Origin: Sphingobacteriaceae bacterium
GTDB taxonomy: Bacteria; Bacteroidota; Bacteroidia; B-17B0; Aurantibacillaceae
Assembly: GCA_002319075.1 (NCBI GenBank)
Contig: NVQB01000001.1
Location: forward strand, 1,612,001 to 1,676,000
Direction of reading: 5' to 3'
DNA: 64,000 bases
Each line of letters begins with the position of its first letter. Position 1 is the first letter of the stretch. The position numbers were made by a program, and so were the translations under genes. Of this stretch, positions 1-64,000 are shown piece after piece. The notes under the pieces were generated by a model. The model ran no database searches and was not told the origin of the DNA. It was given only the letters and a program-made list of their open reading frames with translations.

Positions 1-267
1 ATAACGTTAGCCAACCAGGTAATAGAGAAACTTGAGCGCAAAAATAAATGGAGTATTGACGAGAAAAACTCAAACACTTTATTTATAAAAGACATCCGTG
101 AGGGAGAAGTACCGGGAACGCACATTATGAAATACCAATCAGACATTGATGATATTGAGATTATGCATAAAGCTCACAACCGTAAAGGGTTTGCCCTGGG
201 CGCGGTGATAGCAGCAGAATTTCTGAAGGGTAAAAAGGGGATTTATACGATGAGCGATATCATATGA
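1..267 (+). CDS. dapB: 4-hydroxy-tetrahydrodipicolinate reductase, C-terminal part
   Basis: The reading frame is open from the first base of the window and ends at TGA 265-267, giving the last 88 residues. The segment with HNRKGFALGAVIAAEFLKGK followed by KGIYTMSDII is the typical C-terminus of DapB, the NAD(P)H-dependent reductase of the diaminopimelate/lysine pathway. This part of DapB carries the tetramerisation and substrate-binding C-terminal domain; the nucleotide-binding half lies left of the window. The stop codon overlaps an ATG at 264-266 (ATGA) that opens into the repeat region downstream. The 5' end is missing because of the window edge, not because the gene is damaged. Confidence 0.88.
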   Translation: MTLANQVIEKLERKNKWSIDEKNSNTLFIKDIREGEVPGTHIMKYQSDIDDIEIMHKAHNRKGFALGAVIAAEFLKGKKGIYTMSDII

Positions 268-352
268 TCTCGACTACGCTCGATCTGACATCAACTACGC
301 TCGATCTGACATCGACTACGCTCGATCTGACATCAACTACGCTCGATCTGAC
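268..352. repeat. Tandem repeat array 1, four copies of 21 bp
   Basis: Four consecutive 21-bp copies with period 21 (copies 2-4 begin at 290, 311 and 332). On the minus strand the unit reads TGTCAGATCGAGCGTAGTCG plus one base. The only difference among copies is G/A in the TCGAC/TCAAC part. The unit is the reverse complement of the core of the 27-bp unit in the neighbouring array, lacking a hexamer (AGAACA on the plus strand of array 2). The two arrays are therefore the same element in opposite orientations. The array starts directly after the dapB stop codon. Confidence 0.92.
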
Positions 353-353
353 A

Positions 354-765
354 AGAACAATGTCAGTTCAAGCGCCGTCGAGAACAATGTCAGTTCGAGC
401 GAAGTCGAGAACAATGTCAGTTCGAGCGAAGTCGAGAACAATGTCAGTTCAAGCGCAGTCAAGAACAATGTCAGTTCGAGCGAAGTCGAGAACAATGTCA
501 GTTCAAGCGCAGTCGAGAACAATGTCAGTTCAAGCGCCGTCAAGAACAATGTCAGTTCGAGCGAAGTCGAGAACAATGTCAGTTCAAGCGAAGTCGAGAA
601 CAATGTCAGTTCAAGCGCCGTCGAGAACAATGTCAGTTCAAGCGCAGTCGAGAACAATGTCAGTTCGAGCGAAGTCGAGAACAATGTCAGTTCAAGCGCC
701 GTCGAGAACAATGTCAGTTCGAGCGAAGTCGAGAACAATGTCAGTTCGAGCGTAGTCGAGAACAA
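354..765. repeat. Tandem repeat array 2, fifteen copies of 27 bp
   Basis: Fifteen contiguous 27-bp units (354-758) plus a 7-bp partial copy, without spacers. The core reads TGTCAGTTCGAGCGAAGTCG followed by AGAACAA. Copies differ at a few fixed sites only: G/A in TTCGAG/TTCAAG, AA, CC or CA in GCGAAG/GCGCCG/GCGCAG, and G/A in GTCGAG/GTCAAG. The last copy carries GCGTAG, the variant found in all copies of array 1. Because 27 is a multiple of three the array is open in one frame on both strands (264-755 plus, 337-828 minus); I regard these as by-products of the repeat rather than proven genes. The array ends 3 bp before the start codon of the next gene. Similar TCGAG..GTCGAG intergenic elements are, to my recollection, common in Bacteroidota; no search was run. 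Confidence 0.93.
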
Positions 766-768
766 CCT

Positions 769-1116
769 ATGGCCTATCACTGGATCCGCATATTCGAAAA
801 CCAAAAAGATTTTGAAAACTACATTCAACCTAACAACTTTGTTGTGTTTGAATTAAGGGGTGAAAAAATCTGTATCACCAGAACTGATAAAGGTTTTTTT
901 GCCGTGCAGGAAAAATGCCCGCACAACGGCGCCAGCTTAAGTAAAGGCTTTTGCACAAAAGAAAATGAAATTGTTTGTCCGCTTCATCGCTACTCTTTCG
1001 ATCTCAAAACAGGAAAGTCTACCTCCGGGGGAGGCTACGGGCTAAAGACCTATCCCATCGAACTAAAAAATGATGGGGTATATGTTGGCATACAAGCTAA
1101 ATGGTGGGAGGCGTAA
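769..1116 (+). CDS. Rieske (2Fe-2S) domain protein
   Basis: A 115-residue protein consisting almost entirely of one Rieske domain. The two cluster-binding motifs are visible: C50-P-H52-N-G and C70-P-L-H73, the pattern of a 2Fe-2S cluster held by two Cys and two His. Small soluble proteins of this type act as ferredoxins or as electron-transfer or regulatory subunits (nitrite reductase small subunit-like, or oxygenase ferredoxins); the partner is not evident here. No signal peptide or membrane segment is seen, so it should be cytoplasmic. The start ATG at 769 lies 3 bp after the end of the repeat array, so any leader or ribosome-binding sequence would consist of repeat DNA. The stop lies 5 bp from the end of the convergent glycoside hydrolase gene. 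Confidence 0.85.
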   Translation: MAYHWIRIFENQKDFENYIQPNNFVVFELRGEKICITRTDKGFFAVQEKCPHNGASLSKGFCTKENEIVCPLHRYSFDLKTGKSTSGGGYGLKTYPIELKNDGVYVGIQAKWWEA

Positions 1117-1121
1117 AACCC

Positions 1122-2885
1122 TTATTCGCTAGACTTCACTACTACTCTCCTTGAGCTACCCATCATAAGAAAATAAACTCCGTTTGGAATTTCTTTTGTA
1201 TTGATTGTATTTTTTTGGGTTCTTGTTTTCAGAGAATAAATTTCAATACCAAGGCTATTTGTAATTCGTATTTCTTCCTCTTTCGTCAAGGGATTTTGAA
1301 AATCCACATGCAACGTGCCTGTGTTAGGATTAGGATACACGGCAACACTAGCATCAGAGTCGTTGATGCTTTTTATCCCGACAGTAGTAAGCGTTGTCGG
1401 TGGCACCGTTGTAGTATCAACAGGATTAGTGTTAGTATCTGGCAGAGTAACATGTTTCATTTTCAATACATTGATAGAATGCGGACTTAAATTTACTTTT
1501 AAAACATTTCCTGAAATACTTACACTACCAGTGGGATAAGTAATAACGGGGATTTTATCAGCCGGAGAACTTCCACTCAGACGTACATGTGATAAAGAAA
1601 AATTAGGTTGACTCAGAGCTGGAAAATTGTTGACAGTTACAGTTGCCGTTCGCGGTTGATTATCTTTATTAATAAGAAATATATTCAGACTATCTCCCGA
1701 ACTATCTCTCACTGCAAAAGAATTCACATAGTTTCCATTCGTAGTTGAAACCATTTTTTCTAACATATTGTTACCCCACATAGAAAGAGCTTTGCCTGTA
1801 GCATTTAAACCTCCGTTCGCATCCACGGCGTCAAATACATCCTGAGGCGCAGTCACATTGTTTACCCAACGTGTATTCCACAAATAAGCATCCTCTACTC
1901 TGCTAATTTTCATTTGATCTCCGAACATTTGAAAATTTACAATGGCGTGTCCCAGGTCGTTATTCTGCGGCCAGGTATAAGCCCAATCAATAGCATTGTA
2001 TTCTGTAACAATTATACGAATGTTTGTATTGCTTACCGAACTAAGAATAGAATTTATTTCTGACACCAGGTTAGGATTTCCCGTTCTGTATGTATCGTAA
2101 CCGTTAGTCCAGTTATAAATGGGATAGTTACTTACAGCTATAGCATCTATGTAAGCTCCTGCAATACTTATCAGTGTATCAATCCAGGCACCTGACTTAG
2201 CATTGGCTACGACAGAAATTGTAGGATCTATTGCTTTCATGGCCTGAGAAAATTGTATCACATCGTGAGCATATTCTGATGCTGTGGAGGGAGCATCGTA
2301 GGCAGCTGAATTAAAACTTTCATTTCCTATAACCCAGTTTTTAATCTTATACGCATGCGTGATGTTGGCGTATTTAACCCATTCTGCTGCATTCGTAATT
2401 AAACTTGTGAGTGTTGGCGCTGCAGTGCAAAATGTATTGTACTGTGCATCGCCGGCAACCACTATCAAAGGCCTTGCGTGTGTATTTTGGCAAACAAGCA
2501 TAAATTCATCGAAGTCCATAGTTGAACTCAAAGGCGTTAGATAGTTAGAAGAAAATGCAGGATCGTTATTTGGCCAGTTACAATTTCCCTGCGTAGCAAA
2601 ATGTGGGTTTACACTCGTATAAGGCGGTACAGACCATAAATAATTATCCGCTTTCTCTCCTCCCGGAAATCTAAGACCTCCAACATTCATCTCTTTAAGT
2701 GACTGTTGCAGCGGAATAGCGGGATTCAGATGGGTATCATCGTCCATAAGATAATTGAGATTTATTCCGGCTGGATTGTGATCAAATGTTCTAATGACCG
2801 AACCAGCATTTACCTGGATTACCTGAGCACGAGACGCCGAACAAAAAAGGAAGGCCGCTAAAAATGAGAAAACCAGGTTTTTCAT
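1122..2885 (-). CDS. T9SS-exported clan GH-A glycoside hydrolase-like protein
   Basis: A 587-residue protein. A signal peptide spans about residues 1-20 (cleavage near SRA-Q). The segment LRFPGGEKADNYLW (71-84) resembles the LRYPGG..W segment of GH51 arabinofuranosidases. GNE (187-189) fits the clan GH-A acid/base and TEYN (294-297) the nucleophile glutamate on a later strand. A beta-domain follows. The C-terminal 80 residues start near VAVYPNPNTG and form a type A T9SS sorting domain ending in VVVKSSE, so the protein should be exported across the outer membrane and anchored or released. The substrate is not determined; a GH51/GH30/GH79-like fold is inference from motifs. It lies 20 bp downstream of the permease gene on the same strand and may be co-transcribed with it. 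Confidence 0.72.
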   Translation of the reverse strand: MKNLVFSFLAAFLFCSASRAQVIQVNAGSVIRTFDHNPAGINLNYLMDDDTHLNPAIPLQQSLKEMNVGGLRFPGGEKADNYLWSVPPYTSVNPHFATQGNCNWPNNDPAFSSNYLTPLSSTMDFDEFMLVCQNTHARPLIVVAGDAQYNTFCTAAPTLTSLITNAAEWVKYANITHAYKIKNWVIGNESFNSAAYDAPSTASEYAHDVIQFSQAMKAIDPTISVVANAKSGAWIDTLISIAGAYIDAIAVSNYPIYNWTNGYDTYRTGNPNLVSEINSILSSVSNTNIRIIVTEYNAIDWAYTWPQNNDLGHAIVNFQMFGDQMKISRVEDAYLWNTRWVNNVTAPQDVFDAVDANGGLNATGKALSMWGNNMLEKMVSTTNGNYVNSFAVRDSSGDSLNIFLINKDNQPRTATVTVNNFPALSQPNFSLSHVRLSGSSPADKIPVITYPTGSVSISGNVLKVNLSPHSINVLKMKHVTLPDTNTNPVDTTTVPPTTLTTVGIKSINDSDASVAVYPNPNTGTLHVDFQNPLTKEEEIRITNSLGIEIYSLKTRTQKNTINTKEIPNGVYFLMMGSSRRVVVKSSE

Positions 2886-2905
2886 TTTATTAAGTTAAAT
2901 AAAAT

Positions 2906-4120
2906 TTATTTAAATCCTACCAAATCGGTTTTTGTAAAAACCCTCACTGGATACAACGCTGCGAAAAAACCGATAAACATAATGAGTCCTAAGATCCATA
3001 CAAAATCTTTTAATTGTAATTCGATTGGATAGTATGGTACAATAAACTCACTTCCAAAAGTAACAAGATGAAACTTCATCTGAAGCACGCAAATTAAAAG
3101 TCCCAAAGCAAGTCCGATAAAAGCTCCTATGCCACTGATAAGAAAGGCTTCCCGCATAAAAATGCTGCGTATTAAACCTAAATCAGCTCCCATACTGTGT
3201 AACGTTCTTATGTCTTTTCGTTTTTCAATAATTAACATGGTAAGCGCACCAATAATATTAAAGGTGGCTATAACCAAAATAAACGCGAGAATAATAAACG
3301 TTGCCAGCTTTTCAGTTTCCAAAGCTTTAAAAAGCACATCGTTGAGCTGATACCTGTTTTTAACTACAAAATCTGGGCCTAGTTTTTTTTCTAATTGCTC
3401 CTTTACCTGATTAACACTCGATTGCTCACAGCTTAGTTCCAAAGCACTTACTTTATCAGGCAGATCAAATAAATCGCGGGCTGTTTTTAAACTCACAAAG
3501 GCATACTCATTATCGAGTTCATCATTCAAAGAAAAAACTCCTGATGGGATGCAATAAAGCTGATTTAAATTATCATCTGGAATCAAGCTGGTTTCTTTAC
3601 CCTTTAAAGGACTGTAGAGCGTTAATTCATTTACAAAAACATGTAAATTAATATTGAGCTGTCTCGCAACACCACGGCCTAATAAAATAGTTTTTGAACC
3701 AGCATCGTTTAAACCATAATTCCCATCAATTACAGAATCAATCTTTGCAATCTTATTAAAATTACTATCTACTCCTTTAATGGTAACAAGAGCCTGCTTA
3801 TCAATATTTTTAATAAGTATTTTATCGCTCAGACTTAATGAGATGAGCTTAACCCCTTCAATAGATTTTATTTCAGCTACTAATTTATCAGACGCTTCAA
3901 AATATTTTCCCTTAGCCGCAGTAATTCGAATATCTGGTTCAACAGTGTTGTAGAGATTTGCAACAACGCTGGTGAGTCCGTTCATAGCTGAAAGAATCAC
4001 AATGAGGGCGCCTGTTGTTACGGCAATAGCTCCAATGCTAATCCAGCTAATTATATTAATGGCATTGTTTGATTTTTTAGAAACCAGGTAACGCTTAGCT
4101 ATGTAAAAGGAAAAAGACAT
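2906..4120 (-). CDS. LolC/LolE-type ABC permease (FtsX family)
   Basis: A 404-residue inner-membrane protein with the FtsX/MacB topology: one N-terminal membrane segment (about 20-45, after FYIAKRYLVSKKSNNAINII), a large periplasmic domain (about 46-270), and three C-terminal membrane segments (about 275-400). The N-terminal RYL..K...NAINIIS pattern is that of lipoprotein-releasing permeases LolC/LolE. In Gram-negative bacteria this complex, with the LolD ATPase, extracts lipoproteins from the inner membrane for delivery to the outer membrane. No LolD gene is adjacent. The gene follows rbfA after a 124-bp gap and precedes the hydrolase gene by 20 bp. The rbfA-permease neighbourhood is, as far as I recall, common in Bacteroidota. 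Confidence 0.82.
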   Translation of the reverse strand: MSFSFYIAKRYLVSKKSNNAINIISWISIGAIAVTTGALIVILSAMNGLTSVVANLYNTVEPDIRITAAKGKYFEASDKLVAEIKSIEGVKLISLSLSDKILIKNIDKQALVTIKGVDSNFNKIAKIDSVIDGNYGLNDAGSKTILLGRGVARQLNINLHVFVNELTLYSPLKGKETSLIPDDNLNQLYCIPSGVFSLNDELDNEYAFVSLKTARDLFDLPDKVSALELSCEQSSVNQVKEQLEKKLGPDFVVKNRYQLNDVLFKALETEKLATFIILAFILVIATFNIIGALTMLIIEKRKDIRTLHSMGADLGLIRSIFMREAFLISGIGAFIGLALGLLICVLQMKFHLVTFGSEFIVPYYPIELQLKDFVWILGLIMFIGFFAALYPVRVFTKTDLVGFK

Positions 4121-4126
4121 TATCGG

Positions 4127-4244
4127 AATGTAAAATGTAGGATATTAAATGTAAAATGTGCGTGCGAAACTGCCTGGAAGATTGATAATACCTTTCTACA
4201 AGTGCTTACATCTGCCATCTGACTTCCACAATTTACATCAATAA
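4127..4244. other. Intergenic gap with a short direct repeat
   Basis: Between the permease start and the end of rbfA lie about 120 bp without a gene. ATGTAAAATGT occurs twice, at about 4127 and 4149, with a shorter repetition of ATCTG nearby (4209-4222). No clear promoter or terminator is visible. The sequence looks like degenerate intergenic repeat material. Confidence 0.4.
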
Positions 4245-4583
4245 CTATTTTTTAAGTAGTGCATCTATCTTCATCGCATAGTCAAGCGAATCGTCGATAT
4301 AAAACATAAGTTCCGGAACAATTCTTAATTGTTTGGCCACTATAGTTCCTAATTGTTTGCGGATAACCTTAGCATTGGTTTCAATTAGTTTAAAGACAGT
4401 GTTCTTATCTTTATTAGCCATAATACTCACGTAAACTTTAGCAGAGCTTAAATCGGGACTTACGCGCACGGTAGTGACAGTTATAAAACCACCACCAAAA
4501 AGATTGCGTGATTCACTTCTGAAAATTTCAGCCAATTCCTTTGCCAATAATTTATTTACTTTTTGCTGTCTTAAGCTCTCCAT
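4245..4583 (-). CDS. rbfA: Ribosome-binding factor A
   Basis: A 112-residue protein with the RbfA KH-like fold, matching the usual size of about 110-130. It binds the 16S rRNA helix 1/45 region and helps 30S subunit maturation. Recognisable stretches are the N-terminal R..KVN.LL..EL..I, the central VTVVRVSPDLSSAKVYVSI-like strand segment and the C-terminal RIVPELMFYIDDSLDYAMKI. The start at 4583 lies only 4 nt after a TACCTTTG promoter box on the minus strand (4588-4595), so the transcript may have almost no leader. It diverges from the ABC exporter gene 95 bp away. Confidence 0.9.
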   Translation of the reverse strand: MESLRQQKVNKLLAKELAEIFRSESRNLFGGGFITVTTVRVSPDLSSAKVYVSIMANKDKNTVFKLIETNAKVIRKQLGTIVAKQLRIVPELMFYIDDSLDYAMKIDALLKK

Positions 4584-4587
4584 ACTG

Positions 4588-4595
4588 CAAAGGTA
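4588..4595 (-). promoter_or_regulatory. -7 promoter box for rbfA
   Basis: On the minus strand the sequence reads TACCTTTG, a match to the Bacteroidota -7 consensus TAnnTTTG, followed by CAGT and the ATG of rbfA. The -33 region has only TTA about 18 nt upstream, so the match is partial. The 4-nt spacing to the start codon suggests a leaderless or near-leaderless mRNA. Confidence 0.42.
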
Positions 4596-4678
4596 AGCAT
4601 TTTAAAATAAATTAACTCATAAGAGTCTGCCCTCGTTAAGTTACTGTAACTGGTAATATTCGTATATTCACAGCCAAA

Positions 4679-6553
4679 ATGATCAAACTATTCTCGGTTT
4701 TTAAATACATACAAGGGTATTGGAAATATGCTGGATGGAATATTGGGTTTAATGTTTTATTCTCTGTTTTTTCTGTATTTTCTATCACGCTAATCATTCC
4801 TTTTCTGGATCTTCTTTTTGAGAAAGACGCCTCAAAATACAATGAGTATGTAAGTAATTTTAGTGCGGGTACGCCCCAGCTGAGTATAGCGTATTTAAAA
4901 GGATGGTTCTACGCTACCATGTCTAACCTGATCGTGAAAGACGGACTTGAACCCGATCAACTCATTAAAGGAAAAATGGAAGCTTTGATTTTAATTTGCG
5001 TGTCAATTGTTATTCTTACTCTTTTAAAAAATGTTTGTCGTTACATGGCCATGTTTTACCTGGCTCCTATACGAAATGGCGTTGTAAGAGACCTACGCAA
5101 CAAAATGTATAACAAAGCACTGGCTTTATCTCTTTCTTATTACAGCGACGAAAGGAAGGGAGACATTATGAGCAGGATGACAACCGACGTTATCGAAATA
5201 GAATGGAGCATTATGCAAACCCTTGAAATGGTTTTTCGCGAACCACTCATCATCATTATTTCTTTAGCCATGCTAATTGGTATTAGTCCTTATTTAACGC
5301 TTTACGTTTTTCTGTTGTTGCCTGTAGCCGGTATAATCATTGGTCTTGTAAACCGTTCCTTAAAAAGAAATTCTGCTCTTGGTAAAACCTTTTTAGGAAG
5401 TTTGTTTAACATGATGGAAGAAACTTTGGGAGGATTAAAAATCATTAAAGCTTTCACAGGCGAATCCTACCTGAAAAATAAATTCGAAAACATTAACCAG
5501 GAGTATTATAAATTACAGGTAAATGTTTACAGAAGAACAGATCTTGGATCACCCTTAAGTGAAACCATTGTCATTGCTATCTTAATGGTGATTTTATTCA
5601 TAGGTGGCGGTATGGCGCTTTATAGCAAGGGCCTCACTTCTGCCGAATTTATTGGGTATTTCGCAGTTGCCTCGCAAATTTTAGCGCCGATCAAACAAAT
5701 TACACAAGCTTATAATAACATCCAAAAAGGACTTGCATCAGAAGAGCGTATTGAGAAAATTTTACATGCGGAAGTCTCTATCAAAAATGCTCTCAATGCA
5801 AAAAGCATAAGTTCTTTCGATACTAAAATTGAATTTAAAGATGTTTCTTTCGCTTATATTAAAGGAGATGAAGGCTATATTTTAAAAAACATAAATCTTG
5901 GCATTGCAAAAGGTAAAACCATTGCATTGGTTGGGCAGAGCGGCAGTGGGAAAACTACCCTTGCCGACATGATTCCCCGCTTTTATGACACAGATCTTGG
6001 CGAGATTTTAATTGATGGAGTGCCAGTAAAACAAATCGACATTGACAGCCTTAGAAAACAAATAGGGATTGTGACGCAGGAAAGTATTTTATTTAACGAT
6101 ACCATTTTAAATAATATTGCTTTTGGCATTGATCATGCAGACGAAGCTGCAGTTATAGCAGCTGCCAAAATAGCTAACGCACATGATTTTATTTTACAAC
6201 AGCCAAATGGGTATCAAACCAATGTAGGCGACAGAGGAGGCAAACTCAGTGGTGGACAAAGACAAAGATTAAGCATTGCCAGAGCGATACTTAAAAATCC
6301 ACCCATACTTATTTTGGACGAGGCTACCTCAGCACTGGATACAGAAAGTGAAAGACTGGTTCAGGATGCTTTAAGCAATTTAATGAAAAACCGTACCAGC
6401 ATAGTCATAGCGCACCGTTTATCAACGATTGCAAATGCGGATGAAATAATCGTGATGCACAAAGGAGAAATTATAGAGCGAGGAAATCACAGCACACTCA
6501 TTGCGCTTAACGGTACCTACAAAAAACTTTGCGACATGCAGAGTTTCAAATAA
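4679..6553 (+). CDS. MsbA-type ABC exporter (fused membrane and ATPase domains)
   Basis: A 624-residue half-transporter. The N-terminal ABC-transporter type 1 membrane domain (about 1-330) has six hydrophobic segments; the ATPase domain follows. Walker A GQSGSGKTT lies near residue 419, the signature LSGGQRQR near 523, Walker B ILILDEATSALD near 543, and the switch histidine in IVIAHRLST after it. The layout is that of MsbA/LmrA lipid or drug exporters working as homodimers in the inner membrane; lipid A-core flipping is the likeliest role, but the substrate is not shown. The start is the ATG at 4679; no upstream in-frame ATG is near. Transcribed divergently from rbfA. No clear terminator follows. 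Confidence 0.88.
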   Translation: MIKLFSVFKYIQGYWKYAGWNIGFNVLFSVFSVFSITLIIPFLDLLFEKDASKYNEYVSNFSAGTPQLSIAYLKGWFYATMSNLIVKDGLEPDQLIKGKMEALILICVSIVILTLLKNVCRYMAMFYLAPIRNGVVRDLRNKMYNKALALSLSYYSDERKGDIMSRMTTDVIEIEWSIMQTLEMVFREPLIIIISLAMLIGISPYLTLYVFLLLPVAGIIIGLVNRSLKRNSALGKTFLGSLFNMMEETLGGLKIIKAFTGESYLKNKFENINQEYYKLQVNVYRRTDLGSPLSETIVIAILMVILFIGGGMALYSKGLTSAEFIGYFAVASQILAPIKQITQAYNNIQKGLASEERIEKILHAEVSIKNALNAKSISSFDTKIEFKDVSFAYIKGDEGYILKNINLGIAKGKTIALVGQSGSGKTTLADMIPRFYDTDLGEILIDGVPVKQIDIDSLRKQIGIVTQESILFNDTILNNIAFGIDHADEAAVIAAAKIANAHDFILQQPNGYQTNVGDRGGKLSGGQRQRLSIARAILKNPPILILDEATSALDTESERLVQDALSNLMKNRTSIVIAHRLSTIANADEIIVMHKGEIIERGNHSTLIALNGTYKKLCDMQSFK

Positions 6554-6556
6554 AAA

Positions 6557-6656
6557 CCACACAGGGCACTAAAGGCATTTAGAAAGCACTTAACTTTTCG
6601 GGTTGTCTGCCGTTCATTGTCTTTGTGAACCTCAGTCATCTTAGTGTCTTAGTGGC
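6557..6656. repeat. Degenerate inverted intergenic repeat (CACTAAG type)
   Basis: The 184-bp gap between the exporter and rsmI contains a left arm rich in CACTAAAG-like words (6557-6589) and a right arm with TTAGTGTCTTAGTGGC (6640-6655) in the opposite orientation. The arms are clearly related but heavily diverged. They resemble intergenic elements built from the CACTAAG heptamer and its complement CTTAGTG. No open reading frame of note lies in the gap. Confidence 0.45.
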
Positions 6657-6737
6657 AAAAAGCCATTAACAGCCGGGTATCAATAACTCTTCCGGCATAA
6701 GTTTCGCATAGAAAATTATATCCAGTAACTTCAATGA

Positions 6738-7445
6738 ATGAGCGGACAATTATTTATAGTTCCAACCCCTATTGGTAATCTTGAAGATATTACTTTAAGA
6801 GCCATTAATGTATTGAAGTCTGCAGACCTTATTTTAGCGGAAGACACACGAACCTCTTCTTTTTTACTGAAGCATTTGCAGATTGAAAAGCCGTTAAAAT
6901 CTTATCACCAGCACAACGAACATAAAATCGTAGAAGAGTTAGTGTCTTCTTTAAATTCAGGAAAAAATATCGCCCTGATTTCTGACGCAGGTACTCCTGG
7001 AATTTCAGATCCGGGCTTCCTTTTAATTCGCGAAGCCATTGCTAACGGTGTTACCATTATTTCTTTACCAGGCGCCACCGCCTTTGTACCGGCACTTGTA
7101 AACAGCGGACTTCCCTGCAACGAGTTTAGTTTTTATGGTTTTCTTCCGCAAAAAAAAGGCAGACAAACACGTTTAAAATTACTGGCGTTGGAAGAAAAAA
7201 CCTTTATCGTTTACGAATCTCCGTTTAGGCTTGTAAAACTATTGCAGGAATTTAAAGAGCATTTGGGTGCGCAAAGGAAAGCCTCTGTGAGCCGCGAACT
7301 CACTAAAATGTTTGAAGAAACAAAACGCGGAACAGTGGAAGAGTTAATTGCTTTTTATTCTGCTAAAACTGTAAAGGGTGAGATTGTAGTAGTTGTTCAG
7401 GGAAATAAAAACCTGGAAGAAAACGAAGAAAACGATGTCGAATAA
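6738..7445 (+). CDS. rsmI: 16S rRNA (cytidine(1402)-2'-O)-methyltransferase
   Basis: A 235-residue SAM-dependent tetrapyrrole-methylase-fold enzyme. The N-terminus LFIVPTPIGNLEDITLRA is the family signature, followed by ILAEDTRTSSFLLKHL, the ISDAGTPGISDPG loop and SLPGATAFVPALVNSGLP. RsmI methylates the ribose of C1402 in the ribosomal P site. It is shorter than E. coli RsmI (about 286) because it lacks the extra C-terminal HTH domain, which is normal for many Bacteroidota. The start is the ATG at 6738; an ATG four bases upstream is out of frame. The 3' end overlaps the corA start by 11 bp, pointing to an operon with translational coupling. Confidence 0.92.
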   Translation: MSGQLFIVPTPIGNLEDITLRAINVLKSADLILAEDTRTSSFLLKHLQIEKPLKSYHQHNEHKIVEELVSSLNSGKNIALISDAGTPGISDPGFLLIREAIANGVTIISLPGATAFVPALVNSGLPCNEFSFYGFLPQKKGRQTRLKLLALEEKTFIVYESPFRLVKLLQEFKEHLGAQRKASVSRELTKMFEETKRGTVEELIAFYSAKTVKGEIVVVVQGNKNLEENEENDVE

Positions 7446-8484
7446 ATTCAGAGATATAGGGGCGCCACCGGGCACACTGGTTTACAATGGGAACGAAACA
7501 AGTGCCCAGGTTAAGATCACGCTTATTGAATACAATGAGTATGAATTTTTGGAGCGCGAATTTTACGATTTCCATGATTGTACAAAACATCTCAAGGATA
7601 ATATGGTCAAATGGATAAACGTAGAAGGTGTGCACGATATACAACTTGTTGAGAAAATTGGTAAGCTTTATGATATCCATCCCCTTACTTTAGAAGACAT
7701 AGTACATATTGACCAAAGACCCAAATTTGAAGATTACGAGCACTACGTGCTTGCCATCATGAAGATGATCTTTTACAACAAGGAAGAAGTTCATTCAGAA
7801 CAGCTTTCTATGATCCTGGTAAAAAACACGGTTATTTCTTTCCAGGAACCGCAAGGCGGCGATGCTTTTGATATTATCCGCAATCGCCTGCGACAAGCCA
7901 AAGGTCGCGTAAGGAAGCACGGGGCGGATTATTTATTTTATGCATTAATGGATGCTGTTGTAGATTACTATTTTTTTACAATCGAAAAAATAGGCGATAA
8001 GGTTGCCAAGATTGAGGAAGAAATTATAACCGAACCGAGGCAGGAATCGTTAATAGAACTCTATAAATTAAAACGTGAAGTGATCTTCCTGCGCAAACAG
8101 GTGTGGCCCCTGCGCGACATGCTAAGCAACTTACTGCGTTCTGAATCTGATTTTATTAGTCCCAATACACAATTATTCTTCCGCGATTTACAGGATCATA
8201 CCATGCGTATTATTGACACGGTAGAAAACTACAGAGACCTGTTAAGTGGTATCATGGATATTTACCTCAGCACAAATGCTAATAAAATGAACGAGGTCAT
8301 GAAGGTTTTAACCATCATGTCCAGCATTTTTATTCCTGTAACTTTTATTGCGGGTGTGTACGGGATGAACTTTGAGAACATGCCCGAATTAAAATCTCCT
8401 TACGGTTACGCAGCTGTTTGGATACTCATGCTGAGCGTAATGGGTGGACTGGTAATTTATTTTAAAAAGAAAAAGTGGATGTAA
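7435..8484 (+). CDS. corA: CorA-type magnesium/cobalt transporter
   Basis: A 349-residue member of the CorA/MIT family from the ATG at 7435; the frame is open further upstream but only within rsmI. The long N-terminal cytoplasmic domain (about 1-285) contains the helices that form the funnel. Two C-terminal membrane helices follow, with the diagnostic GMN motif at about residues 309-311 (VYGMNFENMPE) and a basic C-terminus (FKKKKWM). It forms a homopentameric Mg2+ (or Co2+/Ni2+) channel in the inner membrane. It overlaps the end of rsmI by 11 bp. No leader or M-box-like riboswitch was seen, which fits its position inside an operon. Confidence 0.92.
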   Translation: MSNKFRDIGAPPGTLVYNGNETSAQVKITLIEYNEYEFLEREFYDFHDCTKHLKDNMVKWINVEGVHDIQLVEKIGKLYDIHPLTLEDIVHIDQRPKFEDYEHYVLAIMKMIFYNKEEVHSEQLSMILVKNTVISFQEPQGGDAFDIIRNRLRQAKGRVRKHGADYLFYALMDAVVDYYFFTIEKIGDKVAKIEEEIITEPRQESLIELYKLKREVIFLRKQVWPLRDMLSNLLRSESDFISPNTQLFFRDLQDHTMRIIDTVENYRDLLSGIMDIYLSTNANKMNEVMKVLTIMSSIFIPVTFIAGVYGMNFENMPELKSPYGYAAVWILMLSVMGGLVIYFKKKKWM

Positions 8485-8498
8485 AAATGGTTTCTGCT

Positions 8499-8514
8499 GT
8501 CCATGGTTATGGAC
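8499..8514. other. Short inverted repeat between convergent genes
   Basis: GTCCAT, a 4-base loop, then ATGGAC form a perfect 6-bp stem just after corA and before the end of the convergent small gene. There is no T-run on either side, so it is at best a weak transcription stop. Confidence 0.3.
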
Positions 8515-8526
8515 ATGGCAAAACTA

Positions 8527-8676
8527 TTAACCGATTTCTACCGCGTCAGGATATTTCGCTTTCCAGTTTTTTAAACTTTCTTTTGTTCTAACAGTAATAA
8601 CTGTACGAGCATCGATACGTAATTTTACAAGGTATGTGCTCCCTTTAATTTCTGATCTTTTTGCTATTGCTTTCAT
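8527..8676 (-). CDS. Small basic protein of 49 residues, unknown function
   Basis: An uninterrupted frame from ATG at 8676 to TAA at 8527-8529, encoding a protein that begins MKAIAKRSEIKGSTYLVKLR and ends WKAKYPDAVEIG. It has an alternating hydrophobic/charged pattern that could form a small beta-sheet plus helix, is rich in Lys/Arg, and has no signal peptide. Composition and codon use look like normal genes here, and the start is followed by AAAGCAATAGC, a typical A-rich Bacteroidota start region. I do not recognise the family. It lies between corA (convergent) and rplT (same strand, whose terminator is about 95 bp upstream of this start), so it probably has its own promoter. Confidence 0.6.
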   Translation of the reverse strand: MKAIAKRSEIKGSTYLVKLRIDARTVITVRTKESLKNWKAKYPDAVEIG

Positions 8677-8769
8677 TATATAGTGCGTTTAATTTACTGA
8701 CACAAATAAACCCATTTCAGCGGATTACTAACGTTAAAATACGCAAATTAACCGGATCCAAATGTGAAA

Positions 8770-8803
8770 TAAATAAAAACGCCCCTTTTAAAAAGAGGCG
8801 TTT
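8770..8803 (-). terminator. Intrinsic terminator of the rpmI-rplT operon
   Basis: On the minus strand AAACGCC, an A/T-rich middle and GGCGTTT form a 7-bp outer stem (8797-8803 with 8777-8783, extended inward by A/T pairs), followed by TTTATTT. It lies 27 bp after the rplT stop codon. Confidence 0.85.
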
Positions 8804-8829
8804 AACAGTGTTTTTTGACTAAAGTCTTA

Positions 8830-9174
8830 TTATTTTACCTGATTTATAACTGCTGTGAAAGCTTCAGGATGATTCATCGCTAAATCAGCTAATACTTTAC
8901 GATTTAATTTTAAACCTTGTTTGTTTAATTTTCCAATAAATTCTGAGTAACTCATGTCATGCTGACGAACAGCTGCATTGATACGTTGAATCCACAAACC
9001 ACGCATAGTACGTTTTTTGTTTTTACGATCGCGGTATGCGTAAGTTAAACCTTTTTCAAGAGTATTTTTGGCTATTGTCCAAACATTTCCTCTTGCACCC
9101 CAATAACCTTTGGTTAAATTAAGGATTTTTTTTCTGCGAGCCCTGCTGGCTACGTGATTGACGCTTCTTGGCAT
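8830..9174 (-). CDS. rplT: 50S ribosomal protein L20
   Basis: A 114-residue protein with the family hallmarks: [19 protein letters not shown] at the N-terminus, then the KGYWGARGN segment and [21 protein letters not shown]20 is needed early in 50S assembly and binds 23S rRNA with its basic N-terminal extension. It is encoded 113 bp downstream of rpmI on the same strand and ends in a strong terminator. In several bacteria L20 represses its own operon; no such leader structure is evident here by eye. Confidence 0.96.
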
Positions 9175-9287
9175 TTCTTGTTTTTAATTGCTTTGAATTT
9201 TAGTGCTCATTTAAGAGGCTTTATACTAAGACTCTGGTTAAACATTTTGTTTAATAACCGATTAGATAATTTTAAAAGGAGTTTCGC

Positions 9288-9482
9288 TTAGATTCCTAAC
9301 ATGAATTTCACGTTCGGTGTATCTTGCTTGCTCACTAGCCCTGTCTTAGCTAAACCGCGTTTACGGTCTTTTTCTTTTTTAGTTAAGATGTGACGTTTGT
9401 AAGCATGCTTTCTTTTAATTTTACCTGTTCCAGTAAGCTGAAATCGCTTTTTAGCACTGGAATTAGTTTTCATTTTTGGCAT
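9288..9482 (-). CDS. rpmI: 50S ribosomal protein L35
   Basis: A 64-residue very basic protein. [20 protein letters not shown] and the [20 protein letters not shown] stretch are the L35 signature. It is the first gene of a two-gene unit with rplT. In many bacteria infC precedes rpmI; here no infC is present and a strong promoter sits 21 nt upstream of the start, so the pair forms a separate transcription unit. Confidence 0.96.
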
Positions 9483-9503
9483 GTCTTGCTATTTTTTAGG
9501 CGG

Positions 9504-9534
9504 CAAATATAGGGCTTTATTAGACTTATACAAA
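9504..9534 (-). promoter_or_regulatory. Promoter of rpmI-rplT
   Basis: On the minus strand: TTTG (9531-9534), exactly 19 nt, then TATATTTG (9504-9511), a full match to the Bacteroidota -33/-7 promoter TTTG-N(17-23)-TAnnTTTG. The -7 box ends 21 nt before the L35 start codon. The same geometry recurs at the rplU promoter (50341-50371). Confidence 0.72.
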
Positions 9535-9637
9535 GGAAATTGTTGAAAATCTACCTAATGCATGTGCGAATTGCACTTTTTTTATCCCTTTAGTGGTTTT
9601 CTAAGGCTTTTACACGCATAAACACCCCTAAGGCACA

Positions 9638-10123
9638 TCAATGCTCTTTGAACGTTAAACGGTAATGAAATCCTCCAGCGTCTGCTGAAAGTATCAGTTC
9701 TTTGCTTCTACAGCGTATTATTCTCCATGTAATTCCACCATCAACCGGATTAAAGACATTTTTTAATTTGACCCCGTTATTTAACTGAAGTGGAACGACT
9801 GTTTTTAAATTATAAGCCTGCAGGTATTCATCGTCAGATACCATCAACTCTGCTGCTCCAAGAGTTTTAAGCTGGTAGTAGTTGTCACGCTCGTATTTAA
9901 AGAACCGCAGGTAACTTTTTAATAGTTCTCTATCTCCGTTACCTGACACAAAGTCGGTGCTGTCTATGTTATTGACCTCGTATTTTTTGAGATCCATAAA
10001 ACTCGATTTGCTCATCTCTGTATTAAGTAAAAGACGCGCGTTAATCCGCAGGCCTCCCTGGGGATACTTTCTACAACTGCTGACTAGAAAAATAAAAATA
10101 ACACCGATCGCGATCCCTTTCAT
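9638..10123 (-). CDS. Predicted lipoprotein, unknown function
   Basis: A 161-residue protein with a lipoprotein signal: hydrophobic segment 4-15 followed by the lipobox LVSSC at residues 13-17, so the mature protein starts at Cys17. The rest is soluble with mixed alpha/beta character and no motif I recognise; the C-terminus ends HYRLTFKEH, a strand-rich pattern. It should be anchored in the inner or outer membrane. It lies 93 bp downstream of obg on the same strand and 155 bp upstream of rpmI. It may be lineage-specific. Confidence 0.6.
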   Translation of the reverse strand: MKGIAIGVIFIFLVSSCRKYPQGGLRINARLLLNTEMSKSSFMDLKKYEVNNIDSTDFVSGNGDRELLKSYLRFFKYERDNYYQLKTLGAAELMVSDDEYLQAYNLKTVVPLQLNNGVKLKNVFNPVDGGITWRIIRCRSKELILSADAGGFHYRLTFKEH

Positions 10124-10170
10124 AAGAATAATTACCTAGTGTAAACTTCTTAGTTAATAGCTCTTGCTCC

Positions 10171-10186
10171 TTTGACAATAGTCAAA
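10171..10186. other. Short inverted repeat upstream of the lipoprotein gene
   Basis: TTTGACAATAGTCAAA has 6-bp arms (TTTGAC/GTCAAA) around a 4-base centre and lies about 50 bp upstream of the lipoprotein start codon. It is not followed by a T-run in the direction of obg transcription, so it does not look like a terminator; an operator role is possible but unsupported. Confidence 0.25.
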
Positions 10187-10216
10187 AAAACATACAAGAC
10201 TATTTGAAAAGAAAAA

Positions 10217-11236
10217 TTAAAACTGGTACTCGTTCAATTGTCGCCACAACATGTCTTTTAATTCGACTATGTTTTTTTGAGAGGCTGATGAGAAGAAAAT
10301 GTAAGGCACTTTATTTTTGCCTTTTAAACGTTTGTCAAGATCTTTTTTCATTTCCGCTTCCAGCTCGTCATCAAGCATGTCGGCTTTGCTAATGCCAAGA
10401 ATACGTTTTTTATCCAGCAATTCAGGATTAAACTGTTTTAATTCGTTGAGAAGAATTTTGTATTCGTCAACAATGTCTTTACTGTCGCAACTCACAAGAA
10501 ATAACAAACTAGAGTTACGCTCGATATGCCTTAAAAAGCGCAGACCAATTCCTTTGCCTTCGTGAGCGCCCTCAATAATTCCAGGAATATCAGCCATCAC
10601 AAAACTCTTGTAATCACGGTAACTTACAATTCCTAAATTGGGAACCAGTGTTGTAAATGGATAATTTGCAATCTCAGGTTTAGCAGCGCTTACAACTGAT
10701 AATAATGTAGATTTTCCTGCATTTGGAAATCCAACTAAACCCACATCTGCCAATACTTTTAATTCAAGAATTTTCCATTCCGTCTTACCAGGTTCGCCGG
10801 GTTGGGCAAACTGCGGGCTTTGTAGCGTACTGTTTTTGAAATTAGCGTTTCCTAATCCTCCTCTGCCTCCATGCACCAGGATTATTTCCTGGCCGTCTTC
10901 CGTAATTTCACACACAAGCTCGCCGGTCTCTTCATCTCTTGCAACAGTTCCCAAAGGCACTTCTAAGATCTGATCTGCTCCTTGTTTCCCTGAGCTATTG
11001 CTGCTCGATCCGCCAGTACCAGGTTCAGCGATAATGTGTTTGCGGTATTTTAAATGGATCAGGGTCCATAATTGTTTGTTTCCTTTTAGAATGATGTGTC
11101 CTCCACGGCCACCATTACCACCATCAGGACCGCCAAAGGCAGTAAGCTTATCGCGGTGAAAATGAATAGAGCCTGCCCCTCCTTTACCGGTTCTGCAACA
11201 AATCTTTACGTAGTCAACAAAATTACTATTATCCAT
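10217..11236 (-). CDS. obg: GTPase Obg (ribosome assembly / stress GTPase)
   Basis: A 339-residue protein from the ATG at 11236. The frame is open 12 codons further upstream, but that part overlaps a terminator hairpin, and known Obg proteins begin with the glycine-rich domain as here ([19 protein letters not shown]). The order is an Obg fold with GGxGG stretches (about 1-158), then a GTPase domain with G1 GFPNAGKST (about 168), G3 DIPGII and G4 SKAD. The extra C-terminal domain seen in some Obg proteins is absent. Obg binds the 50S subunit and couples growth state to ribosome maturation. It follows adk on the same strand, separated by a terminator. Confidence 0.94.
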
Positions 11237-11250
11237 TTTTGGTTTTAAAA

Positions 11251-11287
11251 ATAAAAAAGCCTGATTCTGCATTCTGCAAAATCAGGC
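11251..11287 (-). terminator. Intrinsic terminator between adk and obg
   Basis: On the minus strand GCCTGATT, a 13-base loop and AATCAGGC form an 8-bp stem (11280-11287 with 11259-11266), followed by TTTTTTATTTTT. It lies about 50 bp after the adk stop and about 15 bp before the obg start, so it may limit read-through from hpt-adk into obg. Confidence 0.8.
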
Positions 11288-11339
11288 CTCAAAGGTAATT
11301 ATAATATTATTAGCGTTTTCCTATTTTTTGTAGCCAGGG

Positions 11340-12440
11340 TTATCTGGACTTTTTTGCCGTTTTCTTCACCGCTTTTTTTACCACTTTTTTGGCTGCTTTC
11401 TTCACAGTCTTTTTAACTGCTTTTTTTGGCGCGACCTTTTTTACCGCTTTTTTAACTAGCGTTTTTTTAACCACTTTTTTGGCCATCTTTTTAGGTGGAG
11501 ATTTTTTTACGGCCTTTTTTGGCGCTAATTTCTTCACTCCTTTTTTTACGGCTTTTTTAGGAGAGACACGTATAGACTTTGTGACTGTTTTCTTAGCCGG
11601 AGTTTTTTTCACTGAGACGGCTTTGCTTTTTACCAGAGGTTTTTTGCTGGCAACGGCGGCCTGCTTACTGCTTGCGGCGGCCTGTCTGCTTGCCTTTGCA
11701 CTTTGTTTCTTTTCTTCCTCTTCTTCTGCTTCAGCCCGTTTAATAGCGTCAATTTCCAAAAGTAATTCTGGAGCGATATCGTCTGCCAACTCAAAATCCT
11801 GTATGGTAAGATCCAGATGTTCTAAATCTGTTTCTAATGAAGTAAGATCCATTTCAGCATTTAAAAAAACAATACGGTCTACTAAAGATTTAAAAATTTC
11901 ATCAATGGTTCCAATTCCACCTATCGAATGAAATTTACCTTGTTCGTTATAATAGTTTTTTAAAGGCAAAGTCTTGTTATTGTATTCCTGAATACGGCGA
12001 CGAATAACGGTTTCATCACGATCATCAGCCCTGCCACTGTCTTTGCCGCGTAGCAACAAACGTTTGGTAAGCTCTTCATCATCAACTTCCAACGCAAGCA
12101 TACCGCTGATACCTGTTCCTTTTTTCTGGAGCAAATCATCCAGGGCTACAGCTTGTGCCGCAGTTCTGGGAAAACCATCAAAAATAAATCCCTTTGCATG
12201 AGGGTTTTCGTCGAGTTTGGATTCTATCATACCTATTACGATATCATCGCCCACCAGTTCTCCTCTATCCATTATTTCCTTCGCCTTTTTACCAAGATTG
12301 GTACCACGCGCAATTTCTGAACGCAAAATATCTCCGGTGCTTAAATGCACCAGGCCATATTTACTGATCAGGTTTTCAGATTGTGTTCCCTTTCCTGCGC
12401 CAGGAGGGCCAAATAAAACAATGTTCAACATTTTTTCCAT
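11340..12440 (-). CDS. adk: Adenylate kinase with acidic linker and Lys/Ala-rich C-terminal tail
   Basis: A 366-residue protein, about 175 longer than an ordinary adenylate kinase. Residues 1-193 form a complete short-type Adk (ATP + AMP to 2 ADP): P-loop GPPGAGKGTQ (11-20), AMP-binding STGDILR (34-40), FDGFPRT (87-93) and LLLRGKDSGRADD (128-140); no zinc-finger LID is seen. Residues about 194-245 are acidic and end in a Glu run (EAEEEEE). Residues 246-366 are built of KKA, KKV, PKK and AVKK blocks, like bacterial histone H1-like tails, and should be disordered and positively charged. No stop or frame break separates the parts. The start may be the ATG at 12440 or at 12431 (MLNIVLFG). The gene starts 6 nt after the hpt stop. 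Confidence 0.9.
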   Translation of the reverse strand: MEKMLNIVLFGPPGAGKGTQSENLISKYGLVHLSTGDILRSEIARGTNLGKKAKEIMDRGELVGDDIVIGMIESKLDENPHAKGFIFDGFPRTAAQAVALDDLLQKKGTGISGMLALEVDDEELTKRLLLRGKDSGRADDRDETVIRRRIQEYNNKTLPLKNYYNEQGKFHSIGGIGTIDEIFKSLVDRIVFLNAEMDLTSLETDLEHLDLTIQDFELADDIAPELLLEIDAIKRAEAEEEEEKKQSAKASRQAAASSKQAAVASKKPLVKSKAVSVKKTPAKKTVTKSIRVSPKKAVKKGVKKLAPKKAVKKSPPKKMAKKVVKKTLVKKAVKKVAPKKAVKKTVKKAAKKVVKKAVKKTAKKSR

Positions 12441-12446
12441 TTTATC

Positions 12447-12983
12447 TTAAGCTAATACGTGTATTTCTTTTAAATTTCTTCCTAAGCCATCGTAGTCTAA
12501 ACCATAACCCACAACAAAATCGTTCGGAATTTGAAATCCTACATAGTCTAATATGTAGTGCTTTTTGTAAGCATCTGGTTTAAATAATATAGTGGCTACT
12601 TTAATTTGTTTAACGTTTTTAGTAGCTAAAAGTGTTATAAGTTTTTCAAGTGTAATACCACTGTCTACTATATCTTCTACGATAACTACCGTGCGTCCGC
12701 TAATATTTTCTGTTAACCCAATAAGTTCGGTAACGTTGCCACTACTCGACAAGCCGCTGTAGCTGGCCATTTTAATAAAAGATATCTCGCAAGGTATCGC
12801 TATTTCTTTTAGCAAATCTGACGCAAACATAAATGATCCGTTTAGCACCGCGAGAAAAACAGGAAATTCATCTTTTAAATCTTCATTGATAGCGCCTGCA
12901 ACATTTTTCACCGCCTCTGCAATTTTTTGCTGAGTGATGTAAGGTTTAAATTGTTTATCCTTTAGTGTTATGAATTGACTCAT
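12447..12983 (-). CDS. hpt: Hypoxanthine phosphoribosyltransferase
   Basis: A 178-residue purine salvage enzyme converting hypoxanthine or guanine plus PRPP to IMP or GMP. The PRPP-binding loop VVIVEDIVDSGITL is at about residues 99-111 and the flexible loop around KMASYSGLSSSG at 71-82. I place the start at the ATG 12983 (MSQFITLKD): the frame is open 14 codons further upstream, but a TATATTTG promoter box lies inside that stretch, and the resulting length fits the family. It is the first gene of hpt-adk, a common Bacteroidota arrangement, and diverges from sua5. Confidence 0.92.
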   Translation of the reverse strand: MSQFITLKDKQFKPYITQQKIAEAVKNVAGAINEDLKDEFPVFLAVLNGSFMFASDLLKEIAIPCEISFIKMASYSGLSSSGNVTELIGLTENISGRTVVIVEDIVDSGITLEKLITLLATKNVKQIKVATILFKPDAYKKHYILDYVGFQIPNDFVVGYGLDYDGLGRNLKEIHVLA

Positions 12984-13001
12984 AAAAAGCTTAGCGGCTA
13001 A

Positions 13002-13009
13002 CAAATATA
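13002..13009 (-). promoter_or_regulatory. -7 promoter box for hpt-adk
   Basis: Minus strand TATATTTG, matching TAnnTTTG, 18 nt upstream of the chosen hpt start. TTTA lies 17 nt further upstream as an imperfect -33 element. Its position argues against the upstream alternative start at 13025. Confidence 0.5.
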
Positions 13010-13132
13010 ATGGTTTTATCTGCATTTAAACATGAGGAATGTTTTTTTGAAGATGAATGTTCTGATCAGGATTTTTTTCATCGAAATTTCGCAGCTTTAT
13101 TTTCGAATTCTCTTTAGGTTTGGCGAGATTGT

Positions 13133-13140
13133 TATCTTTG
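13133..13140 (+). promoter_or_regulatory. -7 promoter box for sua5
   Basis: TATCTTTG, a full TAnnTTTG match, ends 4 nt before the GTG start codon of sua5. A TTT lies 17 nt upstream as a weak -33 element. With transcription starting a few bases after the box, the mRNA would begin at or next to the GTG. Confidence 0.45.
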
Positions 13141-13144
13141 CCCC

Positions 13145-14101
13145 GTGGCGCAAACAGGTAAAAATATAAATCAAGCAGCAGATCTGCTTTTGCAGGGAAA
13201 ACTTGTGGCCATTCCAACGGAAACGGTTTACGGACTTGCTGCCAACGCTTTAAACGAGACTGCGGTGCTAGCTATTTTTGAGGCTAAACAAAGACCTTTT
13301 TTTGATCCTCTTATTATCCATGTGCATTCGGAGGAAGCCGCAAGAAAATATGCAGACTTTACCGATGACCGTTTAGTAAAACTTGCCAAAACTTTCTGGC
13401 CCGGCCCATTAACTTTGCTTCTTCCCAAAAAAGAAATTATTCCAGCTCTTGTTACCTCGGGGCTTGAGCAAGTTGCAGTTAGAGTTCCGAAGCATTCATT
13501 GACTTTAGCACTTCTTGAAAAACTAGATTTACCTCTTGCCGCCCCGAGCGCCAATCCATTCGGTTATGTGAGTCCCACCGAGCCTGCCCACGTGGAGAAA
13601 CAGCTTGGGACTAAAATTAACTACATTCTTGATGGAGGACCGTCCACTGTGGGTCTGGAATCTACTATTATAGGCATTGAAGAAAATAAAGTATGTGTTT
13701 TTCGTTTGGGTGGATTAGCTATAGAGGATATTGAAAAGGTTGTTGGTAAAGTAGAATTACGCATCAATAATTCCAGCGATCCCAAAGCTCCGGGACAACT
13801 AAAAAATCATTATGCGCCAAAAAAACCTTTATTTATAGGCAATTCGGCTACCTTACTAAACGAACATGCTGGAAAAACGATTGCATGTATTTGTTTTGGA
13901 AAGCATCTCCAAACAGAGAACCGTGTTGAGATTTTTAATTTATCTCCCACAAAAGATCTGAATGAGGCGGCATTAAATCTGTTTAAATATTTGAGATTAA
14001 GTGATGAAAGTTCTGCAGAGATTGTTATCTGCGATTTACTTCCCGATGAGGGTTTGGGAAGAGCTATTAATGACAGGCTTCGCAGGGCAGCTACTAAGTA
14101 A
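13145..14101 (+). CDS. L-threonylcarbamoyladenylate synthase (Sua5 type)
   Basis: A 318-residue enzyme that makes threonylcarbamoyl-AMP for the tRNA t6A37 modification. The YrdC domain (about 8-200) shows GKLVAIPTETVYGLAANA, KQRPFFDPLIIH, LLLPKK and LPLAAPSANPFGYVSPT. The C-terminal 110 residues form the extra Sua5 domain, so it is the long form. The start is a GTG at 13145; known family members have about 12-15 residues before the LVA.PTETVYGL motif, as here, and no in-frame ATG is better placed. The promoter box ends 4 nt before this codon. It diverges from hpt. Confidence 0.88.
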   Translation: MAQTGKNINQAADLLLQGKLVAIPTETVYGLAANALNETAVLAIFEAKQRPFFDPLIIHVHSEEAARKYADFTDDRLVKLAKTFWPGPLTLLLPKKEIIPALVTSGLEQVAVRVPKHSLTLALLEKLDLPLAAPSANPFGYVSPTEPAHVEKQLGTKINYILDGGPSTVGLESTIIGIEENKVCVFRLGGLAIEDIEKVVGKVELRINNSSDPKAPGQLKNHYAPKKPLFIGNSATLLNEHAGKTIACICFGKHLQTENRVEIFNLSPTKDLNEAALNLFKYLRLSDESSAEIVICDLLPDEGLGRAINDRLRRAATK

Positions 14102-14159
14102 GCACAAGTCTTATCGCTATTGGATTGAAAGGAAATAAGAAAGGCAAAAAAACAAGGGT

Positions 14160-15587
14160 TTATTCCAGGATCACCCTTTTCGAAATGCTGACCTCTTTAT
14201 TTTTTAGCGTTAAAATATATAAACCTTTTTGAAATTCTGCGAGATCAATACTGTAATCCGTGGCAAAAATTTCTTCCTGAAAAATTCTTTTACCACTGAT
14301 ATCGCTGAGCGAAATAAAATAATTATCCTTTTTATCGAAAGTAAGATTTAATGTCTTAGAAACGGGATCTGGAAAACAAGTAAAGAAAATTTTATTTGTA
14401 TTTTCTTTCATGGCCACTGGTGCGAGTCCTGTATACCATATCGGCGACGTCACAATCCAATTGCCATCTGTTTGCCTTAGTTCCGCGAAGTAGTAATATT
14501 CAATACCCGATTTCACGTTCATATCCGTAAAGGTCGTTGTATTATTTCCAATCGACATATGAGCTATGCTGGCCCAGAGTCCACCACTGTTTTTATATCC
14601 TTTCCAGATTTTAATAGTGTCTGCCTGTTCTCCGTCAGGATCATTATGAATAACATGAAAAGTGGGATAATTTGCCGAACTCACTATAGATCCCATAATA
14701 GTTCCATCCATATTAAAATCTATCCTGGCATTCGGATCATCGCTTCCATAAAAATTCATTTGCTTCATTGCTTTAAATAAATTCGCCTTTGTTAGTGAAG
14801 GTGCAAGAATAACAAGGCGTCCACCATTGCTCCGTCCAAAGTTGGTGTAATGATTATCATGATCGTAGCCAATTCCTAAATGATAGCCCAAAAACAAAAG
14901 TCTTTTATAATAGGCAAAATAATTCCCTGATGAATAATCCGTATAGTGGGTATTAGCGCTGTTCGCAACACCACTACGCAAGGGCATGCCTACTATGGCA
15001 CTGTCGTATGCTGCGTTGTAGGGAGAATTCGATAAGGCTGTACCATAAGTTCCATCAGTTGTGTAATCATCAAAATCAGGATGTGCAAGATAACCAAAGG
15101 CATTCGAATGGTTCTTTATCTTCTTGAAAACGCCGTCATAATCTGTTTTGGCGTTAAACACATCATAGTTATTTCCGTTAACACCGGGCACGGTGGTTTC
15201 CCAACCCAGTAAATGATTAAAGCCATAAATAATGATGTGGCCGTTGTATTGCGACGACACACCATATTCCATACCGTACAAAGCTAAAAATGATCCGTCC
15301 TGGTTAGCAGCATTTGCCATGTTGAGACCGACCTGATAAAGGGGCTGCTTAAATCCCGGGTTATGGTTCGTTGAATAATGGTTATGTTCTGAGATGCCCA
15401 GGAAATCAAAATTATCTGTTAGTTTGGCGTAGGCATAACTCCCGTCAGGTCTGCCCACTCCTGAACTTACTGAATCTTTGTTGCCATCGCTGAAAGCCGT
15501 GTGAGCGTGAAGATTTCCAAAATAATAATTATATGTCTGAGCTCCTGCTGCTGCAGACAAAAAGAGAAAAATAAAAAAACACCTCAT
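14160..15587 (-). CDS. Secreted PHP-domain phosphoesterase-like protein with T9SS sorting domain
   Basis: A 475-residue protein. A signal peptide spans about 1-16 (AAAGA-Q). It is followed at once by NLHAHTAFSDG (25-35), the first metal motif of PHP-type hydrolases (His27, His29). A second motif, LGISEHNHYS, lies near 63-72 and an AHPD segment near 170. This pattern is that of CehA/McbA-like metallohydrolases. A fibronectin-like strand region (about 300-390) precedes a C-terminal type A T9SS sorting domain (CFPDPVSKTLNL.., ending SISKRVILE). Substrate unknown; an extracellular phosphoesterase or other metallohydrolase is inference. It stands alone between sua5 (convergent) and ispF. Confidence 0.75.
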   Translation of the reverse strand: MRCFFIFLFLSAAAGAQTYNYYFGNLHAHTAFSDGNKDSVSSGVGRPDGSYAYAKLTDNFDFLGISEHNHYSTNHNPGFKQPLYQVGLNMANAANQDGSFLALYGMEYGVSSQYNGHIIIYGFNHLLGWETTVPGVNGNNYDVFNAKTDYDGVFKKIKNHSNAFGYLAHPDFDDYTTDGTYGTALSNSPYNAAYDSAIVGMPLRSGVANSANTHYTDYSSGNYFAYYKRLLFLGYHLGIGYDHDNHYTNFGRSNGGRLVILAPSLTKANLFKAMKQMNFYGSDDPNARIDFNMDGTIMGSIVSSANYPTFHVIHNDPDGEQADTIKIWKGYKNSGGLWASIAHMSIGNNTTTFTDMNVKSGIEYYYFAELRQTDGNWIVTSPIWYTGLAPVAMKENTNKIFFTCFPDPVSKTLNLTFDKKDNYFISLSDISGKRIFQEEIFATDYSIDLAEFQKGLYILTLKNKEVSISKRVILE

Positions 15588-15648
15588 ATTCTAAATTAAT
15601 GAATACGGGTGTTTCTTAAAATAAATTGATCTAAAAGCCCGAAGGATT

Positions 15649-16134
15649 TTATTTTTTATAAATCAGTGCCACGGCATATGCATTCACCCCTTCGCCTCTA
15701 CCCACGTAACCTAACTTTTCGTTTGTAGTAGCTTTTATCGAAACTTCATTTTCTGTAACCTCCAGAATTGGTGCTAAAACTTTTTGCATAGCTTTTATGT
15801 GAGGGTTTATTTTTGGATCCTCAAGACTTAGCGTAGCATCGATGTTTCCTATCCCATAGCCGTTTTCACGTAATAAAGCCACCACTTCTTTTAAAAGTAA
15901 TTTGCTGTCGGCGCCCTTGTATTTTGGGTCTGTATTTGGAAAATGAAATCCTATATCGCGTAAGTTAGCTGCACCTAAAAGAGCATCACATATGGCGTGT
16001 AAAAGCACATCAGCGTCGCTATGTCCAACGCAACCTTTGTCAAATTCAAGCTTAACGCCACCTAGCCATAATTCTCTTCCCTCACCTAAAGGATGCACAT
16101 CGTACCCAAATCCAATCCTGATATTTACACTCAT
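15649..16134 (-). CDS. ispF: 2-C-methyl-D-erythritol 2,4-cyclodiphosphate synthase
   Basis: A 161-residue trimeric zinc enzyme of the non-mevalonate isoprenoid pathway, of the usual size. Signatures: IGFGYDVHPLGEGRELWLGG at the N-terminus with the metal ligands Asp and His in GYDVH, CVGHSDADVLLHAICDALLGA with the third metal His, and DIGFHFPNTDPKYKGADS. The C-terminal VSIKATTNEKLGYVGRGEG is also typical. Its ATG comes 3 nt after the pgk stop codon, so pgk-ispF are co-transcribed. Confidence 0.95.
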   Translation of the reverse strand: MSVNIRIGFGYDVHPLGEGRELWLGGVKLEFDKGCVGHSDADVLLHAICDALLGAANLRDIGFHFPNTDPKYKGADSKLLLKEVVALLRENGYGIGNIDATLSLEDPKINPHIKAMQKVLAPILEVTENEVSIKATTNEKLGYVGRGEGVNAYAVALIYKK

Positions 16135-16137
16135 CTT

Positions 16138-17331
16138 TTAACCCTCTATAGCTTTAACACCTGGTAAAGTTCCTTGCTCGATATATTCTAATAATGCTCC
16201 ACCGCCTGTGCTCACATAACTTACTTTATCGGCAAGATTGTATTTATTTATTGCCGCAACACTGTCGCCACCGCCAATAAGCGTGTATGCTCCCGCTTTC
16301 GTAGCTTCTACAATATCAAAGGCTGCCTGTTTTGTGCCCGCTTCAAATTTGCTCATTTCAAAAACACCCATAGGACCGTTCCATAAAATGGTTTTAGAGT
16401 TTTTGATCACCTCGCCAAAATAGTGCATCGATTTTTTACCAATGTCCAGTCCCATCCATCCGTCAGGAATCTGGTCAATCTGAACTTCCTGAGTAGTGGC
16501 ATCGTTAGAAAAGTTATCAGCAATAACTGCATCCACAGGAATGCAAAGGTTTACCCCTTTTACTTTTGCTGTAGCAATTAAATTTTTTGCTACTTCTAAA
16601 CGATCGTCTTCGCAGAGTGACTTTCCAATCTTGCCACCAAGAGCTTTAATAAAGGTAAAAGCCATGCCGCCTCCAATAATAATGTTATCAGCCTTATCCA
16701 TCAGCTGTTCAATGATCATAATCTTATCGCTCACCTTTGCACCACCTATAATCGCAGTAAAAGGTTTTTCCGTCTTATTTAAAACTTTGTCAATACTAGC
16801 CACTTCGTTAGCCATCACATAACCAAAACACTTTGAAGATGCATCAAAATAGTTAGCCATAACTGCTGTTGAAGCGTGAGCACGGTGCGCCGTTCCGAAA
16901 GCATCATTCACATACACGTTGCCATGTTGACTTAGTTTTTTCGCAAACATGGCGTCACCCTTTTCTTCTTCTTTGTAAAAACGCAAATTCTCCAACAATA
17001 AAACTTCACCCTTTTTTAATGCTTCCGATTGAAGCATAGAAGCATCGCTAATACAATCGTCAGCAAACTGCACAGGCACGCCTAAGTGTTTACTTACTTC
17101 GTTTACAATGTGCTTTAGTGAATATTTGTTTGTTGGCCCTTCTTTCGGTCGCCCCAAGTGGCTCATCAACACTATACTGCCACCGTCATTTAATATTTTT
17201 TTAAGCGTGGGAATAGCCGCACGTATCCGGGTGGCATCTGTTACTTCAAACGCATCGTTTAAAGGAACATTAAAATCAACGCGAATAACCGCACGTTTAT
17301 TTGAGAAATCTAGGGAATCTACTGTTTTCAT
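16138..17331 (-). CDS. pgk: Phosphoglycerate kinase
   Basis: A 397-residue glycolytic enzyme. Visible motifs: [13 protein letters not shown] near the N-terminus, [12 protein letters not shown], the hinge and nucleotide-binding [19 protein letters not shown] and GGGDSVAA close to the C-terminus. The start is set at ATG 17331; the frame extends three codons further to a TTG, which overlaps a promoter box. It is followed directly by ispF. Confidence 0.95.
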
Positions 17332-17337
17332 AGCCTG

Positions 17338-17345
17338 CAAAAATA
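17338..17345 (-). promoter_or_regulatory. -7 promoter box for pgk-ispF
   Basis: Minus strand TATTTTTG (TAnnTTTG match), 6 nt before the pgk start codon. No good -33 box is seen. The predicted leader is very short. Confidence 0.4.
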
Positions 17346-17368
17346 ACTAATTGCTTTTAAACAGAAAA

Positions 17369-17647
17369 ATGACAAATTACAAAGGAACTGCAAAAACAAG
17401 CCCTCAACGCTGGCTCCCGAACTATATAAAAACTTATGTAGAACGGGATGTGCGTTTTATCAGGAATATTGAAAACATTTTTCTATTTCATAATATTCTA
17501 ACAGACGCGGCCTCCCTTAAAAACCTCAAATGGTTTCAAAAAGTTCTTCGTTAGCAGGGTGGAGTACTTATAAACGCAAGCGACGAAAGCAAAAGTTTTG
17601 ATAACGAAATAGAGCAAATAAGTTGGGAACAGGTAAGCGGCTTATAA
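17369..17647 (+). pseudogene. Remnant of an AAA+/DUF4143-type ATPase
   Basis: The frame encodes SPQRWLPNYIKTYVERDVRF then IRNIENIFLFHNIL, the segment that links the ATPase and DUF4143 domains in this family (consensus W..Y..TYLERDVR.L..I.N...F). It then jumps to LKNLKWFQKV, a TAG stop at 17552-17554, and continues in the same frame as GGVLINASDESKSF..EIEQISWEQV to TAA at 17645, which matches the family's far C-terminus. The ATPase domain (Walker A/B) and most of DUF4143 are missing. The copy thus has a 5' truncation, a large internal deletion and an in-frame stop. Such ATPases are widespread, mobile and often decay. It lies between pgk and hemL. Confidence 0.62.
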
Positions 17648-17650
17648 AGC

Positions 17651-18934
17651 TTAAGCCAGTTTTTTTAAACTTAATTCAAATGCTTTAATAGTTTTATCGA
17701 GATCTTCATAGGTATGCGCACGGCTCACAAAACCAACCTCATAGCCACTTGGCCCAAGGTAGATACCGTTTTCAAGCAAAGCGTGGTAAAGCGTTTTAAA
17801 ATAAGACATGCTGTTAGCATCAATGTCTTCAGCATTTACAATACTTTCTTTTTCTGTAAAGGCAATCCAGAAAATAGAACCAAGGCTAAATAATTTAAAC
17901 AGTTTAAACGGATTTATTTTATTAATGCCGTTTATTAAGTACTGCGTTTTCTTTTCAAGATCTTCATAAAAATTCTCTTTCAAACATTCCGAAAGTTGAG
18001 CAATCCCAGCGCTCATCGCAACCGGGTTACCGCTTAACGTCCCTGCTTGATAAACAGGCCCTTCAGGCGATACGCAACTCATAATTTCTTTACTTGCCCC
18101 ATAAGCGCCAACAGGAAATCCACCTCCAATTATCTTTCCATAAGTAACAATGTCCGGTTGAATATTGTACAATCCTGCGGCACCTGTAAAACTCATACGG
18201 AAACCACTGATAACCTCATCAAAAATTAAAAGAGTTTTAGTGGCAGAACAAATTTCACGCAAAAAAGTAAGAAACTCTTTTCCTTGCAAAAGCAAACCGT
18301 TATTCGCCGGTACAGGTTCAATGATAATACAGGCAATTTCATCTTTGTAATTTTTGAAAGCCTCCTGAACCGCTTCTTTATTATTTAGTGGTACCGTTAT
18401 AGTTTCATTTACAAAGCTTTCAGGCACTCCTGCACTGCTTGAATTTCCAAAGGTAACGAGTCCGCTGCCGGCTTTTACCAGCAACGAATCTACGTGGCCG
18501 TGATAACAGCCTTCGAATTTTAAAATTTTATTGCGGTTTGTGAAGCCACGGGCTAAACGTATCGCGCTCATCACCGCTTCGGTGCCACTACTTACAAAAC
18601 GTAGCTTCTGAATAAACTTATTATTAGAGAGGATCAGGTCTGCCAATTCATTTTCGAGTTGCGTGGGAGCTCCAAAAGAAGTGCCCTTGCGCATGGTTTT
18701 ATCTACAGCGTTTAATACAGCATCTTCTGCATGTCCGAGAATAAGCGGACCCCAGCTACAGCAGTAATCGATATATTCATTCCCATCCGCATCCCAAATA
18801 TGCGAACCTTTTCCACGTTCTATAAATAAAGGATTTCCACCTACGCTTCTGAACGCACGTACCGGAGAATTCACTCCACCCGGAAAATAATTTTTTGCCC
18901 TTTCGAAAAGTTCTGCCGATTTTTTAGTCTCCAT
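17651..18934 (-). CDS. hemL: Glutamate-1-semialdehyde 2,1-aminomutase
   Basis: A 427-residue PLP enzyme making 5-aminolevulinate for haem, matching E. coli HemL in length. Signatures: FPGGVNSPVRAF at the N-terminus, FVSSGTEAVMSAIRLARG, FEGCYHGH, LIFDEVISGFR and TYGKIIGGGFPVGAYG, in which the lysine binds PLP. The start is the ATG at 18934; the upstream extension begins with TTG and overlaps a promoter box. It is convergent with the ATPase remnant, whose stop lies 3 bp away. Confidence 0.95.
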   Translation of the reverse strand: METKKSAELFERAKNYFPGGVNSPVRAFRSVGGNPLFIERGKGSHIWDADGNEYIDYCCSWGPLILGHAEDAVLNAVDKTMRKGTSFGAPTQLENELADLILSNNKFIQKLRFVSSGTEAVMSAIRLARGFTNRNKILKFEGCYHGHVDSLLVKAGSGLVTFGNSSSAGVPESFVNETITVPLNNKEAVQEAFKNYKDEIACIIIEPVPANNGLLLQGKEFLTFLREICSATKTLLIFDEVISGFRMSFTGAAGLYNIQPDIVTYGKIIGGGFPVGAYGASKEIMSCVSPEGPVYQAGTLSGNPVAMSAGIAQLSECLKENFYEDLEKKTQYLINGINKINPFKLFKLFSLGSIFWIAFTEKESIVNAEDIDANSMSYFKTLYHALLENGIYLGPSGYEVGFVSRAHTYEDLDKTIKAFELSLKKLA

Positions 18935-18943
18935 AAATTTTGG

Positions 18944-18951
18944 CAAAATTA
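18944..18951 (-). promoter_or_regulatory. -7 promoter box for hemL
   Basis: Minus strand TAATTTTG (TAnnTTTG match), 9 nt upstream of the hemL ATG; TTA 17 nt further upstream is a weak -33 candidate. Confidence 0.4.
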
Positions 18952-19013
18952 TGGATTTATTATGGGTTTAAGATTTAGTTTAACCAAATACCTGAAAAAA
19001 GCTACCTCCTAAA

Positions 19014-19027
19014 AAGTGTTAACACTT
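19014..19027. promoter_or_regulatory. Perfect 14-bp palindrome between hemL and the TlpA gene
   Basis: AAGTGTTAACACTT is fully self-complementary and lies between two divergent genes, 80 bp from the hemL start and 63 bp from the thioredoxin gene start. It could be an operator for a dimeric repressor, but no second copy was seen in the window and no regulator is adjacent. Confidence 0.35.
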
Positions 19028-19090
19028 ATATCCCATTTTTTTTCCTATAATTGTGGCGCGATAATTGGTTAAAAGTTAAAGTAAATCGAC

Positions 19091-19606
19091 ATGAAAAAAA
19101 TAATCCTAGCACTGATCACCTTCTCACTTTTCTCATTTATAACTTTAAATGGTGACGGTGATAAAATACCCGCAGCAACATTAAAAAAATTGGATGGAAG
19201 TAAAGTTAATTCTGCATCTTTCAGCAATAACGGGAAACCAATTATTATCAGTTTCTGGGCCACCTGGTGCAAACCCTGCAAAAAAGAACTGGATGCAATA
19301 GCTGAATCTTACCCTGAATGGGTGAAAGAAACAGGTGTAAAACTTATTGCTATAAGCATCGATGATTCAAGAAGTTCCGGTAAAGTAGTTACTGATGTTA
19401 AAACCAAAGGTTGGGAATATGAAATTTACATAGATGAAAACCAGGATTTTAAACGTGCCATGAATGTAAATAACGTGCCTCACACTTTTATAGTAGATGG
19501 TACTGGTAAAATTGTATGGAGTCACAATTCTTATGCGGATGGTGATGAAGACAAACTATATGAAAACATACAATCCCTTATAAAGGGTGAGAAGTTAAAA
19601 CACTAA
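19091..19606 (+). CDS. TlpA-like exported thioredoxin
   Basis: A 171-residue protein with a signal peptide or membrane anchor (1-20) and a thioredoxin/AhpC-TSA fold. The active site is SFWATWCKPCKKE, C60-x-x-C63, followed by the cis-Pro segment NVPHTF. Such TlpA/ResA-type proteins reduce disulfides in the periplasm, for instance in cytochrome c maturation or for partner proteins. It is the first of three closely spaced plus-strand genes (18 and 19-31 bp gaps) with a DUF6029 outer-membrane protein and an Omp28-like lipoprotein. The trio recurs in Bacteroidota to my recollection, so redox work on envelope partners is plausible. Confidence 0.85.
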   Translation: MKKIILALITFSLFSFITLNGDGDKIPAATLKKLDGSKVNSASFSNNGKPIIISFWATWCKPCKKELDAIAESYPEWVKETGVKLIAISIDDSRSSGKVVTDVKTKGWEYEIYIDENQDFKRAMNVNNVPHTFIVDGTGKIVWSHNSYADGDEDKLYENIQSLIKGEKLKH

Positions 19607-19624
19607 TTTTCATTCGACTTACAC

Positions 19625-21316
19625 ATGAAGTTTTGCAAAACCTTGCGCAGATCAGCGGTTTATCTGCCTTTGCTTACTGTTACGTTTATTAAGGCTCAAA
19701 ATTCCACAACCGATATGGGTTCCATTCATGGAAATTTTCAGATCGATGCACAATATTACCAAGCCGATTCTTTGATCGGAGCTCCAAAAGTTCCAGAGAA
19801 ATTTCTTTCTAATGCCTTTGGGAACATCAATTACACGCGCGGTAATTTTTCTGCAGGAGTGCGTTATGAAGCTTACAACAACGTAAGGCAAGGATTTGAC
19901 ACACGTTATAAGGGACAAGGAATCACCAATAGATTCGCCCGCTACAGAACCGATTTACTCGATGTTACTGTAGGAAATATCTATGAGCAGTTTGGAAGTG
20001 GGTTAATGCTAAGGACTTATTACGAGCCGGGATTATTGTATGATAATTCTCTCGATGGTATCAGAGTTATTTCCTCTCCTGTAAAAGGTGTTACACTTAA
20101 AGGTTTAGTTGGTAAACAACGCTTCTTCTTTACTACTGGTCCGGGCATCGTACGCGGTGGAGATGCTGAAGTAAATGTGAATGAACTTTTTGATTCTGTT
20201 TTAGGAAAGAAAAAAACAAAAGTTATTCTTGGCGGAAGTTTCGTTAGTAAATATCAAACGGATATTGATCCGAATTTAAATTTGCCCGAAAACGTTGCTA
20301 CCTATGGCGGACGCGTCAACATTATCAGAGAAGGGTTTAATTTTTCTACGGAATACGCCTATAAGATGAATGATCCTTCATTTGATAATCACTATTCTTA
20401 TAAAAACGGTGAAGCGCTTTTTGCTTCTCTTTCCTACGCTACTAACGGACTTTCGTTTATGGTTCAAGGTAAGCGTGTAGACAATATGAGTTTCAGAAGT
20501 GACCGGGACGCTAGCCTTCAAAGTCTTTTGATCAATTATCTTCCCGCCACTACCAGACCTCACACTTACTCTATGCTTGCTTTAAATCCATACGCCACTC
20601 AGCTTAGAGGCGAAGTAGGTGGCATGGTAGAAGTGCAATATAAATTTAAAAAGAATACCGCTATTGGCGGAAAGTACGGAGCAGAAATAACGGTGAATTA
20701 TTCGCAGGCCAATGGTCTTCGTCAGATTCCTGTAGGAGATTCAACTACAGCAATGACTTTTTATAAGACGAGTTACGGCGATATAGGCGATAATTACTAC
20801 CATGATTTTAATATAGAGTTTAGTAAAAAATTCTCTAAAAAATGGAAGGGAACAGCTGTTTACTCCAATCAGTTTTACAACCGTAACATTGTGCAATTTG
20901 GAGCCGCCAATGAGGGTTACGAGAGTTTGAAGTCAGACATTGTGGTATTGGATCTTACTTACAAGTACAGACCTTCTTCATCTCTAAGACTAGAAGTACA
21001 AGGTCTATTCGCCAGAAATCAGAATATGATTACTAACTCTAATTTAGTAGGAAAGGGTAATTGGGGTACCATGCTGCTCGAGTGGTCGCCGAATGGCAAC
21101 TGGTTTGTCGCTTTGTTTGATCAATATAATTATGGTAATCCTGATAAAGCTGCCCGCGTGCATTATTATTTAGGAACATTTGGCTATAATAAAGATGCAC
21201 ACCGTATTGCAGTTAGCTATGGTAAACAAAGCGCCGGGATCTTTTGTGTAGGAGGTGTATGTCGTGTGGTGCCTGCTTCCAATGGGCTTACGCTTTCAAT
21301 TACCAGTAGTTTTTAG
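19625..21316 (+). CDS. DUF6029-type outer-membrane beta-barrel protein
   Basis: A 563-residue protein with an N-terminal signal (1-24, ending FIKAQ). A long series of alternating beta-strands follows, with aromatic residues at strand ends and a terminal Phe (LSITSSF), all typical of outer-membrane barrels. The N-terminal stretch GSIHGNFQIDAQYYQADS and FGNINYTRGNFSAGVRYEAY agrees with the Bacteroidota DUF6029 family, whose function is unknown. Two Cys lie close together near the C-terminus (FCVGGVCRV). It is encoded between the TlpA-like and Omp28-like genes and probably belongs to the same transcript. Confidence 0.75.
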   Translation: MKFCKTLRRSAVYLPLLTVTFIKAQNSTTDMGSIHGNFQIDAQYYQADSLIGAPKVPEKFLSNAFGNINYTRGNFSAGVRYEAYNNVRQGFDTRYKGQGITNRFARYRTDLLDVTVGNIYEQFGSGLMLRTYYEPGLLYDNSLDGIRVISSPVKGVTLKGLVGKQRFFFTTGPGIVRGGDAEVNVNELFDSVLGKKKTKVILGGSFVSKYQTDIDPNLNLPENVATYGGRVNIIREGFNFSTEYAYKMNDPSFDNHYSYKNGEALFASLSYATNGLSFMVQGKRVDNMSFRSDRDASLQSLLINYLPATTRPHTYSMLALNPYATQLRGEVGGMVEVQYKFKKNTAIGGKYGAEITVNYSQANGLRQIPVGDSTTAMTFYKTSYGDIGDNYYHDFNIEFSKKFSKKWKGTAVYSNQFYNRNIVQFGAANEGYESLKSDIVVLDLTYKYRPSSSLRLEVQGLFARNQNMITNSNLVGKGNWGTMLLEWSPNGNWFVALFDQYNYGNPDKAARVHYYLGTFGYNKDAHRIAVSYGKQSAGIFCVGGVCRVVPASNGLTLSITSSF

Positions 21317-21347
21317 TATCTTAGTGTAAACATTAATGCTCTCTTCC

Positions 21348-22316
21348 ATGAAAAAAATAATCATCTCATTCCTGTTTCTTTTCCTGATTACCGCCTGCGA
21401 TAAAATTTCACACCCCGTTCAGGGTCCCCCAAAAATTTTTGATTGTATTGACCCGCTAAATCAGGTAATAAAGACAAATGCCAATAAAAATCCTGATCAG
21501 CGTAAGGTATTGTTGGAAGATTTCACCGGTCACTACTGTCCAAACTGCCCACGTGCGGCTAAAGTAGCTGAAACCCTTATGGAACAAAACCCCGGGAATG
21601 TTATTTTGTTAGCGCATCATGTTACCACTACTTACGCCAAAATTTCTACGGATACAACAAATAAATTCAAAGAAAACTTCATGAATGACGCTTCTAACGA
21701 TTGGGATAGTCCTAAAACTGGCTTTGGCGTTTCTGGTGCGGGACTTCCTCAGGGAATGGTTAACAGGATAGGAAATCCTAATTTTGCGCAGGCCGACAGC
21801 AAATGGGCCTCTTTAGTCTCGACTGAGTTAAATAAACCATTGGTGGCGCGTCTTGATCTTGAAACTACTTATGACTTGGTATCACATTATTTAATTGCCA
21901 AAGTAAAAGCTACATTTAAACAAGCTGTAGCTCATAATGTAAATGTAGTTTTTGTATTATCTCAAGATAGTATTGTTGCCTGCCAGAAAGATAATAACCC
22001 GCTTAATGCGCCAAATGATCGCGATCCCGATGAACCTCAGACTCGTCTTAATTTTCATTTTAATCACATCACTATCAACGCAATGAATGGAGCGCAGGGA
22101 GAAGTATTAAAATCGGGTCCTATCGCGATAAATGATACGGCTTCTTTAACATCGAGTTGTTTTCTATTAAATAAGTGTTTTGGCGCCGATAACGCAACTA
22201 CGTTTCCTCCCTATAAGGCCTTTTGTATTGACGACAGATACGTAAGTTTGGTCGCTTTTATTTATGATGCCGACACAAAAGAAGTGTTGCAGGCGGAGAC
22301 CATGAGAATTCGTTAA
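21348..22316 (+). CDS. Omp28-like lipoprotein with CxxC thioredoxin-like motif
   Basis: A 322-residue protein from the ATG at 21348 (MKKIIISFLF); an ATG four codons upstream is the alternative. The lipobox LITAC gives a lipidated Cys17. The segment VLLEDFTGHYCPNCPRAAK carries CPNC, as in the Omp28-related outer-membrane protein family, whose N-terminal domain is thioredoxin-like. The remainder is a beta-rich C-terminal domain. Substrate and partner are unknown. Pairing with a TlpA-type thioredoxin suggests that the CPNC pair is reduced by it; this is inference. A bidirectional terminator follows. Confidence 0.75.
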   Translation: MKKIIISFLFLFLITACDKISHPVQGPPKIFDCIDPLNQVIKTNANKNPDQRKVLLEDFTGHYCPNCPRAAKVAETLMEQNPGNVILLAHHVTTTYAKISTDTTNKFKENFMNDASNDWDSPKTGFGVSGAGLPQGMVNRIGNPNFAQADSKWASLVSTELNKPLVARLDLETTYDLVSHYLIAKVKATFKQAVAHNVNVVFVLSQDSIVACQKDNNPLNAPNDRDPDEPQTRLNFHFNHITINAMNGAQGEVLKSGPIAINDTASLTSSCFLLNKCFGADNATTFPPYKAFCIDDRYVSLVAFIYDADTKEVLQAETMRIR

Positions 22317-22330
22317 TTTCATAACAACTT

Positions 22331-22364
22331 AAAAAAAAAGCTGCCAGTTGGCAGCTTTTTTTTT
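22331..22364. terminator. Bidirectional intrinsic terminator
   Basis: A9-GCTGCC, AGTT loop, GGCAGC-T9 between the convergent Omp28-like gene and panB. The stem is GC-rich and flanked by an A-run and a T-run, so it can act in both directions. Confidence 0.92.
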
Positions 22365-22376
22365 ATCTAATGTTTC

Positions 22377-23192
22377 TTAGTACTGTTCTTTATCACTCGG
22401 AAAGTCTTTGCTTTTTACATCGCCGATGTATTTTTTAAAAGCACCACTCATGCTCTCATATAGATTTAAATAACGTCTTAAAAACCTTGGACTAAACTCT
22501 GTATTCATGCCCAACATATCGTGTGTTACAAGTACCTGGCCGTCCGTGCCTCCGCCGGCGCCAATACCAATTACAGGAATAGAAATACTTTGTGAAACTT
22601 TTGTAGCAAGGGCTGCCGGAATTTTTTCGAGTACCAGTGCAAAACAACCATATTGTTCCAGTAATTTTGCATCTTCCATTAAACGCTCTGCCTCTTCTTC
22701 TTCTTTGGCTCTAACCGTGTAAGTGCCGAATTTATAAATACTCTGGGGTGTTAAACCAAGATGGCCCATTACCGGAATACCGGCTGTTAGAATGCGTTCT
22801 ATGCTCTCTTTCACCTCTTTCCCTCCTTCCAGTTTCACACCATGTGCGCCACTTTCCTTCATTATTTTTATGGCAGATTTTAAAGCTTCTTTTGAATTAG
22901 CCTGGTAAGATCCAAAAGGAAGATCCACAATTACTAAAGATCTGCTTGTTGCACGTACTACACTACTCGCATGGTAGATCATTTGATCCAGCGTTATCGG
23001 CAGGGTTGTTTCGTGTCCTGCCATTACGTTACTGGCGCTATCTCCAACAAGTATCACATCTATACCTGCGCTATCAATAATTTTAGCCATTGTAAAATCG
23101 TAAGCTGTCAGCATGGCAATTTTTTCGCCGCGCTTTTTCATTTCAAGCAACGTATTGGTAGTTACTTTTTTTACTTCTTTGTGAACCGACAT
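22377..23192 (-). CDS. panB: 3-methyl-2-oxobutanoate hydroxymethyltransferase
   Basis: A 271-residue enzyme of pantothenate/CoA synthesis. Motifs: [39 protein letters not shown] with the metal-binding Asp, [22 protein letters not shown] and [19 protein letters not shown]. It transfers a hydroxymethyl group from methylene-THF to ketoisovalerate. It is a stand-alone gene; panC is not in the window. The terminator of the gene upstream lies 30 bp before its start. Confidence 0.95.
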
Positions 23193-23220
23193 AGTAAAGG
23201 ATCTTTAGAAAACAAAATTA

Positions 23221-23251
23221 AATAAAAAACCCAACCTGTGAGGGTTGGGTT
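23221..23251 (-). terminator. Intrinsic terminator of the sucC operon
   Basis: On the minus strand AACCCAACC, a 6-base loop and GGTTGGGTT form a 9-bp stem followed by TTTTTATT. It lies about 20 bp after the stop of the small exported protein gene. Confidence 0.88.
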
Positions 23252-23271
23252 ATAAATGGGGTACAAAAGTA

Positions 23272-23748
23272 CTAGAATCCTTGTTTGTCGGTGATCTTAT
23301 GCTCGATCAACAAACCCACGCAAGCAGCATCAGCAGATTTATGCTTATCTTTTTCAGTAGCGCCTTGTGGCACCATAACTTCAATTACAAGTTGACGCGT
23401 ACTTACACTTTGAAATTCAAAGATCTGAGTATCTTCATTTGCTTTGTTGTCGAATAATAATTCGTTGGTGCGGCCATCAAAAATCTTGTAGTTTACTTTT
23501 TCTCCAAGAATAGTTTCGCAGCATACAGAAATTCTGTAGTCCATCCCTTTGTAAATCACACAACGCAATTTGGAAACCATTCCCTGGTTAAACAAACCAC
23601 TTTTGCTTTGTGCGTTGTATTGCCAGTTGCCACCTTTAGAGTCGTCAAAGACGCAGAATTTTCTGTGAAACTGTCCGCAAACAATCGTCTGAGAGAAAAC
23701 AGTTGTACTTAAAGCGGCCGTTAAAATTAATGATAAGAAATATTTCAT
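23272..23748 (-). CDS. Small exported protein, unknown function
   Basis: A 158-residue protein with a signal peptide (1-19, STTVFSQ). The mature part has six or more cysteines (VCGQFHRKFCVF, LRCVIY, SVCCET, AACVG) and beta-strand character, and includes FCVFDDSKGGNWQYNAQSKS. The Cys content suggests disulfides in the periplasm or outside the cell. I do not recognise a named domain. It follows a lipoprotein gene after 10 bp and sits third after sucC; a terminator follows. Confidence 0.65.
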   Translation of the reverse strand: MKYFLSLILTAALSTTVFSQTIVCGQFHRKFCVFDDSKGGNWQYNAQSKSGLFNQGMVSKLRCVIYKGMDYRISVCCETILGEKVNYKIFDGRTNELLFDNKANEDTQIFEFQSVSTRQLVIEVMVPQGATEKDKHKSADAACVGLLIEHKITDKQGF

Positions 23749-23758
23749 GGTCTTAAAA

Positions 23759-24649
23759 TTATTTAGTTAAAGTGTATGAATTACGTACTGACTTAATTTT
23801 ATCAGTAATAGTGATGTAAATCGCTTCTGTAATTACAAGTTGTTTACCACCTGTAAGAGTAGTTGCTTTTGGATCTTTTGCTTTTAAAGGCTTAGCTTCT
23901 TGTTCAGCTATTTTATTAAATTCAGCTAAAATACTTTCGAAATCTTGCTTCACTGCAGTTACATTTGGATCTGATTCGTGTTTCTTTAAGAACTCGATCA
24001 GATTTTCAAGCGTGTATTTTTGATCAGCAAGACGTTCTACTACAGGGCTGTCAGCTTTGTATTTTGCGAGGTTAATAGCTATATAGATACTTTCTAACCA
24101 ACCACCTGCAACTACCAGGGCCAAAGTAGGACCTTGTTTGCTATCTTCTAAAGCTTCAAACGATGAAAAATAAACATCATCTGTAATAACCGCTAAAGAA
24201 TCAGGAGAGCTGATATTGCTTTCTAAACGTTTTAAAACTTCAGGCTTAATGGCGGTAGATACACCGATTTGATCACCCATCATTTTAACGGTTTTAAAAT
24301 ATTTTAAAGATTCTGAACCAATCGAAAAAATACTGCAGTAACTTAAATCGCAGCTGTAAATACCGAAGTTTAAAGCTTTTGATTTTGCATCCGTATAATT
24401 TTTTTCGTTGGAAGGAGGATTCAAAAATGAAATATCCTTTGTTGTTCCACCTACCATTTTAATGAAGGTTAACATCTCTCCTGGTGAAGGAACCTGGAAA
24501 AAAGTCTCAGAAACAGGACCTTGTTTAGGCTCTTCTGTTTTAGTAGAATCTACTGAAGTCTCTGTGTCTTCAGATTTGTCTCCACCGCCGCAGCTGCTGA
24601 GTGAGAAGGCGGTAAAGGCGGACAGAACTAATAGGGTTGATTTATTCAT
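23759..24649 (-). CDS. Predicted lipoprotein, unknown function
   Basis: A 296-residue protein with a lipoprotein signal: lipobox SLSSC at residues 16-20, then GGGDKSEDTETS, a Gly/acidic linker often seen in surface-directed Bacteroidota lipoproteins. The mature domain is largely helical (for example LKRLESNISSPDSLAVITDD) and contains no motif I recognise. It lies 19 bp downstream of sucC and 10 bp upstream of a second exported protein gene, so the three are probably co-transcribed although no metabolic link is evident. Confidence 0.65.
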   Translation of the reverse strand: MNKSTLLVLSAFTAFSLSSCGGGDKSEDTETSVDSTKTEEPKQGPVSETFFQVPSPGEMLTFIKMVGGTTKDISFLNPPSNEKNYTDAKSKALNFGIYSCDLSYCSIFSIGSESLKYFKTVKMMGDQIGVSTAIKPEVLKRLESNISSPDSLAVITDDVYFSSFEALEDSKQGPTLALVVAGGWLESIYIAINLAKYKADSPVVERLADQKYTLENLIEFLKKHESDPNVTAVKQDFESILAEFNKIAEQEAKPLKAKDPKATTLTGGKQLVITEAIYITITDKIKSVRNSYTLTK

Positions 24650-24668
24650 TTTTTAAAGATATTAATTT

Positions 24669-25865
24669 TTAGTTTGCTTTTAACAATTTATTTACCAGGG
24701 AAGCAGCTTCATGAAATTCGATAGCTGAGTATACTTTTAAGCCTGATTCGTCAATTAATTTCTTAGCCAGTTCAGCGTTAGTACCTTGCAAACGTACAAT
24801 TATAGGAACATTAATAGTGCCCATGTTATTGTATGCATCAACAATACCTTGCGCTACACGGTCGCAACGTACAATACCTCCAAAAATATTTACAAGAATA
24901 GCTTTTACATTTTTGTCTTTTAAAATAATGCGGAAAGCTTTTTCAACACGCTCTGCATTTGCTGTACCACCTACATCTAAGAAGTTAGCAGGCTCGCCAC
25001 CACTTAATTTAATAATATCCATAGTAGCCATTGCGAGACCGGCACCATTAACCATACAGCCTACGTTTCCATCCAGCTTCACATAATTTAATTCTGCGTG
25101 TCTAGCTTCTACGTCTGTAGCATCTTCTTCGGTTTCGTCACGCATAGCCGAATAATCAGGATGACGGAAAAGTGCATTATCATCAAAAGATACTTTACTG
25201 TCTACCGCAATGATTTTGTCATCACTTGTTTTTAAAACAGGGTTAATTTCAAAAAGAGAAGCATCAATGCTTTCGTAAGCCTTATAAAGTGAGCTTACAA
25301 ACTTCACCATTTCTTTGAATGCGTTTCCGCTTAACCCAAGATTAAAGGCAATCTTACGTGCCTGGAAGCCTTGTAATCCAACACGTGGATCAATTTCTTC
25401 CTTCCAGATTTTTTCAGGTGTGTGTTCAGCAACATGCTCAATGTCCATTCCACCTTCTGTACTATAGATAATTGTGTTACGCCCCTTTGCACGGTCAAGT
25501 AACACGCTCATGTAAAATTCTTTTGTAGGAGTAGCTCCTGGATAGTAAACATCCTGCGTAATCAACACTTTGCTTACTAATTTTCCGGTTGCACTTGTTT
25601 GAGGAGTAATTAAGTGCATTCCCAAAATATTGGTTGCCTTTTCTTTTACCTCATCAAGATTCTTTGCCAATTTAACTCCACCACCTTTACCGCGGCCGCC
25701 AGCGTGAATTTGTGCTTTTACAACCACCCAGTCACTGTTATATTTTATTTTTAATTCTTTCGCCGCTTCAACTGCTTGTTCAGGAGTTTCAGCTACAATG
25801 CCTTCCTGTATAGCAACTCCAAAACTTTTTAAGATGCTTTTCCCTTGGTATTCGTGAATGTTCAT
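24669..25865 (-). CDS. sucC: Succinate-CoA ligase (ADP/GDP-forming) beta subunit
   Basis: A 398-residue TCA-cycle subunit. Motifs: MNIHEYQGKSILKSFGV at the N-terminus (ATP-grasp domain), KAQIHAGGRGKGGGVKLAKN, EINPV, and the CoA-ligase C-terminal part with NGAGLAMATMDIIKL.GG, FLDVGG and NIFGGIVRCD. The alpha subunit sucD is not adjacent, which is common in Bacteroidota. It heads a group with two exported proteins. Confidence 0.95.
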   Translation of the reverse strand: MNIHEYQGKSILKSFGVAIQEGIVAETPEQAVEAAKELKIKYNSDWVVVKAQIHAGGRGKGGGVKLAKNLDEVKEKATNILGMHLITPQTSATGKLVSKVLITQDVYYPGATPTKEFYMSVLLDRAKGRNTIIYSTEGGMDIEHVAEHTPEKIWKEEIDPRVGLQGFQARKIAFNLGLSGNAFKEMVKFVSSLYKAYESIDASLFEINPVLKTSDDKIIAVDSKVSFDDNALFRHPDYSAMRDETEEDATDVEARHAELNYVKLDGNVGCMVNGAGLAMATMDIIKLSGGEPANFLDVGGTANAERVEKAFRIILKDKNVKAILVNIFGGIVRCDRVAQGIVDAYNNMGTINVPIIVRLQGTNAELAKKLIDESGLKVYSAIEFHEAASLVNKLLKAN

Positions 25866-25884
25866 AGTAGATTAATAAGTGCTT

Positions 25885-25892
25885 CAAATGTA
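25885..25892 (-). promoter_or_regulatory. -7 promoter box for sucC
   Basis: Minus strand TACATTTG (TAnnTTTG match), 19 nt upstream of the sucC start. The -33 region has only TTT 18 nt upstream. Confidence 0.42.
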
Positions 25893-25922
25893 AGGTTTTA
25901 TTTGTAATTGAAAAATGGCAAA

Positions 25923-25953
25923 CAAAAAAACCCGGCAATTTATTACCGGGTTT
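25923..25953 (-). terminator. Intrinsic terminator of the type B T9SS protein gene
   Basis: Minus strand AAACCCGG, 10-base loop, CCGGGTTT followed by TTTTG. It lies about 20 bp after the stop codon of the 908-residue protein gene. Confidence 0.88.
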
Positions 25954-25973
25954 CATCGAAATATAATCTCTAA

Positions 25974-28700
25974 TTATCGAACAAGAGTTATGGTTCCTTT
26001 TTTATCGTAAGCAACTGCATCTTTACCTGATGATTTTACGGTGTAAAAGTAAACACCGGTTGCAGACTCTGAACCTTGCTGATTTTTACCATCCCATTCA
26101 ACGTTACCTGTTCTGCTGATTAGATCGTAAACAACGTGTCCCCAACGATCAAAAATGGTCATATGGATCTCGCTAAGATTGGTTCCTTTAACAAAGAACA
26201 AATCGTTAACTCCATCACCGTTAGGACTGAAGATATTTGGAATAGTTAATTCTGAAGGGATATCTACTCTAATAACTTTAGAAGCAGTATCAAGACAAGC
26301 GCCTTTTGTAGAGTACATAGTTACCGTGTAAGTTCCGGGCTGTGTGTAAACAACAGAAGGAGAGATAGTAGATGAAATTGGGCCCGGTACAAAAGTTCCG
26401 TTTGCCGCAGTACTACCGCTGGTAGTAGCATTCCCGTAATTCCATGAACTTGTGATACTACTTGCTCCTGTACTAGACGTAGAATTATTTGTAAAATTAA
26501 TTGTAAGTGGGGCGTAACCGGTTTGAACATCTGCACTGAAATCAGCCGTTAATGACCCATTTACGGCGGAAATAGTAGCCGTTTCTCTGCATCCATTAAG
26601 GGTATTAGTAACGGCTACAGTGTATATGCCCGGGAATCTAACCGGGAAACTTGCTACACTGTTACTGCCCACAATGGAAGTAGCAGTTGGGGCCGTCCAT
26701 ACATAACTAAACGAAGAACCATTGGTAACAGTAGGAGTTAAATTAATACTCTGTACACCACAATCTATTACGGTAGGTGAGTTAACTGCTATAATTGGAA
26801 AAGCCTTACCATCAAGAACTGTAAAAGTTCCCGTAGAAATACATCCATTATTTAAATCCCTACCAGTTAAAGTATAAACACCTACAGTTCCAGCCGTATA
26901 TGTAGTGCTCAGCTGCAGTGGCTGCTGAGGTGATGGACCTCTCCATTCCTGGGCAGTTACAAAACTATTGGTTGGAAAACCGGTAGTTGCAGGAATGCTG
27001 GTTTTACTTTGATTGGTTAAGACAATAGTGGGAGTTAAGCAAGTGATCGAAACTGACGCTAATGCAGAAATTGATGTTGTTGGTGGGAAGAGATTCTGGT
27101 AAATAGGAACAACTGAACTTGATTTGCAAGTATTGTTATCGTTCGTTACTGTGAGCGTATACATGTTAGCAAGGGTAGCAGTAACTGGTAAAAGTGTTTG
27201 AGCTACTATCGAGTAACTGTTAACGTTGTTTGGTCCACCACCGTTTGGAATAAAACTCCAGTTATAGCTCACTCCTGTTGTATCACTAACACCCTCTAAG
27301 ACTATACTAGGCGTATAACAACTTAAAATCTGAGTAGGAACAATGGCTGAATATTTTGGAACTGTTGTGTTTTGCAAAATAGAAATTTGCTGTCTCGTTT
27401 CACAATAGTTAGAATTATCTTTCACAATAACAGTCCATGTACCTGGCACATTCATAGAATAGGTGCTTATGGTACTTAAAGGCACTGTGCCAGTAGGAAT
27501 AGTAGTAGATGTAGGAGGGCCAATTAATGTGTATGAAACAGAACCACCCGGGATAGGAGTTGTTTGTGCATTAATAATATTTATAGAGCCTGTGGCTTTT
27601 GCAAAACAGCCTAATGTAAAACTATTAGGGCTATTTACGTTAAATGTAGGGTAATTGTCATTACTGCTAACGGTAAAATTTTTTGTGGTAGTACAACCAT
27701 TGGCATCATTTCTTAGAACATACGTGTAAGTTCCCGGAGCACCAGGAGTGTATATAGTGGTATAGGAAGTGGCTGAATAGGTAATGTTATTGGGAGCTGT
27801 AATAAGATGTGTAACGTTAACACTCGGACTACCCGTAACCGTTAGAGTCGGCGCTAAAGTTTGGGTACAGGTAATATTAAACAAAGATGCAGACATCATA
27901 GATGAAGGAACTGCAGTGTTTTGAACAATAGAGAACGTATACGTTTTAGTACAGCCAGAAACAGGATTTTGACCCAGAATAGTAAGTGTTCCGAGCATTG
28001 TATTATCTAAGTATATACTGTCGTTTTCAACAGGAGTAAAGGAAGAACCAGACCATGTGTAATTAAGCGCGGCATTCGTTCCGTACATTAAAAGAGTATT
28101 GGTTACACAGGTAATCGAATGTGTTGTACCGAAAGGGATAACAGAAAAAACTGCAGGAGCAGGTTGAGGAAGTATTGTAAAAGTTGCCATGGTTGTACAT
28201 CCACCTGCCGCTAGCACAGCTACCGTTCCTGGGCCAGGAGTAAGGCCAGACACCGTTGTTTGTGTAGGAGAGAGTAAATTTGGTGGAATAGGCTGCCATG
28301 CAACAGTATAAGCTGGCGCGGGACTAGCTGGATTAAAACTCAGATTTATATTAATGGTATTAAGCGAATTTGTACAACTAGCCTGAGTAACGGTTGGAGC
28401 AACAATGGGTTGAGGGTTAACAGTTACCTGGATTACTACTGAATTAGTTACAACCGTAGTTCCTGTGCTGGTTCCTGAAGATACAAGAGTATAATTAGTT
28501 GTTACGTTCGGAGAGACCACAAAGTACTGAACATTTGTATTTGTATTCGTAATAGGGCTAAAGTTACCAGGATTTAGCGTAAAACTTGGACTTGATAAGG
28601 TGGATGTAGCCACGATTGTTGCCGAAGAACCCGCACAGATCATCTGAGCATTTGAATAAAAAGCCAAACAAACAAAAAGGAACGCAAATAGTTTTCTCAT
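25974..28700 (-). CDS. T9SS type B (gliding CTERM) modular surface protein, 908 residues
   Basis: A signal peptide (1-18, FYSNA-Q) is followed by a short head, then a Thr/Ser/Pro-rich stalk of strand-rich repeats with regularly spaced single Cys (for example VTQASCT, SITCVTN, NITCTQT, TLGCFAK, ILSCYTP, SITCLTP, VIDCGVQ). A PKD-like domain lies at about 718-819 (TADFSADVQTGYAPLTINFT). The C-terminal 89 residues, from IPNIFSPNGDGVNDLFF with FDRWGHVVYD, are a CHU_C-type (type B) sorting domain. It should be secreted by T9SS as an adhesin-like or surface-layer protein; the function is unknown. It is clearly paralogous to the products at 28808-32479 and 53702-57478, but has the shortest N-terminal head. 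No PorP/SprF partner gene is nearby. Confidence 0.85.
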   Translation of the reverse strand: MRKLFAFLFVCLAFYSNAQMICAGSSATIVATSTLSSPSFTLNPGNFSPITNTNTNVQYFVVSPNVTTNYTLVSSGTSTGTTVVTNSVVIQVTVNPQPIVAPTVTQASCTNSLNTININLSFNPASPAPAYTVAWQPIPPNLLSPTQTTVSGLTPGPGTVAVLAAGGCTTMATFTILPQPAPAVFSVIPFGTTHSITCVTNTLLMYGTNAALNYTWSGSSFTPVENDSIYLDNTMLGTLTILGQNPVSGCTKTYTFSIVQNTAVPSSMMSASLFNITCTQTLAPTLTVTGSPSVNVTHLITAPNNITYSATSYTTIYTPGAPGTYTYVLRNDANGCTTTKNFTVSSNDNYPTFNVNSPNSFTLGCFAKATGSINIINAQTTPIPGGSVSYTLIGPPTSTTIPTGTVPLSTISTYSMNVPGTWTVIVKDNSNYCETRQQISILQNTTVPKYSAIVPTQILSCYTPSIVLEGVSDTTGVSYNWSFIPNGGGPNNVNSYSIVAQTLLPVTATLANMYTLTVTNDNNTCKSSSVVPIYQNLFPPTTSISALASVSITCLTPTIVLTNQSKTSIPATTGFPTNSFVTAQEWRGPSPQQPLQLSTTYTAGTVGVYTLTGRDLNNGCISTGTFTVLDGKAFPIIAVNSPTVIDCGVQSINLTPTVTNGSSFSYVWTAPTATSIVGSNSVASFPVRFPGIYTVAVTNTLNGCRETATISAVNGSLTADFSADVQTGYAPLTINFTNNSTSSTGASSITSSWNYGNATTSGSTAANGTFVPGPISSTISPSVVYTQPGTYTVTMYSTKGACLDTASKVIRVDIPSELTIPNIFSPNGDGVNDLFFVKGTNLSEIHMTIFDRWGHVVYDLISRTGNVEWDGKNQQGSESATGVYFYTVKSSGKDAVAYDKKGTITLVR

Positions 28701-28722
28701 ATTTTTATATTATATCAATTTG

Positions 28723-28755
28723 CAAATATACAAATACCTTGCTAGAATTTCCCAA
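28723..28755 (-). promoter_or_regulatory. Promoter of the 908-residue T9SS protein gene
   Basis: Minus strand TTG (28753-28755), 22 nt, TATATTTG (28723-28730), within the TTG-N(17-23)-TAnnTTTG range. It lies between the terminator of the upstream paralogue and the start codon. Confidence 0.5.
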
Positions 28756-28758
28756 CAA

Positions 28759-28790
28759 ATAAAAAATCCGGCCATTTTTGGCCGGATTTC
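28759..28790 (-). terminator. Intrinsic terminator of the 1223-residue T9SS protein gene
   Basis: Minus strand AAATCCGGCC, loop of As, GGCCGGATTT followed by TTTATTTG, about 20 bp after the stop codon. It separates the two tandem paralogues. Confidence 0.9.
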
Positions 28791-28807
28791 AGGTAAATCT
28801 AAACATT

Positions 28808-31800
28808 TTAGCGGTAAATACTTAATGTTCCTTTGGTGTTAAATTCCTGTGTATCGGATCCAGAAGCTTTAATAATGTAAAAATAAGTTCCCTCTGCAAC
28901 ATCTTTTCCAGCTGCGTTTTTTCCGTCCCAACTAATGTTTCCTGTTTCACTTGTTAGTTCATAAACCGTTTTACCCCAACGGTCAATGATAACAGCGTGG
29001 ATTTTAGTGAGGTTGGCTGACTTAAGGAAAAAGAAATCGTTTACACCGTCGTTGTTAGGAGTAAAAACGTTTGGAATCTCCATTTTGGAAGGTATTTCCA
29101 CCGTAATAACTCTTTGCTTCGACTCAAGACATACACCTTTAGATGCATACAATGTAACAGTGTAAGTTCCAGCCTGGTTAAAGAGCGCTGATGTAACCTG
29201 ATCAGTGGCAGCAGAATAACTAGCTGAAGAACCATTACCAAAATTCCAAACTGTTGCAATATTGGAGGTACCAGTTAAAGTATTAGAAGATGTCGAACTA
29301 TTTGTGAAATTTACTGTTAAGGGTGCAAAACCCGTTATTTTGTCAGATTCGAAATCGGCAGTTAATTTTCCATTAATCAAAGTCATATTTCTTTTGGTTG
29401 AACAACCGTTTACTGAATTGGTAACTACAACGGCATACTCACCAGGTCTGTTTGTGGTTAACGTAGCAGCACTAACACTATTGATAGATGCAGTTGAGGG
29501 AGTAGTCCAGAGGTATATCAAATCCTTTTTATCAGCAACTTCAGGATCAAGAGTCATATTCTGAGAACCGCAATCTAACACTATAGAATCGGTGGAAGTT
29601 CCAAGAACAGGATAATTTTTATTATCTATGATCACAAGAGTAGCTGTCGATTGGCATCCATTATTCTGGTCGGTAATTGTAGCTGTATAAATTCCTACAG
29701 CGCTAGCAGTATAAGTTGTGCTGTTATTCAAAGGCTGCTGCGGACTCGGCCCTACCCATGATGCTGTTGCAGGTTTGTTGTTAAGAAATCCTGTTGCGGG
29801 CGGAATACTGGTCGTACTCTGATTTGTAAGCACTATGGTATTTGTTTTACAAGTAATAGAACTTGTTCCACCGCTTGAAATGCTAGCATTGGGCTTGAAT
29901 AAATTTTGATAAATAGGTATTACCGAGGTGCTTCTACAAGTATTGTTATCTTCTGTAATTGCCAAGGTAAATGTATTTACCAGGGTTGTAGTAGGTGAAG
30001 AAGGTATGTTTACAACCTGTATGGTATCGCCTTGTTGCGAATTAGGAGTACCATTAAAACTCCAGAGATAAGATACGCTATTAGTCGTTGTTGTTTGTCC
30101 GAATAAAGTCACCTTCGGGTTGTTGCAATCAAGGATTGTTCTCTCAATTCTCGCACTGATATTAGGCGGTTGGGTATTTTGTAAAATAGATATTGGAATT
30201 CTTGTTTCACAAAAAGTTGCATTATCCTTTGTTACCACTGTGTATGTTCCTGGGGTACAAACTGTATACACACTCACTGTAGTTAATACACCAGAGGGAG
30301 TAGTAGAAGAGGTACTTGATGGTGGAATTAAAGTATAGGTAACTGGTCCTCCCGGAGGATCCGTATTTCCGTTTACAATATTTACTACCGCACAGCTTTT
30401 TGAACTGCAACCCAATGTAAAGTTTTGCGCGCTGCTTACATTAAAGGTTGGAAAACCCTGACTACATACCACACTAAATTCTTTAGTTGTAACGCAACCA
30501 TTTACATCATTTACCAATACATGCGTATAAATACCGCAGGCTGGAGAGTACACCATGGTGTGTGACGTAGCGGTTGCTGTTCCGCCATAAGGGCTGGTAA
30601 TTTTCATAGTAACATTTACACTCGGATTTGCTGTGGCCGAAACAGTTACTGCAGAAGTGTTACAGGTAATATTTTGAAAATTTGGTGAAATGGTACTAAG
30701 AGGGGCAATTGTATTTACCCCTATGCTTATCACACTATTATTTTTACAATTCGTGGCCGGATCAGTTATAAGAACTGAATAGTTTCCTGCGGTCGTCACA
30801 ACTATTTCCTGAGTGGTATAGGTTTGGCTGTTATTTGCCCAGAAAAAATTCAGCGTGCCGTAACTGTAATTAGTTTGAACAGCGAGCGAAATTGTAGGCA
30901 CCGCGCAGGTTATGCTTGGCGAACCAGTTGTATTTACAAGATTAAATGTTGGAACAGGTGCCGCTGACAGTATTCCCAGAGTCTGAGTAATAAGACATCC
31001 TAAAGGGTCGCTGGCTGTGACACTTACAACATTTGTAAAGTTGGATGCAGGTATGGTATAGGTACCTACTGTGGTGGCACTATTTAAAGATAGTGGATTT
31101 GGAGACCAGGTTATGGACGAGGGATTAGCAGCTGATCCGGAAGGTGTTAATGTAATAACAGCCGTTGAATCTCCACAACCAGCCTGCTTGACGGAAGCCA
31201 GTAAAAGAGGTGCCGGGGTAATGGTAGCTTGAACCACACGCCCTATCGGAGCGCAGGAACCTGGAGGATTCATATAAAGCGTGTAGGTGGCAGAAAGTGT
31301 AGCGGTAAAACAGGTGTTTGTAAGCGAGGGCACCGAGTAATTTGCAGGAACATTTGGTCCGGCCCATGAGTAGGGTCCGAGTCCGGGTGTGGCACAGATC
31401 GTAGCTCCCAAAGCACCGCAAGTTGGCACAGTTACGCTGGTTGTTCCTGCGGAAAAAGCCTGGCCGTTTCCGGTAACAACCATTGGAGAACATTTAGAAT
31501 CGAAGTAAAAATAAGCTCCATGACCACCAGCATTACAATCCACTACGGTAATGTCAATTTGCACCATGCTATTAATATATTGGGTTAGATCGAGTGCAGA
31601 AGTTGTCCAATTTGAAAAACTCCACCCGGCAGCCTGATTACCAGTACATGCACTAAATGATGGGCCACCTGCCGGAATTGTAAAAGTACAACCCGCTCCC
31701 GGAACAGAGATAGAAATATTCGGACATGTGAGAAGGGTTGAGGTACCGGTTACGGTGTTCGTAATGGTTACTTTGATATTAAAGCCTGGCTGGTCGCAAC

Positions 31801-32479
31801 ATCCATGACCGCCATCTTCGATTACGGCAATGTAAGCATATTGAAATAACGCGCTTGAAGGAGTAGGAATAAATGATTTTGACATACGTACCGCTTTAGC
31901 TCCCGCTGCGCCATCATTTAAACGAATAAAAGAATTCCCGGCAGGGCTAGTATTTGATCCAGAACTGAAATAAGAGCTTACAGTCATTGGGATGCGTGTA
32001 TCAGTGGTTGCGGCTGCAAAAACTGTATAAAGACCAGGTGTTGAAGTAAGCTGGGGAGGATTACAGCTATTACTGTTCGTACCAGCCTGAAGAGTCCATC
32101 CCTGCACAGCAGCTGGCGCCACGAGATTGGAAGTGACTAATTCAAAATCTTCATTATTACAAGCGCCGCCATTGGATGGCATAGGTCTGGCTGAAGGCGA
32201 ATTTTGAAATAAAGTTTTAGGCGTAATAGACTGAATACCATATTTTTGGTTTACATAAGTTCTTTTTGCTCTATACATAAACACCTTGTACTCGTTTCCA
32301 AAGAAATTACCTGCTAATGCACCCGCTGAGGCGGCCTGTTCGTCAAAACCATTAACTGAATCTCGTGAAAAGATGTAGGTTGTCATACTCTCTACATAAT
32401 TTGATTGGGCATGACTTTTTTGATAAAATGCTGAAAGAAGCACAAAGACAGCAATTGTTTTTTTGATAGTTGATTTCAT
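28808..32479 (-). CDS. T9SS type B (gliding CTERM) modular surface protein, 1223 residues
   Basis: I start it at ATG 32479 (MKSTIKKTIAVFVLL, signal ending KSHA-Q); a GTG 9 codons upstream opens the same frame but overlaps a possible promoter. A unique head of about 330 residues, with many Cys (GGHGCCDQPG, CNAGGHGAY), precedes a stalk of Cys-containing strand repeats. These align by eye with the neighbouring 908-residue protein: QKAGCGD/VTQASC, NITCNTSAVTVSATANPSVNV, TLGCSSKS, ILDCNNP, SITCKTNTIVLTNQS. A PKD-like domain (TADFESDKITGFAPLTVNFT) and a CHU_C sorting domain (last 88 residues, IPNVFTPNNDGVNDFFF) follow. Probably a secreted adhesin or structural surface protein; the ligand is unknown. 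Confidence 0.85.
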   Translation of the reverse strand: MKSTIKKTIAVFVLLSAFYQKSHAQSNYVESMTTYIFSRDSVNGFDEQAASAGALAGNFFGNEYKVFMYRAKRTYVNQKYGIQSITPKTLFQNSPSARPMPSNGGACNNEDFELVTSNLVAPAAVQGWTLQAGTNSNSCNPPQLTSTPGLYTVFAAATTDTRIPMTVSSYFSSGSNTSPAGNSFIRLNDGAAGAKAVRMSKSFIPTPSSALFQYAYIAVIEDGGHGCCDQPGFNIKVTITNTVTGTSTLLTCPNISISVPGAGCTFTIPAGGPSFSACTGNQAAGWSFSNWTTSALDLTQYINSMVQIDITVVDCNAGGHGAYFYFDSKCSPMVVTGNGQAFSAGTTSVTVPTCGALGATICATPGLGPYSWAGPNVPANYSVPSLTNTCFTATLSATYTLYMNPPGSCAPIGRVVQATITPAPLLLASVKQAGCGDSTAVITLTPSGSAANPSSITWSPNPLSLNSATTVGTYTIPASNFTNVVSVTASDPLGCLITQTLGILSAAPVPTFNLVNTTGSPSITCAVPTISLAVQTNYSYGTLNFFWANNSQTYTTQEIVVTTAGNYSVLITDPATNCKNNSVISIGVNTIAPLSTISPNFQNITCNTSAVTVSATANPSVNVTMKITSPYGGTATATSHTMVYSPACGIYTHVLVNDVNGCVTTKEFSVVCSQGFPTFNVSSAQNFTLGCSSKSCAVVNIVNGNTDPPGGPVTYTLIPPSSTSSTTPSGVLTTVSVYTVCTPGTYTVVTKDNATFCETRIPISILQNTQPPNISARIERTILDCNNPKVTLFGQTTTTNSVSYLWSFNGTPNSQQGDTIQVVNIPSSPTTTLVNTFTLAITEDNNTCRSTSVIPIYQNLFKPNASISSGGTSSITCKTNTIVLTNQSTTSIPPATGFLNNKPATASWVGPSPQQPLNNSTTYTASAVGIYTATITDQNNGCQSTATLVIIDNKNYPVLGTSTDSIVLDCGSQNMTLDPEVADKKDLIYLWTTPSTASINSVSAATLTTNRPGEYAVVVTNSVNGCSTKRNMTLINGKLTADFESDKITGFAPLTVNFTNSSTSSNTLTGTSNIATVWNFGNGSSASYSAATDQVTSALFNQAGTYTVTLYASKGVCLESKQRVITVEIPSKMEIPNVFTPNNDGVNDFFFLKSANLTKIHAVIIDRWGKTVYELTSETGNISWDGKNAAGKDVAEGTYFYIIKASGSDTQEFNTKGTLSIYR

Positions 32480-32505
32480 TGATGGGGTAATTTTTAAAGT
32501 ACGCA

Positions 32506-32537
32506 CTAAACTACTTATTTTTTAATTCCTTAACAAA
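32506..32537 (-). promoter_or_regulatory. Possible promoter of the 1223-residue T9SS protein gene
   Basis: Minus strand TTTG (32534-32537), 20 nt, TAGTTTAG (32506-32513), one mismatch from TAnnTTTG. It lies 26 nt before the chosen ATG. The rest of the 282-bp gap to fabG is AT-rich and shows no gene. Confidence 0.35.
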
Positions 32538-32734
32538 TAGTGTGCCGAAAATAAAGTCTGTTAATTTTTTATTTTTTTAGCTAAAAATACAGGCATTAAC
32601 AGTTAAGCTGTTTTTAATTAATTCTATACTTACGTGCGGGTAACTCCTATTTTATAAGCGCAAGAAAACATTCAACTGCCGCAGCCATAAACAATTTTGT
32701 GGCTGTAATTTAAGCTGCCTCAAAAAATTAAACT

Positions 32735-32742
32735 TATCTTTG
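32735..32742 (+). promoter_or_regulatory. -7 promoter box for fabG
   Basis: TATCTTTG, a full TAnnTTTG match, 19 nt upstream of the fabG start codon. No convincing -33 element at 17-23 nt. Confidence 0.42.
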
Positions 32743-32761
32743 AATCTTTACACATTTAACT

Positions 32762-33508
32762 ATGCAATTATTAGAAAATAAAGTAGCCCTTATTACAGGC
32801 GCAACAAGAGGAATTGGGAAAGGCATCGCTTTAACCTTTGCAAAAAATGGAGCTAATGTAGCTTTTACCTATGTGAGTTCAGATGAAAAGGCCAAAGCGC
32901 TTGAAGCGGAATTGGAAGCTTTCGGCATAAAAGCTAAAGGATATAAAAGTGACGCGGGAAATTTTAAGGCCGCAGATGAACTTGTGACTACCGTTGTAAA
33001 TGATTTTGGCACTATAGATGTTCTAGTAAATAACGCAGGTATTACCCGTGATGGACTTTTAATGAGAATGAGCGAACAACAATGGGATGAGGTAATGAAC
33101 GCCAATCTTAAATCCGTTTTTAATCTTGTGAAGGCCGTGCAAAGACCAATGTTAAAGGCTAAGAAAGGCTCTATTATCAACATGAGCTCAGTAGTTGGGG
33201 TAAAAGGAAATGCAGGTCAAAGCAATTACGCAGCTTCAAAAGCAGGAATTATCGGTTTTACAAAATCGATCGCTCTTGAATTAGGTTCACGCAATATTCG
33301 CAGTAATGCCATAGCTCCGGGATTTATTGAAACTGAAATGACAGGCGCCCTTGACGAAAAAGTTGTTCAACAATGGCGTGATTCTATTCCTTTAAAGCGC
33401 GGTGGATCTGCCGAAGATGTTGCCAATCTAACTTTGTTTTTAGCGAGCGACATGAGTGCTTATATAACCGGCCAATGCATTAATGTTTGCGGCGGCATGT
33501 TAACTTAA
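32762..33508 (+). CDS. fabG: 3-oxoacyl-ACP reductase (SDR family)
   Basis: A 248-residue classical short-chain dehydrogenase. The Rossmann motif ITGATRGIGKGIA is at 11-23, NNAGITRDGLLMRM follows, the catalytic Ser lies in INMSSVVG (about 142) and YAASK near 155-159, and the C-terminal GQCINVCGG is a FabG feature. It reduces beta-ketoacyl-ACP with NADPH in fatty acid synthesis. A fatty acid desaturase is encoded three genes downstream on the same strand, which may be a functional link. The next gene starts near or within its last codons. Confidence 0.92.
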   Translation: MQLLENKVALITGATRGIGKGIALTFAKNGANVAFTYVSSDEKAKALEAELEAFGIKAKGYKSDAGNFKAADELVTTVVNDFGTIDVLVNNAGITRDGLLMRMSEQQWDEVMNANLKSVFNLVKAVQRPMLKAKKGSIINMSSVVGVKGNAGQSNYAASKAGIIGFTKSIALELGSRNIRSNAIAPGFIETEMTGALDEKVVQQWRDSIPLKRGGSAEDVANLTLFLASDMSAYITGQCINVCGGMLT

Positions 33509-33540
33509 TCTTTCAGCAACCCCCGGTAATTCCTAAGATC

Positions 33541-35607
33541 TTGTTCTCTAAACTTATAATTAATAGTCCCTGGTATTTTTTTTTACTGAGCTTGGTTTTA
33601 AGCGCTGCGATTAGCCTTTTGCTCTATTATAAGAATAAAAAAAATTCCGAGGCTTCCACAACTGTTCTTAAAGGAATGGCCGCTTTAAGATTTTTAAGTT
33701 TCTTTTTTATTTTACTTTTCCTGCTGAACATTTTTTTTAAGCATCTGCAAAATGAGACTGAAAATCCGATTGTGCTTTTGGCCATAGATAATTCCAGTTC
33801 GATCAGGTCTTCAGCCGACAGCGCTTTTGTACAAGGAGATTTTTTGAATCAGCTCGAAAAAGTCAGATCAAAACTTGGAGAAAAACACACCCTTAAAACG
33901 GTTTTGTTCGGCAGTAAAGCCCAAACTTCTGATGAAAAGGCAACTTTTTCGGAAAAAGAAACAGATCTTGAAAACCTGGTGAATGAAGTTGAAAATAATT
34001 ATTCCAATCAAAATATCGGGGCTTTAATTGTTGTTAGCGACGGCATTTACAACAAAGGCTCTAACCCGGTATATTCTGCCGAAAAATTAGGCTATCCTAT
34101 TTACACAGTGGCCATGGGCGACACTAATGAAATAAAGGATGTTCTTATTCAAAAAGTAAACCATAATCAGGTGGCGTATGCAGGAAATAATTTTCCTGTG
34201 GAAGTGGTTGTGAATGCTAAGAAATTTGCGGGTAAGGAGGTAATAGTTAGTCTGCTGGAAGGTGGGACTGAAAAATCCAAACAAACTTTAAAGATCGCTT
34301 CTGATAATTTTTTAAGTACCTGCAATTTTACTCTGAGCGCTTCTAAAGTGGGAGTTGTGAGGTATACTGCGAAGGTTTCCATTCTGGATGGCGAAAAAAA
34401 TACCGCTAACAATAGTCAGCCATTTGTAGTAGAAGTGATTGATAATAAGGAAAAAATTCTTTTGCTGGCGGTAATTCCTCATCCGGATGTAGCGGCTATT
34501 AAAGAAGCCATTAGTGACGGCACGAATTACGAAGTGGACTATGCTTTAACGCAGGATTTTACCAAACCTGTTAAGCCCTACAGTCTTGTTATTATACATG
34601 GTTACAGTGCTGCCCAGGCTCAGCTTATTGCAGACTGCAAAAATAACCTCGTGCCCTTTTGGATCATTAATCCGGCAGGACCAGAAAATCTTCCGGGGCT
34701 AAAAATCAGCGGTTCTTTAAACAGATACAATGATTCGGAACCTTACATTGAAAATTCGTTCGGTCTCTTTACAATTAGCGATGACTTAAAAAAATTCGCA
34801 AAAGATTTACCCGCTGTAAAAACTTTTTTTGGAAACTACAGCATAGGCAATGGTTCGAATAATTTGATCAATCAGCGTATTGGCCAGATAGAAACGGAGA
34901 ATCCTATTTTATTTTTTACAGAATCAAGTGGATTAAAAAGTGCCGTTTTTTTAGGAGATGGATTATGGAAATGGAAATTTCGTGATTTTGCCGAACATAA
35001 AAATTTCAATTTATTTACCGAATTAATCAGTAAATCGGTTCAATATCTTTCTGTTAAAAGCGATAAAAGTTTTTTCAGGGTAAGCGCTCCAAAAATTATA
35101 AATGAAAATACAGAAATAGAGCTAGGTGCTGAGGTGTATAATAAAAGTTATGAATCTGTTACAGATCCTGATGTTACGCTGGTGCTGACAAATTCAGAAG
35201 ATAAAAAATTCAATTATACGTTTAGTAAAACAACTTCCGCTTATAAATTAAATATTGGTGTTCTTCCCCCGGGCGAATACCGTTATGAAGCCTCTGTAAA
35301 AAACAACAAGGAACTTTTTGTCAAGCAAGGAGTATTTGCTGTAAAAGAGGTTATTTCGGAAAAAATAAATACGGTAGCAAATCATCAATTACTTTACCAG
35401 CTGGCAAACCGCAGCAACGGCAAATTATTTTATCCAAATGAACTTCAAAAACTGGAAGATGACTTATTAAAAAGCGACAAAATCAAAGCCATTACCTACT
35501 CGCAAATTTCCACTTCTTCTTTGATCGACTTAAAATGGTTGTTCTGGCTAATACTTGGACTTCTTTCTGCAGAATGGTTTTTTAGAAAACGCTTTTTATC
35601 TATCTAA
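33541..35607 (+). CDS. VWA-domain membrane protein
   Basis: A large protein with two N-terminal membrane segments (after SKLIINSPWYFFLLSL and near LRFLSFFFILLFLLNIFF). A von Willebrand factor A domain follows with the MIDAS motif DNSSS (about residues 82-86) and VVSDGIYNKGS, then Ig-like domains and a glutamine-amidotransferase-like or similar region. A last membrane helix ends the protein (LKWLFWLILGLLSAEWFF). The start is uncertain: the frame opens at TTG 33487, overlapping fabG by 22 bp. I prefer TTG 33541 (giving 688 residues) because the membrane segment follows directly. Such proteins are common in Bacteroidota, and a role in envelope integrity is only inferred. The lipoprotein gene starts 3 bp after it. 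Confidence 0.75.
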   Translation: MFSKLIINSPWYFFLLSLVLSAAISLLLYYKNKKNSEASTTVLKGMAALRFLSFFFILLFLLNIFFKHLQNETENPIVLLAIDNSSSIRSSADSAFVQGDFLNQLEKVRSKLGEKHTLKTVLFGSKAQTSDEKATFSEKETDLENLVNEVENNYSNQNIGALIVVSDGIYNKGSNPVYSAEKLGYPIYTVAMGDTNEIKDVLIQKVNHNQVAYAGNNFPVEVVVNAKKFAGKEVIVSLLEGGTEKSKQTLKIASDNFLSTCNFTLSASKVGVVRYTAKVSILDGEKNTANNSQPFVVEVIDNKEKILLLAVIPHPDVAAIKEAISDGTNYEVDYALTQDFTKPVKPYSLVIIHGYSAAQAQLIADCKNNLVPFWIINPAGPENLPGLKISGSLNRYNDSEPYIENSFGLFTISDDLKKFAKDLPAVKTFFGNYSIGNGSNNLINQRIGQIETENPILFFTESSGLKSAVFLGDGLWKWKFRDFAEHKNFNLFTELISKSVQYLSVKSDKSFFRVSAPKIINENTEIELGAEVYNKSYESVTDPDVTLVLTNSEDKKFNYTFSKTTSAYKLNIGVLPPGEYRYEASVKNNKELFVKQGVFAVKEVISEKINTVANHQLLYQLANRSNGKLFYPNELQKLEDDLLKSDKIKAITYSQISTSSLIDLKWLFWLILGLLSAEWFFRKRFLSI

Positions 35608-35610
35608 GCA

Positions 35611-35964
35611 ATGAAACTCAGTTTTTATTTTTCAGTGGTAGTTTCAGTGAGCCTTTTCCTTGGCAGCTGCAGCTTGCCTAAAATAGAAAAAGAAGCTCCC
35701 GAAATAAACGTAATTGCACCAAATTCCGAATTCTGTATTATTTTACCTGAGAATCATACAACGGGGTATTTATGGCAATTAAGTCCGACTTTCGACGAGG
35801 GAGTTGTTACCCATATCAACGATGTTTGGCATGGAAATGAAAAAGGAATTTACCTGAATTTCAGCAGCCTTTCTGCAGGACAAACCACTCTTAGTTTTGT
35901 ATCCCGTAAATACCAGGATACGGCTGAAATAAAGCACTTTATTGTTAAAATCGAAAGGGATTAA
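35611..35964 (+). CDS. Chagasin-like (I42) lipoprotein
   Basis: A 117-residue protein with a lipobox (LFLGSC, Cys20). The mature part contains PENHTTGYLWQL, matching the NPTTGYxW loop of chagasin/I42 cysteine-protease inhibitors. GNEKGIYLNFSSLSAGQTTLSFVSRKY follows, corresponding to the second and third inhibitory loop regions of the Ig-like fold; the usual RPW motif is degenerate. It could protect the cell from cysteine proteases or bind an envelope partner; inhibition is not shown. It starts 3 bp after the VWA protein gene, suggesting translational coupling. Confidence 0.62.
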   Translation: MKLSFYFSVVVSVSLFLGSCSLPKIEKEAPEINVIAPNSEFCIILPENHTTGYLWQLSPTFDEGVVTHINDVWHGNEKGIYLNFSSLSAGQTTLSFVSRKYQDTAEIKHFIVKIERD

Positions 35965-36011
35965 ATGCTCATGTCCCCGCTTTTACTATCTTTACCTTCG
36001 GCTAAAAAGCT

Positions 36012-36025
36012 CCGACAGCTATCGG
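36012..36025. promoter_or_regulatory. Palindromic element CCGAYAGCTATCGG, copy 1
   Basis: CCGACAGCTATCGG, a 14-bp palindrome with one mismatch, ends 26 nt before the desaturase start codon. A perfect copy (CCGATAGCTATCGG) ends 24 nt before the start of the TPR gene on the minus strand (38150-38163). The matching positions suggest a promoter-region or leader function, though such elements may also be dispersed intergenic repeats. Confidence 0.4.
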
Positions 36026-36051
36026 CATAAAAACTATCACCAACTACACAA

Positions 36052-37149
36052 ATGAGTAATCAGACACAAAAAATTTTAAGATTTAACAACTCTAACCGAC
36101 AGTTTTACACAGAATTAAAAAAGAGGGTTGACGCGTATTTCAAAGAAAATCAAGTAAGTAAAAATGGAAATATAAACATGTACCTTAAAACGGTATTTAT
36201 GTTTGCTGCCTATTTTGTACCCTATTTTTTAATTCTTTTTAATGTTTTCGAAAGTAAATTTGTTTGGTTTCTGCTAACCGTTTTAATGGGGTTTGCGATG
36301 GCGGGTATTGGCTTATGCGTTATGCACGATGCCAATCATGGCAGCTACAGTAAAAATACAAAGTTCAATAAAATTCTAGGGTATATTTCTATCAGCCTTT
36401 TAGGTGGTTTTTCGTTAAACTGGAGAATACAGCACAATGTTATTCATCACACTTATACAAATGTTCACGAGCACGACGAAGACATCGCTCCTCCGGGATT
36501 TATGCGTTTTGAGCCGCATTCCGACAAAAAGTGGATTCATAAATTGCAGTTTTTATATGCCTGGTTCTTTTATGGTATGATGACTTTGATGTGGAGTACT
36601 ACGAAAGACTTTAAACAACTTGCTCGTTACAATCAGAAAGGCCTTTTAAAAGGAGCCAACACTACTTACGGTGTAGAACTTGCCTTGCTTATTACCTGTA
36701 AACTAGTTTATTACGCTTACATGCTTTTACCTTATTTTCTTATTAAGGAACTCAGTTTTTTACAGTGGCTTTTAGGATTTGTAATTTTGCATTATGTTGC
36801 GGGCATGATACTCGCTATGATTTTTCAGCCTGCACACGTGGTGTCGGAGACTGAATTTCCTCTACCAAATGATGAAGGTAGTTTTGAAAATCACTGGGCT
36901 GAGCATCAAATGAGAACTACAATGAATTTTGCTACCGGAGATCCACTATTTTCCTGGTTAGTTGGTGGTTTAAATTACCAGGTGGAACACCATTTATTTC
37001 CGACCATTTCGCACGTTCACTATCCAAAAATTTCTAAGATAGTAGAGGAGACGGCTAAAGAATTTAATGTTCCTTATCTATCACGAAAAACTTTTGTGGG
37101 AGCTTTGTGGTCGCACGAAGTAATGCTTTGGAAATTAGGCCGGGTATAA
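36052..37149 (+). CDS. Membrane fatty acid desaturase (acyl-CoA / front-end type)
   Basis: A 365-residue integral membrane di-iron enzyme. The three His boxes are HDANH (92-96), HNVIHH (128-133) and QVEHH (310-314). Two pairs of membrane helices flank them (about 45-90 and 205-270). The glutamine in the third box (Q..HH) is typical of front-end or linoleoyl-CoA-type desaturases. No cytochrome b5 domain is fused. It introduces a cis double bond in acyl chains of membrane lipids, likely for fluidity; the position is not known. A strong terminator follows. The gene upstream ends 87 bp before, so it probably has its own promoter. Confidence 0.9.
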   Translation: MSNQTQKILRFNNSNRQFYTELKKRVDAYFKENQVSKNGNINMYLKTVFMFAAYFVPYFLILFNVFESKFVWFLLTVLMGFAMAGIGLCVMHDANHGSYSKNTKFNKILGYISISLLGGFSLNWRIQHNVIHHTYTNVHEHDEDIAPPGFMRFEPHSDKKWIHKLQFLYAWFFYGMMTLMWSTTKDFKQLARYNQKGLLKGANTTYGVELALLITCKLVYYAYMLLPYFLIKELSFLQWLLGFVILHYVAGMILAMIFQPAHVVSETEFPLPNDEGSFENHWAEHQMRTTMNFATGDPLFSWLVGGLNYQVEHHLFPTISHVHYPKISKIVEETAKEFNVPYLSRKTFVGALWSHEVMLWKLGRV

Positions 37150-37174
37150 CCAAAAATCGCTTTATATTAAGAAC

Positions 37175-37197
37175 GCCCCGTAATCCGGGGCTTTTTT
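37175..37197 (+). terminator. Intrinsic terminator of the desaturase gene
   Basis: GCCCCG, TAATC loop, CGGGGC followed by TTTTTT. The T-run overlaps the stop codon of the convergent TPR gene (37196-37198). Confidence 0.9.
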
Positions 37198-38125
37198 AAT
37201 TACTGGCATTGCCGATGCAATTTATTTTTTCAAGTTCTTCCAAAGATTTGGAATAGCCCAGGTCTTTGGCCATGTTTAAGTCGCCGCAGGCCCCCGCAAT
37301 ATCTGCTTTATGCTTCTTTGCCAAACCCCGGTAAAAAAAGGCTTTACCTTGCAGAGGTTTTAATTCAAGTGACTTATTTAAATCTTTAATGGCCGCTGCA
37401 TCTTCGCCTTCGGCAATTTTACACATGCCACTTAATAAATAAGCACTCCAAAAGTCAGCATTCATTTGTATTGCCTGCCCTGCATCTTTAATAGAACCTT
37501 TATAATCCTGCAGATCGTAACGTACCAAAGCGCGCTGATAATAATAATCTGCAGTTTCTTTCAAAGTAATAGCGCTTGTTAAATCGGCAATGGCGCCCCA
37601 GTATTCTTTTGTTTTAGCGCGTGCTACCCCTCTATAATAATAGGCGAATGTATTTTGTGGATCGTAAAAAAGCGCCATAGTTTCATCATTCACACATTCT
37701 TGTTCTTTACCCATAGCGTGAAAAACCGCACCGCGAAAGCTGTACGTGTTAGCGTGATCATTTTTTAAACTAATAGATTTATTAAAATCTTCCAGGGCTG
37801 TAGTGTAATTTCTCAGATAATAGTTTGCCAAACCTCTGCGGTAATATATTTCATAGTTCCCAGAAGCAAGTTGAAGCGATCTATCGTAATCGTATAAAGC
37901 TTCCCGGTCTTTTTTTAAATAGAAGTGTGTAAGTCCACGTTTAAAATAGGTGGTAGCATCGCTACTATCGCTACTCAAGGCTTTTGAATAATTTTTTAAC
38001 GCATCTGCATACTTTTTCTGCGCGGCGTTTTCATCAGCAAGCTTAATAAAATCGGAAACACTTGACTGCCCTTTACCTGTGATGAACAGGAAAAACAGGA
38101 GGAGCGTACTGAGTGCAGATTTCAT
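37196..38125 (-). CDS. Exported TPR-repeat protein
   Basis: A 309-residue protein with a signal peptide (1-19, FITGKG-Q). Seven or so tetratricopeptide repeats of 34 residues then fill the protein; examples are SDATTYFKRGLTHFYLKKD, NYEIYYRRGLANYYLRNY and FWSAYLLSGMCKIAEGEDAA. TPR proteins mediate protein-protein contacts; this one should act in the periplasm or at the outer membrane. The conserved C-terminal part has two Cys (GACGDLNMAKDLGYS, INCIGNASN). No partner is evident. Convergent with the desaturase gene. Confidence 0.82.
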   Translation of the reverse strand: MKSALSTLLLFFLFITGKGQSSVSDFIKLADENAAQKKYADALKNYSKALSSDSSDATTYFKRGLTHFYLKKDREALYDYDRSLQLASGNYEIYYRRGLANYYLRNYTTALEDFNKSISLKNDHANTYSFRGAVFHAMGKEQECVNDETMALFYDPQNTFAYYYRGVARAKTKEYWGAIADLTSAITLKETADYYYQRALVRYDLQDYKGSIKDAGQAIQMNADFWSAYLLSGMCKIAEGEDAAAIKDLNKSLELKPLQGKAFFYRGLAKKHKADIAGACGDLNMAKDLGYSKSLEELEKINCIGNASN

Positions 38126-38149
38126 ATGTTTAAATTACTGTTATTGATC

Positions 38150-38163
38150 CCGATAGCTATCGG
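38150..38163. promoter_or_regulatory. Palindromic element CCGATAGCTATCGG, copy 2
   Basis: Perfect 14-bp palindrome ending 24 nt upstream of the TPR gene start (minus strand). See the related copy at 36012-36025. The remainder of the 196-bp gap (38164-38321) is AT-rich; no gene seen. Confidence 0.42.
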
Positions 38164-38321
38164 AAGTGATATGGCATAACCAGTTCAGTGTTTTGTTTTG
38201 TATTTCAACAAACATGACTATTTCATCCTATTAAAATAGCAGAAATGCAGTCCCTGAAAATTTAATAAAAAAGGAGTTATTAAATAGTGAACGTGAACAA
38301 AGTCAACAAAAAAATCTGCCG

Positions 38322-39641
38322 TTATTTCATCAACTTTTGTTTCACATCACTAAAACCTGGAAAGTTATGGTAATGCCAGTTGGCGATAACTACTCCGTCT
38401 TTAACAAGCATCAAACCCGGATTACTGCGGATCATTGTTTTTAACACGGTATTATCAACTGTTACAAAGTCATAAAGTGCGTTGTGTTTATGCTTAAACT
38501 CATCAATTTCTTTATTACCGCTTGCCGTCATAGCTATAAACTTATATTTTTCGCCCGAGGCTAACTTATAAAAATCGTTGATCTGCGCCATTAAAGTCTC
38601 ATTGTCTTCGGTTAAAGCAAGTTCATGCACTATGAGCCAGAAACTGTAATTTTTATCATTTAAAAGTGAATCGGTAATATTAACACCATCGATGCTGTTT
38701 ACCAGGAAGTCTGTAATTTTAGGGGCATCTACAGCATCTTTTACAGTGATATTATCTGTGGCAAACCATTTCCAGTTTAAAGTATCGGCCCAAGGATAAT
38801 TTTTTAAATCAAAATGCTCCTTTTTTCCTGTTTTTGTATTCTCGTAAATAAATCCGGTTTCAATTACCGCCGGCGAATAGGTTGGCGGGAATTTCATGTT
38901 TTCCTTAATACTCATACCCGGGGCATAAGCTCTGAAATCTAAAGGTGGTAAATTCCTGTAAGCGTAAATTGGAAACGCAATAGAGAAAACGAGTCCTAGT
39001 GCAAAAATTGCAGCCACTAACATCGGCGCGCCAATAGGGTTAATATTTTCTCTCCCGGCAAATAGAAGTGTAATTAAAATCATAAGTGCGATATCTTTCC
39101 AGAAACTCTCCCATGGTTTTAACGGAAGGAAATCGCCGAAGCAACCGCAGTGCGTAACTTTATTGTAACAGGCCGAATAAAAAGTAAGGAAAGTAAAAAA
39201 GGTAATCTGCGCAAATAATAACCAAAGAGTCAAATTACGTTTATATCCAATCAGCAACATAACGCCTAAAACTATTTCACTGGCGCAAATTAAAATGGCA
39301 AGCGGTAATGCAATGTGTGCAAACGATTCAAAAATAGACATGCCCGTGTCGCCCTGGAAAACTTCGAAATATTCTTTCAATTTATAGCTGAATCCAAGAG
39401 GGTCGTTTGCTTTGATAAAACCAGAAAAAATAAATAATCCTCCTACAAGCACCCTCGGAATATGGGCCAAAATTGGGGCCTTAGCAATAAAGTCGGAAGC
39501 GTTAACCAGCAAAAATAAAATGGCTAAAACAACCACTAAAGTCGTTTTGCTAAAACATGGCGGACAAATGAAATAGATTAATGCCGCTAACCCAGCTGAC
39601 CAGATAAAACGAAATACTTTTGAAGAGAGAAATTTTTTCAT
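38322..39641 (-). CDS. DoxX-like membrane protein (BT_3928-like family)
   Basis: A 439-residue protein. The N-terminal 220 residues are a multi-pass membrane region of DoxX/MauE type, with PRVLVGGLFIFSGFIKANDP and the CYNKVTHCGCFGDFLPLKPW segment containing conserved Cys/Gly (GCFG). A soluble periplasmic C-terminal domain of about 200 residues looks thioredoxin-like (LVKDGVVIANWHYHNFP near its end). The family is found next to DUF1599 and folP in many Bacteroidota, as here. By analogy with MauE/DoxX it may serve redox or thiol metabolism in the membrane, but its function is unknown. It follows DUF1599 on the minus strand after 67 bp. Confidence 0.78.
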   Translation of the reverse strand: MKKFLSSKVFRFIWSAGLAALIYFICPPCFSKTTLVVVLAILFLLVNASDFIAKAPILAHIPRVLVGGLFIFSGFIKANDPLGFSYKLKEYFEVFQGDTGMSIFESFAHIALPLAILICASEIVLGVMLLIGYKRNLTLWLLFAQITFFTFLTFYSACYNKVTHCGCFGDFLPLKPWESFWKDIALMILITLLFAGRENINPIGAPMLVAAIFALGLVFSIAFPIYAYRNLPPLDFRAYAPGMSIKENMKFPPTYSPAVIETGFIYENTKTGKKEHFDLKNYPWADTLNWKWFATDNITVKDAVDAPKITDFLVNSIDGVNITDSLLNDKNYSFWLIVHELALTEDNETLMAQINDFYKLASGEKYKFIAMTASGNKEIDEFKHKHNALYDFVTVDNTVLKTMIRSNPGLMLVKDGVVIANWHYHNFPGFSDVKQKLMK

Positions 39642-39708
39642 GTGAGATGTCTTGTTAATTTTCTAAATATACCGAGAGTTTAAGCTTCTAAAGGTGGCTT
39701 AAATACTT

Positions 39709-40251
39709 TTAACCTTTGTCTGCTAGCCTGATCATGGCGAAAACCGCGTAGTTAATCATGTCCATGTAATTCGCGTCAACACCTTCGCTGATAATTGTTT
39801 TTCCCTTGTTATCTTCGATTTGTTTTACCCGGAAAATTTTCATGAGGATAAGATCAGTTAACGAGCTGATACGCATATCGCGCCAAGCCTCGCCGTAATC
39901 GTGGTTTTTATCTTCCATCAATTTTTTTGTCTGCGCCAGATACTTCAGGTACAGATTCTTTACTTCCTCATAAGGGAGATCAATTCGTGTGTCGCCTGCG
40001 AGTTCCAGCTGTATCAGAGCGATAGCACAATAATTAATAATACCAATGTATTCGCCACTAATAGCATCTTCAATTTTTTGAGTGCCTTTTTCTTCAATGC
40101 TTTTAATGCGCTGTGCTTTTATAAAAATCTGATCGGTAAGGGAAGTTGGCCTCAGGTTTCTCCACGCTGTTCCATAGTCTTTCATTTTCTTTAAAAAGAT
40201 ATCTTTGCAGAGCGTAATGGCGGCGTCGTATTGTTGCGATGTGTTTTGCAT
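39709..40251 (-). CDS. DUF1599 domain protein
   Basis: A 180-residue soluble protein with two copies of a DUF1599-like segment: KKMKDYGTAWRNLRPTSLTDQIFIKAQRIK (about 20-50) and EDKNHDYGEAWRDMRISSLTDLILMKIFRVKQIE (about 115-150). The family has been linked by others to nucleotide modification-associated domains; its role in this conserved folP neighbourhood is not established. The start is the ATG at 40251, only 5 bp from the divergent folP start. Confidence 0.85.
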   Translation of the reverse strand: MQNTSQQYDAAITLCKDIFLKKMKDYGTAWRNLRPTSLTDQIFIKAQRIKSIEEKGTQKIEDAISGEYIGIINYCAIALIQLELAGDTRIDLPYEEVKNLYLKYLAQTKKLMEDKNHDYGEAWRDMRISSLTDLILMKIFRVKQIEDNKGKTIISEGVDANYMDMINYAVFAMIRLADKG

Positions 40252-40256
40252 AAAGT

Positions 40257-41114
40257 ATGAGCACTAAAATTAACGAAATAAAATCAATTGAATATTCCTG
40301 TAATGGGAAAATAATAACATTTCATAAGCCTTTGATTATGGCCATTGTTAATATAACTCCTGACAGTTTTTACGATGGCGGAAAGTATGATTCGGTGAGG
40401 GACATATTACATGACGTAGAAGAAAAAATAAAGTTAGGCGCGGACATTATTGATCTTGGCGCAGCTTCGTCGCGACCCAACGCGAAGGAAATCAGTGAAA
40501 CAGAAGAATGGGAGCGTTTAAAAGGTGTACTAACAGTTATTAGAGAAAAGTTTCCTGAAATTTTAATTAGTATAGATACGTATAGAGCTTCAATAGCTGA
40601 GCAAAGTGCGCATCTGGGGGCAGACATTATCAACGATATTGGCGGTGGAACACTTGATGATAAAATGTTTGCAACCGTTGCCCGACTAAACCTTCCGTAT
40701 ATTCTCATGCATATACAAGGTACACCGCAAACCATGCAACAAAATCCGCATTACGAAAACAGTGTTTCAGACATTCGGGAAATTTTTGAATCCAAAATTA
40801 ATTCTCTTAAAAATTTAAATTTTTCTAAAATTATTATCGATCCAGGTTTTGGCTTTGGAAAAAGTCTTGAAAACAATTACGAGCTTTTAAAGGGAATGTC
40901 CTCTTTTTTAAATCTCCATTTCCCAATATTAGCGGGCGTTTCGAGAAAAGGTATGATTAATAAGGTTATTGGCACCAACCCGGTTACCGCTCTAAACGGC
41001 ACAACCGTTCTAAATACAATTGCGCTACTAAACGGAGCCTCGATTTTAAGAGTACACGACGTAACCGAAGCTAAACAAGCTATCGAATTAACAGAGTTTT
41101 ACAAGAGCGTTTAA
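40257..41114 (+). CDS. folP: Dihydropteroate synthase
   Basis: A 285-residue TIM-barrel enzyme of folate synthesis that joins pABA and hydroxymethyl-dihydropterin pyrophosphate. Motifs: PLIMAIVNITPDSFYDGGKY, DIIDLGAASSRPNAKEIS (the usual GGESTRPG is GAASSRPNA), SIDTYRASIAEQS, IINDIGGG, PYILMHIQGTPQTMQQNP, IIDPGFGFGKS, LAGVSRKGMI and LRVHDV. It starts 5 bp from the divergent DUF1599 gene, so each promoter must lie within the other gene. It is the first of a plus-strand series with DUF4159, DUF5686 and a TonB-like protein. Confidence 0.94.
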   Translation: MSTKINEIKSIEYSCNGKIITFHKPLIMAIVNITPDSFYDGGKYDSVRDILHDVEEKIKLGADIIDLGAASSRPNAKEISETEEWERLKGVLTVIREKFPEILISIDTYRASIAEQSAHLGADIINDIGGGTLDDKMFATVARLNLPYILMHIQGTPQTMQQNPHYENSVSDIREIFESKINSLKNLNFSKIIIDPGFGFGKSLENNYELLKGMSSFLNLHFPILAGVSRKGMINKVIGTNPVTALNGTTVLNTIALLNGASILRVHDVTEAKQAIELTEFYKSV

Positions 41115-41146
41115 TCTTATTCTTCTTTTTTATTTAACTTCATCAC

Positions 41147-41851
41147 ATGCAAAATCCATCGATAAGATCACTTAAAAAAATTCACCTTTTGTGGGTTGCC
41201 GTTTTATTTGGCTTACTGAGTTTCTCTTTTATCCGTCCACCCTACTCCTACCAGATTGCGCTTTTAAAATATAATGGTGGCGGAGATTGGTACGCCAACC
41301 TTGAAACTTCGTTGCCAAATCTTATTAAATATTGCAACGCGCAAATTAAAACGAGCATTAATCCTGAGCAAGCTATTGTGGACGCGGGAAGTATAGAACT
41401 CTTTAATTACCCTTTGATTCACATGACTGGCCATGGAAATGTTATTTTTTCTAACCAGGAAGCCGAAAATTTAAGGAATTATATGATCGCGGGCGGCTTT
41501 TTGCACGTAAGCGATAATTACGGAATGGATAAGTTCATCCGCCCACAATTAAAAAGAATTTTTCCGGAACTGGACCTTGTTGAATTACCTTTTGATCATC
41601 CTATCTATCATCAGCGCTTTGACTTTAATTCAGGGCTACCTAAAATTCATGAACATGATAATGGCTCTCCAAAAGGGTACGGTTTAATTTACAAAGGTCG
41701 CCTGGTGTGTTTTTACGATTATGAATGCGATTTGGGAGATGGCTGGGAAAGTCAGGAAATTCACAACGACAGCGAAGAAGCGAGAACAAAAGCCCTTAAA
41801 ATGGGAGCAAACATAGTTTCTTTTGCTTTTATGGGTTTTGATAAAAAATAA
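41147..41851 (+). CDS. DUF4159 domain protein
   Basis: A 234-residue protein with one N-terminal membrane segment (12-28, LLWVAVLFGLLSFSFI). The DUF4159 domain follows: QIALLKYNGGGDWYANLETSLPNLIKYCN, the PLIHMTGHGNVIFS motif, the GGFLHVSDNYGMDKFIRPQL segment and the acidic HNDSEEARTKALKMGANI region. The fold is glutamine-amidotransferase-like but its function is unknown; family members often accompany VWA/BatA-type proteins. It should be anchored with its domain in the periplasm. It lies 32 bp after folP. Confidence 0.85.
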   Translation: MQNPSIRSLKKIHLLWVAVLFGLLSFSFIRPPYSYQIALLKYNGGGDWYANLETSLPNLIKYCNAQIKTSINPEQAIVDAGSIELFNYPLIHMTGHGNVIFSNQEAENLRNYMIAGGFLHVSDNYGMDKFIRPQLKRIFPELDLVELPFDHPIYHQRFDFNSGLPKIHEHDNGSPKGYGLIYKGRLVCFYDYECDLGDGWESQEIHNDSEEARTKALKMGANIVSFAFMGFDKK

Positions 41852-41905
41852 TATGATTTTGTAACTTTATTTATGCCTCCTCGTCATACAGATTAAGTTT
41901 GCATT

Positions 41906-44368
41906 ATGAATAGAAATTTAGCAGTTCTGTTTTTCATACTTTTACACGGACTGGTAATTTCTCAAACCTTTATTTTATCGGGAACGGTGAGCGACAAAAA
42001 CGAAGCGCTACCTTTTGCTACAATTCTCGTTAAAGGCGCTTCATACAACACTATAAGCAACGTTAACGGACAATACACTTTAAAACTTCCGGCTGGAAAC
42101 TACGAGATTATCTATCAATATATAGGCTACGGTAAAAAATCGGAGAAGATAAACCTGATTGCTAATAAAGTGCTGGATGTTGTGCTTGCCTCAGATGGCA
42201 TATCACTCAAAGAAGTGGAGATAAAAGCCGGTGAAGATCCTGCCTACCCTATTATACGCAAAGCTATAAAAAAGAGAAAATATTATTTAAATCAATTAGA
42301 TGCTTATACGTGTAAGGCGTATATCAAAGGGCTTCAGAAAATAAATTCCATTCCTAAAAACATAAAAGGTCTAATTAAGCTCGCTGGTGGTGATCTTTCT
42401 GATACGGCTGAGTTTAAAGGCGTCATCTACCTTTCAGAAAGTGTAAGTAAATACCATTTCGAAAAACCAGAGAATGTAAAAGAAATCATGTACAGCAGTA
42501 AAGTCAGTGGAGATAATAAATCTTTCAGCTTTAATAAACTCAGTGACATGAAAATCAATTTCTACAACAATCTTATAAGTTTGGGAAACCTTAGCGATAG
42601 GCCTTTTTTATCGCCTCTTCATGATAATGCGTTTTTGTTTTACCGTTACTATTTATTAGGAAGTGTAAGTGGCGAGGGCAAAGTTATTTATAAAATAAAA
42701 GTAGTACCTAAACAAAAGTCTGATCCTTGCTTTTCAGGAATCATTTATATACAAGATAGTACATGGCGTATAACAAGTATAGATTTAATGCTGACCAAAG
42801 AATCAAAAATCAATTTTATTGATACGCTTACTATTAAACAATTGCATGCTTCTATTGTGGAAGATAGCGTTTGGATGCCTTTAAGTCTTAATCTTGCTTT
42901 TGATTTGCAGGCTTTCGGATTTAAAGGAAATGGCTACTTCAATGCGAATATCAGCGAATACGATCTTAACCCTATTTATTCGAAAAATTTCTTTAAGAAT
43001 GAAGTTTTAAAGGTAGAAGACGACGCCAATAAAAAAGATTCTGCTTACTGGGAAAATGTACGAACTACACCTTTGACGCAGGAAGAGATTAACGATTACA
43101 GAGAAAAGGACAGTATTTCAAAAATACGAAGTACCGACCGTTATATGGATTCGGTAGATCATCATAGAAATAAACTGAAGATCGACGATTTGTTTTTTGG
43201 ATACAATTATGACAATACCAAGAAAAAATTTAGTGCCTCTCTTCCAGGACTTATTACAAACGGCGTGCAATATAACACCATTGAAGGACTAAATCTGAGT
43301 TATAAATTCAGCATCACCAAATCTTATGATAACAACCGCAATTATAGCATCACCGGGAGATCTCGTTACGGGTTCGCCAATAAACTTTGGGGGGGTGAAG
43401 TCGGCTATAATTACCTTTACAATCCTAAAAAGTTTTCCAGTTTCGGGTTTAAAGTAAAATCTATTGCTGAACAATATAACCAGCTAGATCCTATTTCTCC
43501 GCTTATCAATTCTCTCTACTCTTTATTTCTGAATGAGAATTTCATGAAAGTATTTAAAGAGACGGGCATCGAAGGTCACTATCATACCGAAATCAGTAAC
43601 GGCGTTTTCTTTTCTGGTATCGTCAGATATATGCAACGTGATCCACTAAAAAACACCAGCGATATTCTTTTTATAGATGACAGATCCAAGTTATTTACAA
43701 GTAACGATCCACGTAACGCTTTTACGCACGACTCTATGTTCTCGAGTAACAGAGCTTTTACAACGGAATTTACTTTTACATTCCGGTTCAAACAACGTTA
43801 CTATTCTCTTCCTGACCAGAAAATAATGGCAGGAAGTAAGTATCCCAGGCTAAGTGTTACTTATAAACGGGCATTTCCAATATTATATACCAGCGCCGAC
43901 TATGATTTGTTAAGCGCTTCAGTATCCGATCAGATAAGACTTGGTTTATTAGGTCGCTTCGCCTACCGCGTTAGAGGAGGCGGATTTCTGGATACGAAGA
44001 AATTATATTTTATGGACTTTAAATATTTTCTTGGCAATCAAACGATCTTTAATACAAATGACTATCTCAGTAGCTTCAGGCTTTTACCTTATTATACCTT
44101 TAGCGCCGACCGATGGTTTGCCGAAGCACACGGTGAACATCATTTCCAGGGCTTTATTTTTAGCCGTATTCCACTTATTAAAAAACTCCCGATCCAGGAA
44201 GTTATTGGTGCACATTTTTTAAGTAGTAATAAATTAAAATACTATTACGAAGTAAACTTTGGAATTGAAAAAATATTCAGGGTCATTCGAGTAGATTATG
44301 TTTTAGGCTATGCACCGAATTCTAAACTCAAACAAGGATTTACGGTTGGATTAAATATGGCTTTTTGA
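41906..44368 (+). CDS. DUF5686 outer-membrane protein with carboxypeptidase-like regulatory domain
   Basis: An 820-residue protein: signal peptide (1-19, HGLVIS-Q), a carboxypeptidase-regulatory-like beta-sandwich (about 21-105, ILSGTVSDKNEALPFATILV...SNVNGQYTLKLPAGNYEI), then the long DUF5686 region. Its second half is rich in amphipathic strands with aromatic residues and ends in Phe (FTVGLNMAF), as in outer-membrane barrels. The N-terminal module resembles that of TonB-dependent receptors, but no TonB box or plug is obvious. A TonB-like protein is encoded 82 bp downstream. Function is not known; an assembly or transport role at the outer membrane is inference. Confidence 0.8.
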   Translation: MNRNLAVLFFILLHGLVISQTFILSGTVSDKNEALPFATILVKGASYNTISNVNGQYTLKLPAGNYEIIYQYIGYGKKSEKINLIANKVLDVVLASDGISLKEVEIKAGEDPAYPIIRKAIKKRKYYLNQLDAYTCKAYIKGLQKINSIPKNIKGLIKLAGGDLSDTAEFKGVIYLSESVSKYHFEKPENVKEIMYSSKVSGDNKSFSFNKLSDMKINFYNNLISLGNLSDRPFLSPLHDNAFLFYRYYLLGSVSGEGKVIYKIKVVPKQKSDPCFSGIIYIQDSTWRITSIDLMLTKESKINFIDTLTIKQLHASIVEDSVWMPLSLNLAFDLQAFGFKGNGYFNANISEYDLNPIYSKNFFKNEVLKVEDDANKKDSAYWENVRTTPLTQEEINDYREKDSISKIRSTDRYMDSVDHHRNKLKIDDLFFGYNYDNTKKKFSASLPGLITNGVQYNTIEGLNLSYKFSITKSYDNNRNYSITGRSRYGFANKLWGGEVGYNYLYNPKKFSSFGFKVKSIAEQYNQLDPISPLINSLYSLFLNENFMKVFKETGIEGHYHTEISNGVFFSGIVRYMQRDPLKNTSDILFIDDRSKLFTSNDPRNAFTHDSMFSSNRAFTTEFTFTFRFKQRYYSLPDQKIMAGSKYPRLSVTYKRAFPILYTSADYDLLSASVSDQIRLGLLGRFAYRVRGGGFLDTKKLYFMDFKYFLGNQTIFNTNDYLSSFRLLPYYTFSADRWFAEAHGEHHFQGFIFSRIPLIKKLPIQEVIGAHFLSSNKLKYYYEVNFGIEKIFRVIRVDYVLGYAPNSKLKQGFTVGLNMAF

Positions 44369-44409
44369 TCACCAGCTGCTTTTGCGCCATAATTACCAGT
44401 ACTAATGGG

Positions 44410-44429
44410 AATTATTTTAAGAAATAATT
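44410..44429 (+). terminator. Weak hairpin after the DUF5686 gene
   Basis: AATTATTT, TAAG loop, AAATAATT followed by TCTTTTG. The 8-bp stem is AT-only and the T-run short, so termination would be weak. It precedes the TonB-like gene by 20 bp. Confidence 0.3.
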
Positions 44430-44449
44430 TCTTTTGTTATCTTTAATCT

Positions 44450-45232
44450 ATGCTTAAAAATTTATTACTGACTTTTTGTTTTTTCCTGGCGTACAATTTT
44501 TCCGCTCAGATTTCTTCCGAACAAATACAGGCCCAGGCCATTGGCGGAAAAGAGCAGATTGATGACATTTTTGAAACACAATTCACTTTGCCAAAAGCTC
44601 TTCTTACCTCTAATTTTGATGTACAGGTTACCGCAACTTTTGATCTTGATTCAGCAGGCAATGCTATTAATGTGGCATACAAAAGCGGAATTAATAATGC
44701 TTTAAGAAATGAAACAACCCGCATTTTGAAATTTTTAAAATTTAAGAGGACGCAAAATGAGGAATATGCAAGTTATCCCTATTCGTTTTCATATCATATG
44801 TCAACCGACCGTTACAATAAATTCGTAAAACAAAGATCGCGTCTTAATTTAAAAAAGGGAACACTCGCCGACAGTAGCTACGTTATTTTTACAAAAGCGG
44901 ATAAGTCTCCTGAATACTATAAAAACGGCGATGAAGGACTCGGCGAATTTGTTCTTTCTGAATTGGAGTATCCCAAACTAGCTATCGAAAAATCTGTGGA
45001 AGGCACTGTAATTGTAGAATTTGTAGTCGAAACAAACGGCTATGTAACCGGTGTAAATCTTAAGAAAGGACTTGGAGCAGGTTGTGGTGAAGAAGCATTG
45101 CGTATTATCAAATCAACAAAATGGCAACCCGCGATTTTAAATAATAGACTTGTACGCTACAAAACTACCTACCCAATAACTTTCAGTCTCAGAAATGTAA
45201 CCAGGGACGCTTCTTCTACGATTGGCCAATAA
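44450..45232 (+). CDS. TonB C-terminal domain protein
   Basis: A 260-residue exported protein (signal 1-19, AYNFSA-Q) without a proline-rich membrane-spanning TonB linker. A first region (about 45-110) resembles a degenerate TonB_C domain (VQVTATFDLDSAGNAINVAYKSGINNALRNE). A second region (about 170-250) is a clear one: YPKLAIEKSVEGTVIVEFVVETNGYVTGVNLKKG, LGAGCGEEALRI and KWQPAILNNRLVR. It may be an energy-transducing accessory or a periplasmic TonB-like adaptor for outer-membrane proteins such as its DUF5686 neighbour; direct coupling to ExbBD is unlikely without an inner-membrane anchor. It ends 3 bp from the convergent ybeY. Confidence 0.8.
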   Translation: MLKNLLLTFCFFLAYNFSAQISSEQIQAQAIGGKEQIDDIFETQFTLPKALLTSNFDVQVTATFDLDSAGNAINVAYKSGINNALRNETTRILKFLKFKRTQNEEYASYPYSFSYHMSTDRYNKFVKQRSRLNLKKGTLADSSYVIFTKADKSPEYYKNGDEGLGEFVLSELEYPKLAIEKSVEGTVIVEFVVETNGYVTGVNLKKGLGAGCGEEALRIIKSTKWQPAILNNRLVRYKTTYPITFSLRNVTRDASSTIGQ

Positions 45233-45235
45233 CCA

Positions 45236-45646
45236 TTAAAATTTCTTTATCGCCCAATTTTCTTTAGAGCGCATTAATTCGGCGTCTTTACTGCTTTTAT
45301 CTTTGTACCCACAAAGGTGAAGAACACCATGAATGATCACCCGCTTTAATTCCGTTTCAAACAGGACATCAAATTTTTCAGCATTTTCCAGAACCCTTTC
45401 TATGCTAATAATAATATCTCCGTGAATAGTAGGGCCTTCGCAGGAATCAAATGTAATAATGTCGGTATACGTATTATGATTTAAAAACTGAATATTTGCT
45501 TTTAAAACTTCTTCGTCTGAAGTAAATACAAAATTTATATTGCCGGTTTTTTTCTTTTCGAGTTCAATTATTTTTTTTATCCATGTTTTAATTCTTGTGG
45601 ATTCTTTTAATTTAAAAGAAATCTCCTGGCTTTGAAAAGTGATCAT
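45236..45646 (-). CDS. ybeY: Endoribonuclease YbeY (rRNA maturation)
   Basis: A 136-residue protein. It contains FVFTSDEEVLKANIQFLNHN, the TDIITFD strand and the active-site segment VIIHGVLHLCGYKDKSS. The classical motif is HGxLHLxGYDH; here the third ligand position is Asp (HGVLHLCGYKD), which to my recollection is a lineage trait of Bacteroidota YbeY. The enzyme takes part in 16S rRNA 3'-end maturation and 70S quality control. It overlaps the preceding lipoprotein gene by 1 bp, and is the last gene of a five-gene minus-strand group. Confidence 0.9.
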   Translation of the reverse strand: MITFQSQEISFKLKESTRIKTWIKKIIELEKKKTGNINFVFTSDEEVLKANIQFLNHNTYTDIITFDSCEGPTIHGDIIISIERVLENAEKFDVLFETELKRVIIHGVLHLCGYKDKSSKDAELMRSKENWAIKKF

Positions 45647-46227
45647 TAGAATGAAATTGTATCTTTAATAATGGTAGGCAATTCTCCTTTGTTTCTGCTC
45701 CTTATAAGCACTTCGATTCCCTTTAAAGAATTCCGGAACTCTTCCAATTGGATATGGAATTTTTTTTGCTGCTGATAGCCTGTCGCGATTAATTTTGCCG
45801 CTTCATCTGTCTCATGGAGCGAAAAACGAACAAGCTGATCTGTTGTCAAGGCTTTATTTTTAATATCATGTGCCAACTTTTCTAATTGTTGGTTGACGAG
45901 TAATGCACGCGTTAGAAGTATCTTCCTGTTTATTGAAAAATCTTCCAGATTTTTTCCACTGCCATAGAACTGCTGAAGATTATCTGCTTCGTCTTTACTT
46001 ACAGTATCACTAATATTTTGCTGAATAAACTGTTTGTACCAGGTATAACGCGAAATAGATTTTTGCAAAGTAATTGTATCAACGCTCTGTAACTCTTTAG
46101 CTATGGAACTTACAGCACCGCTCAGGCTATCCAGCGATTTTGCTTTTTGCTCATACAAGTCTGTCTTATTACATGATCCAAAAAAGATGGACATCAAAAA
46201 CAGACTTGTATAACAAAGTATGCGCAT
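45646..46227 (-). CDS. Predicted lipoprotein, largely helical
   Basis: A 193-residue protein with lipobox IFFGSC (Cys19). The rest is predicted helical with heptad-like patterns (LDSLSGAVSSIAKELQSVDTI; LLVNQQLEKLAHDIKNK), compatible with a coiled-coil bundle. I recognise no domain. It is placed exactly between serS and ybeY with 1-bp overlaps on both sides (start at 46227, stop at 45646), so it is translated with them. Confidence 0.7.
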   Translation of the reverse strand: MRILCYTSLFLMSIFFGSCNKTDLYEQKAKSLDSLSGAVSSIAKELQSVDTITLQKSISRYTWYKQFIQQNISDTVSKDEADNLQQFYGSGKNLEDFSINRKILLTRALLVNQQLEKLAHDIKNKALTTDQLVRFSLHETDEAAKLIATGYQQQKKFHIQLEEFRNSLKGIEVLIRSRNKGELPTIIKDTISF

Positions 46228-47501
46228 TAATTTATGGTTTCAAAACCGGTATAAGGAACAAGTACTTTTGGAATAGTGATGCCATTTTCAGTTTGATTGT
46301 TTTCCAACAAAGCTGCAACAATTCTTGGCAAAGCCAAGGCACTTCCATTTAAACTATGTGCTAATTGCGTTTTACCTTTATCGTCTTTGTAACGGCATTT
46401 TAAACGGTTTGTCTGGAATGTTTCGAAATTACTAACGCTGCTTACTTCCAACCAACGTTGCTGTGCAGCACTCCAAACTTCAAGATCGTAAGTTAATGCA
46501 CTACCAAAACTCATATCGCCCCCGCATAATTTTAAAACACGGAATGGCAATCCCAGTTCTTTCAAGAGGCTTGCAACATAGTCTTTCATGTCCTCAAGAA
46601 TTTTATAACTTTCTGTAGGATGCACTATTTGAACAATTTCAACCTTATCGAATTGATGTAAACGGTTTAAGCCGCGAACATCTTTTCCATAGCTTCCGGC
46701 TTCGCGTCTGAAGCAAGGCGTATAACCGCAATTTTTAATTGGAAAATCACTTTCCTTTAAGATAACATCCCTATAGATATTCGTGATAGGAACCTCAGCA
46801 GTAGGAATCAAATATAAATTATCTTCTGTAGCGTGATACATCTGACCTTCTTTGTCGGGCAATTGTCCGGTACCATAACCACTATCCGCATTCACTAAAA
46901 TTGGCGGTTGAACTTCGTTGTATCCTTTTGAGGTGGCTCTGTCTAAAAAGAAATTGATTAATGCTCTTTGTAAACGTGCTCCTTTTCCCTTGTACACGGG
47001 AAATCCAGCACCCGTTAACTTTACACCTAATTCAAAATCAATAATATCATACTGAGTTGTTAATTCCCAATGGGGTTTAGCTCCAGCGTATAGCGTAGGC
47101 TTTGTGCCATCTTCAGACACTACTTCATTGTCTTCGGGAGTTTTTCCAGCAGGAACGGTTAAACTCGGCAAGTTGGGAACCGTTACTAATAATTTATGAA
47201 CTTCAGACTCAATACTTTTTTGTTTTTCATCGAGCTCTTTTTCTGAATTTTTCAACTCGGCAGTTTTAGCTTTTAAAACTTCTGCCTCTTCCTTTTTACC
47301 CGACTTCATTAAATCACCAATTTGTCTCGCCAGGGCATTTGCTTCGGCTTTGGTGTCGTCTGCTTGTTTTTGTGCAGCTTTTCTATTATTATCTAATTCG
47401 ATAACTGTATTGATAATTGTTTCGGCATCTTTAAAATTTTTGATGGCCAAACGTTTTAAAACATCTTCTTTGTTTTCGCGAATGTAATTTAACTGGAGCA
47501 T
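46227..47501 (-). CDS. serS: Seryl-tRNA synthetase
   Basis: A 424-residue class II synthetase. The N-terminal arm is a long antiparallel coiled coil (about 30-105, NRKAAQKQADDTKAEANALA onward) that binds the tRNA-Ser long arm. Class II motif 2 is FRREAGSYGKDVRGLNRLHQF, followed by KVEIV, and motif 3 is NGSALALPRIVAALLEN. It charges tRNA-Ser and tRNA-Sec type substrates. It starts 4 bp after the M64 peptidase gene and overlaps the following lipoprotein gene by 1 bp. Confidence 0.95.
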   Translation of the reverse strand: MLQLNYIRENKEDVLKRLAIKNFKDAETIINTVIELDNNRKAAQKQADDTKAEANALARQIGDLMKSGKKEEAEVLKAKTAELKNSEKELDEKQKSIESEVHKLLVTVPNLPSLTVPAGKTPEDNEVVSEDGTKPTLYAGAKPHWELTTQYDIIDFELGVKLTGAGFPVYKGKGARLQRALINFFLDRATSKGYNEVQPPILVNADSGYGTGQLPDKEGQMYHATEDNLYLIPTAEVPITNIYRDVILKESDFPIKNCGYTPCFRREAGSYGKDVRGLNRLHQFDKVEIVQIVHPTESYKILEDMKDYVASLLKELGLPFRVLKLCGGDMSFGSALTYDLEVWSAAQQRWLEVSSVSNFETFQTNRLKCRYKDDKGKTQLAHSLNGSALALPRIVAALLENNQTENGITIPKVLVPYTGFETIN

Positions 47502-47505
47502 AAAA

Positions 47506-48900
47506 TTATTTTACTATTATAAATTTGTTATTGATTGCCTGGTTATTAACTCTAAGTACCAGTACATAATTTCCTTCTTTAAACTGGCTTATATTCAAAG
47601 ACCGCTTGTATTCCCCGGCAGATAAGCCTTCTGGTTTTTCACTGTAAACCAGTTTACCCTGCATATCTATAATGGAAATTCCTATTTGAGCGTCGCTTAA
47701 TAAAGTATAATTCAAATTAATAAGATCGGACGCAGGATTCGGAAACATAGAAAATTCCATTTGCGATTTTATTTCTTTAATACCCACTGTTGAATGATAT
47801 TCTACATTCCACAATACAGAATAAGTATGAAGATTTTCATGGTCTTCGTCCCTGGATAAAACAGTTGTATCCACAGCAGTAAACAAAACGGCGTTGTCTC
47901 CTTCCGCAAACCAATTATCGGCAACCAAGGCAGAGTCTTTATTATAAGCTACTACGTCTGTATTCAAAGTCCACACCCTTTTTAAAGTATTTGGATTAGG
48001 TTTTATCATTTTTGTTTTGAACCATTGCGACGAAGCTGTATAAGTTATGGAAGCCGAGTTGTCAGGACTGTAGCCATCTATTGGATTTGTAAGCGAGTGA
48101 ATCTTTTCGATGATTGTTTGCTTGCAGACTGCACAAAATTGTTTATTCAGATATTGCATTTTACAATTTTGATGCGGACGGTACCAGTTTAAGCCCGGTG
48201 CAATAGTGTCGAAAGGATAGATTCCTATGCCTGTTGTTCCTAACCACTGTGCCCATTTAATGGTAGCAGAGCTGGAAGTTGCTGTCATATTAGCTCTTTC
48301 ATTCATTGCACCGCTCCAATACTCATCTGCCAATCCAGCAAACGAATGTCCCATTTCGTGAGCCACAATTTCTGGTGAAGAAGAATGTAAAGAAGATACT
48401 GCATAGGCTCCGCCAGCACCACCATATTCGGTTGAATTACCTAATATAATTACCTGGTCGTAAGCCGGAAACCCGGAAGCCAATACGGAATAAACTGCTG
48501 TAGGATTCATCGCATAAATTAAACGATGCGTGTTATAATTATCAAAACGCGTATTAAAATTGTTGGTGATTGCTAAAGTAGGTGAAGCCGGTTCCGTAAC
48601 ATCTGTAGCTGTTCCTGGATGACTAACACCGCTTTGCTGCGACGGACATTTTATAGCAAATACATTAAAATATTTTTTATAATTATTAAAAGGCGAGGTA
48701 TTTAAAAGGTAGGTAGATAATGTAGTAGCATTAGTAATAAATTGAGTCATCTCGCTTGTAGTGTATCCATCGCCCATTATCACAAGATTAATGCGTTTAC
48801 TTATGGGTCCGTTTTTAACTAAAGTATCAACACCCAATATAGTTTGTCCAAAAAACTGGCTGCATACGACGCATAGCACTATTAAAATTCGGTTTTTCAT
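47506..48900 (-). CDS. Exported M64-family (IgA peptidase-like) metallopeptidase with T9SS sorting domain
   Basis: A 464-residue protein with a signal peptide (1-18, CSQFFG-Q). The peptidase domain begins with NLVIMGDGYTTSEMTQFI, typical of peptidase family M64. The zinc site AHEMGHSFAGLADEYW lies near residue 180 (HExxH). Four or more Cys near CKMQYLNKQFCAVCKQ follow. The last 80 residues form a type A T9SS sorting domain (SMFPNPASDLINLNYTLL...GNYVLVLRVN). It should be a secreted zinc protease of unknown substrate. It overlaps the preceding lipoprotein gene by 4 bp and is followed by serS. Confidence 0.86.
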   Translation of the reverse strand: MKNRILIVLCVVCSQFFGQTILGVDTLVKNGPISKRINLVIMGDGYTTSEMTQFITNATTLSTYLLNTSPFNNYKKYFNVFAIKCPSQQSGVSHPGTATDVTEPASPTLAITNNFNTRFDNYNTHRLIYAMNPTAVYSVLASGFPAYDQVIILGNSTEYGGAGGAYAVSSLHSSSPEIVAHEMGHSFAGLADEYWSGAMNERANMTATSSSATIKWAQWLGTTGIGIYPFDTIAPGLNWYRPHQNCKMQYLNKQFCAVCKQTIIEKIHSLTNPIDGYSPDNSASITYTASSQWFKTKMIKPNPNTLKRVWTLNTDVVAYNKDSALVADNWFAEGDNAVLFTAVDTTVLSRDEDHENLHTYSVLWNVEYHSTVGIKEIKSQMEFSMFPNPASDLINLNYTLLSDAQIGISIIDMQGKLVYSEKPEGLSAGEYKRSLNISQFKEGNYVLVLRVNNQAINNKFIIVK

Positions 48901-49370
48901 TTTTTTAAAATTATAGGTGCTGACTCTTTAAAATTTATTGTTTCAAGAATGGTGATTTTTTTAAACTGATCAAAATACGGAGCCCTAAAAATAAGCAGGT
49001 CCTGCGATAAAGATATTAATTTTGATTCTATTTTACCGGATTCAGAATATAAATCGAAGTGTTTATACAAAGGATGTTCGGTTACAAGATTAACCACTTT
49101 ATTATTTTTGTACAGAATCTGGATCTTCAAATAATTAGGTCCTTTTGTTTTTGTCTCGTCTATAGTGTGTCTTACTTTTGAATCGACCACGTTTATATTT
49201 TTCACAACCGCGCTGGTTTTATTTGCGATGGTATCGCGGGTAAGTTCAATGGTGTAAAAAGCAGTTTTTTCCGGAATTTCGGCAAGCTCCTTTGGTTTGG
49301 TTGACTTACAGGCAAACAGCGCAAGCACAAAGCAAAGCAGAGCAATATAAGTATTTTTATTTTCCTTCAA
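48897..49370 (-). CDS. Predicted lipoprotein
   Basis: A 157-residue protein with lipobox ALFAC (Cys21) followed by KSTKPKELAEIP. The mature part is strand-rich (NYLKIQILYKNNKVVNLV; TIELTRDTIANKTSAVVKNI) with no known motif. Its last codons overlap the M64 peptidase start by 4 bp (ATGA type), so the two are likely translated together. It may be a chaperone, inhibitor or surface partner of that peptidase; this is speculation. Confidence 0.65.
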   Translation of the reverse strand: MKENKNTYIALLCFVLALFACKSTKPKELAEIPEKTAFYTIELTRDTIANKTSAVVKNINVVDSKVRHTIDETKTKGPNYLKIQILYKNNKVVNLVTEHPLYKHFDLYSESGKIESKLISLSQDLLIFRAPYFDQFKKITILETINFKESAPIILKK

Positions 49371-49390
49371 TTTTATAAATGCTTTAAAAC

Positions 49391-49425
49391 GGAAAAAGCC
49401 CTGCCGTTTTCACGGAGGGCTTTAA
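49391..49425 (-). terminator. Intrinsic terminator of rplU-rpmA
   Basis: Minus strand AAAGCCCT, loop with an internal CCGTG..CGG, AGGGCTTT followed by TTCCGTTTT. It lies about 20 bp after the rpmA stop codon. Confidence 0.82.
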
Positions 49426-49443
49426 AGTCCATAGAAAACGAGA

Positions 49444-49704
49444 TTATCCCTCTACAGGAACAACCGATACATACGAACGATCGTCTCTTTTCTTTTTGAA
49501 TACTACTTTTCCATCTATTAAAGCGTAAAGTGTATGGTCTTTTCCCATACCAACACCCACTGATGGATTGTGTTTTGTGCCACGTTGACGAACGATGATG
49601 TTACCGGCAATTACCGCTTGACCACCGAAAATTTTAACGCCTAAACGTTTACTATGCGAATCACGACCGTTATCCGATGAACCCGCGCCTTTCTTATGTG
49701 CCAT
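49444..49704 (-). CDS. rpmA: 50S ribosomal protein L27
   Basis: An 86-residue protein beginning [29 protein letters not shown], with [19 protein letters not shown] and DGKVVFKK, the canonical L27. Its N-terminus reaches the peptidyl-transferase centre. Unlike in Firmicutes, no N-terminal propeptide precedes AHKKG. It lies 58 bp downstream of rplU on the same strand. Confidence 0.97.
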
Positions 49705-49762
49705 TTTTTTATAATTTAGAATGTGAATTGAAAACTTTCATCTTCAATCTTCTATTCGGTTA

Positions 49763-50296
49763 TTAATCTTCTTTTTTCTTAGTTGTTGTTTTTTTAGCTG
49801 CTGCTTTTTTTGGAGCCGCTGCTTTTTTTGGAGCTGCTGCTTTTTTTGGAGCTGCTGCTTTTTTTGCTGGTTTTGCTTCAGTAACTGTTGTTTCAGTTTC
49901 TGCTGCTACCGCTACAGGTTTGTTTCTTGAGCCCTGAACACGAACAACGCGCTCTGCTTTTAATTCTTCCTGTAATTTGTCGCCTTTAGCTAACACACCC
50001 TGAATAAGGATTTGTGTAAAGCTTTGACGGTGATTATTCCATTTTTGATAGCCTTTACGACGTTTCTTTTTGAAAATGATCACTTTGTCACCTTTAACGT
50101 GACTGATTACTGTGGCTGCTACAACAGCGCCATCTACCGTAGGGTTTCCAACTGAAATTTTTCCGCCGTTATCCAAAAGGAGAACTTTGTCAAATTCAAT
50201 TTTAGCGCCCTCGTTAGCCTCTAGGCGGTGAACGTATACTTTGTTTCCACGTTCCACTTTAAATTGTTGCCCGGCTATTTCTACAATTGCGTACAT
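49763..50296 (-). CDS. rplU: 50S ribosomal protein L21 with Lys/Ala-rich C-terminal extension
   Basis: A 177-residue protein. The first 103 or so residues form a standard L21 ([54 protein letters not shown]). A 70-residue extension follows: an acidic/Thr-rich linker ([14 protein letters not shown]), then repeats of AAAPKK and a final TTTKKKED. The repeat part is encoded by near-perfect 18-bp units. Extensions of this kind on L21 are found in other Bacteroidota to my recollection. The tail resembles that on Adk in this window. First gene of rplU-rpmA. Confidence 0.95.
49799..49870. repeat. 18-bp tandem repeat within rplU
   Basis: Three 18-bp units (49799, 49817, 49835) plus a partial fourth, with the plus-strand pattern TGCTGCTTTTTTTGGAGC and one C/T difference. 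It encodes the AAPKKA repeats of the L21 tail and could expand or contract by slippage without breaking the frame. Confidence 0.85.
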
Positions 50297-50340
50297 TTAA
50301 TTTGGTTTTTGATTGTTAATAAATTCCCTAAAAAGGGACG

Positions 50341-50371
50341 CAAATATACTCAATTCTTATTTATGAGCAAA
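50341..50371 (-). promoter_or_regulatory. Promoter of rplU-rpmA
   Basis: Minus strand TTTG (50368-50371), 19 nt, TATATTTG (50341-50348): a full match to the Bacteroidota promoter with the same spacer as at rpmI. It overlaps the last codons of the EamA gene. The -7 box ends 44 nt before the rplU start. Confidence 0.72.
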
Positions 50372-51247
50372 TTTTTGGCCGCGATTAATCAAATAAACGC
50401 TTAAAATTATGGCCACAATGCTTAAAATCTGAATAAAATTAACAGTTTCCCCATCAAACAGCCCCCAGAAAATGGCAAAAACGGGTATAAGATAAGTGCA
50501 ACTGCTGGCAAAGAGTACCCCCGACAACTTAATAAGTACGTTATATAAGATAACAGAAAGTGCCGTACCCACAATGGCGAGAATCGAAATATATCCCAGC
50601 GAAGTCCACGCTTCATTATTAGTTGAGAGATGAAGGGTAAAATCGCTAAAGCCGAACAAATAAATCAGGGCAACAGGACCTGTAATGGTAAAAGCCCAAA
50701 GCGTTGCTTTAACAGAATTAAGATCGCTGAGATATTTTTTAATTCCATTTACACTAATGGCATAACAAAAAGTGGCGGCAAAAATCAGAAGACTATAAAT
50801 TACGTTCCTAAACATATCTTCTGTTTTATCAAATAACATCAGACAGCTAGCCGCGACAAAGCCAACTATAATTCCAGAGATTTTTACCCCATCGGGCTTT
50901 ACTTTTAACCATACTGATGCAACAATGATGGTGAATATGGGTGTAAGTGCATTCAGCATGCCAGCAAGACTGCTACTGACCTGGGTTTCGGCTTTAGTAA
51001 ATAAAAAAGCCGGAATTAAATTCCCAAAAACTCCCATAATAAAGAGTCCTTTAAAATATTTTTTAAGATCGATCTTGTAATGTTTAATATAAAGAGGAGT
51101 AAGAAATAAAAACGCTATGGAAATCCGGAGAGCGGCCACCTCATCACTACTGAAGGAATCCAGCCCTCGTTTCATTAAAATAAAGGAACTTCCCCAAACG
51201 AGGGCAAGAACAACGAGAATGATCCAGGAGAGGGTTTTGGAAGTCAT
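50357..51247 (-). CDS. EamA/DMT-family transporter
   Basis: A 296-residue inner-membrane protein with ten predicted helices in two EamA halves, starting MTSKTLSWIILVVLALVWGS SF, the usual N-terminus of this family. PGLDSFSSDEVAALRI-like and LTPIFTIIVA segments (LNALTPIFTIIVASVWLKVK) are typical. These proteins export metabolites or amino acids; the substrate is unknown. The frame extends 23 codons upstream, but a TATATTTG box (51257-51264) lies inside that stretch, so the ATG at 51247 is preferred. Confidence 0.85.
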   Translation of the reverse strand: MTSKTLSWIILVVLALVWGSSFILMKRGLDSFSSDEVAALRISIAFLFLTPLYIKHYKIDLKKYFKGLFIMGVFGNLIPAFLFTKAETQVSSSLAGMLNALTPIFTIIVASVWLKVKPDGVKISGIIVGFVAASCLMLFDKTEDMFRNVIYSLLIFAATFCYAISVNGIKKYLSDLNSVKATLWAFTITGPVALIYLFGFSDFTLHLSTNNEAWTSLGYISILAIVGTALSVILYNVLIKLSGVLFASSCTYLIPVFAIFWGLFDGETVNFIQILSIVAIILSVYLINRGQKFAHK

Positions 51248-51256
51248 ATGCGGCTG

Positions 51257-51264
51257 CAAATATA
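51257..51264 (-). promoter_or_regulatory. -7 promoter box for the EamA gene
   Basis: Minus strand TATATTTG (TAnnTTTG match), 9 nt upstream of the chosen start. No -33 box at the normal distance. Confidence 0.35.
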
Positions 51265-51409
51265 GACAAAACAATGTGGGGATGTTTTTGACCTTTATCA
51301 AAAACGCATTCTGCAATTAAGCGGCTAGAGAAAGGTTCACTCGTCAAGCTGCCCCATTAAGCCTGCGGCCTGATGTTTTATCCTGGCCGAAAAAGGCGAA
51401 GAAATACCT

Positions 51410-51417
51410 TACCTTTG
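51410..51417 (+). promoter_or_regulatory. -7 promoter box for cvfB
   Basis: TACCTTTG (TAnnTTTG match), 18 nt upstream of the start codon. No clear -33 box at 17-23 nt. Confidence 0.42.
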
Positions 51418-51435
51418 CAAAACTAAAATTGAAGC

Positions 51436-52365
51436 ATGATTGAAATTGGAAAAATAAACGGGCTCACCGTTGTAAGAGATACCGAAGTTGGATTGTTTTT
51501 AGGAGACAATGAAGGAAATGAAGTTTTATTACCCAACTCACATATACAGTCACGTCCTAAAGTAAAAGAAAAACTCGATGTTTTTGTTTACAGCGATTCT
51601 GAAAGTCGCCTCATTGCTACAACCCGTAAGCCCATTGCACAGTTAAACAGCTTTGTATGTTTGCGAGTAAATGCTGCCACAGAACAAGGCGCCTTTATGG
51701 AATGGGGATTAGAAAAAGACCTTTTTGTACCCGGAAGCGAACAAAAGTTCTTAATGGAAGAAGGCCAGTATTATGTTGTGCGCGTTTATCTTGATGATGT
51801 AAGCAAGCGTATTGTTGGTTCCAGTAAGCTCGATAAATTTGTTTCGAACGAAGAAATGCTATTAGAAAAGGGCCAGGAAGTTGAAGTAATGATTACTGAA
51901 GAATCGCCCTTAGGTTACAGTTGTATAATAAATGATCTTTATAAAGGTTTAATTTACCATAGCGATGTTTATCAAACGCTCTTTGTGGGAGAAGAATTAA
52001 TCGCTTATGTGCAACACATACGTGAAGACAAGCTTGTGGACATTAGTCTGCAGAAAGTTGGCTTTCAAAAAGTATTGTCGGCCACAGAAATAATTCTGGA
52101 GTATCTGCGCGATAACGAAGGATTTCTTGCCCTGCATGATAAAAGTAGTCCCGAAGAAATTGCAGAAAAATTCAGCATGAGTAAAGCTACTTTCAAAAAG
52201 TCTATTGGCGTTTTATACCGGCACAGAAAAGTTGTTATCAAACCAGATGGAGTTTATCTGGTAACGGAAGAAGATTCGGCAGCTTCTGATAACTTAGCCA
52301 CACCAAGCCCTAACAACGCACAGTCGGGCGGGGATGCAGCTGATTCTACAGATCACCAAGATTAA
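51436..52365 (+). CDS. cvfB: CvfB-type S1-like RNA-binding protein
   Basis: A 309-residue cytoplasmic protein. It has two to three S1-like OB-fold segments: IGKINGLTVVRDTEVGLFLG at the N-terminus, GAFMEWGLEKDLFVPGSEQK near 90 and YSCIINDLYKGLIYHSDVYQ near 160-180. A winged-helix domain (about 215-275, LRDNEGFLALHDKSSPEEIAEKFSMSKATFKKSIGVLYR) follows, then a low-complexity tail (SAASDNLATPSPNNAQSGGD). This is the CvfB/YitL architecture. CvfB affects virulence gene expression in Staphylococcus; the role in Bacteroidota is unknown. Monocistronic by spacing. Confidence 0.85.
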   Translation: MIEIGKINGLTVVRDTEVGLFLGDNEGNEVLLPNSHIQSRPKVKEKLDVFVYSDSESRLIATTRKPIAQLNSFVCLRVNAATEQGAFMEWGLEKDLFVPGSEQKFLMEEGQYYVVRVYLDDVSKRIVGSSKLDKFVSNEEMLLEKGQEVEVMITEESPLGYSCIINDLYKGLIYHSDVYQTLFVGEELIAYVQHIREDKLVDISLQKVGFQKVLSATEIILEYLRDNEGFLALHDKSSPEEIAEKFSMSKATFKKSIGVLYRHRKVVIKPDGVYLVTEEDSAASDNLATPSPNNAQSGGDAADSTDHQD

Positions 52366-52437
52366 ATCATGTTGTATCATTAAATAAAAATTTAAAACGT
52401 TTGCGCTAAAATAACCAGAGAAATAGGTGTAAACTAT

Positions 52438-52445
52438 TAATTTTG
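52438..52445 (+). promoter_or_regulatory. -7 promoter box for asd
   Basis: TAATTTTG (TAnnTTTG match), 23 nt upstream of the start codon. Confidence 0.42.
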
Positions 52446-52468
52446 CAGTCAAATCTTAAAACCAAATA

Positions 52469-53461
52469 ATGAAAATTGCAGTTGTTGGTGCAACCGGGTT
52501 GGTGGGCACAAAAATGTTGGAAGTTTTAACGGAAAGAAACTTCCCTGTTACCGAACTTATACCTGTTGCTTCAGAGCGCTCGGTAGGAAAACAACTGGAA
52601 TTTAAGGGTAAGAAGTACACCGTTCATTCAATGGAGCAGGCTATTGCTGCAAAACCAGAGATAGCTTTATTTTCAGCAGGTGGTGATACTTCAAAAGAAT
52701 GGGCGCCGAAATTCGCTGAGGCAGGAATTACAGTAATAGATAATTCATCTGCGTGGCGTATGGACGCGACAAAAAAACTAGTAGTGCCGGAAGTAAACGC
52801 CTACGTGCTTACAAAAACAGATAAAATTATTGCGAATCCAAACTGCTCTACTATTCAAATGGTAGTTGTATTAAATCCGCTTCACAAAAAATACAAAATC
52901 AAACGCGTGGTTGTTTCCACTTACCAAAGTGTTACGGGCACAGGAGTTAAAGCTGTTAATCAACTGATGAACGAACGCAAAGACGGGCTAAGTGAAGAGA
53001 TGGCTTACAAATACAAAATCGATTTAAACGTTATTCCTCAAATAGATGTTTTTTTAGACAACGGTTACACCAAAGAAGAAATGAAAATGGTGAACGAAAC
53101 TAAAAAAATCATGGGTGATGATTCTATCCGCCTTACAGCAACAACTGTGCGTATACCTGTAATGGGCGGACACAGCGAAAGTTTAAACATAGAATTTGAA
53201 AATGACTTTGATCTGAAAGAAGTTTTTGAACTTGTTAAAACTACTGAAGGAGTAATTTTAGAAGACGATATTAAAAATCAGATCTATCCTATGCCAATGA
53301 ATGCGCACAATAGAGACGAAGTTTTTGTAGGAAGAATTCGCAGAGATGAGTCGCAGGCAAATACTTTAAATTTATGGGTGGTTGCTGATAACCTTCGTAA
53401 AGGTGCAGCAACCAATGCAGTGCAAATTGCAGAATATCTGTTGAAAAAAAATCTTGTTTAA
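52469..53461 (+). CDS. asd: Aspartate-semialdehyde dehydrogenase
   Basis: A 330-residue NADPH enzyme of the aspartate family pathway (lysine, threonine, methionine, diaminopimelate). Motifs: VVGATGLVG (5-13) for NADP, FSAGGDTSKEWAP, VIDNSSAWRMD, and the catalytic cysteine in ANPNCSTIQM (Cys126). RIPVMGGHSESLN carries the catalytic His. Its product feeds DapA/DapB; dapB lies at the other end of the window, not in an operon with it. A 240-bp gap follows with no gene seen. Confidence 0.95.
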   Translation: MKIAVVGATGLVGTKMLEVLTERNFPVTELIPVASERSVGKQLEFKGKKYTVHSMEQAIAAKPEIALFSAGGDTSKEWAPKFAEAGITVIDNSSAWRMDATKKLVVPEVNAYVLTKTDKIIANPNCSTIQMVVVLNPLHKKYKIKRVVVSTYQSVTGTGVKAVNQLMNERKDGLSEEMAYKYKIDLNVIPQIDVFLDNGYTKEEMKMVNETKKIMGDDSIRLTATTVRIPVMGGHSESLNIEFENDFDLKEVFELVKTTEGVILEDDIKNQIYPMPMNAHNRDEVFVGRIRRDESQANTLNLWVVADNLRKGAATNAVQIAEYLLKKNLV

Positions 53462-53701
53462 TACTTAACTCAGACTTACAGAGAAGTTAATTAGGCGTTT
53501 CGATTTTCTTTCTGTGGGTCTGGGATCCCCACCAGATCTTTGTTAAAATTTGATTTCAATAATTTAAATACTTTAACTGTATTTTAATTGTTTTCGTGCC
53601 TTGGTAAAATTGGGAATTTTTAAAAAGTTGTGAAGATCTAATTCTTTTTCATACTTTTAATTTAATTGGTTAGTTAGTTTAATCCTTTAGATATCCCTAG
53701 C
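53462..53701. other. Intergenic gap before the third type B giant
   Basis: An AT-rich gap of 240 bp. It holds one modest inverted repeat (GTGGG, 9-base loop, CCCAC, near 53515-53535) without a T-run. No gene, tRNA or convincing promoter was found. Confidence 0.4.
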
Positions 53702-56700
53702 ATGAAAATTTTTACAAAAAAAATCAGCGGCCTTTTTTTCCTGGCAATCCTATTTTCTTTAACAAGTTTCCTGAGTGCGCAAAATGAAGGTAAAAAATGG
53801 TACTTCGGGCAAAACGCCGGATTGGATTTCACAACCGTACCCCCAACTATACTTACGAACGGACAGTTAACAACTTTTGAGGGATGTTCAAGTATTGCTG
53901 ATTTTGCAGGTAATCTGCTGTTTTATACCGATGGGATTACTGTTTGGGATGCCAGCCACGCCGTGATGGCCAATGGTACCGGGCTATTTGGAGATGGCTC
54001 TTCCACACAGGCAGGTGTTATCGTTAAAAAACCAGGAAGCACAACATTGTACTATATTTTTACCGTGGATGATTTCGCCGGTCCTAATGGTTTATGTTAT
54101 TCTATTGTGGATATGAGTCTTGCCGCCGGTATGGGTTCAGTAACCACAAAAAACGTATTAATGCAAACCCCCAGTACAGAAAAAATTACGGGCGTAAAAC
54201 ACTGTAACGGTCATGATATCTGGATTGTTTCTCATGATTATAACTCCACAAATTTCCGTACTTTCTTACTAACTTCTGCCGGTCTTAATGCCACACCGGT
54301 TATTTCGGCAGTAGGGAGCAATCATAACGGAGGTACAGGGGTAGTAGTAGGCGCATTAAAAACATCTCCAAACGGAAAAAAAGTTGGCCTTTGTATTTCT
54401 AATAACTTAAATACCATAGAGGTTTATGATTTTGATAATTCTACAGGTTCAGTTTCTAATCCTATAATTCTTGGTACTATTTCTGGAATTTACGGTTGTG
54501 AATTTTCACCAGACGGAACCAAGTTTTATGGAGCGGCTTGGTACGGTTCTGCTATTTATCAATGGGATTTATGTGCAGGTTCTTCCACCGCTATTATTGC
54601 TTCTCAGTATACAGCATCAGCCTCTGAAGGAGGACAATTGCAGCTGGCGCCCGATGGAAAGATTTATATGGCCCGTACTGGTCAATCTGATCTTGGTGTA
54701 ATTAATAATCCAAATGCTTCCGGCTCTGGCTGTAACTATGTAAATAGCGGTCAGTCTATTGCACCAAAAACAAACGGCTACGGATTGCCGAATTTTATAA
54801 CCAGTTTTCTCAGCACACCTTTTACCTATACAATGGCATGTGGTAATGCCTCCTTCACCGCTCCGCCAAGTCTCCCTGCAACAACCGGTGGAGCTTGTTC
54901 GGCATCGAATAATACCTATTCAGCTGTAAGTTGGAATTTTGGTGATCCTTCAACGGCAAGTTCTAACACCTCAACAGCCTTGAGTCCCGCACATCAATTT
55001 TCAGCACCCGGCACTTATACTGTTTTACTCGTTCGTACAAGCGTTTGCGGCAATGATACAATAGCCTTGCCTATTATTGTTCCTCCTTCGGCTGTGTCCT
55101 TAAATGCGGCTCCAACAGTTACCCAGGCAAATTGTACGAGTACAACTAATGCCTTTAACCTTGGACTTACCTTTTCACCTTCTACTCCAGCGCCGAGTTA
55201 TACAATTACATGGAGCAGCATTCCAAATGGCGTTACCAATAACACAATGACAAGTGCTTCCGGATCCATCGCTGCCGGTATATATACAGCCGTTATTTCT
55301 ACTGGAGGCGGTTGTTTCAGCAGCGCCACTTTTACGATCAACCCTCCTATTCAAACGCTTAACTTCTCAGTTACTCCAGCGAGTTTATTAACTTGTAATC
55401 AGCCAAGTGTCACTCTGAATGTTGATCCGATAAATACTTATACCTGGGTAAGTCTCTCTTCTGGTCCTTTTACCGGAGCCAGTCAAAGTTTTGACTTTAA
55501 TCAAACGGGTAACTGGACTATTACCGCTATGAATGCTGCGGGCTGTGTAGGTACAAAAACGTTTGCAATTAGTTTAAATACAATTACGCCGACTTCCATT
55601 ATTACTCCTGTTTTTCAAAATATCACCTGTACCCTATCATCTATACAAACCATTACTGCGACAGCAAATCCTAGTATCAATGTACTTCAGGAAATAACTT
55701 CGCCGCAAAACGTTGTGTTTTCTTCACCGTCTTATACAACCGTTTATGTTCCCGGTGGTACGGGTACATTTACGCACTGCGCTATTAACCAGATAAACGG
55801 TTGTAAGTCCTGCAAAAACTTTACTGTAGCTTCTAACCAGGGTTTCCCGAACTTTAATGTAATTAGTCCGCAGAATTTTACGCTCGGCTGCAATAGCACC
55901 AGTTTCGCCATTGTGAATATTGTAAATGGCAATACAACACCACCCGGTGGAGCGGTATCTTATACGATTTTACCTCCCGGGGCCTCTTCAGCAACCCCTT
56001 CAGGAACTCTTAGTAGCGCAGCCACTTACACGGTGAACGCACCTGGCACTTACACCGTTATTACAAAAGACAATACAAGTTATTGTGAGACGAGAACGCC
56101 TATGTCTATTCTCGCAAATACAGTGGCTCCCACTTTAACAGCAACCGCTTCGCAGGCATTGAGCTGTAATACGCCAAGTATAGTTTTGGAGGGTTTCAGC
56201 GAAACTCCTAACGTTAATTACGGATGGAGCTTCCCTCCGGTGGGCGGCTCACCAGGAAATGTTCAGGGATATTCCCTGACGGTAAACATAAATTCTGTTG
56301 CGCCTACAACAACCCTCGTAGCCAATTATACTTTGACGATTACCGACAACAGCAGCAGCTGCAAGAGCACTTCTGTAGTTCCTATCCTACAGAATATTTT
56401 TCCGCCGAAACCACTTATTACAAACGGTGGCACCAGTTCTATTACCTGCAATACATCAACAATTGTATTAACCAACCAAAGTTCAACTGGCATTCCACCT
56501 AACTCTTTCCCTACTAATTCTATTGTTGTAGCATATATTTGGGACGGGCCAAGTCCGCAACAACCGGGACAATTTACTACTACTTATCTGGCCGCTACAG
56601 TAGGTGTTTACACGCTCACAGTTAAAGATTATAACAATGGCTGTACTTCTTCTACAACAATACCTATTTACGATAACAGGTTATATCCTACAATTGACCC

Positions 56701-57478
56701 TCCGTTAAATAAATTTTATCTCGACTGCGGGGCTACTGTTACCAGTGTTACTTTAGATCTGGGCAATCCGCCCTCCAAACCCTATGCTTATTTATGGACA
56801 AGTCCGCCAACGGCTAGTATTACGCAACCTAATAGCGCAACCCTAACTACTAAGAATATTGGCGACTACTCTGTATTGGTTACTAACACCGTTAATGGCT
56901 GTGCGACCAAAGCCTATTATATCGTTTATTCTGGAAGTTTAACTGCTTCATTTACTGCAAACGACACCACAGGCTATGCGCCACTATCAGTGACTTTCGA
57001 GAATACGTCACAATCGGTTCTCGGTAATGCAGGAATGACATCGGCCTGGAATTTCGGAAACTCTACAGGCACTTTAACAACAGCCTATAATGCAAGTGCA
57101 ACTTATAACCAGCCCGGAACTTATACGGTTACATTATTTAGTACAAAAGGAATTTGTATTGACACTGCGTATAAAGTAATTCACGTGGAAATTCCTTCTA
57201 GTCTAGAAATTCCGAATGTTTTTACACCTAATGGAGATAATGCTAACGATCTGTTCTTTGTAAAAGGATCAAATCTTACAGAAATAGATATCACTATTGT
57301 GGACCGCTGGGGACAACAAGTGTACCAGTTAAAAAGCAAGACAGGTAATATTGCCTGGGATGGTAAAACGCCAAAAGGAAAAGACGCTGCTGAAGGAGTT
57401 TATATGTATGTTCTAAGAGCCAAAGGCAGTGATGGACAAAACTATAAAAAAGAAGGAACTATAAGTTTATTTCGCTAG
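53702..57478 (+). CDS. T9SS type B (gliding CTERM) protein with beta-propeller-like head, 1258 residues
   Basis: A signal peptide (1-26, SFLSA-Q) is followed by a head of about 360 residues starting NEGKKWYFGQNAGLDFTT. Repeated strand motifs such as GTISGIYGCEFSPDGTKFY and GGQLQLAPDGKIYMARTG suggest a WD40/lactonase-like propeller. A first PKD-like domain (SWNFGDPSTAS, about 405-460) leads into the stalk of Cys-spaced repeats shared with the products at 25974 and 28808 (VTQANCTS, NITCTLSS, TLGCNSTS, ALSCNTP, SITCNTS, YLDCGAT). A second PKD (TASFTANDTTGYAPLSVTFE) and an 88-residue CHU_C sorting domain (IPNVFTPNGDNANDLFF) end the protein. Secreted by T9SS; function unknown. Confidence 0.87.
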   Translation: MKIFTKKISGLFFLAILFSLTSFLSAQNEGKKWYFGQNAGLDFTTVPPTILTNGQLTTFEGCSSIADFAGNLLFYTDGITVWDASHAVMANGTGLFGDGSSTQAGVIVKKPGSTTLYYIFTVDDFAGPNGLCYSIVDMSLAAGMGSVTTKNVLMQTPSTEKITGVKHCNGHDIWIVSHDYNSTNFRTFLLTSAGLNATPVISAVGSNHNGGTGVVVGALKTSPNGKKVGLCISNNLNTIEVYDFDNSTGSVSNPIILGTISGIYGCEFSPDGTKFYGAAWYGSAIYQWDLCAGSSTAIIASQYTASASEGGQLQLAPDGKIYMARTGQSDLGVINNPNASGSGCNYVNSGQSIAPKTNGYGLPNFITSFLSTPFTYTMACGNASFTAPPSLPATTGGACSASNNTYSAVSWNFGDPSTASSNTSTALSPAHQFSAPGTYTVLLVRTSVCGNDTIALPIIVPPSAVSLNAAPTVTQANCTSTTNAFNLGLTFSPSTPAPSYTITWSSIPNGVTNNTMTSASGSIAAGIYTAVISTGGGCFSSATFTINPPIQTLNFSVTPASLLTCNQPSVTLNVDPINTYTWVSLSSGPFTGASQSFDFNQTGNWTITAMNAAGCVGTKTFAISLNTITPTSIITPVFQNITCTLSSIQTITATANPSINVLQEITSPQNVVFSSPSYTTVYVPGGTGTFTHCAINQINGCKSCKNFTVASNQGFPNFNVISPQNFTLGCNSTSFAIVNIVNGNTTPPGGAVSYTILPPGASSATPSGTLSSAATYTVNAPGTYTVITKDNTSYCETRTPMSILANTVAPTLTATASQALSCNTPSIVLEGFSETPNVNYGWSFPPVGGSPGNVQGYSLTVNINSVAPTTTLVANYTLTITDNSSSCKSTSVVPILQNIFPPKPLITNGGTSSITCNTSTIVLTNQSSTGIPPNSFPTNSIVVAYIWDGPSPQQPGQFTTTYLAATVGVYTLTVKDYNNGCTSSTTIPIYDNRLYPTIDPPLNKFYLDCGATVTSVTLDLGNPPSKPYAYLWTSPPTASITQPNSATLTTKNIGDYSVLVTNTVNGCATKAYYIVYSGSLTASFTANDTTGYAPLSVTFENTSQSVLGNAGMTSAWNFGNSTGTLTTAYNASATYNQPGTYTVTLFSTKGICIDTAYKVIHVEIPSSLEIPNVFTPNGDNANDLFFVKGSNLTEIDITIVDRWGQQVYQLKSKTGNIAWDGKTPKGKDAAEGVYMYVLRAKGSDGQNYKKEGTISLFR

Positions 57479-57517
57479 CTAAAAGCGTTAGAAAATAAAC
57501 TTTACACGCAAAATTTC

Positions 57518-57525
57518 TATATTTG
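57518..57525 (+). promoter_or_regulatory. -7 promoter box for the 3-hydroxyanthranilate dioxygenase gene
   Basis: TATATTTG (TAnnTTTG match) ends 4 nt before the ATG, so the transcript may have essentially no leader. The -33 box is weak. Confidence 0.45.
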
Positions 57526-57529
57526 AAAG

Positions 57530-58051
57530 ATGGTAACACGCCCTTTTAATTTCAAAAAATGGATTGATGAGAATCGCCATTTACTTAAGCCTCCTGTAAA
57601 TAATAAAGTTGTTTATAAGGACCAGGATTTTATCATCATGGTTGTGGGTGGACCAAATTCCCGCAAAGACTATCATTACAATGAGGGAGAAGAATTTTTC
57701 TATCAGCTTGAAGGGAACATTACCGTTTCTATTCAGGAAGATGGAAAAGCAGTAGATGTGGAAATTAAGGAAGGCGATATTTTTCTGTTACCTGCCAAAA
57801 TACCTCACAATCCTAAGCGCACTGCCAATTCTATCGGGTTGGTTGTGGAACATAAAAAAAAGAACGGCGAAAAAGACGGCCTCATGTGGTTTTGCGAAAA
57901 ATGCAATACCAAACTTCATGAGGCTTATTTTACACTTACTGATATTACCACGCAATTTCAGGGTGAATTCAAGCGCTTTTATGAAAGTAAAGAACTGAGA
58001 ACATGTAAAAATTGCGGTACCGTAATGGAGCCGCCCCCGGTTATTTCTTAA
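57530..58051 (+). CDS. nbaC: 3-hydroxyanthranilate 3,4-dioxygenase
   Basis: A 173-residue cupin enzyme of tryptophan/kynurenine breakdown or de novo NAD synthesis, opening the ring of 3-hydroxyanthranilate. The catalytic iron ligands fit His49 and Glu55 in DYHYNEGEEFFYQLEG and His93 in AKIPHNPKR. The C-terminal rubredoxin-like site is present: CEKC (122-125) and CKNC (159-162), as in bacterial homodimeric members. Kynureninase and kynurenine monooxygenase are not in this window. It starts 52 bp after a T9SS giant gene and is followed by an 81-bp or longer gap, so it stands alone. Confidence 0.92.
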   Translation: MVTRPFNFKKWIDENRHLLKPPVNNKVVYKDQDFIIMVVGGPNSRKDYHYNEGEEFFYQLEGNITVSIQEDGKAVDVEIKEGDIFLLPAKIPHNPKRTANSIGLVVEHKKKNGEKDGLMWFCEKCNTKLHEAYFTLTDITTQFQGEFKRFYESKELRTCKNCGTVMEPPPVIS

Positions 58052-58146
58052 GCTTTTTTTTAAGATATTAACGTTTACCGCTGATTCCTTTGAGTGGAAA
58101 CCCCTTTTGAATGATTTAACAGTTTTAGCCCATTGGTATTTTGTTA

Positions 58147-58154
58147 TATCTTTG
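58147..58154 (+). promoter_or_regulatory. -7 promoter box for the exported protein / T9SS giant pair
   Basis: TATCTTTG (TAnnTTTG match), 26 nt before the chosen ATG at 58181 and 5 nt before an alternative ATG at 58160. Confidence 0.4.
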
Positions 58155-58180
58155 TTTACATGACATTTGCCAAAATAAAG

Positions 58181-58591
58181 ATGGACTTAAAACCTGTTTT
58201 GATCGTAATCTTCACGATTCTTTCTACCTATTTTTATTCTCAAAATTCAACGCTGAATCCGGAAACATTCAAACCCGATGCAGAGAAAGAAAAAGCATTC
58301 TTTCCTTATCTTGCTGTAAGACATGGAGGAGCCGAGGCCACTCAAAACTGGAAAAAAAGCAATACCCTCCAATATTACAAAGAACTCTGGTACTATTGTG
58401 AATCCTTTTCTGTTAAAACAGATCACCTTAGTACGGGTGAGGTTTTAAACCCCGCAATAATAGATATTAGCCGCTTTGAAACTTCACGAAAACAAAGCGA
58501 AGACGCTATAGTTATTCTACCAGGTTTTAAAGATGCGCTCATCCTAAAACCCATCAATCAGTTAATGTACCAGCCAGACTACGTAAAATGA
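58181..58591 (+). CDS. Small exported protein, unknown function
   Basis: A 136-residue protein from the ATG at 58181: MDLKPVLIVIFTILSTYFYS gives a signal peptide ending at YS-Q. Earlier starts (ATG 58160, TTG 58133) would put charged residues before the signal or overlap the promoter. The mature part has an YLAVRHGGAEATQNWKKS segment and SVKTDHLSTGEVLNPAIIDI; no domain was recognised. The stop codon overlaps the ATG of the following T9SS giant (ATGA at 58588-58591), so the two are translationally coupled, and a joint function is likely. It is not a PorP/SprF-type protein (too short). Confidence 0.65.
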   Translation: MDLKPVLIVIFTILSTYFYSQNSTLNPETFKPDAEKEKAFFPYLAVRHGGAEATQNWKKSNTLQYYKELWYYCESFSVKTDHLSTGEVLNPAIIDISRFETSRKQSEDAIVILPGFKDALILKPINQLMYQPDYVK

Positions 58592-61500
58592 AAAAACACA
58601 TACATATAATTGTTTCTTTTATTGTATTTTTTGTTGTGCACACAACGCTAGATGCTCAGTCGTCGAGTAGTTCGGCACCTTATTGTAATGGAAATTATAC
58701 ATCGGGACAATGCAATCAAACAGGGCCATCTAATAGTCCATCTAATTCCGTAAACGATTTTATAGATAATTTTAGTACAACGGGTGGAAACACCAACATT
58801 ACGAATAATGGCTCAGGGTGCAATGGTAACGCTGATAACTATATTAATTACTGCAGCAATTATCTGTCCGTTACACCGGGGCAAACAATTGTTGCCACCA
58901 TGCAGTCGGGTATAACTTTTGCGCAGGGTTTTGCTATTTGGGTAGATTGGGACCAGGATAATACTTTTAATACAAGCACTGAATATATGGGAGGAACAAC
59001 CGGAGTTCCAACGGCAGCTACACCCACAACAATTACTTTTGTAATTCCTGCAACTCAGCCCAACGGTGTTTACCGTATGCGCGTTCGATGCGCATTTGCA
59101 ACCACTGGCCCAAACATTACACCTTGCGGCACTTTTGGTTTTGGCGAAACGGAAGACTACACTATCTATGTAGGACCAATACCTGCTAGTGCAGGCATTC
59201 CCAGTGGCACTGCTACAGTTAACGGACCTATTTGTGTTGGTCAGGCGCTTAATTTTTCTGTTGCAACAACTTACACTGCGCCTTTAAGCTATGTTTGGTC
59301 TGGTCCGAATAGTTATAGTAGTACGGCACAGAATCCGTCTTTACTTAATGCAGCCGCAGTTGCCAGTGGCATCTATACTGTGCTGATCACAAATAGCATT
59401 TGTCCTGTCACAACAACTGTTCAGGCAGTGGTTGTTTCGTTCCCGGCATTTACAGCTACTACAAACGTTCCGTCAATTTGCCAGGGCGGTATTTTTACTG
59501 CCAGTGCTTCACTCACCAACAATCCAGGTCTGTGCAACTTTTCGTGGACAAGTAATGCTACTTATGCTGGCCTTATGTCAACGCCTAATCAAAATACAAC
59601 TGTTATTATTCCTTCTCTTCTTCCAGCAAATGTTTACCAGGCTGCGATCGTCTATAGTATTACAATTTCACCTACCGTTCATCCCGTATGTTCGGTCACA
59701 AAAACAGTTAGTATCCTTGTAAGCAATCCGCCAACGCCTACGTTAAATTCGCCCTCATCGATATGCAATACTATACAACCCGTTCAATTAACTGCACTGC
59801 CAAGTGGCGGAACATGGGGCGGTAATGTTGCTGTGTCTGCTGGCGGAGTTTTCACGCCAACTGCGGCAGCTCAGGGAACAATTAACATAGTTAACTATTC
59901 TGTCACTATCGGTAATTGTATGGTGAGTAACAAGGATACGATATTAGTTTCAAGGTTTATCTCCCCGGCTTTGTCTTCCACTGTTTCAACGCGCTGTGAA
60001 CAGGATGCTCCTTTCAATCTGATGACAATTGTGCAAAATACTTTAAATGGAAGATGGGGAGGAAGTTACGTTATAAATAATCATTTTATTCCTACCGGGC
60101 TGCTATCAGGCACATACTCTATGGTGTACAACACAAAATCATATCCTGATACTACCGTTTGCCCGGGTCTTACAACCATGGTGATACAAGTGTTTAATCC
60201 GGTAACTCCTATAATTGCGCCTATTTTACCTTTATGTGACAATGCTTCAACCGTTATATTGACAGCTAGTCCGCAAGGTGGCATATGGTCAGGTAATTCA
60301 GGAGTTTCCTCTACTGGTATCAGAACCCCTTCCCTCAATAGTATGGGAACCAACACTGTAATTTATACGGCAGGACAGGGCACCTGTGTTGCTTCCTCAT
60401 CGGCTACCTTCCATACCTCACATTATAATACGGCAGGTCAGAGCGGCGTTGTGCCATCCCTTTGTGTTTCAAGCAGTCCTTTTAACTTGATGAGTATTGT
60501 CTTTAATTCTTCAGGTTCCTGGAGTGGGCCAAACGTTTCTAACGGATACTTCAATCCTTCAGGTTTGCCCACGAATACTTACCTGGCAACTTACAATACA
60601 CAGTCGTCACCAGATCCTTTTTTATGCCCCGATGTTAGTATAACAACCATCTCGGTATTAAATCCTGCAACACCAGTAATAACGCAGGTAGCGCCACTTT
60701 GTTCTACGGCAGGATCTGTTCAGCTCAGTGTGTCGCCCCCTACCGGATATTGGGTAAGTACAAGCTATCTAAGTCCAGGCGGCGTATTTACACCTTCTTT
60801 AGGTTCTATCGGAAACAATAACGTGCAGTATGTTATTGGTACAAATACCTGTAACGCTCAGCAAACCTCTACCATTAAAGTTGAGGCATTTGTATCTGCA
60901 GCACTTCTTTCTAAAATTGACGATCAATGTAATACAAATCCTCCTGTTCCCCTTGCACCAATTGTTGTAAATGGCGGTGGCTATTGGAGCGGACCGGCAC
61001 TTACAGGCAGCAGTTTTAATCCTGGTATTTCAGGAGCTGGAACTTTTACTATCAGTTATAACACAGCTTCATACCCCAGCGGACTTTGTCCTGATCATTC
61101 TGTTCTTTCTATAAATGTTTTTTCATTAGCCGCCCCACTTATTACACCGGTTGGTCCATTTTGTAATTCGAGTCTTCCTGTTCAGCTGGAAGTAAGCCCT
61201 CTTGGTGGTATTTTTGGAGGTGGTTTGCCTGGCGCTGTAAGTACTTCCGGTGTATTTAATCCGGCTTTTGGAATGATAGGAGAAAACATTTTAAATTATA
61301 CGATTGCCGTTGGACCTTGCCGTGCCGATGCCCAGATAAAAATTTCGGTTGAAGCATTTGTATCTGCTGATTTGGCTAAGCCCATCGGGCCGATTATTTG
61401 CATAAATGAAGAACCTTTCAATTTAAACAGCTTCGTACAAAACCCCGGTGGAACCTGGGGAGGTGATGGTGTTGTGGGTAGTATGTTTTATCCCAAACTT

Positions 61501-62397
61501 GCAAATCCGGGAGATAATAATTTAATTACCTATGAAACCCATTCCACCCTCAACGCATCCCTATGTCGCGACACCAGCATGGCCCGCATACAGGTAAAAA
61601 ATATTCCAACTGTAAAAGCAATTAGCAGTCGCTATGACGGATGCGCGCCATTAAACATTGAACTCAATAACCAAGGAACTAATAAGGGCATAGGCAAATG
61701 GAACATTACGGATGGCTCCAGTTATGAAGGGTTAACGGCAATTCACACCTTTACGGCGCCAGGTAATTATACTGTTGTTTTCACCTACACAGACGATGAA
61801 GTTGCGGGCTGTAGTGCGCAGTTTGTATTTCCAACACCCATACTGGTTTACGAAACACCGAAAGCAGATTTTTCGTATTCGCCAAATGAAATTACAATTG
61901 CCGATCCACAGGTACAGTTAACTAATCAAAGCGCCGTATTTGCGAGTAACAAATACGTTTGGACTGTGCAAGGTGAAAAAAATGAACGCACAGAAATTCA
62001 TCCTACTGTAAAATTTAACGCTCCTGGCAATTATAAGGTGACTTTAATGGCTACTTCTGTTGCAGGATGCACAAATCAAATCAGTAAGGTTATAGAAGTG
62101 AAGAATGATTTTAACGTGCATATACCAAATTCATTTACGCCAAACTTTGATGGAAAAAACGATGTATTCATTCCGGTATTTACACCATACGGGCTGGATG
62201 CAAAGAGCTTTGAACTGGAAATCTTTGATCGTTGGGGACATCAGGTTTTTCATAGTATTGATGTTACCAAAGGCTGGGATGGCATGATACAGGGCGTTAC
62301 TGCGAAAGAAGGAACTTATGTGTACCGCATCCGTTTCAGGGATCTTGAAGGAAGAGCCTACTCACGTAACGGTTACGTTACATTGTTATTAAACTAG
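58588..62397 (+). CDS. T9SS type B (gliding CTERM) protein with GEVED domain, 1269 residues
   Basis: A signal peptide (1-23, TTLDA-Q) is followed by a region with several Cys and a GEVED domain (about 105-205: AIWVDWDQDNTFNTSTEYMG ... YRMRVRC, FGFGETEDYTIYVG). The middle (about 380-1020) consists of four to five repeats of roughly 160-170 residues. They carry the pattern PFNLM.IV, G.WGG or WSGP, F.P.GL, YNT.S.PD...CP and LC....V.L..SP.GG. A PKD domain lies near 1030-1090 (APLNIELNNQGT...TFTAPGNYTVVFTY), a second near 1100-1170, and a type B sorting domain from about 1179 (IPNSFTPNFDGKNDVFIPV). It is related to the other three giants only through its C-terminus. It overlaps the preceding gene by 4 bp. 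Confidence 0.87.
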   Translation: MKKHIHIIVSFIVFFVVHTTLDAQSSSSSAPYCNGNYTSGQCNQTGPSNSPSNSVNDFIDNFSTTGGNTNITNNGSGCNGNADNYINYCSNYLSVTPGQTIVATMQSGITFAQGFAIWVDWDQDNTFNTSTEYMGGTTGVPTAATPTTITFVIPATQPNGVYRMRVRCAFATTGPNITPCGTFGFGETEDYTIYVGPIPASAGIPSGTATVNGPICVGQALNFSVATTYTAPLSYVWSGPNSYSSTAQNPSLLNAAAVASGIYTVLITNSICPVTTTVQAVVVSFPAFTATTNVPSICQGGIFTASASLTNNPGLCNFSWTSNATYAGLMSTPNQNTTVIIPSLLPANVYQAAIVYSITISPTVHPVCSVTKTVSILVSNPPTPTLNSPSSICNTIQPVQLTALPSGGTWGGNVAVSAGGVFTPTAAAQGTINIVNYSVTIGNCMVSNKDTILVSRFISPALSSTVSTRCEQDAPFNLMTIVQNTLNGRWGGSYVINNHFIPTGLLSGTYSMVYNTKSYPDTTVCPGLTTMVIQVFNPVTPIIAPILPLCDNASTVILTASPQGGIWSGNSGVSSTGIRTPSLNSMGTNTVIYTAGQGTCVASSSATFHTSHYNTAGQSGVVPSLCVSSSPFNLMSIVFNSSGSWSGPNVSNGYFNPSGLPTNTYLATYNTQSSPDPFLCPDVSITTISVLNPATPVITQVAPLCSTAGSVQLSVSPPTGYWVSTSYLSPGGVFTPSLGSIGNNNVQYVIGTNTCNAQQTSTIKVEAFVSAALLSKIDDQCNTNPPVPLAPIVVNGGGYWSGPALTGSSFNPGISGAGTFTISYNTASYPSGLCPDHSVLSINVFSLAAPLITPVGPFCNSSLPVQLEVSPLGGIFGGGLPGAVSTSGVFNPAFGMIGENILNYTIAVGPCRADAQIKISVEAFVSADLAKPIGPIICINEEPFNLNSFVQNPGGTWGGDGVVGSMFYPKLANPGDNNLITYETHSTLNASLCRDTSMARIQVKNIPTVKAISSRYDGCAPLNIELNNQGTNKGIGKWNITDGSSYEGLTAIHTFTAPGNYTVVFTYTDDEVAGCSAQFVFPTPILVYETPKADFSYSPNEITIADPQVQLTNQSAVFASNKYVWTVQGEKNERTEIHPTVKFNAPGNYKVTLMATSVAGCTNQISKVIEVKNDFNVHIPNSFTPNFDGKNDVFIPVFTPYGLDAKSFELEIFDRWGHQVFHSIDVTKGWDGMIQGVTAKEGTYVYRIRFRDLEGRAYSRNGYVTLLLN

Positions 62398-62415
62398 CTC
62401 TGAATCCATTAACTA

Positions 62416-62447
62416 TAAAAGCTTTGCTCCGGCAAAGCTTTTTTTAT
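62416..62447 (+). terminator. Intrinsic terminator after the GEVED T9SS protein gene
   Basis: AAAAGCTTTGC, TCCG loop, GCAAAGCTTTTTTT about 20 bp after the stop codon. Confidence 0.92.
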
Positions 62448-62540
62448 TCAACCAGGCCAAATAAACAGTTCTGACCCAAGATCAAAGGCTTTCTTAACAA
62501 ATTCTCAAAAAAACAAATAGATTATTATTAATTGAATTAA

Positions 62541-62548
62541 TATTTTTG
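62541..62548 (+). promoter_or_regulatory. -7 promoter box for purQ
   Basis: TATTTTTG (TAnnTTTG match), 41 nt upstream of the purQ start. The -33 box is not evident. Confidence 0.4.
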
Positions 62549-62589
62549 CAGTCTTAATTGATCTAAGTATTCACTAGAAAAAATAAAAC

Positions 62590-63273
62590 ATGAAATTTGG
62601 TGTTGTTGTATTTCCCGGTTCAAATTGCGATGAAGACATGGTATATGTGTTGCAAACGATTATGAAACAGGAAACAGTTAAACTTTGGCATAAAAACACA
62701 GATCTTGAAGGTTGTACGCATATTGTGCTTCCGGGGGGTTTCTCTTATGGAGATTACCTGAGAAGTGGTGCGATTGCTAAGTTTTCTCCGATTATGCAAA
62801 GCGTTATAGAACATGCTAATAAAGGAGGTTTTGTTTTTGGTGTTTGTAATGGATTCCAGATTCTTTGCGAAGCCGGATTGCTTCCCGGGGCGCTGTTGCA
62901 CAACGATAGCCGTAAATTTATCTGTAAAAACGTTTATATTAAATCTGAGAACTCTCAGTCTAAAATAACTTCTAAAGTACCTGCTAACAAAGCACTTAAA
63001 ATTCCTATCGCTCATGGTGAAGGAAAATATTTCGCTGATGCAGAAACTTTAAAAAAATTAAACGCTAACGGTCAGATCTTGTTCAGATATTGTGATGAGT
63101 CCGGGGCATTGTCTGAATCCGCAAATCCCAATGGCGCTACTGAGCACATTGCCGGCGTTTGTAATGAAGGAAAAAATGTTTTCGGTATGATGCCGCATCC
63201 TGAAAGAGCTTCTGATAAAGAGCTTGCTAACATTGATGGGGCTTTCTTATTTGAAAGCATCATCGCCAACTAG
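62590..63273 (+). CDS. purQ: Phosphoribosylformylglycinamidine synthase, glutaminase subunit
   Basis: A 227-residue class I glutamine amidotransferase that supplies ammonia for the FGAM step of purine synthesis. The nucleophile is Cys86 in [10 protein letters not shown], and the catalytic His/Glu are in MMPHPERAS near the C-terminus. The start [17 protein letters not shown] and the [15 protein letters not shown] loop identify PurQ of the small, multi-subunit type. This implies separate purL (and purS) genes elsewhere, as opposed to the large fused PurL. It lies convergent with the next gene. Confidence 0.95.
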
Positions 63274-63300
63274 TTTCCTGAAATTTTATTTTATTTATCG

Positions 63301-63330
63301 AAGAGCGCTACTTATTGTCGCGCTCTTTTC
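63301..63330. terminator. Hairpin between purQ and the convergent membrane protein gene
   Basis: AAGAGCGC, an 11-base loop and GCGCTCTTTT form an 8-bp stem. It follows purQ by about 27 bp and includes the last bases of the convergent gene. It should stop plus-strand transcription; in the other direction it lies at the stop codon. Confidence 0.7.
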
Positions 63331-64000
63331 CTTTAATTGTTTTTTCGTAGTCCTGAATTTTTACATTTCCCCAATAGTCTTCGGGAAAATGGTCATTGAA
63401 TTGATATTGTCTGAACACCTTCCAATATAACTTTTCTGTCATACCCATGGGATGTATTTGCTGGTGGTTGTATTGATAAGTTTGTCCGATATTTAAAAAC
63501 ACACAGGAGAAAATAAATGCCACGCTAAGCAAGCTTAACAAGCCTTTTACTGCAGGGTGTTTCGGAGAATAAAAAACAAAATCCACAAAATACGCAATGG
63601 GTATAGCCAGAAAGGCTATCTGCTGACAAAACTCTCTTGCACCAAAACAACCGCCAAAGGCCCAATCCCACCAGCAACTCAACACATAGATCATTAAACA
63701 GGTAATAAAAATAAAAGCCCACTTGGATACCGGGAATTCCTTTTTAACGAAGAAAAATCCGATAAAGGCCATCACGATCATGGGCGTGTACGTAATCCAG
63801 CCTTTACGGTAACTAAAAAGAATATTAAGAATCTGTGGATCTTTCCAGAAAAAGCCCTCTTCAAAATAGGGATAATAAACATACATACCGGTTACGTCTT
63901 TCCAGAAAAGAAACTGGGGAATCCACATCAGTACTCCGATTGCTAAAATCAAAAGAATGTGCTTGTAATTTCTCAGGAAAAAACTGACCTTGATTTTAAA
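63308..64000 (-). CDS. Multi-pass membrane protein, partial (5' end beyond the window)
   Basis: The frame is open to the right edge of the window, giving the last 230 residues. At least five hydrophobic segments are seen. The stretches FSYRKGWITYTPMIVMA and CWWDWAFGGCFGAREFCQQ resemble the late part of Bacteroidota membrane proteins related to GT39/PMT-type glycosyltransferases, but no catalytic motif is visible in this part, so the assignment is only a resemblance. The C-terminus is hydrophilic (DYEKTIKGKERDNK). It is convergent with purQ. Confidence 0.7.
   Translation of the reverse strand, partial: FKIKVSFFLRNYKHILLILAIGVLMWIPQFLFWKDVTGMYVYYPYFEEGFFWKDPQILNILFSYRKGWITYTPMIVMAFIGFFFVKKEFPVSKWAFIFITCLMIYVLSCWWDWAFGGCFGAREFCQQIAFLAIPIAYFVDFVFYSPKHPAVKGLLSLLSVAFIFSCVFLNIGQTYQYNHQQIHPMGMTEKLYWKVFRQYQFNDHFPEDYWGNVKIQDYEKTIKGKERDNK

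Follow-up and report, generated by a model that had tools for sequence, protein, structure and literature searches.

Facing tandem arrays of a TGTC-tagged, REP-like palindrome at a dapB stop codon in a Sphingobacteriaceae bacterium

The window (the whole 64,000-nt stretch of DNA analysed) carries two tandem arrays of one unit at 265–764, in opposite orientation and with their TGTC ends facing each other. The nearest genes are a dapB-like gene and a Rieske protein gene. TGTC is referred to below as the tag end of the unit and the opposite end as the untagged end. The features of the site are:

1–267, plus strand: 3′ end of a dapB-like gene (match G000:C1:1611560-1612264; TGA stop at 265–267)
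265–290, minus strand: complete array 1 element (TGTC tag starting at 290; untagged end flush with the dapB stop)
291–353, minus strand: three more 21-bp copies of array 1, without the 3′ stem arm
354–360, no strand: 7-bp spacer between the facing TGTC tags
361–738, plus strand: fourteen 27-bp copies of array 2 with non-consensus loops (GCGAAG in 7, GCGCCG in 4, GCGCAG in 3)
739–764, plus strand: last (untagged-end) copy of array 2, with the canonical loop GCGTAG
264–755, plus strand: reading frame that stays open across both arrays (ATG overlapping the dapB stop as ATGA; TAG provided by the canonical last copy)
769–1116, plus strand: Rieske [2Fe-2S] protein gene (Pfam PF00355, E = 2.1e-14)

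Array 1 consists of four minus-strand copies at 21-bp spacing (265–353; tags starting at 290, 311, 332 and 353) and array 2 of fifteen plus-strand copies at 27-bp spacing (361–764; tags starting at 361, 388 and so on to 739). The core reported in a first-pass annotation matches 18 times in the window (≤3 mismatches; chance expectation 0), always within 271–758, on the minus strand four times and on the plus strand fourteen times, the fifteenth plus-strand copy being recovered with a looser pattern. Together with Tandem Repeats Finder (array 1: 273–353, period 21, 3.9 copies, 96% matches; array 2: 354–765, period 27, 15.3 copies, 92% matches, and also period 81), these matches confirm the annotated pair of oppositely oriented arrays. 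Its four 21-bp copies are present as four minus-strand copies, but the outermost one is complete at 26 bp (265–290) and overlaps the dapB stop codon. The two units are related as it had proposed, with the refinement that what the 21-bp unit lacks relative to the 27-bp one is the 3′ stem arm. As annotated, the loop GCGTAG is found in all four array 1 copies and in only one of the fifteen array 2 copies, the last. The stem arms differ between the arrays (AGATC vs AGTTC). No recombinase was seen beside the arrays, in agreement with the annotation, and Rfam gave two matches over window positions 1–3000, at E values of 0.4 and 0.68 and far under the gathering scores. Other short tandem repeats in the window, at 11348–11492 (12–36 bp) and 49774–49869 (18 bp), are perhaps coding repeats of lysine/alanine-rich proteins, to judge by their sequence.

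Starting with the tag, the element reads TGTCA-NN-TCGAGCG-N-AGTCGAGA-N'N', about 26 bp. When one terminal copy was taken from each of the 83 same-strand runs found in the genome, the two variable stem pairs were both Watson–Crick in 68 (mean 13.7 and maximum 28 in 20,000 shuffles), with arm combinations such as GT/AC, GA/TC, CT/AG, TT/AA, CA/TG and GG/CC. By nearest-neighbour rules the covarying stem has an energy of +0.4 (RNA) or +1.2 (DNA) kcal/mol and is thus not stable, and minimum-energy folds of single units were no better than those of shuffles; pairing is for these reasons deduced from covariation only. As sequence evidence, arm covariation speaks for a palindrome that is maintained and not for a strong free hairpin, and the cruciform that the first-pass annotation had thought the DNA might extrude is unsupported for single units. 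The large RNA hairpin in the same annotation is indeed predicted (264–768: −177.3 kcal/mol, z −5.9, array 1 pairing with array 2 copies), but such pairing is to be expected because the copies are inverted, and as a folding prediction it shows no function.

Across the 5.65-Mb genome the core matches 245 times at ≤3 mismatches (116 plus, 129 minus), compared with 2 and 0 for a reversed-pattern control. At least 345 element copies in 61 clusters were counted in 45 regions (588 kb) around the matches listed, while 14 other stretches (280 kb) contained one copy; the census is a lower bound, with the cluster at G000:C1:1985254-1985296 left out. This further cluster has AG arms (TGTCAAGTCGAG). Among the matches listed, copies grouped at gaps of ≤110 nt (≤70 nt in other genomes) form the 83 same-strand runs, namely 41 single elements, 6 pairs and 36 arrays of at least three (292 copies), with common copy spacings of 21–28, 34–35, 41–49, 56–59 and 80 nt. 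Only 13 of the 80 runs for which both neighbours were called fall within a called ORF of ≥70 codons. Tags-inside junctions (tags within 60 nt of each other) occur ten times in the census and tags-outside pairs (elements within 60 nt) five times; the dapB site is one of two tag-to-tag places where each partner is an array of four copies or more, the other being 4125988–4126285. The strand of the runs showed no replication bias when compared with sampled GC skew (14 plus and 19 minus at 0–2.4 Mb, where skew is mostly negative; 24 plus and 22 minus at 2.4–5.2 Mb, where it is mostly positive). At G000:C1:4203834-4205273 (L153, about 6334–7773) an ISL3-family insertion sequence (DDE_Tnp_ISL3, E = 2.7e-48; ends of GATCAGGCGCAAAA type) lies inside an element array, and arrays can therefore serve as IS targets.

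The arrays are polar. In 33 of the 36 arrays the untagged end bears a canonical copy, loop GCGTAG included (19.4 expected; none of 20,000 permutations came as high, p<1/20000), whereas the tag end does so in 9 of 36, which is below expectation (p = 5e-5 for summed mismatches). On average the last (untagged-end) copy has 0.22 mismatches and the next 0.69, after which the mean levels off at 1.0–1.3. Array 1 and the last array 2 copy thus have GCGTAG in common because both are preserved end copies. In other Bacteroidota, 25 of 30 arrays were informative, the untagged-end copy being the better one in 17, the worse one in 6 and no different in 2 (p = 0.00125 for the excess of change at the tag end; p = 0.048 for the excess of intact untagged ends). 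Polarity is strong in this genome and weaker in other Bacteroidota.

The untagged end is also the one that meets genes. It lies flush (−5..0) with a stop codon in 18 of the 83 runs and the tagged end in none (Fisher p = 2.7e-6); moving the boundary by 6–300 nt gave a mean of 0.73 and a maximum of 5 in 2000 trials. Gene ends were taken from open frames (minimum length 70, 80 or 100 codons) and not from annotation, the count of 18 referring to frames of ≥80 codons, and 16 of 83 being obtained with ≥100. Often the stop overlaps the arm by one or two bases (TA|GTTC, T|GATC) or directly precedes it (TAA|CTTC, TAG|GGTC). The other 65 runs show no such flush stop. Among 152 runs from other Bacteroidota the untagged end was flush in 12 and the tagged end in 1 (frames of ≥100 codons), in a set that includes near-duplicate species, two stretches seemingly from a genome of the same genus (G024) and a large mosaic (L188) contributing 2 of the 12 flush ends. 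At the two sites checked, dapB and a radical-SAM gene, the flush stop is the native one and the gene is not truncated. Since it so often lies exactly at gene stop codons, the repeat is more than random clutter.

Genomes of the same genus show the dapB site without the insertion. dapB was matched in 39 of 40 genomes and 30 stretches were compared, 29 of them from relatives, with up to 900 nt of sequence past the gene (only 257–625 nt in three). DapB ends at the homologous residue in all 29, and neither an element nor a half element follows the gene in any of them. A Rieske gene follows in 21 and was not found in 8; its YHW motif lies 8–71 nt past the dapB stop in 17 of the 21 and 104–431 nt past it in 4, compared with 510 nt here. 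Since the relatives have the same DapB C-terminus and no element, the dapB cluster is, by this comparison of sequences, a lineage-specific insertion at a native stop codon, and it is the dapB site that carries the argument. The radical-SAM gene, which adjoins the other double array, was matched in 31 of 40 genomes (30 stretches, of which 28 relatives were compared, one with only 50 nt past the stop, and one was unrecognised). It ends in QLSLF or variants of this in the 28 relatives, and no element or half element follows it in 27 of these within the available sequence. The exception, G047 (L290), has related palindromes from 27 nt past the stop, with the same TGTCANNTCGAG / TCGAGA arms and a longer inner stem-loop starting with TAG, so that this site is not wholly empty in the genus; by their sequence they are a long-loop variant of the element family.

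The element itself was found in 27 of the 40 genus genomes (≤1 mismatch; reversed control 0 throughout), at up to 53 copies elsewhere compared with 236 here. Among the matches listed, G042 has GCGGAG loops and G019 mainly GCGCAG and GCGAAG, and because these loops differ from that of the present genome the GCGTAG type seems, from loop sequences, to have spread within this lineage. The unit is thus scattered genome-wide and the array absent from relatives, which points to a largely lineage-specific expansion, an outcome that the first-pass annotation had set against its own reading. In a scan with one genome per species (84,980 species, possibly leaving out the present record), the exact two-copy tandem pattern occurred in 38 stretches, all 38 with Bacteroidota titles, including Flavobacterium, Arenibacter, Maribacter, Sphingobacteriaceae, Chitinophaga, Bacteroidales and Prevotella; viral contigs gave 0 exact tandem pairs. 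In Maribacter aquimaris (NZ_JABTCF010000003.1, L188, 2534–5562), about 3 kb hold 53 copies in mostly alternating orientation with a period near 111 bp, an arrangement that is, on sequence, a very large BIME-like mosaic.

The element has the broad features of a REP, being a palindrome in high copy number that is mostly intergenic and whose arms are kept complementary. CGTC-tagged REPs are described as 20–40 bp extragenic palindromes with an unpaired tag at one end, changed in many cases to TGTC or CCTC with complementary changes in the stem; they occur in five phyla including Bacteroidetes, form large clusters in Neisseriae and Wolbachia, and are given as having no known dedicated transposase (PMC3733652). 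The present consensus resembles them in beginning with a TGTC tag, a likeness taken from description only. As described in the same source, however, their first two stem positions are A-T, with stems of 8–9 bp, loops of 4–5 and a CCA-like tail, whereas in the present genome only 20 of 83 terminal copies have A-T as first stem pair, the second pair is variable and the tails depend on the locus. Their dimers are given there as predominantly tags-outside, with head-to-tail dimers negligible; the present genome has 36 head-to-tail arrays, and ten junctions of the type that the paper calls 'tags-inside', as at dapB, versus five tags-outside pairs. Because stem, tail and dimer rules differ, strict membership of the CGTC family is not established.

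Dispersed palindromes in paired and tandem clusters are likewise described for GTAG REPs, BIMEs and REPINs with RAYTs (REP-associated tyrosine transposases), including tandem REP and REPIN arrays in P. fluorescens SBW25 (PMC2817692, PMC3116915, PMC3733652). Unlike GTAG REPs as described in these papers, the element has another tag, a stop codon abuts its untagged end, and none lies beside the RAYT relative considered below. For E. coli, ribosome stalling is described at REPs that lie within 15 nt of stop codons (PMC12306157, citing earlier work). A palindrome directly past a stop codon is a likeness to these, but here it is flush (0–5 nt) and orientation-specific, and an effect on translation is hypothetical. 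By analogy, we would guess that in mRNA an element directly past the stop could act on translation termination or on the 3′ end of the transcript. Despite the differences, the element is a TGTC-tagged REP-like palindrome of Bacteroidota and works like a REP. Beyond related REP papers, no open-licence literature on this repeat itself was recognised, papers matching the core as text being unrelated by title.

The reading that we favour, and consider probable, is that the dispersed TGTC REP-like element came to form a tag-to-tag pair at the dapB stop and that each partner was then amplified in place. Two elements would have come to lie tag to tag through two insertions or the insertion of one pair, and each partner would have grown by local tandem duplication, through either slippage or unequal exchange, the duplicated unit being either whole (27 bp) or 3′-truncated (21 bp). 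The complete copy at the untagged end may have been regenerated or kept by selection while copies toward the tag end decayed. The separate amplification of the two arrays that the first-pass annotation had suggested is supported.

Mobilisation by a RAYT, as for REPs in proteobacteria, is unlikely on present evidence. Pfam Y1_Tnp gave no match in this genome at E 0.001; with E values of up to 10, a weak match was to a divergent RAYT relative of 206 aa (E = 5.9e-4, below the cut-off; NCBIfam NF047646 REP_Tyr_transpos, E = 1.9e-14, below its cut-off). The absence of a RAYT from the genome was accordingly dropped as a candidate finding, that weak match having led to the relative. Its gene (G000:C1:1102007-1102624; L247 / L249) encodes the motifs NHFH and YIHSNP, partly like those tabulated for subclass 2.6 in PMC6006769. 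Besides the existence of this one relative, RAYT mobilisation would fit the 20 of 40 genus genomes that encode it and hold more elements (Mann–Whitney p = 0.029). However, 7 to 53 copies occur in five of the 20 genomes that lack it, and dividing the genomes at 5 copies shows no significant association (Fisher p = 0.19). The gene in the present genome is also preceded by a different palindrome, AACCCTGTCAGGGTTTAAAACCCTGACAGGGTT, perhaps the cognate repeat of the relative itself, and no TGTC element was found in the stretch examined around it, so that the flanking of a RAYT gene by the element, a feature of RAYT-dependent REPs and REPINs, is absent here. Among genus stretches with the relative only 4 of 25 contain the element, never closer to the gene than about 400 nt. 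Y1_Tnp was found in 31 of 41 genomes, and 0 of 30 of these stretches inspected contain the element (≤2 substitutions).

As a more speculative proposal, to which we give a low probability, the element would have been spread by an orientation-specific machinery that targets gene ends and joins the untagged end at the stop codon. The variable arm would base-pair with the target, the arms thus suiting the stop of each locus, and arrays would grow from that end with the gene-end copy as master.

The duplication of one element, inversion of one copy in place and amplification of both, as proposed in the first-pass annotation, would account for a core and GCGTAG edge copies common to both arrays, and is nevertheless very unlikely. 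Tag-to-tag neighbours recur at the ten census junctions, both orientations are found genome-wide, and the arms of the two arrays differ as given above. With GCGTAG as the genome-wide consensus, kept at the untagged end of nearly all arrays, there is no need to invoke a recent inversion.

From its ATG, which overlaps the dapB stop as ATGA, the frame 264–755 runs as far as the canonical last copy and ends 13 nt short of the Rieske start. Tandem arrays between genes, placed at overlapping stop/start codons, are also seen in the MIRU minisatellites of mycobacteria, a likeness by description. Two features keep the frame open: each period is a multiple of three, and the loop TAG has been lost from all 14 inner array 2 copies. 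Its repeat peptide gave four Pfam matches, none above the curated cut-off, which look like low complexity, and its openness may be due to chance. We see little prospect for the idea of a translated bridge, in which the arrays would be retained because the frame keeps translation coupled from dapB to Rieske across the insertion. The two periods, the closeness of the YHW motif to the dapB stop in most relatives with a Rieske gene, and a TAG loss that is the largest among the 36 arrays would all suit such a bridge; against it, many copies of other arrays have lost TAG too (7/9, 7/11, 7/13 and 2/3), a founder mutation plus amplification accounts for much of the loss, and an equally long minus-strand frame is also open.

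An assembly artefact or collapsed repeat has a negligible probability: nothing specific pointing to one was found beyond the general difficulty of assembling tandem copy numbers, and a single 5.65-Mb contig holds 36 arrays that differ in period and variants, while other genomes, assembled independently, also carry this element in tandem.

REP elements are already known as a kind, and the new details are the stop-codon rule and the covariation of the stem arms. For this repeat, neither the stop-codon rule nor the polarity of the arrays was found in open-licence literature. With 36 arrays of differing period, one genome offers many histories of tandem growth side by side. An untagged end at the stop codon and decay away from that end make a testable system for the spread of REPs without a known transposase, and the same two rules bear on why REPs sit at gene ends.
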